Shown in pieces: positions 1 through 21,162 of a stretch of 21,162 bases of DNA (position 1 is the stretch's first letter; each line of letters begins with the position of its first letter). The translations under genes were made by a program, and so were the position numbers. The notes beneath the pieces were generated by a model, which did no database searches, was not told where the DNA came from, and saw only the letters and a list, made by a program, of their open reading frames with translations. The DNA comes from a virus, in the IMG/VR virus record IMGVR_UViG_3300022696_000136, positions 1-21,162 of that record. One strand, written 5' to 3'.

Positions 1-111
1 TTAGAAAATAAAGAGTATTCTACTCTTAAAGAAAAAATCAACGAAATGGTTTCTGATAAGATTGTTAAGAAAATCGATGAGTTGAAGAAGGATATTATTA
101 AGGAAAAATAG
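1..111 (+). CDS. C-terminal fragment of an upstream gene, possibly a prohead core protein
   Basis: The window opens inside a reading frame (frame 1) that gives 36 residues and stops at TAG 109-111. What is visible is a lysine- and glutamate-rich helical tail ending KKDIIKEK. It lies 9 nt before the prohead protease gene. In T4 the genes just upstream of gene 21 encode the prohead core proteins gp67 and gp68, which are small, charged and helical, so position and composition fit a core protein. This is inference from context only; no diagnostic motif is visible. The start lies outside the window. Confidence 0.55.
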   Translation, partial: LENKEYSTLKEKINEMVSDKIVKKIDELKKDIIKEK

Positions 112-120
112 GAGAGTAGA

Positions 121-765
121 ATGAAATTAATAAGAGAGAATGTTTACTCTGATGATATTAAATTGTTAGTTGAAGAAACCGACAATGGTAAAAAATATAA
201 AATAAATGGAATATTTATGCAATCAGAGGTCGAAAATCAAAACGGTAGAATATATAAACGTCCTCTTATTGAAAGAGAAGTTGATAGATATAAAAGAGAG
301 AAAATATTAACTAATTCTGCTGTTGGTGAGTTAGATCATCCCAAAGGCCCACATATAAATGTTGAACGTATTTCACATATTGTTGAAGATATGTATATGG
401 ATGGTGATAATGCAGTAGGCAAAGCGAGGATTTTAGATACTACTATGGGTAGAATAGTTAAAACGTTGTTGTCTGAAAATATTAGAGTTGGTGTTTCTTC
501 AAGAGGTGTTGGTAATGTTGCTGGTAAATATGTTAAAGATGATTTTAAGTTATTAGCGATAGATGTTGTAAATGATCCAAGCGCACCAGACGCTTTTGTT
601 GAAGGAATTTTAGAAAATAAAGAATATATAATTAAGGATAATAGAATTGTTGAGATAGGTTTCGATAATTTTAAAAAATCTTTAGATAAGAAATATTCAA
701 AAGAAGATTTAATGGAAAACTTAAATAAGTTTTTTAAAAATATAACTGAGAATTATAGAGTTTAA
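121..765 (+). CDS. 21: Prohead core protease, T4 gp21-like
   Basis: Probable serine protease that matures the T4-type prohead by cutting scaffold, core and capsid proteins after (L/I)xE motifs. The 214 residues match T4 gp21 in length (212). The catalytic signature of this herpes-assemblin-related fold is present: GELDHP with His73, and VGVSSRG with Ser126/Ser127, followed by the DVVNDPSAPDAFV segment (about 148-160) typical of gp21. An early NGRIYKR segment (41-47) is also common in the family. The start is set by AGGAGAG at 110-116 just upstream of ATG 121. It sits before the scaffold and capsid genes as in T4 (21-22-23). The many LxE/IxE motifs in the 993 product and the LTE at residues 60-62 of the 1796 product are its expected targets. 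Confidence 0.93.
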   Translation: MKLIRENVYSDDIKLLVEETDNGKKYKINGIFMQSEVENQNGRIYKRPLIEREVDRYKREKILTNSAVGELDHPKGPHINVERISHIVEDMYMDGDNAVGKARILDTTMGRIVKTLLSENIRVGVSSRGVGNVAGKYVKDDFKLLAIDVVNDPSAPDAFVEGILENKEYIIKDNRIVEIGFDNFKKSLDKKYSKEDLMENLNKFFKNITENYRV

Positions 766-780
766 TTAAAGGAGTATCTT

Positions 781-945
781 ATGCCAATAGATGAAAAAAC
801 AATTCAAGAGTCTTTGGGTTATTTTAACTATGATAGTGATAGTGAGGCTGTTGTTAAGCTAAAAGAGCTTAGAGAGTCTTATGTTAGTCAAAAAGAGGTT
901 ATTGAGAAAAAAATAAATGAAATTGATGAAAAACTTGGTAGTTAA
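781..945 (+). CDS. Small acidic coiled-coil protein of unknown function between protease and scaffold genes
   Basis: A 54-residue ORF (MPIDEKTIQESLGYF... ending EKLGS) with a strong ribosome site, AAAGGAG at 769-775, six bases before ATG 781. It starts 15 nt after the protease stop and ends 13 nt before a late promoter. The second half (about 24-52) is heptad-like and rich in K, E, I and V, so a short coiled coil is likely. I do not recognise the family. T4 has no gene between 21 and 22. Its position suggests a minor prohead core component or a helper of the protease or scaffold, which is inference only. The ribosome site and clean fit between its neighbours make it a probable real gene despite its size. 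Confidence 0.7.
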   Translation: MPIDEKTIQESLGYFNYDSDSEAVVKLKELRESYVSQKEVIEKKINEIDEKLGS

Positions 946-957
946 TTTCAATAAAAT

Positions 958-965
958 TATAAATA
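958..965 (+). promoter_or_regulatory. T4-type late promoter upstream of the scaffold gene
   Basis: TATAAATA within ATTATAAATATA, in the gap between the 54-residue ORF and the scaffold gene. By the T4 late-promoter geometry (box at -13 to -6) transcription would start near 971, giving a 22-25 nt leader before the scaffold ATG. It shares the flanking ATTATAAATA context with the four other main intergenic boxes in the window. Confidence 0.8.
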
Positions 966-992
966 TATAAAAGAATTTAATATTCGGAGGTA

Positions 993-1748
993 ATGATGGA
1001 TAAAGTGATTAGTGTTTTAAAGGAATATCTTTCTTCTGACGATCTTTCAAAAGTTGAGGAAAGTCTTAAAGATATTATTGATAAAAGAGTTTCTGTATTA
1101 GTTTCTGAAAAGACTAATAAAATTGAAGAGGCTTCTCAAGAATATATTGAAAAGATGGTCGATGAAGAAGTTTCTAAAATTAAAGAGACTTTAGAAGAAG
1201 ATTTTAGACAAAAGGATGCTGAGCTAAAAGAACAACTTGGCGATTTTCTTGATGCAGAGATCAATGAGAATATTTCAGATGAATTGTTAAAAAACATTGC
1301 AGCTAAAGAAACTTTTATGCCTATTGTTGAAGGTATTAAAAGAGTTTTCTCTGAAAACTCTATTTCATTAGATGTTGATGCTTCTTATGAAATAGAAAAA
1401 CTAAAATCTCAAATCTCTGAAAAAGAACTTTCTATTTCTGAGTCTATTGAAAAGAGAATAGAGACTGAAAAAAATCTTGCTGAAGTTTCTAAAAGACTTC
1501 TCATCTCAGAAAAAGTTAAAGGTCTTAGCGATGGGCAGAGTGAAAAGGTTAAATCTCTTTTTGAGAGTAAGGACTTTGACACTGTGTATGATGAAATTGA
1601 TACATATATTGATGTTCTCATCGAAAAAGAAAATAGTTCTGATGGTAACAAAGTTTTGAAAGAAGATGATGGTATTGAAGATGAAAAAATTATCGAAGAA
1701 AATTCTACTGAATTTGATGTTTTTGCAGATAAATTGACAAATTTTTAA
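993..1748 (+). CDS. 22: Prohead scaffold (core) protein, T4 gp22-like
   Basis: Major internal scaffold around which the capsid shell assembles, later degraded to peptides. The protein is 251 residues (T4 gp22 is 269), very acidic, and almost wholly helical and coiled-coil-like, with charged heptads over about 1-100 and 130-165. It contains many (L/I)xE prohead-protease sites, for example VLKE near residue 10, LKE near 79, IVE near 111, several ISE, and LKE near 222. Its position between protease and major capsid genes is the T4 order. Two tandem ATGs (993 and 996) follow GGAGG at 986-990; spacing favours the second (996), giving 250 residues. It has its own late promoter at 958. The assignment rests on context, composition and cleavage-site density rather than a signature motif. 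Confidence 0.85.
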   Translation: MMDKVISVLKEYLSSDDLSKVEESLKDIIDKRVSVLVSEKTNKIEEASQEYIEKMVDEEVSKIKETLEEDFRQKDAELKEQLGDFLDAEINENISDELLKNIAAKETFMPIVEGIKRVFSENSISLDVDASYEIEKLKSQISEKELSISESIEKRIETEKNLAEVSKRLLISEKVKGLSDGQSEKVKSLFESKDFDTVYDEIDTYIDVLIEKENSSDGNKVLKEDDGIEDEKIIEENSTEFDVFADKLTNF

Positions 1749-1754
1749 TAAGAT

Positions 1755-1762
1755 TATAAATA
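1755..1762 (+). promoter_or_regulatory. T4-type late promoter of the major capsid gene
   Basis: TATAAATA in ATTATAAATATT, 33 bases before the capsid ATG. The expected start is near 1768, giving a leader of about 28 nt that carries AGGAGG at 1785-1790. The perfect box plus the strongest ribosome site type in the window fit the most abundant virion protein. Confidence 0.85.
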
Positions 1763-1795
1763 TTATTTAGGTATATATTTTTTTAGGAGGAATAT

Positions 1796-3070
1796 ATGGG
1801 TTTTAATGGACAAATTTTAGACGGCGATACGAAGAAACTTATCGAAAAATGGTCTAACAGTAAACTGAAAGATATTTCGGTTGATAGTATAAAGGATGAT
1901 TTCGTTAAGGGAAACGCTTCAAAACTTTTAGAGAATCAGTATAATATTAATTACCTTACTGGTGCTCCATATTTAACAGAGGATTCTCAGGGGTCTACTA
2001 CCACTTCAGTGATTGGTCAGTTAGATGCTAACGCTGAATATAGACCACTTTCTCTTGCGTTAGTTCGTAGAACTTTTCCAGATCTTTTTGCTAACAAAGT
2101 AGTTGGTGTTCAGCCAATGTCTACTCCTGTTGGTCTTGCATACGCTCTTAGAGTATTGTATAAAGATATGGGGCATGAAGCTGCATGGGATGTTGTTGAT
2201 AAATTTAGCGGTTTTACTGGTTCTCTTTCTGGTACTTCTGGTACTGCAGATGCTGGGACTGGCGCATCAACAACCGCTGCAGAAGGATGGAATATTGGTA
2301 CTGAGTTTCCAGAACTTCAGATTAAGTTGGATCAGACCTCAGTCACTGCAAAGAGTAGAAAACTTGCGGCCAGCTTTTCGTTAGAAGCTGTTCAAGACAT
2401 TCGCGCTCTTCATGGGGTTGAGATTGAAAGAGAAATTTTGAGACATCTTCAGTATGAAATTCTTGCGGAGCTTGATAGAGAAATTGTTGCGAGATTGAAG
2501 ACTTCTGCACAAGATACAGCAAATGGTGGTGCTGCTACTATTGCGTTAGATCTTAATGAGACAGCAACATCAGCTACTGGTTATGTTGATGGTAGATGGT
2601 CTCAAGAGCAGATTGCTTCAGTGTTAAGTTCTATTGTACATCAAGCTAATGTTGTGGCGAGTGAAGTTCGTAGAGGTTCAGGTGCAAATTTTGTTATTGC
2701 CTCACCTGCAATTGTTTCGCTTCTACAGGCAGCAAGACCTCGTTTTGTTGGTGTTGATCCTTCAGTTAATGGTAATAGCTCAATGGCAGAGGTTGGTACT
2801 ATTGACGGTCAAATCACAGTATATCGTGATACTTATGCAACTTCTGATTATGCTCTTGTAGGTTATAAAGGGCCTGGTATCAGTGATGCTGGTGTTATTT
2901 ATTCTCCTTATGTGATGGGTGTTGTAAAACAAGCCACTGCACAAGAAGATTTCTCACCACGTATTGGTGTTATGAGTCGATATGCATTGACTGATTCACT
3001 TCTTGGTACTGGTCGTTATTACAGGTACATTACTTTTGCAAATGTTTCTAATGTTATTCCTGGTGCTTAA
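1796..3070 (+). CDS. 23: Major capsid protein, T4 gp23-like
   Basis: Forms the hexameric capsid lattice (HK97-type fold). Family landmarks are clear: RRTFPDLFANKVVGVQPMSTP (about 88-108) matches the RRAIPNLI...GVQPMNSP region of T4 gp23; SRKLAASFSLEAVQDIRALHG (about 187-207) matches its SRQLKAAYSIELAQDLRAVHG; FVIASP, YALVGYKGP and IYSPYV follow near the C-terminus; and the protein ends in a RYYRYITFANV segment. At 424 residues it is shorter than T4 gp23 (521). LTE at 60-62 sits where T4 gp23 is cut (after Glu65), so the protease probably removes 62 residues. AGGAGG at 1785-1790 fixes ATG 1796. It has its own promoter and a strong terminator behind it, so it can be expressed as a separate, very abundant transcript. 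Confidence 0.96.
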   Translation: MGFNGQILDGDTKKLIEKWSNSKLKDISVDSIKDDFVKGNASKLLENQYNINYLTGAPYLTEDSQGSTTTSVIGQLDANAEYRPLSLALVRRTFPDLFANKVVGVQPMSTPVGLAYALRVLYKDMGHEAAWDVVDKFSGFTGSLSGTSGTADAGTGASTTAAEGWNIGTEFPELQIKLDQTSVTAKSRKLAASFSLEAVQDIRALHGVEIEREILRHLQYEILAELDREIVARLKTSAQDTANGGAATIALDLNETATSATGYVDGRWSQEQIASVLSSIVHQANVVASEVRRGSGANFVIASPAIVSLLQAARPRFVGVDPSVNGNSSMAEVGTIDGQITVYRDTYATSDYALVGYKGPGISDAGVIYSPYVMGVVKQATAQEDFSPRIGVMSRYALTDSLLGTGRYYRYITFANVSNVIPGA

Positions 3071-3104
3071 TGTTTAGAAATTGCATATAAAGTAGTTTTA
3101 TTAT

Positions 3105-3139
3105 AAATGGGTAGATAGAAATATCTACCCATTTTTTTT
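3105..3139 (+). terminator. Rho-independent terminator behind the capsid gene
   Basis: A perfect 13-bp stem, AAATGGGTAGATA (3105-3117) pairing with TATCTACCCATTT (3122-3134), is closed by a GAAA tetraloop (3118-3121) and followed by a run of eight T (3132-3139). It lies 35 bases after the capsid stop codon and before the next promoter, so it ends or attenuates capsid transcripts. Confidence 0.93.
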
Positions 3140-3158
3140 ATCTAATATCTTTTAATAT

Positions 3159-3166
3159 TATAAATA
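3159..3166 (+). promoter_or_regulatory. T4-type late promoter with its predicted start at an ATG
   Basis: TATAAATA in ATTATAAATACT. With the T4 geometry the first transcribed base is 3172, which is the A of the ATG of the next ORF, so this promoter would give a leaderless message. It lies directly behind the capsid terminator and restarts transcription for the neck and packaging genes. Confidence 0.75.
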
Positions 3167-3171
3167 CTTAT

Positions 3172-3507
3172 ATGGAAAATGTAATAGTTATAAATAAAAT
3201 GAAAGACTCTGTATACATTCCTGAACTTGGTAAATGTGTACCTTCTGATGGTGAAAAATATGTTTTACCAAAGAATATTTATTTAAAATATAAATTCTAT
3301 TTCAATGAAGTTAAAATTGAAGAAAAGGTTAAAAATACTAACAAAAAGCCATTGAAGGGTGTTCATATTGACCCATCAAAATGTGAGAAAAAAAGAGACT
3401 TCGTTGAATATAATAGAAAATATAATAAGTATGAACCAAAAACTATATATGGAAAAATAAATAAACAGAAGAGATTAAAAAAAGAAACAAAGGAATGGAA
3501 TAAATGA
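3172..3507 (+). CDS. Unknown basic protein between capsid and neck genes
   Basis: A 111-residue protein of unrecognised family. The N-terminal half (1-55) looks like a small mixed beta domain (VIVINKMKDSVYIPELG, then CVPSDGEKYVLPK). The C-terminal half (about 55-111) is strongly basic and Tyr/Lys/Asn-rich with little hydrophobic core, ending KQKRLKKETKEWNK, as in proteins that contact DNA or an acidic surface. No ribosome-binding site precedes ATG 3172, which coincides with the predicted late-transcript start. An in-frame ATG at 3199 also lacks one and would follow a second TATAAATA box (3189-3196). Its stop overlaps the gp13-like start by four bases (ATGA), so the two are probably translationally coupled. 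Context suggests a head-completion or neck part. gp14 is otherwise missing here, but this protein is much shorter than T4 gp14 (256), so I do not assign it. Confidence 0.75.
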   Translation: MENVIVINKMKDSVYIPELGKCVPSDGEKYVLPKNIYLKYKFYFNEVKIEEKVKNTNKKPLKGVHIDPSKCEKKRDFVEYNRKYNKYEPKTIYGKINKQKRLKKETKEWNK

Positions 3508-4250
3508 GTTCTACATCAACTAAGCCAGAGTTGAGAACATACATAAAAAGAGAATTGGGTTCTCCTGTTATTAATGTTGAGGTTGATGATGATAGTATAG
3601 ATCAATTAATAGATGATTGTGTTGATTTATACCAAAGATACGCTGGAGGAGAGGGAAATTATCATTCATTTGTTAGTTTGAATTTATCTGCTGGGGTTAC
3701 TGAGTATTCTTTAAGTGGTGATAGTATTTTAGAAGTTGTTGGATTGGATGTTAGTGTTGGTGTTAATGGTATAAATACTCTTTTTTCTCCATCTAATATT
3801 CTTTTACAAAATAGTGGTAGTTCTTTAATTAATAATAGTCTAAATTATGATTCATTTTCCCCTGGATTAGATTTGGCATCATACCATGTAGATTTAAATT
3901 ATTTAGATGAAATTCAAAATACTTTTGGTACGAACTTTTTAGTTATTTGGAGACCTTTAGAAGAAAAACTTATTGTTAGCCCAACTCCAGAAACCAATTA
4001 TACAGGATTGATACAAGTATATAAAAAAGAAATCCAAGAGAGAATATATAATAGTATTCTTTTTAGAGATTTAGTTGTTGCAAAGGTGAAAATGTTATGG
4101 GGGAATATTCTTAAAAAATACGATACTACTATGGCAGGTGGAGGTAATATAAACGGTAGAGATGTTTATCAAGAAGGTAAAGATGATTATGAGAAAGCAT
4201 TACAAACTATAAAGGATGAATCTGAACCACCAATGTTTTATGTAGGATAA
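3504..4250 (+). CDS. 13: Neck (head completion) protein, T4 gp13-like
   Basis: In T4, gp13 with gp14 closes the filled head and makes the site to which the tail joins. The 248 residues open with the pattern I associate with this family: an N-terminal helix with TYIKRELGSPVINVEVDDDSI (about 12-32), then IDDCVDLYQRY (about 36-46), followed by a beta-rich middle and a helical C-terminus (LVVAKVKMLWGNIL; DVYQEGKDDYEKAL). T4 gp13 is 309 residues, so this form is shorter. ATG 3504 overlaps the upstream stop, with AAGGA at 3490-3494. It is followed after two bases by the gp15-like gene; in T4 gene 14 would lie between. Assignment is from recalled family pattern and context and is fairly but not fully secure. 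Confidence 0.75.
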   Translation: MSSTSTKPELRTYIKRELGSPVINVEVDDDSIDQLIDDCVDLYQRYAGGEGNYHSFVSLNLSAGVTEYSLSGDSILEVVGLDVSVGVNGINTLFSPSNILLQNSGSSLINNSLNYDSFSPGLDLASYHVDLNYLDEIQNTFGTNFLVIWRPLEEKLIVSPTPETNYTGLIQVYKKEIQERIYNSILFRDLVVAKVKMLWGNILKKYDTTMAGGGNINGRDVYQEGKDDYEKALQTIKDESEPPMFYVG

Positions 4251-4252
4251 AT

Positions 4253-5080
4253 ATGAAAATATATTACTACCCAGAAACTATATATAATGTGAATAATGCT
4301 TTGCTTGATCTTTTTGATGATGTTATTGTCAAAGATTATGATAAGCATGGTAATGTTGTTAGAGAAATAAAAGTTCCTATTGTTAATGGGCCTGTTACAA
4401 AAAGATATTTAACAATAAAAGAATCTGAGAGTGGTGTAAAATATCATATAAGTTTGCCAAGAATAGCATTAACTATGAATAGTATGGAGTATGATGCTGA
4501 GAGGCAACCAATAAAAAATGCAGAGAGATTTTGGTTTAATGAAGAAGATGGTTTAAATTATTTAGATAGATATACAGAAGATTTAGAACCAACACCATAT
4601 ACTTTCATATACACTTTGGATGTTATGGTCAATAGTATGAAACATATGGCTCAGATATTGGAGAATTTTTTACCATTTTTTAATCCATCAGTGACATTAA
4701 AGGTGGAAGAATTTTCTTTTTTAGATGTTGGAACTAGGGATTTGGATGTTCAAATAACAGGGCCAACATTTACATATGATGAGGATATTGCAGAAGATAA
4801 TAGAAGAACTATTGTGTCATCAATGACAGTTACTGTTAGAGGTTGGATGTATAGACCAGTTTCAGATGTGGGGGTAATAAAAAATATTATATCAAAATAT
4901 CATGTTACAAATAACATAAACAATTTAACTTCTTCTTATGATGTTTTTTCAACAAGTGCTGTTGCTTTAAGTGGTGGTGAATTAGATGTTAATTTAATTC
5001 CCAATTCTTTTGACACAAGTGCATATAATCAAGAAATGAGTGCATATAGCTTTACATCAGCGTATAGCGTTGAGGAGTGA
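4253..5080 (+). CDS. 15: Tail terminator and sheath stabiliser, T4 gp15-like
   Basis: In T4, gp15 caps the finished tail tube and sheath and docks the tail to the head neck. Length (275) is close to T4 gp15 (272), and the domain order agrees: an N-terminal YYYPETIYNVNNALLDLFDDV segment, VPIVNGP near 42, ISLPRIALTMNSMEYDAER (about 66-84; T4 has LPRINLHLVDFSYNAP), then PTPYTFIYTLDVMVN...ILENFLPFFNPSVTL (T4: PSPIKMIYELSIFT...VEQILPYFQPHF), and VTVRGWMYRPVSDVGVIK (T4: EVNGWMYPPVDDAEGLI). The last 50 residues are Ser/Asn-rich and probably flexible. It follows the gp13-like gene with no gene 14 between and overlaps the start region of the small terminase gene. Confidence 0.88.
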   Translation: MKIYYYPETIYNVNNALLDLFDDVIVKDYDKHGNVVREIKVPIVNGPVTKRYLTIKESESGVKYHISLPRIALTMNSMEYDAERQPIKNAERFWFNEEDGLNYLDRYTEDLEPTPYTFIYTLDVMVNSMKHMAQILENFLPFFNPSVTLKVEEFSFLDVGTRDLDVQITGPTFTYDEDIAEDNRRTIVSSMTVTVRGWMYRPVSDVGVIKNIISKYHVTNNINNLTSSYDVFSTSAVALSGGELDVNLIPNSFDTSAYNQEMSAYSFTSAYSVEE

Positions 5081-5085
5081 TTTTT

Positions 5086-5616
5086 ATGAGTAGTGATGAT
5101 AAAGAATCTTTTGATAAGTTGGATAAGAAGTTCAATACCGATTTTGATGATGGCAATATTGCAGAGCATGTGGAGAATATTGAAAATCGTGTCGGTGATT
5201 TAAAAGCAAAAAAAGAATTGATGTCTGTTGATACTACTGAGATAATGGAGAATCAGAATTATATTGAAATGGAAATGAAAATGTTGATTGAGGAAACTCA
5301 ATCTGTTATGAAAAAACTTAGAGATGAAATTAAAAGAGGTAGCACTTTAAGAGCATTTGAGGCGTATTCTCAGTTATCTTCATCATTGATGATGCAGTTA
5401 AGAGAGCTTAGAGTTATGAGTAGAGGAATTACTGATTTAAGAAGAATGAAAAATAATGGAGATGAAAGAGGAGTGACAAATCTAAATATAAAAATGACTG
5501 GTAAAGAATTTTTTAAGATGATGAAAAATATAAAAGAGCAGAATGAGACAAGTAGGGTTGATGCAGATTTTGATGTAGTTTCACAAGAGGTTGTTAGAAA
5601 AAACACTGAGGGTTAA
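5086..5616 (+). CDS. 16: Terminase small subunit, T4 gp16-like
   Basis: Regulatory ring subunit of the DNA-packaging motor, which recognises DNA and stimulates the gp17 ATPase. The 176 residues have the T4 gp16 layout: an acidic N-terminal stretch, a central two-helix coiled coil (about 50-110) in which STLRAFEAYSQLSSSLMMQLREL corresponds to T4 [23 protein letters not shown], and a C-terminal region with NLNIKMTGKEFFKMM that resembles the T4 ATVFMGSPTELM part. ATG 5086 is preferred, with GAGGAG at 5072-5077 nine bases upstream. The frame also runs up to a GTG at 5077, which overlaps the previous stop and would add three residues. Position directly before the large terminase (one small gene between) supports the call. 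Confidence 0.85.
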   Translation: MSSDDKESFDKLDKKFNTDFDDGNIAEHVENIENRVGDLKAKKELMSVDTTEIMENQNYIEMEMKMLIEETQSVMKKLRDEIKRGSTLRAFEAYSQLSSSLMMQLRELRVMSRGITDLRRMKNNGDERGVTNLNIKMTGKEFFKMMKNIKEQNETSRVDADFDVVSQEVVRKNTEG

Positions 5617-5631
5617 AAAATAGGGGGTTTT

Positions 5632-5883
5632 ATGAGTGACTTTATTAAATTTTTAAAAGAAAATTATAATGATATTTATGAAGAGTTGAACACACCTATG
5701 AATGTTCAAACTGGAGATACTATTGGTTGGACTGAGTTAGGAGAATATTTTGAAGGTAAGATAATTCGGATGGATGGTAGAACTATGGATGTTATGACTG
5801 ATGTTGGTTTAAAAACCATAAGCTCTGTTGATGATTTTTCAATTATAAAAAAAGATAATCAAGACCCAGAAAAGTTTCTTTAA
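5632..5883 (+). CDS. Unknown 83-residue protein with SH3-like core and possible head-targeting N-terminus
   Basis: The N-terminus is MSDFIKFLKEN, resembling the MKTYQEFIAE capsid-targeting peptide of T4 internal head proteins, and LKE at 8-10 fits the prohead-protease (L/I)xE consensus. The remainder (about 22-75) looks like a compact beta-barrel: GDTIGWTELGEYFEGKIIRMDGRTMDVMTDVG has the strand-turn-strand pattern of small SH3- or KOW-like domains. GGGGG at 5623-5627 precedes ATG 5632. It sits between small and large terminase genes, 8 nt before gp17. It could be an internal head protein or a packaging accessory; both are inference. The same N-terminal pattern recurs in the gene at 10406. Confidence 0.8.
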   Translation: MSDFIKFLKENYNDIYEELNTPMNVQTGDTIGWTELGEYFEGKIIRMDGRTMDVMTDVGLKTISSVDDFSIIKKDNQDPEKFL

Positions 5884-5891
5884 GGGATTTT

Positions 5892-7949
5892 ATGTTTCAG
5901 GGAAATCCTAGAATAAGAGCATGGAATGATGAAGTTGAAGTTACCAAAGAAATTCAATATGAGTTTCTTAGGTGTATGGAGGATATTATATATTTTTCTA
6001 AAAAGTATTGTAATATTATAACAATCGATCACGGTAGAATTTTAATAGGTGATAAATTAAGAGAGTATCAAAAAAAGATGCTCAAGGCTTTTTTACATAC
6101 ACCAAAGAATAAAAAAAATTGTATTGTTTTGGCACCTCGACAGTCAGCAAAAACAACAACTGCTGCAATATATATAACACATCAAATGTTATTTAATGAG
6201 GATAAAACTATAGCTATTTTAGCTAACAAAGAAAAAACTGCTATTGAAATTTTAGAAAGAGTTAAAGAGATTTATGAAGGGCTTCCATTGTGGATGCAAG
6301 TTGGTGTTGAGAAAGGTGGATGGAATAGAAAAACAATACAACTTTCTAACAAAATAAAAGTTATAGCGGAATCTACTTCATCAAGTGCTATTCGTGGTAT
6401 GTCTATATCTTTGTTATATCTTGATGAGTTTGCTTTTATTCCTTCTCATGTTGCTGATGAGTTTATGACTTCTGTATATCCAACGATTTCTTCTGGTAAA
6501 AAATCAAAAATAATAGTAGCGAGCACACCAAATGGAATAAATCATTTTTATGATCTTTGGGATCGTGCTGTTAGAGGAGACAACTCTTTTTATCCAATAC
6601 AGATAAGATGGAACGAACCACCAAATAGAGATGAAGAGTGGAGACAGTCTACTATAAAAGATATTGGATTGATTAAGTTTAATCAAGAATTTGCGTGTCT
6701 TCATGGTGATTCTGTTGTTGATATTATCGATGATATGGGAAATGAGAATAGAACAACTTTAAAAGATTTATATAATAGAGATAAGTTAGGAATAAAGAAA
6801 GTTAATGGTTATAAAATAAAAACTCCTTATGGCTATTGTAATTTTTACGGAATTGCTAAATATAAAAAACAAATTTTATATAAAGTTAGAACTTATGATA
6901 ATATTTTTGTTTGCAATAGAGAACACAAACTAATTGTTGGTGGGGAGACAGTTTTTTTAAAAAATCTTGAAGAAGGAAATTTTGTAACGAATTCAAATTT
7001 AGAGCAAGAGGTTATTTTAGAAATATCTAAATTGAATGAGAAAGATAATGTTTATGATATTTTGAGTGTTGAAAATAATGATCATAGTTATATATCTAAT
7101 AATATAATACATTCAAATTGTAAATTTATTGGTTCTACCTCAACATTAATAGACCCAGATATTTTAGAGAATTTGAGTTATAGAGACCCAATATCGTATA
7201 AATACGAAGGTCTTTTTCAAATATGGGAAGAGCCTGTGGATAATTGTGATTATGTTATAGGTGTAGATTCTGCTGAGGGTATTGGTAGCGATTTTAGTGT
7301 TGTTCAAGTTTTGAAAATAAATAACTCTAAGGATATTGTTCAGGTTGCTAAATATTCCAACAATTTTATAGATGCTTACAATTTTTCAAAAATAGTTATT
7401 GCAATATCAAAATACTACAATGATGCTGAATTAATGATTGAGAATAACAATGTTGGTAGAATTGTTGCAAATACTGTTTGGAATGATTATGATTATGGTA
7501 AAGTTGTTAATATGAATTCTAAAGAATTGGGTATTCGATCTACAAGAAAATCTAAATTAGATGGCAATGTTAATATGAAGAAATATATAGAATCTAATTG
7601 GTTAAAAATTAACGATAGGAAAACTTTGCATGAATTGAGTTTATATAAAGAAGTTTCTCCAAATGTTTATAAGTGTGGTAAATCTGATCATGATGATCAT
7701 GTAACAGCACTGCTTTGGGGATTATATTATTTGATAACACCGTTTTATTCAGGATATGATGATTCTATTAAAGATATTGATGCAAAATACAATTTAGTAG
7801 AACCAAATGAGCCAGTGTTCGTTAGTGATGAAGAAGACGTTGGGGATTATTTGGATGAAAATTTTGACGATTCTGAGATATATGAGGATGATGATGAAAA
7901 TTTTGATAGTTATTTGGATGAATTTGATGATGAAGAAGATGTTTTTTAA
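5892..7949 (+). CDS. 17: Terminase large subunit, T4 gp17-like, interrupted by an in-frame intein
   Basis: ATPase-nuclease motor that packages DNA into the prohead. The 685-residue precursor holds a 141-residue intein (269-409), leaving a 544-residue spliced enzyme (T4 gp17 is 610). ATPase domain: Walker A APRQSAKTT (81-89), Walker B LLYLDE (174-179, Glu179 catalytic), coupling motif VASTPNG (209-215). Nuclease domain: VDS with Asp459, IENN with Glu517 and HDDH with Asp601, matching T4 Asp401, Glu458 and Asp542. The intein splits the family motif FNQEFA/CKFIGS. The last 42 residues (644-685) contain 23 Asp/Glu and no Lys/Arg, an acidic tail I do not know from T4. AAGGG at 5884 and ATG 5892 set the start. 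It ends the neck and packaging unit, and a late promoter follows. Confidence 0.96.
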   Translation: MFQGNPRIRAWNDEVEVTKEIQYEFLRCMEDIIYFSKKYCNIITIDHGRILIGDKLREYQKKMLKAFLHTPKNKKNCIVLAPRQSAKTTTAAIYITHQMLFNEDKTIAILANKEKTAIEILERVKEIYEGLPLWMQVGVEKGGWNRKTIQLSNKIKVIAESTSSSAIRGMSISLLYLDEFAFIPSHVADEFMTSVYPTISSGKKSKIIVASTPNGINHFYDLWDRAVRGDNSFYPIQIRWNEPPNRDEEWRQSTIKDIGLIKFNQEFACLHGDSVVDIIDDMGNENRTTLKDLYNRDKLGIKKVNGYKIKTPYGYCNFYGIAKYKKQILYKVRTYDNIFVCNREHKLIVGGETVFLKNLEEGNFVTNSNLEQEVILEISKLNEKDNVYDILSVENNDHSYISNNIIHSNCKFIGSTSTLIDPDILENLSYRDPISYKYEGLFQIWEEPVDNCDYVIGVDSAEGIGSDFSVVQVLKINNSKDIVQVAKYSNNFIDAYNFSKIVIAISKYYNDAELMIENNNVGRIVANTVWNDYDYGKVVNMNSKELGIRSTRKSKLDGNVNMKKYIESNWLKINDRKTLHELSLYKEVSPNVYKCGKSDHDDHVTALLWGLYYLITPFYSGYDDSIKDIDAKYNLVEPNEPVFVSDEEDVGDYLDENFDDSEIYEDDDENFDSYLDEFDDEEDVF
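6696..7118 (+). other. Mini-intein in the large terminase (residues 269-409, no homing endonuclease)
   Basis: In-frame insertion beginning at Cys269 (block A CLHGDSVVDI) and ending at Asn409, followed by extein Cys410. Block B is FVCNREHKLIV with His345, though the usual Thr of TxxH is Asn342. Block F is VYDILSVENNDHSY with Asp389 and His398. Block G is NNIIHSN, so the residue before the terminal Asn is Ser rather than the usual His. At 141 residues it is a minimal splicing domain with no LAGLIDADG or HNH motif between blocks B and F. Removing it rejoins FNQEFA with CKFIGST, the uninterrupted gp17 motif. Class 1 cis-splicing is the expected mechanism. Activity is not proven by sequence. Confidence 0.93.
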
Positions 7950-7955
7950 TAAAAT

Positions 7956-7963
7956 TATAAATA
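7956..7963 (+). promoter_or_regulatory. T4-type late promoter of the tail sheath gene
   Basis: TATAAATA in ATTATAAATATT, six bases after the terminase stop. The expected start is near 7969, giving a 32-nt leader with AGGAGG at 7987-7992. A second near-match, ATTATAAATT (7977-7986), lies in the leader and lacks the final A of the box; it may be incidental. Confidence 0.83.
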
Positions 7964-8000
7964 TTTAAAATATACGATTATAAATTAGGAGGAAATATAT

Positions 8001-9815
8001 ATGGCTGTTAGAAATTTTAGCACTCCTGGTGTTTATAGAAGAGAGATCGATCTTTCAAATATAATTACGCCAGCAGGAAACTCTACAGGGGCTATTGTTG
8101 TTAGATCAAATAAAGGGCCTATCAACAGACCAGTTTTAATTACAAGCGATCAGGAATATATTCAGACTTTCGGTGAGCCTGTTTTCACTTCAGGAGCGAG
8201 TGATGTTACTCCATCTTCTTTAGCTGAGAAAATTCCAGATAATGGTTATGGTTCATATGCTGCGTTAGAATTTTTGAAAGAATCTGGGTTTTTATATGTT
8301 GCAAGAATGTATGATTCTAATGATAAATATGCTTCTGTTCAGATCGATATGACTTCTTTGGATGATACCTCAGATGCTTCTACGTACACTTCAGCGTTTG
8401 GAATTGCTGCAGATGATTCTCTAACAGTACCAGATAAATCTGATGAGATACAATCTATTGACAATCAATCGTTAGCTGTTGGGTATGAGTTGTTAGTTTC
8501 TTCTCTTTTCCCTGGTGAAGATGGAAATGATATTGCTATTACTTTAGAAACATTTTCAACTTCTGCGGATTGGAGATATAATTACGATGATTTCACATCG
8601 GCTACTGACGCTTCTTCTTATCCTATTGGAAAAGAAATTGTTAAGATTGAAGTTTATGTTAATGAAAATGAAAATAAAACTTGGTCACAAATAAAAACAG
8701 AAATTTCAGCACAAATGGCTAACGACACGAGTTTAGTATTGAGTGATTTTATTACTCCAGTGGAAACTTGGTATGTTAGTACAAGAGACTTGTTGGATGC
8801 TAATAAAAATCAATTAAAAGCATCTACAGTTATAAATGGTAATTCATCATATATTTATGTTAAGGAAACTGGTGTTACTCCTACGAGTGGTTACGTTCCT
8901 GATAATGCTAAAAACATTATTGCTCTTTCTGGTGGTGTAGTTAGCTCTAATAAATCTGGTCTTAGTACTTCAGATGAGTCTAATGCTCAAACTGCATGGG
9001 ATTTGTTTAGTGATAGAAATAAAGTTCGCGCTCAGATTTTTATTCTTCCAGATTATAGAATGTCAGTTAAAAAATATGTTGCATCGATAGTATCAAGAAG
9101 AAAAGATGCTATTTTAATTACCCAGTCTGGTGATGTTACTGTTAAAACAGATTCTGGAATAATTTCAGATGAGACTTTTGGTTATGTCAATCCTTCATAC
9201 GTTGCATTATATGCTGGATATGATAGAATTGTTGATGTTTTTAACAATAAAAAAGTGTTTTTACCAAAGTGTATTTTTGCTGCAAAGGCTTGTGTTAGAA
9301 CAGATAATGAGCTGAATGTTTGGGATGCTCCAGCTGGTACTCGAACAGGAATTCTTAGTTCTTTAGATCAATCTGTAGTTTTTACAGATGAGCAAATTGG
9401 TAATTTATATAATAGAAATATAAATACTTCTAAAAGGATTGAGGGTGTTGGACACGTTTTATGGGGACAAAAAACAGCACAACTAAAAGCATCAGCTTTG
9501 AATAGAATTAATGTTAGGCGTTTGTTAATATTTTTACAGAATAGTATAGAACCTCTTCTTCAAGATTTTCTATTCACGCCAAATAATGCGGCAACTAGAT
9601 TAAGAGTTTTTACTTTGTTAGATAAATTTCTTGCTGGTGTTCAATCTGAAGGCGGGTTGCAAGAATATCAAGTTATTGTTGATGAGAGTAATAATACTCC
9701 ACAGGTTATAGAGAACAATCAATTAATAGTAGACATGAGAGTTAATCCTACAAGAACAACTGAATTTATTCAATTTAGAACTATTGTGGTTAACGAAGGT
9801 GTTGAATTTGTATAA
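8001..9815 (+). CDS. 18: Contractile tail sheath protein, T4 gp18-like
   Basis: Polymerises around the tail tube and contracts at infection to drive the tube through the envelope. The 604 residues (T4 gp18 is 659) begin with the sheath signature FSTPGVYRREID (6-17), then GNSTGAIVVRSNKGPINRPV and a TFGEP box near 57. The C-terminal assembly domain is recognisable: GVGHVLWGQKTAQ, then ALNRINVRRLLIFLQNSIEPLLQDFLFTPN (about 498-527), followed by the final beta-strand part with VNPTRTTEFIQFRTIV. The middle (about 110-320) is the variable, surface-exposed part. Own late promoter and AGGAGG ribosome site fit high expression. The tube gene follows after 35 bases. Confidence 0.96.
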   Translation: MAVRNFSTPGVYRREIDLSNIITPAGNSTGAIVVRSNKGPINRPVLITSDQEYIQTFGEPVFTSGASDVTPSSLAEKIPDNGYGSYAALEFLKESGFLYVARMYDSNDKYASVQIDMTSLDDTSDASTYTSAFGIAADDSLTVPDKSDEIQSIDNQSLAVGYELLVSSLFPGEDGNDIAITLETFSTSADWRYNYDDFTSATDASSYPIGKEIVKIEVYVNENENKTWSQIKTEISAQMANDTSLVLSDFITPVETWYVSTRDLLDANKNQLKASTVINGNSSYIYVKETGVTPTSGYVPDNAKNIIALSGGVVSSNKSGLSTSDESNAQTAWDLFSDRNKVRAQIFILPDYRMSVKKYVASIVSRRKDAILITQSGDVTVKTDSGIISDETFGYVNPSYVALYAGYDRIVDVFNNKKVFLPKCIFAAKACVRTDNELNVWDAPAGTRTGILSSLDQSVVFTDEQIGNLYNRNINTSKRIEGVGHVLWGQKTAQLKASALNRINVRRLLIFLQNSIEPLLQDFLFTPNNAATRLRVFTLLDKFLAGVQSEGGLQEYQVIVDESNNTPQVIENNQLIVDMRVNPTRTTEFIQFRTIVVNEGVEFV

Positions 9816-9850
9816 AAATATTTATAAGCATAGATTAGGAGATATTAAAA

Positions 9851-10402
9851 ATGCCTAAATTTTCAATAGAAAGTCGTTCTAAAAATATACCAGATATTTT
9901 TAGGTCATTTAAATGGGAATTGTCTATTCCTGAGATTTCAATAGTGGCTCCTTCTTTTGTCAATGAAGAAGGTTTTACTATTAGAGCAAGAAGTGTTTCA
10001 ATCCCTCAGAGAGGTGTTGAAGTTATTGAAAGCAATTTTATGGGAATGAAACAGATATTTCCTGGTAGAAATAATTTTGCTAATACTGTTACTGTTACGT
10101 TAGAAGAAACAGAAGACATGTTGGTTACTAAGGGTCTTTATGAATGGCAACAAAGAATTTTTAATATTGATCCTGATTCTGACAACAATGGTGGCTCAGA
10201 GGTAGAAAGAAAAAGAGAATTGACAACGGACATCTTTTTAAAAGCATATAAATATAATAATGATCAGACTGATAGAATGTTTAGACTTTTCAATGCTTTT
10301 CCACAAGATGTTGCCGAAGTAGCTCTTGATTATACTGGAAATGAGGCCGTCCAATATTCTGTTACTTTTTATTATGATTTTCATAAATTAATAGAATCTT
10401 AA
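9851..10402 (+). CDS. 19: Tail tube protein, T4 gp19-like
   Basis: Hexamer-ring protein forming the inner tube of the contractile tail. 183 residues (T4 gp19 is 163). Features typical of the tube fold are visible: FKWELSIPE (20-28), a long strand region IRARSVSIPQRGVEVIES with the SVSIP turn, NTVTVTLEETED, and a closing AEVALDYTGNEAVQYSVTFYYDF. AGGAG at 9837-9841 sets ATG 9851. It directly follows the sheath gene, as in T4. The 35-base gap contains TTTATAAGCAT (9822-9832), a poor match to the late box, so expression may come from the sheath promoter. Two further proteins with the same fold signature follow at 10788 and 11326. Confidence 0.93.
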   Translation: MPKFSIESRSKNIPDIFRSFKWELSIPEISIVAPSFVNEEGFTIRARSVSIPQRGVEVIESNFMGMKQIFPGRNNFANTVTVTLEETEDMLVTKGLYEWQQRIFNIDPDSDNNGGSEVERKRELTTDIFLKAYKYNNDQTDRMFRLFNAFPQDVAEVALDYTGNEAVQYSVTFYYDFHKLIES

Positions 10403-10405
10403 TTA

Positions 10406-10786
10406 ATGAATAAATTTGTTAGTTTTTTAAAGGAAAATAAAACATTCAAACCGCCGGTTAATGTAGCTAAGGAAGCAGAAAAAGGTCTAGAATATAGAAA
10501 GAAGGCTGGTGGTGAGGGTGGTTTGTCTAACAAAGAAGCATCTAAGGCTGGTGTTGGTTCTGGTGTTCAGAGAGCTGTTAATTTAAAAAATAGAGATGAA
10601 ATTACACTTTCTACAATAAAAAGAATGAGTTCTTTTTTTGCCAGACATGAAAAAAATAAATCAGTATCTCCTGAGAACAAAGATGAGCCGTGGAAAGATA
10701 AGGGTAGAGTAGCTTGGTTGTTGTGGGGTGGTGATTCTGGAAAAAAGTGGGTAGATGATATTTTATCTAATTTAGAGAAAAAATAA
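10406..10786 (+). CDS. Small basic protein with conserved GGEGGL...RHEKNK...AWLLWGGD domain
   Basis: A 126-residue protein between two tube-type genes. Visible parts are an N-terminal MNKFVSFLKEN resembling a capsid-targeting peptide (LKE at 8-10 is a possible prohead-protease site), KAGGEGGLS (33-41), GVGSGVQRAVNLKNR (49-63), IKRMSSFFARHEKNK (71-85) and GRVAWLLWGGDSGKKW (100-115). The last blocks belong to a small domain that I recall in many phage head or maturation proteins and some bacterial proteins (pattern ...RMxxFFxRHxxxK...GRxAWxxWGGDxGxxW). I know of no established function. No clear ribosome site precedes ATG 10406; the gap to the tube gene is 3 nt, so coupling is likely. Head-internal protein is the best guess, held loosely. 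Confidence 0.8.
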   Translation: MNKFVSFLKENKTFKPPVNVAKEAEKGLEYRKKAGGEGGLSNKEASKAGVGSGVQRAVNLKNRDEITLSTIKRMSSFFARHEKNKSVSPENKDEPWKDKGRVAWLLWGGDSGKKWVDDILSNLEKK

Positions 10787-10787
10787 A

Positions 10788-11324
10788 ATGTTTCACATAG
10801 AAAATAGAAGTAAAAACTTACCAAATCCAGCAACAACTTTTATGTGGGAATTGCATATTCCTAACATAAATGACATTTTGGGTTCTTATGAAAATGAAGG
10901 TTTTATAGTTAGATGTAGGAGTGTTAGTATACCATCGAGAACTACAGAACCAATTGAGACCTTTTTTTTAGGTCATAAAAAAACTTTTTCTGGAAGAACT
11001 CAATTTTCAAATATAATAAATGTTTTATATGAAGAAACCGAAGATTTATATATAACAAAAAGTTTATATAATTGGATGGAAAAAATAGAGTCTATTGATC
11101 CTGAAGATTCTGAAAGAGGAACATCTAAATCATATTTACAAAAAAATTTAAATTCTGATCTTTTCCTTTTTTTGTATGGTTATAATAAAAGAAAATTAGA
11201 TAAAAAAATAAGATTTCATAATGCGAGGCCACAATCTTTAGATGAGGTTAATTTAGATTACACCGACAACTCAGCAATAAAGTTTTCTGTAAATTTTCAC
11301 TTTGATTTTTGGAGTCTTGTGTAA
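10788..11324 (+). CDS. Second tail-tube-fold protein, gp19 paralogue (possible baseplate-proximal tube ring)
   Basis: 178 residues that align over their whole length with the 9851 product: HIENRSKNLPNPATTFMWELHIP against SIESRSKNIPDIFRSFKWELSIP, RCRSVSIPSR against RARSVSIPQR, EETEDLYITKSLYNWM against EETEDMLVTKGLYEWQ, and VNLDYTDNSAIKFSVNFHFDF against VALDYTGNEAVQYSVTFYYDF. It is therefore a clear paralogue of the tube protein. In T4 and other contractile systems, special tube-like rings (gp54, gp48; Afp5 type) join the main tube to the baseplate, which is the likely role here. It starts 1 nt after the upstream stop with only a weak GAGA ribosome site, consistent with lower expression than the main tube. 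Confidence 0.88.
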   Translation: MFHIENRSKNLPNPATTFMWELHIPNINDILGSYENEGFIVRCRSVSIPSRTTEPIETFFLGHKKTFSGRTQFSNIINVLYEETEDLYITKSLYNWMEKIESIDPEDSERGTSKSYLQKNLNSDLFLFLYGYNKRKLDKKIRFHNARPQSLDEVNLDYTDNSAIKFSVNFHFDFWSLV

Positions 11325-11325
11325 T

Positions 11326-11979
11326 ATGCCTAAAGGTGTTAATAGTTTACAATTAAAAGGATTTTATAGTGATTTAAATTTGAAGACTATCCAAAAGTCT
11401 TATAAATTTTATGTTTCAATTTTTGATGATAATGATCCGAGAAAAAAAGAGTTAGTAAAAGAAATTGGTGCGATGCCACCAATAGCAAATTGGCACGTTA
11501 AAAATGTAACTATTCCTCAGTATTCTTTTGAAAAGGTTTTGTTGAATTATGGGCCTATTGTCAAATCTATACCCGCTATGAATTTTGAGGGTTTTGATAT
11601 TAAGATCGATTTTGAAGAAGATGAGTTTGGAACAATTCAGTATTTTATTAATTGGTGTCAGTCTAAAATAATTAGAAAAGATGGTACGTATAGATCGCAG
11701 TTAGAAAATAGAATATCCAATCTTATAATTGAAACTGAAGATGACTATGGAGTGCCAATAAATATTTTTTGGTATAAAGATGTTTACTTTTTAAATTCTT
11801 CTGAAGTTTCTTTTGATTATGCATCAAACGAATCTATAACACATAGTGTAACATTTGCTGCAGACATTCAACAAGTTTTTCCACTTAAAGCGTTTCCTCT
11901 TGCCGCATTCAAGTCTGCTATACAGCTTGGTGCTTCACAAGCTAATGAGGTTCTTTCTAGTTTGAAAAATTCTATTTAA
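11326..11979 (+). CDS. Third tube-like protein, probable baseplate tube initiator (gp54-type role)
   Basis: 217 residues from ATG 11326, two bases after the previous stop; GGAG at 11311-11314 lies upstream. The frame runs back to 11302 inside the previous gene, but that start would overlap and has no ribosome site. Divergent from the other two, it keeps the tube-fold order: an N-terminal strand KSYKFYVSIFDDND, VKNVTIPQYSFEKVLL with the characteristic turn, FEGFDIKIDFEEDEFG, a helix QYFINWCQSKI, and the closing FLNSSEVSFDYASNESITHSVTFAADI, matching the DYTGNEAVQYSVTF motif of the tube. The extra C-terminal 30 residues are Ala/Leu-rich and helical. Location at the end of the tube cluster and before the baseplate genes suggests the ring on which the tube nucleates. 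Function is inferred. Confidence 0.8.
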   Translation: MPKGVNSLQLKGFYSDLNLKTIQKSYKFYVSIFDDNDPRKKELVKEIGAMPPIANWHVKNVTIPQYSFEKVLLNYGPIVKSIPAMNFEGFDIKIDFEEDEFGTIQYFINWCQSKIIRKDGTYRSQLENRISNLIIETEDDYGVPINIFWYKDVYFLNSSEVSFDYASNESITHSVTFAADIQQVFPLKAFPLAAFKSAIQLGASQANEVLSSLKNSI

Positions 11980-12008
11980 TAGAATAATTGTTTCATAGAA
12001 TTTTTTTT
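11965..12008 (+). terminator. Weak hairpin terminator behind the tube cluster
   Basis: AAAAATTCTAT (11965-11975) pairs with ATAGAATTTTT (11995-12005), with a 19-nt loop, followed by T up to 12008. The left arm can instead pair with ATAGAAT at 11979-11985 to form a tight competing hairpin with a three-base loop. The stem is AT-rich, so termination is probably partial. It overlaps the last codons of the third tube-like gene and lies just before the next late promoter. Confidence 0.55.
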
Positions 12009-12012
12009 AAAT

Positions 12013-12020
12013 TATAAATA
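12013..12020 (+). promoter_or_regulatory. T4-type late promoter of the baseplate and tape measure unit
   Basis: TATAAATA in ATTATAAATACT. The expected start is near 12026 and the leader about 37 nt. It is the last promoter of the ATTATAAATA class in the window, so the genes from 12063 to the fibre are probably one transcription unit. Confidence 0.8.
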
Positions 12021-12062
12021 CTAATGAATATGTTTTACACCTAAAATTATTGAGGTTTGATT

Positions 12063-12866
12063 ATGAAAGTAGTTGATAATACTCCAAATGAGAAAAAAGT
12101 AATTCAAAAGCAAGAAACATTACAAGAGAAAAGTGAATCGTTTTTTGAGATTGATGATTTACCAAGTAGAAATTATTTCTATCCAGAAGGTGTTGTTATT
12201 GAGGGAAGGCGTTTAAAAGTTTTGGAAGCTAAAAAATTAGCATCTATAAATGAAGTTAATTATAATTCTGTTATAAATGATGTTTTAAGAAGATGTATAA
12301 GAGGGATTGATATTAATGATTTGTTAGTAGAAGATAAGTTATTTTTAATATTTTGGTTGAGAGCCAACACGTATAGAAGTTCTGGATATGAAATAGATTT
12401 TGAGTGCCCACTTTGTGGAGGAAAATCGAGTTATCATTTTGAACTAGATAAGTTAAATGTTAAATATCTTAAAGAAGATTTTTCTGATGATGATTTAGTT
12501 TTAACATTACCAGAGAGTGGTGATGTGATTAAATATAATTTTTTGAGAGTTAGAGATGAGAAAAAATCTGAGCAGTTTAAGAAACAATTTGGAAATATTG
12601 TTTCTGATTTAGATTCTGATTTGGTTGATGTTACTCAGTTGATTGATACCATAAACGATGAAAAATTAAAACCTGTAGATGTGTATAATTATTTAATTGA
12701 AGAATTAAATCCAGATGATTTTTCGTATCTACTTTCTTATATAAAAGAAAAGGGATGTGGTGTTGAAAATTATGTGACAGTTGATTGTCCACACTGTGGA
12801 GGTGCCCCTGATATTGGGGTTGTGTTTCTCGGAGATTTCTTTCTTCCCGAATATAGATTTAGATGA
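12063..12866 (+). CDS. Baseplate hub assembly protein, T4 gp26/gp51-type, likely tail assembly chaperone
   Basis: 267 residues with two CPxCG zinc-knuckle motifs, CPLCG (115-119) and CPHCG (242-246), flanking a mixed alpha/beta middle. This matches the T4 baseplate assembly family (gp26/gp51 type) as I know it: an N-terminal strand pair (GVVIEGRRLKVLEAKKL), helical SVINDVLRRCIRGIDINDLLVEDKLFLIFWLRANTY (69-104), a knuckle, a regulatory domain, then a second knuckle. T4 gp26, gp28 and gp51 help build the hub and are not major virion parts, consistent with a chaperone role. ATG 12063 is preferred (TGAGG at 12051-12055); the frame extends back only to TTG 12057. The ORF stops five codons after a CCC-G stretch (12846), beyond which the +1 frame is open and seems to continue the protein. 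It lies directly before the tape measure gene, the usual place of frameshifted tail chaperones. Which of gp26 or gp51 it represents is unclear. Confidence 0.82.
   Translation: MKVVDNTPNEKKVIQKQETLQEKSESFFEIDDLPSRNYFYPEGVVIEGRRLKVLEAKKLASINEVNYNSVINDVLRRCIRGIDINDLLVEDKLFLIFWLRANTYRSSGYEIDFECPLCGGKSSYHFELDKLNVKYLKEDFSDDDLVLTLPESGDVIKYNFLRVRDEKKSEQFKKQFGNIVSDLDSDLVDVTQLIDTINDEKLKPVDVYNYLIEELNPDDFSYLLSYIKEKGCGVENYVTVDCPHCGGAPDIGVVFLGDFFLPEYRFR
12843..12849 (+). promoter_or_regulatory. Candidate +1 frameshift site (CTT CCC G)
   Basis: In the 12063 frame the codons CTT CCC GAA are read as Leu261-Pro262-Glu263. A +1 slip of the prolyl-tRNA from CCC to CCG would leave the five-codon route to TGA 12864 and enter the open +1 frame (AAT ATA GAT TTA GAT). 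CCC is the base context of known +1 shifts (for example the Listeria phage PSA CCC-TGA site). It is a rare Pro codon among the CCA/CCT choices of these genes. GGAG at 12831-12834 lies 11 bases upstream. Programmed shifting is a hypothesis; a one-base natural indel or sequencing error near CCC would look the same. Confidence 0.5.
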
Positions 12867-13050
12867 ATTATATGAAATGGAATTCCAACTTTCATATAAT
12901 TTGAAATGCAGTTTTAATTTTGATGATAGAGATTATTTTGAATTTTTATGGATGTATGAAAGGTTGGCTAATCAAAAGCATTCAGAAAATAATAGTAACA
13001 ATGGCATAGAAAAGCTAATACAAGGGTCTAATAATGGCAAATCAGGATAG
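12850..13050 (+). CDS. Downstream +1-frame segment, probable C-terminal extension of the hub assembly protein
   Basis: This frame is open from 12781 to TAG 13048-13050. From the proposed slip at 12849 it adds 66 residues, NIDLDELYEMEFQLSYNLKC..., making a 328-residue fusion. The join reads GDFFLP-NIDLDELYEMEF, which looks like continuous protein. The segment is helical, ending in EFLWMYERLANQKHSENNS and a polar tail, typical of the second part of tail assembly chaperones. As a separate gene it would start at ATG 12877 (57 residues), but no ribosome-binding site precedes that ATG. It overlaps the tape measure start (13034) by 17 bases. The coding nature is well supported by composition; whether it is expressed by frameshift, by re-initiation after TGA 12864, or is an indel-split gene is open. 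Confidence 0.65.
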   Translation, partial: NIDLDELYEMEFQLSYNLKCSFNFDDRDYFEFLWMYERLANQKHSENNSNNGIEKLIQGSNNGKSG

Positions 13051-14866
13051 AGATGAGAGATTAATTAAAAGTATTGAAGGGTTAATTAAATCTACTAGAA
13101 AAGAAAACAATGTTAGAAAAAAAGACGTTGGTTTGGATATTGATAAAAAAACTCTTAAATCTATAGAACAGTTAGTTAGTATAAATAAAAAACAGTTAGA
13201 GAATAGTAAAAGAGGTGGGCTAATTGCTGGTCTTGGAACTCTTTTGGGTGTTGGTGGGTTGATGGGTTATTTTTTGACTGGTAAAAAAGAGTTTCTAAAT
13301 TCTTTCATTAAAGGTTTTGCAAAGTTTAGTCCTACTAAATTCATCTTCAATGCTTTGGAGATGGGAATAAGAAAAGCTGGTAAAAAATTAATATCTCCAA
13401 TAGGTTCTATGTTTTCTACTATTTTTAGTGGTGTTGTTAAAATTCCTGGAGTTGCTAAATCGTTAGACATGCTTAGTGGTTTATTCAAACCAATATCTAA
13501 GGTGTTGAGTGGCTTTGTTGGTGTTGCTGGCAAGGTTGGAGCTTCTGTTGGTTTGAAGGTTGGTGGAAAGGCAGTTGGCACTGCTACAAAGACTGGATTG
13601 AAAAAGATTCCAGTGCTTGGTGCGGTTCTGGGAGTATTGTTTGGCATACAAAGATTTTCAGAAAATGATTATTCTGGTGGGTTGTTAGAAATAGCGTCAG
13701 GTGTTGCTTCGTTATTCCCAGGCATAGGAACCGCAATAAGTTTAGGTATCGATGGGGTGTTGCTTGCTAAAGATACTTTGAGTGCTTTTAATCCGCCAGA
13801 AGTAAAACCATATAAACATCAAAAAAAATCTCTTTCTCAAATACCTGTTTTTTCACCGATTGTTAATATTTTAAAATCTATTGGTAATTTTATTACTGAT
13901 CCTCTTGGTAGTATGAAAAATTTAACTGAGAGTGTTGGCACAATGTTTCCTGGTATTGGTGGTGTTATGTCAAAAGCCACTAATTTTATTGATGGTATGA
14001 TGAATGATCCTACAGTTAAAAAAATAAAAAGCATTACTTCTCCAGTAACTGATAGTGTGTTTGATTTTGGTAAAAAAATATTCTCTTCTGCTAAGGATGA
14101 TGCTAAGAGACTTGGTGATGTTGCTTTAAAACCTTTCAATATGACTTCTGATGAGGCTTTGAGTTCTGTTCAAGATTATACAGCAAAACAAATTCCAAAA
14201 ATTACAAGTGTGTTTGATAATATTGGTGGTTTTTTTGGATTGCGCCCAGAAGGTGATCATGTTGATATTGCAAATTTGCATCCTAATGTTAGACATAATT
14301 TATTAAACATGGCAGCAGAGTATAGTGCTAAAACAGGAAAAACGATTCAAATAAATTCTGGATATAGGACATATGAAGAACAAGAAAGACTTTTTGATGA
14401 GTATGGTGCAGGTAGAGCTGCTGAGCCTGGTAGGTCTATGCACAACTTTGGGTATGCTTTTGATATTAACTCTTCTGATGCAAGTTCTTTACAACAACAT
14501 GGTTTGTTAGATAAATATAAATTTCATAAACCATTTGGTTCTAAAGAAGCATGGCACATTGAACCATCAAATGTTGATAGGGCGACTTTGAAAAACACTG
14601 GAGGAAGATCTGGAGGATTTGGTGGGGGTGATGCTACAACGATAAATTTTCAACCTAAAGACATTCCAACTATAAAACAGGATGTTGCTAACATGAAAAA
14701 CATTCCAATTAGTAAAATTGTTAATGATGCAAAAAATAGTGTTTTAAAAATGAGTTTAGATAATAGTACAATAGAAAAATTATCTGATATGATTGCAGAG
14801 AAAACAAAAAGAAATAAATTAGTTTTAAATGAAAAATATTCAGTAAACTTTAGCGGTAGAGCTTAA
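13034..14866 (+). CDS. Tape measure protein with M15 (VanY-type) peptidase domain, gp29-like role
   Basis: 610 residues, close to T4 gp29 (590). N-terminal 1-60 is a charged coiled coil (KSIEGLIKSTRKENN, KSIEQLVSINKKQLEN). From 61 to about 400 it alternates glycine-rich hydrophobic segments (GGLIAGLGTLLGVGGLMGYF at 61-80, IPVLGAVLGVLFGIQ at 192-206, GIGTAISLGIDGVLLA at 230-245) with amphipathic helices, as in tape measure proteins that line the tail lumen. Residues about 405-515 are a D,D-carboxypeptidase-like domain: NSGYRT (441-446), SMHNFGYAFDI with His470 and Asp477 as zinc ligands, and EAWHIEP with Glu505 as the likely base and His508 as ligand. So the length ruler also brings a peptidoglycan-cutting domain. 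It follows the chaperone-like gene and precedes the tube cap gene, the standard order. Exact equivalence to gp29 is inferred from context. Confidence 0.85.
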   Translation: MANQDRDERLIKSIEGLIKSTRKENNVRKKDVGLDIDKKTLKSIEQLVSINKKQLENSKRGGLIAGLGTLLGVGGLMGYFLTGKKEFLNSFIKGFAKFSPTKFIFNALEMGIRKAGKKLISPIGSMFSTIFSGVVKIPGVAKSLDMLSGLFKPISKVLSGFVGVAGKVGASVGLKVGGKAVGTATKTGLKKIPVLGAVLGVLFGIQRFSENDYSGGLLEIASGVASLFPGIGTAISLGIDGVLLAKDTLSAFNPPEVKPYKHQKKSLSQIPVFSPIVNILKSIGNFITDPLGSMKNLTESVGTMFPGIGGVMSKATNFIDGMMNDPTVKKIKSITSPVTDSVFDFGKKIFSSAKDDAKRLGDVALKPFNMTSDEALSSVQDYTAKQIPKITSVFDNIGGFFGLRPEGDHVDIANLHPNVRHNLLNMAAEYSAKTGKTIQINSGYRTYEEQERLFDEYGAGRAAEPGRSMHNFGYAFDINSSDASSLQQHGLLDKYKFHKPFGSKEAWHIEPSNVDRATLKNTGGRSGGFGGGDATTINFQPKDIPTIKQDVANMKNIPISKIVNDAKNSVLKMSLDNSTIEKLSDMIAEKTKRNKLVLNEKYSVNFSGRA

Positions 14867-14867
14867 A

Positions 14868-15755
14868 ATGTCATTTAGTCAATCTCTTGGTGATAGAATA
14901 GCAAATAAGGTAAATCCTTTTACAGAAAGAACGTATAAAGACGTTTTAGATTCTAATACTGGCCAGTATAAGATTATTATTATGCCAAAAATTAGGAGAG
15001 TGGATTCTAACACAGGAAAAGAAATTGATCTTGGTGTGCATGGTATGTTAAAAAACAACATACAATATTCAATAAAGGCAGAATGGGGTGCTACTGATTT
15101 GGAGAATGGTTTGATGAGCATGTTTCCAAATTCTGGTCTGTTGGGTGATTTGGTAAATACTGTTCGTTCTGCTGGTAGACTTGGTGGTTCAAGTGTGGCT
15201 AACGCTGGTGTTTTTACTAAGAAGTTTTATACAAAGTCTGGTTATTTAGAAATATCTCCTGAGTTGAGAGTAATGGATTGGGATGATCAAAATTTACCAT
15301 TACAGGCAGCATTGGTTTTAACTACTTTAACAATTCCTAAAGTTAGTGGTAGTGCAAAGTTGAGGGAGATTGTTGAGAGTTCTAATACTTTAGAAACTGT
15401 TAAGGATGGTGCATTGAAGACGTTAGAAAAATTGACAAACTCTAATGTCGATGCTGTTAGTGATTTTGGGGATAGAACAAGTGAGGGATTTGATGATTTT
15501 TTGGAAAGTGACGCTTTTTTGACAAGTGCCCCTCCTGCTGTTGAGGTAAAAATAGGAAACTGGTTAAATTTTAGTGATATGGTTCTTGAGGATGTTAATG
15601 TAACTTTTTCAAAAGAAATGACTAAGGTCGGCCCTCTTTATGCAGATTTTTCTTTAACTTTATCTACAAGAGAATCTTTAGTTCTTGGTGAAGATGGTAT
15701 TAATGGCGTTGGCATTAAAGCGAACACTGACTCTGGTAGAATTATTATCAATTAA
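14868..15755 (+). CDS. 48: Baseplate tail tube cap protein, T4 gp48-like
   Basis: 295 residues, starting 1 nt after the tape measure stop. In T4, gp48 sits on the hub and with gp54 starts tube growth. What I see: an N-terminal helix-strand SFSQSLGDRIANKVNPFTERTYKDVLD, a strand-rich middle with YSIKAEWGATDLENG and the LEISPELRVMDWDDQNLPLQAALVL stretch (about 125-150), then an insert of acidic helices (165-225), and a C-terminal PAVEVKIGNWLNFSDMVLEDVNVTFSKEM...GPLYADFSLTLSTRESL. The final part has the strand pattern shared by contractile-system tube cap and tube-initiator proteins. It lies in the gene-29-then-48 order of T4. gp54 or another cap protein cannot be excluded, so the symbol is tentative. 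Confidence 0.68.
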   Translation: MSFSQSLGDRIANKVNPFTERTYKDVLDSNTGQYKIIIMPKIRRVDSNTGKEIDLGVHGMLKNNIQYSIKAEWGATDLENGLMSMFPNSGLLGDLVNTVRSAGRLGGSSVANAGVFTKKFYTKSGYLEISPELRVMDWDDQNLPLQAALVLTTLTIPKVSGSAKLREIVESSNTLETVKDGALKTLEKLTNSNVDAVSDFGDRTSEGFDDFLESDAFLTSAPPAVEVKIGNWLNFSDMVLEDVNVTFSKEMTKVGPLYADFSLTLSTRESLVLGEDGINGVGIKANTDSGRIIIN

Positions 15756-15769
15756 TATGGAATTTTTAT

Positions 15770-16102
15770 ATGTCAAGATATAATAGAACTAATTTTTATA
15801 AAAAAGAAATAGTTAATGGTATTTTGGAAAACGATTTACTTCTAAATTATTTTGATGATTATTTTGTTGTTAATAGACCAACAGGATTTTACACTTTAAA
15901 GAATATAGATTTGAGAAGGCCAGATAGTGTTTCGAGAAAATTGTATGGTGTTCAGGATTTTTGGTGGATTTTATCTAAATTCAATAATATTGATGATTGG
16001 TGGAATGATGTTGAAGCTGGCTCTGTTATAAGAATTCCTAATATTTTAGATATTGAGGATTTTTATTTAAGAGTTAAAACTAAAATAAAGAGCGAACAGT
16101 AG
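15770..16102 (+). CDS. 53: LysM-like baseplate wedge protein, T4 gp53-like
   Basis: 110 residues forming essentially one LysM-type domain, as in the N-terminal part of T4 gp53 (196 residues) and the tail protein X of P2 and Mu. Diagnostic stretch: RRPDSVSRKLYGVQDFWWILSKFNNIDDWWNDVEAGSVIRIPN (about 49-91), comparable to T4 gp53 RPEELANAIYGNPQLYWVLLMCN and ending in the conserved G-x-x-I-x-I-P strand. A short helix IEDFYLRVKTKI closes it. In T4 it clamps the baseplate wedge to the hub. The protein lacks the T4 C-terminal half, so it is closer in size to the simple tail X proteins. GGA at 15759 and ATG 15770 set the start; the hub gene follows after two bases. Confidence 0.83.
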   Translation: MSRYNRTNFYKKEIVNGILENDLLLNYFDDYFVVNRPTGFYTLKNIDLRRPDSVSRKLYGVQDFWWILSKFNNIDDWWNDVEAGSVIRIPNILDIEDFYLRVKTKIKSEQ

Positions 16103-16104
16103 AA

Positions 16105-17277
16105 ATGCCACAAATTAAAAATGATAAATCTGAATTTAGTACATATCAAGTATTTTTTTGTAAAATTTTAATAAATGATTTAGAATTACATCAACAAAAT
16201 ATAGTATCGCTCAATATTAGAGAATGGGTTTTCGAACCACTCCCAAGATTGGAGATGGTTGTTTTAGATGATGGTGTTTTATCTGAATACAATCCACTAA
16301 GTGATAACACTATAATAAAATTACAAATATCAAAGGATAAAGTATCTGAAGAAGTTTTAGATATAGAGTTTGATCTTATTGATTATTCAATTGATATTAT
16401 TGGATCGAATAGCAGAAGTGTTGTAAATATTAGTGGATTATTGAGAACTAATAATATTTTCAATATAAAAAATAGAGTTTTTAGGGATAGTACATCCATT
16501 GATGTTGCGAATAGGATAGCTACTGAATCTGGTTTAGAGTTCAATAAGAAAGTTTTATTCAACACAAATGATACCATGAGTTGGATTCAGAGCAACATTT
16601 CAAATTTTGATATGTTGAAATATATAAATAAAAAGAGTTTTATAAATAATGATGCTTTGTTTTTTTATGGTACTACTCAAGGAGATTTACAAGTTAATTC
16701 TATTCGTTCTGCTTTAAAAAATTCATCAAAAATTGCGAGATATGATTTAGAAAAAGCTACTAACTTCAATGAAAATTTGAGTGATATATATTTCAATTCT
16801 TATGATGTTGTTAATTATAATGGGCATTTCAATAGAAAATCTACTTATGGTATAAAATATAATTATTATGATTTGGTTGGTAATGTTTCAAATACTTTGG
16901 TAGATAATATTGGAAATTTAACAGATAATGAAAATAGAAGAAATACACAATTATCTAAAAATATAAATTTACCAATACAATCATCAAATACTTATAAACA
17001 ATATAATATATCTTCAATAAATAATAAATACTATAAAGAGTTGTTTTTTGGTATGTCTATTTTATTAAATATAAACTCACATTCTGCTGTTAGGCTTTTT
17101 GATAAAGTTAGTTTGTCGTTACCATCTTTAGTTCTTGAAAGACAATCGAATGATGTTTTCACTGGTGATTATTTAGTTGGTGGGATAACTCATAATATTA
17201 CAAAAAATAGTATATATAGAAAAAGAATATCTTTACATCGTTTTGGTTATAACACACCAGAGTTAGTGAGAAAGTAA
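16105..17277 (+). CDS. 27: Baseplate central hub, T4 gp27-like
   Basis: 390 residues against 391 in T4 gp27. The protein forms the trimeric ring that continues the tail tube and holds the spike (VgrG N-terminal / P2 gpD-type fold). The N-terminal part (about 12-115) is an all-beta barrel: VFFCKILINDLEL, then VSLNIREWVFEPLPRLEMVVLDDG and DNTIIKLQISKDK. A middle alpha/beta part (about 120-215) contains DSTSIDVANRIATESGLEF and MLKYINKKSFINNDALFFYGTTQG (a SWIQSNISNFDMLKYI helix typical of hubs). The second barrel ends with FGMSILLNINSHSAVRLFDKVSLSLPS and GDYLVGGITHNITKN, followed by KRISLHRFGYN. Its stop overlaps the spike ATG by one base (17277), reflecting the tight gp27-gp5 partnership. Confidence 0.87.
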   Translation: MPQIKNDKSEFSTYQVFFCKILINDLELHQQNIVSLNIREWVFEPLPRLEMVVLDDGVLSEYNPLSDNTIIKLQISKDKVSEEVLDIEFDLIDYSIDIIGSNSRSVVNISGLLRTNNIFNIKNRVFRDSTSIDVANRIATESGLEFNKKVLFNTNDTMSWIQSNISNFDMLKYINKKSFINNDALFFYGTTQGDLQVNSIRSALKNSSKIARYDLEKATNFNENLSDIYFNSYDVVNYNGHFNRKSTYGIKYNYYDLVGNVSNTLVDNIGNLTDNENRRNTQLSKNINLPIQSSNTYKQYNISSINNKYYKELFFGMSILLNINSHSAVRLFDKVSLSLPSLVLERQSNDVFTGDYLVGGITHNITKNSIYRKRISLHRFGYNTPELVRK

Positions 17278-18059
17278 TGGAAAAGAATATCAGAGAAATT
17301 TTAAATTCTGAAGTTTTTGATGTTTTGAGAGAATTTATTTCTAATGAATCTAATAAAAAAGATTTGTCTTTTTATACTGGTAAGGTAGTAGACAATAATG
17401 ACCCTGAGAAAATCGGTAGATGTAGAATTAGAGTGTATGGTGTTTTTGATGATATTCCATTAGTAGATATTCCTTGGGCGTTGCCTGATTTTTCTTTTAT
17501 TGGTAGTAAAGTCGGTTCTTTTATTGTTCCACCAATAGACACAATAGTTAAAGTTTATTTTGATAATGATGATATTCATTTACCGAGGTATTCTTCTAAG
17601 ATTGTAGATAAAAACAATCTACCAACAGATAAAAATGTTGATTATCCTAATACTATGGTATTTTTTGAAAGTGATGATGGTGATAAGTTTTTAATAAATA
17701 GACAAACTAAAAAATTGGAATTTCATCATTCATCTGGGAATGTTATGACGATGGACTTGAATGGAAATACTACCATAAATATAAATGGTGATGAAACTCA
17801 TTCTGTTGTTGGTGATCATGTTATAGAAAATGAAAATTTAAAAACTTCATTTATAAAAATTTCTAAAAATGGAGAAATAACAATAGATGGGGGAACTTCC
17901 AACTTAATAGTAAATGGCAATAATGTTACTATAGATCATAGGGCTTTATTGACTGTTACTGGAACGGCGGTTATACCATCAACTACAGGCCCTTTAAATT
18001 GTATACCTGTAGACACGTTAACTGGAATGCCACATGCAGGAAACATAGTATCACCATAG
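17277..18059 (+). CDS. 5: Membrane-puncturing spike, T4 gp5-like without lysozyme domain
   Basis: 260 residues, against 575 in T4 gp5. Residues about 34-118 form the OB-fold: FYTGKVVDNNDPEKIGRCRIRVYGVFDD, then IPWALPDFSF and a TIVKVYFDNDD strand. After a linker the protein goes straight into the needle-like beta-helix: NVMTMDLNGNTTININGDETHSVVGDHVIEN and ITIDGGTSNLIVNGNNVTID, short repeated strands of the VgrG/gp5/gpV type. The C-terminus has GTAVIPSTTGPLNCIPVDTLTGMPHAGN, common at the tip of small phage spikes. The lysozyme domain found in T4 gp5 between these parts is absent; an M15 domain in the tape measure may replace it. ATG 17277 overlaps the hub stop by one base. Confidence 0.88.
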   Translation: MEKNIREILNSEVFDVLREFISNESNKKDLSFYTGKVVDNNDPEKIGRCRIRVYGVFDDIPLVDIPWALPDFSFIGSKVGSFIVPPIDTIVKVYFDNDDIHLPRYSSKIVDKNNLPTDKNVDYPNTMVFFESDDGDKFLINRQTKKLEFHHSSGNVMTMDLNGNTTININGDETHSVVGDHVIENENLKTSFIKISKNGEITIDGGTSNLIVNGNNVTIDHRALLTVTGTAVIPSTTGPLNCIPVDTLTGMPHAGNIVSP

Positions 18060-18074
18060 AGGTTAATATAAATA

Positions 18075-21000
18075 ATGGCAATAAATAATGAACAATTTTA
18101 TTTAAATGTTTTATCTGATTTGGCAGAAGTCACTCAACAGACTCCTGTTGGAGAAGATGTTATAACAATACATCCGTTTTCTCCTGAGTTGCTTTCAGAT
18201 GAGTTGAATTTAAATATTGATGATATTCGTATTATAGATGATGATGGAGTTAAACGTAGTGGTCTTGAAGCTATCGTTAGAAAAATTGCTGATAATTTAG
18301 TTGATGAAATAAGTGGTGTTGGTATTTTTAGTTTAGATAGTTTAAATGATGTTCGTGTTGATGAAGTCTCTGCTGGCCAATTTCTTATTTATAATGCTGA
18401 TGATGATATATGGGAAAACCAAACATTTAAACAAGTTGCAATAAATGCTGGCTATCTTGAGGCAAGTGAAAATTTATCTGATTTAGAAAATATAAATCTT
18501 GCATTAATAAATTTGGGATTGACTGACAACGTAACTAGCCACCATCACGATTCCTTGTATTATAGAAAAAGCCAAGTTGATGATTTGATAGGCACTGATT
18601 ATGGTTCTGGTTCTTTAAATGAAATTGCTTTTTGGACAAGTGATAATAAATTAACATCTAATTCAAATCTATCTTTTGTTGGTGGTAATTTAGTAATAGA
18701 CAATGGGTATGTGGAAATATTCAATAGGCTGCAGCATATCGATGACACAGACACTTATTTGGAATTTTTGAATGATCAAATAAACTTAGTTGCTGGTGGA
18801 ACTAAAGGAATCACAGTAGATACTAATGGTTGGGTTTATGTTCCTGAAAGAATAGTACATGAACAAGATAGCAATACTTATATTCTTTTTGGTGCAGATA
18901 CTATCAAATTTAATGCTGGTGGTGTTCAATTCATAGATTTGACGGAAACTACTCAAAATTTATTTGAAGTTAACCCAGGAACTCAAGATGTGGATTTTCA
19001 AATAAACTCCAATGTTAATTTTTATGAGTTTTTTCTTAGAGGTTCTGACGGTTTTATTGGATTGAGTAATGCTTCACCTAACTACAAATTAGACGTTGAT
19101 GGAGATATTAATGTAACAGGTAATTATAGAATTAATGGAGTTGTATTTGATGCTTCATCTATAAATTATTGGACACAGAGCGGAACCGATCTTTATTATA
19201 ATTCTGGCAATGTGGGTATAGGTACAAGTTTACCAGATGGACATTTACACATAGCCAATGATAGCGGTCATTTAACTGTGGTATTGCAATCAGACAACGG
19301 GTCTGAGGTAGACTTATTATTTGGAGATGTGAGTTCGATTTACAGAGGGTCTATATCTTACAGTAATAGTACCGAAGAGTTCTGGTTCAGAACAGATGGA
19401 AATAATACTTCGATGATCGTCAGTGATTCCTATATAGAATTATTGAATCTTCATCTGGAACTTGACTTATTCCACCACAAAGATATAACTGATGGTTCAC
19501 AGTTTTTGCGTTTCAAATCAGATGGTGATATCGAAATTGAGAGTGACGGCATTTCTATAAATTTCGATGTTTCTAATGGGCTATTGAATATGAATAGTGG
19601 CTCTGGTGTATTCCCTTTCATATATATGAATAGGTTTGGTGTGGATAATGGAGTTTCAGACGTTAGATTATTTCATACAGATATCGGCCCATCTGATTAC
19701 ATCCAATTAGAGTCAAATGGAAATATAAATATAAGCACTGCCGATGACTCTTCTATTATTGCTCGCAACATTTTTTTACGAGATTCCGTATTCACCCACA
19801 TAGAATCAAATAATGTTAGAATAGGTGATATTGCATTAAAGACGGGAACATATTTGTCCAGAACAGCAACAAGGTTGATGTATCACAATAGAGAGGCTTT
19901 TGATGGTGATTTTATAGAGTTTGGTCTGGACGGTGCTATTAGGATTAATGGAATAGGTGAATTTTCACCAGGATTAATAATATTCACAAACTATAATCAG
20001 ATATATGGCCTCACTGATATATACGATAATGTGAGAATCGAACATAGTGTTGCTATGGGTGGTATTTTCAATCCAAACGCTCCTTTACATATTAGAGATA
20101 GTGGAGAAATTCTAAGACTAGAAGATACATCATCTACAGGCAGTCCTTTTATTTCTTTCTATCAAACTTCTACAAGAAAAGCCTTTATACAATATAATGA
20201 TCACAATGAAGCATTAAGATTGAGGTCTGACAGTGGTGATATAGAATTTTGGACGGGTTCACTTGCAATGGAGATCAAATCCAACGGTGACGTTAGAGTA
20301 GGTGACGATGCTACTTCTCAGGCGCAAATAGACTTATTTGTGTCGGATGTCGGCGTTGGTGGTTATCCTGGTATACAACTAAGTGATAACGGTAATGATT
20401 TGTCGTGGCTCATTGGTGGAAATGATGCAGATAATAGTTTTGAAATTAGAGAGAATGGTGGAACTGGGTTTACGAATTTATGGCATCCTGCGGCTGGCGG
20501 TAATGATGAAGGATCTGTTTTATTTAAGATAGATACAAACGGTTATGTTAGTATAACGAATAGATTACAACATTACGGTGACACTAATACATATTTGGAA
20601 TTTGGAACCGATGAGATAAAACTGGTTGTGGGAGGTAATTCAAATTATTTTTATCTAACTCCTTCGGCTATTGAATTTAATGCGTTAGCTTCTCCTCTTG
20701 ATATTGATTTTATTGTTAATACACAAGGTGGAGAATCTTTATTTGTTCAAGGAAATACTGGAGATGTAGGTATCGGAGGTTCACCTCTAAACTCAAGAGA
20801 GTTGTATGTGTATGGTTCTATTCAAGCCCAGAGTAGTATGTATACGGCCTATATGCATATAGATGGAGGAGGAGATGAACTTCTAAGATTAGAAGATACA
20901 TCATCTACAGGCAGTCCTTATATTTCTTTCTATCAAACTTCTACAAGAAGATCATATATTCAATATCGTGAAACTGTTGACGGTTTAGTTTTAGCGACAG

Positions 21001-21162
21001 AATCTTCTGGGCCACTGCGGTTTCTACACGGAGTAACTACCAAACTCGATATAACAAGTTCTGATATAGTTTCCTATACAGACATAATACCACTATCTAA
21101 TGGAGGAGCATCTTTAGGAAGCCCAATTAGTCGACGATGGAATAATCTCTATCTCATAAATA
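18075..21162 (+). CDS. Tail fibre or tailspike-type adhesin, 3' end beyond the window
   Basis: An open frame from ATG 18075 to the window end, 1029 codons without a stop, so the gene is incomplete here. GAGG at 18059-18062 is a rather distant ribosome site. The N-terminal 150 residues carry patterns common in phage fibres: SLDSLNDVRVDEVSAGQFLIYN, ASENLSDLENINLALINLGL, then HHHDSLYYRKSQVDDLIG (His156-158). From about residue 170 the chain is a beta-rich trimer-type shaft with recurring units: LQHxxDTxTYLEF near 219 and 831, GNVGIGTS near 379 and GDVGIGGSP near 895, RLEDTSSTGSP plus ISFYQTSTR near 681-700 and again near 938-957. The last segment (GASLGSPISRRWNNLYL) resembles sequence that usually precedes an S74-type self-cleaving chaperone domain, which would lie outside the window. 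It binds the host surface; the receptor is unknown. Confidence 0.85.
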   Translation, partial: MAINNEQFYLNVLSDLAEVTQQTPVGEDVITIHPFSPELLSDELNLNIDDIRIIDDDGVKRSGLEAIVRKIADNLVDEISGVGIFSLDSLNDVRVDEVSAGQFLIYNADDDIWENQTFKQVAINAGYLEASENLSDLENINLALINLGLTDNVTSHHHDSLYYRKSQVDDLIGTDYGSGSLNEIAFWTSDNKLTSNSNLSFVGGNLVIDNGYVEIFNRLQHIDDTDTYLEFLNDQINLVAGGTKGITVDTNGWVYVPERIVHEQDSNTYILFGADTIKFNAGGVQFIDLTETTQNLFEVNPGTQDVDFQINSNVNFYEFFLRGSDGFIGLSNASPNYKLDVDGDINVTGNYRINGVVFDASSINYWTQSGTDLYYNSGNVGIGTSLPDGHLHIANDSGHLTVVLQSDNGSEVDLLFGDVSSIYRGSISYSNSTEEFWFRTDGNNTSMIVSDSYIELLNLHLELDLFHHKDITDGSQFLRFKSDGDIEIESDGISINFDVSNGLLNMNSGSGVFPFIYMNRFGVDNGVSDVRLFHTDIGPSDYIQLESNGNINISTADDSSIIARNIFLRDSVFTHIESNNVRIGDIALKTGTYLSRTATRLMYHNREAFDGDFIEFGLDGAIRINGIGEFSPGLIIFTNYNQIYGLTDIYDNVRIEHSVAMGGIFNPNAPLHIRDSGEILRLEDTSSTGSPFISFYQTSTRKAFIQYNDHNEALRLRSDSGDIEFWTGSLAMEIKSNGDVRVGDDATSQAQIDLFVSDVGVGGYPGIQLSDNGNDLSWLIGGNDADNSFEIRENGGTGFTNLWHPAAGGNDEGSVLFKIDTNGYVSITNRLQHYGDTNTYLEFGTDEIKLVVGGNSNYFYLTPSAIEFNALASPLDIDFIVNTQGGESLFVQGNTGDVGIGGSPLNSRELYVYGSIQAQSSMYTAYMHIDGGGDELLRLEDTSSTGSPYISFYQTSTRRSYIQYRETVDGLVLATESSGPLRFLHGVTTKLDITSSDIVSYTDIIPLSNGGASLGSPISRRWNNLYLIN
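20110..20178 (+). repeat. 69-bp direct repeat, copy 1, in the fibre gene
   Basis: Matches 20881-20949 with two mismatches by eye. It encodes the block with RLEDTSSTGSP and ISFYQTSTR, starting at about residue 680. The near identity of DNA, in a gene whose flanks differ, points to recent duplication or recombination. Confidence 0.9.
20881..20949 (+). repeat. 69-bp direct repeat, copy 2, in the fibre gene
   Basis: Second copy, 771 bp (257 codons, in frame) downstream of the first. Phe becomes Tyr in one codon; the other mismatch is silent (CTA/TTA, both Leu). The flanking sequence is not repeated to the same degree. Confidence 0.9.

Follow-up and report, generated by a model that had tools for sequence, protein, structure and literature searches.

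The window, the whole 21,162-nt stretch of IMG/VR virus record IMGVR_UViG_3300022696_000136 that was analysed, contains a T4-type structural cluster. Within it, tail tube genes (9851-11979) are followed by a putative tail assembly chaperone gene and then by the tape measure ORF, which starts at 13034. The following features lie at the chaperone gene and directly downstream:

12063-12866, plus strand: 0-frame ORF of the short form (TAC-N, T4 gp26 type), 267 aa with an ATG start and two CxxC pairs
12837-12843, plus strand: predicted +1 slip site UUC UUU_C, where tRNA-Phe on UUU (12840-12842) would re-pair with UUC (12841-12843)
12844-13050, plus strand: +1-frame extension, the predicted equivalent of the T4 gp51 C-terminus, 68 codons and a stop after a UUU_C slip
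12846-12849, plus strand: alternative +1 slip site CCC_G, present in the window, with CCC in only 5/83 relatives among the matches listed
12864-12866, plus strand: 0-frame stop TGA that ends the short form, from the ORF reading
12865-12902, plus strand: hairpin that may stimulate the shift, with 16 base pairs and a bulge of 2 nt, -13.1 kcal/mol, z -2.66
13034-14866, plus strand: tape measure protein gene with an M15/VanY-like peptidase domain (VanY PF02557, E=1e-10; phrog tape measure matches)

The 3′ end of the 0-frame ORF reads GGA GAT TTC TTT CTT CCC GAA TAT AGA TTT AGA TGA, and the +1 frame is open between a stop at 12775 and the stop at 13048-13050. The long product has 328 residues whether the +1 shift falls at UUU_C (12840-12843) or at CCC_G (12846-12849), and the two predicted long products are one residue apart (GDFF-FPNID for UUU_C, GDFFLP-NID for CCC_G). 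The extension overlaps the start of the tape measure ORF by 17 nt. A split gene with a 328-residue long form just before the tape measure gene was what an earlier, sequence-only reading had described, and it was correct, with ORFs and frames as claimed.

The 0-frame protein matched PF12322 (T4_baseplate) with E=2.5e-11 and 44.1 bits against a curated cut-off of 24.5, and the same protein matched phrog_150 (baseplate hub). The AF2 model of the short form (pLDDT 89.8) matched the models of SP-15 and of T4-type gp26 proteins. A BFVD fold search with the short form gave 61 matches at E<=0.001, including the SP-15 hub (TM 0.72-0.77), and other matches were the VH7D hub and Gp26 of Aeromonas phage 25; a PDB fold search with the chaperone model gave no match at E<=0.001. 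Gene position and homology to T4 gp26/gp51 point to a chaperone role for the protein.

Some observations concern other genes in the window. Downstream of the sheath, the region 9851-11979 holds two tail-tube-like genes, separated by a small phrog_2859 gene, and a third that is weakly similar (E 0.007). The VanY/M15 peptidase domain of the tape measure protein lies at residues about 414-488. The large terminase (5892-7949) has an insertion at 6720-7140, between Terminase_6N (79-272) and Terminase_6C (456-611), which starts ...FNQEFACLHGDSV, ends ...SNNIIHSNC and resembles a small intein; a comparison with Pfam gave no Hint-type profile match to the insertion.

An ordinary single gene split by an indel or a sequencing error would give the same picture at one locus, and only one further contig of the species was found. 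However, that contig (IMG/VR 3300022671_000047) carries the identical split and has one SNP elsewhere across 401 aligned bases, and thus an assembly error is unlikely. The comparison of homologues that the sequence-only reading had proposed showed that the one-base-offset split is common to 71 of 76 IMG/VR relatives among the matches listed, compared to 15 of 233 (6%) other gene ends at the same loci when a single criterion was applied to all stops; sequence counts across relatives, these included, are not phylogenetically independent. An indel or error was rejected as already contradicted by the second contig and by the clade-wide conservation of the +1 architecture, and we give it next to no chance.

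Two IMG/VR scans revealed at least 145 further loci, and the family is much larger than these. Among the matches listed, the +1 frame was open past the 0-frame stop (through the stop and for 90 nt or more after it, or up to the contig end) at 127 of 139 loci with a stop inside the locus, and at 35 of those 127 the -1 frame was open as well. Ninety-five genes, named phages included, were left at 80% protein identity, and among these listed matches 74 were open in the +1 frame only, 8 in both frames and 8 in the -1 frame, with 5 left unclassed, most of them truncated at a contig end. The extension lies in the +1 frame in SP-15, LIS04, GXN1, phiXF1, PhiXhv-15 and Mel-JY01, and phiLo probably also continues in this frame. 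It lies in the -1 frame in PA5oct, Atu_ph07, the 595-kb phage LR756511 and the cyanophages. The window protein is distant from its nearest relatives (about 28% identity). Scans for close relatives with P0001, P0002 and the tail tube protein returned the same species only, or nothing, and a DNA search of the window against the phage collection gave no match.

The phase of conservation also changes at the site. At the 68 TTT TTT T loci among the matches listed, conserved second codon positions follow the 0-frame phase up to the site and, starting about 12 nt downstream, the +1 phase; the stretch in between is constrained in both frames. A short and an extended product with a shared N-terminus are conserved at genome level. 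The small separate gp51 annotated in cyanophages and KVP40 might suggest two separate genes, with the +1 ORF translated from its own start, but only 1 of 82 extensions among the matches listed has a start codon of its own with an SD-like sequence. Fused versions also exist (T4 gp51 and L102/L118), and we regard separate genes as highly improbable. These sequence comparisons give strong support to a programmed +1 frameshift that extends a gp26-type chaperone into a long form just upstream of the tape measure gene.

The sequence-only reading had placed the shift at CCC_G. This is the sole in-frame CCC of the window gene, proline codons are known +1 sites in Listeria phage PSA (PMC5009743), and phiXF1 carries CCC TAA. 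The relatives did not bear this position out. Among the matches listed, each of the 83 non-redundant +1 relatives carries, at a conserved Phe-Phe, an in-frame UUU whose next base is U or C, whereas a CCC codon near the site is found in only 5 of the 83, and the slip thus most likely takes tRNA-Phe from UUU to UUY. In addition, the fused copies of the main clade, described below, show the junction that a Phe slip predicts. A slip at CCC_G is therefore unlikely in our judgement.

With UUU_Y in 83/83 of the listed matches, the re-pairing codon is conserved beyond the need of the protein. The 0-frame codons at the site are TTT TTT TGG CCT or TTT TTT TAC CCT in the large +1 group. Among the matches listed, the second Phe codon is TTT in 79/82 and TTC in 0/82, compared to 72% TTT elsewhere (p=1e-8), and near the site Tyr is always TAC and Pro nearly always CCT, both of which are minority codons elsewhere. 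Re-pairing in the P site after a +1 step is possible in all of the variants TTC TTT TGG, TTT CTT TGG, TTC TTT C (the window and GXN1) and TTT TTT C (SP-15); the site of locus L116 is TTT TTT CGT. LIS04 has UUU_A at the second Phe, and there the slip would have to fall on the first. The base before TTT TTT is T in only 1 of 71 +1 loci among the matches listed, compared to 28 expected from synonymous usage, suggesting that the -1 heptamer T_TTT_TTT is avoided. In the -1 group the base preceding the Phe pair is T, with few exceptions. For the window, the relatives of about 28% identity place the slip most likely at UUU_C (12840-12843), with CUU_C and CCC_G kept as candidate slip codons. UUU_C is also found in frame at 12825, and the context must thus matter for the slip.

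Most relatives have seven consecutive T at the site, and both forms could in principle arise from transcriptional slippage on this T-rich run instead of ribosomal frameshifting. However, the window and several relatives have a longest run of only 3-4 T (TTCTTTCTT, TTCTTTTGG, TTTCTTTGG) and still keep the split and the re-pairing. The variants TTC TTT T, TTT CTT T and TTC TTT C break the T run and retain P-site re-pairing. Slippage of the polymerase is thus very unlikely. Phage Mu uses a -2 frameshift, and a shift of this kind would reach the same frame as +1, with TTTTTTT permitting -2 re-pairing; at TTC TTT C and TTC TTT T, in contrast, it would put the tRNA on UCU with a mismatch, whereas a +1 step pairs fully, and -2 is scarcely probable. 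The reading that we retain is a +1 slip of tRNA-Phe.

Candidate stimulators were also considered. Across 81 related loci no conserved downstream RNA structure was found, and folding was at chance (mean percentile 0.46), and a role for the hairpin at 12865-12902 is therefore doubtful. A conserved stop directly 3′ of the slip codon was absent among the +1 relatives listed. Conserved around the site, among the matches listed, were UGG or UAC in the A site and a G or C preceding the site.

The window pair was compared with the established T4 gp26/gp51 pair, and homology was found. T4 gp26 and gp51 are both full-length matches to PF12322, the family of the window protein, with the window short form resembling gp26 and the long form gp51. 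As judged from sequence, T4 gp26 and gp51 are paralogues that correspond to the short and the long form, in T4 encoded by two genes without a frameshift and in the window by one gene with a +1 shift. The likeness of the window extension to the gp51 C-terminus runs by way of the -1 group. A profile of the +1 extensions of 78 relatives, with the window left out, scored 16.3 bits against the window extension (best of 5000 shuffles, 11.5), and a profile of nine -1 extensions scored 19.3 bits against the T4 gp51 C-terminus (shuffles, 10.6). Since the HMMER E-values for these profiles refer to a 17-sequence test set, the comparison with shuffles is the safer measure. The +1 and -1 extension profiles are homologous to each other (hhalign 94%, E=9.6e-8). 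Further, phrog_634 matches the downstream ORF of KVP40 as well as gp51 residues 147-246, the C-terminus, and a likeness of this ORF to gp51 is already mentioned in the KVP40 record.

The cyanophages and KVP40 have the same gene pair, gp26 and a small gp51, with the extension out of frame at the same Phe-Phe, but with a -1 shift at a canonical T_TTT_TTC (typically U_UUU_UUC). The cyanophage pair lies directly before a long gene, which may be the tape measure gene. In the loci of Vibrio phage D507 and CBA120 (L164, L165) the -1 extension is conserved at a site (CTT TTC, ATT TTC) that departs from the canonical heptamer. In a phylogenetic tree, T4 gp26 and gp51 are sisters (99/96) beside the -1 phage LPCS28 (82/85), and the label for shift direction requires at least four changes on the starred branches; deep placements in this tree are unsure because of long branches. 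The extension domain of L102 (4034-4255), L122 and L051 shows a likeness to DUF6760 (PF20546) that stays under the cut-off (best E=2.4e-4) and may connect it with other contractile systems; a literature search on this likeness found no paper.

Five loci (L102 and L118-L121) carry the long form as a natural fusion. Their first gene ends TTA TTC TGG CCT, without a slippery run and without a frameshift extension, and immediately downstream is another PF12322 gene (317-329 aa), which already contains the extension in frame. The junctions read NFF-GL-NPEY in L102 and IF-TL-DPSY in L118. A UUU_U slip would put these same dipeptides, GL and TL, at the start of the extension in 59 and 13 +1 genes, respectively, among the matches listed. 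Within the limits of sequence comparison, these junctions are the best evidence for the position of the shift in that clade. An AF2 model of the fused long form (pLDDT 91.5) showed a mainly helical extension. The tandem of a short and a fused long paralogue apparently is a second duplication, which independently repeats the T4 gp26/gp51 arrangement.

Frameshifting of the G-T type is conserved across long-tailed phages, with T4 excepted (PMC5009743). Lambda G/GT and P2 E/E′ share with the window gene the place before the tape measure gene and the production of a short and a long form by a frameshift near the 3′ end (PMC5009743), but use a -1 shift. The re-pairing one base forward in the P site resembles that in RF2 (prfB) and phage PSA, and CUU_U site variants occur in L023, L029 and L030. 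The prfB site differs in needing a stop codon in the A site, whereas the +1 relatives here usually have UGG or UAC. The SPP1 tail chaperone gp17.5 is made by a +1 frameshift. A +1 frameshift also makes the tail chaperone of HSTV-2 (PMC5009743), and both of these proteins belong to a family other than that of the window protein.

The earlier proposal that T4-type hub assembly factors be united with the classical tail chaperones had been anticipated: according to two citing papers (PMC10885494, PMC12846349), the tail assembly chaperone genes of T4-like phages were identified by Vladimirov, Gautam and Davidson in 2022 (Virology 566:9), and the unification is thus not new. The same papers state that some T4-like phages pair a short gene with a fused long one and that poly-T -1 signals are present in T4-like TAC-N genes. 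In our reading, backed by the homology found here, the genes meant are gp26 and gp51. Our literature search, in which the 2022 paper was represented by the papers citing it, turned up no description of the second duplication, of the +1 branch or of the base by which +1 and -1 sites differ; the +1 branch, the site logic and the second duplication may therefore be new.

The window very probably derives from a divergent T4-type contractile-tail phage whose tail chaperone gene gives a short and a long form by a +1 slip on UUU (12840-12842). The split, its conservation, the homology to gp26/gp51, the natural fusions and the constraint on the site can all be read in the sequences; from them we infer that a slip takes place, how efficient it is, on which codon it falls in this phage and what the two products do. 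Most ribosomes would stop at 12864-12866 and release the 267-aa short form. A minority would slip with tRNA-Phe on UUU in the P site, its GAA anticodon would re-pair with the overlapping UUC, and translation would go on in the +1 frame to a 328-aa long form, whose C-terminal domain would be the counterpart of the one in T4 gp51. If the pair works as lambda G/GT does, the tape measure protein would be covered by numerous short copies and a few long ones, with tail tube subunits recruited by the domain that only the long form carries.

For the family as a whole, we lean towards a model in which the invariant Phe-Phe acts as a reversible frameshift switch, with the flanking bases setting -1 (U_UUU_UUC) or +1 (V_UUU_UUY). 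The direction would have changed at least four times, and on two or more occasions a duplication would have taken the place of the frameshift (T4 gp26/gp51 and the L102/L118 lineage). The two genes of T4 now sit inside a family that otherwise frameshifts, and within it the direction of the shift changes around a fixed codon pair, with the fused copies providing a natural experiment that predicts the junction. Many phage records overlook the extension or list it as a small gene of its own. If the model is true, +1 sites made of UUU_Y and an A-site sense codon would form a class that is widespread but has seldom been described.
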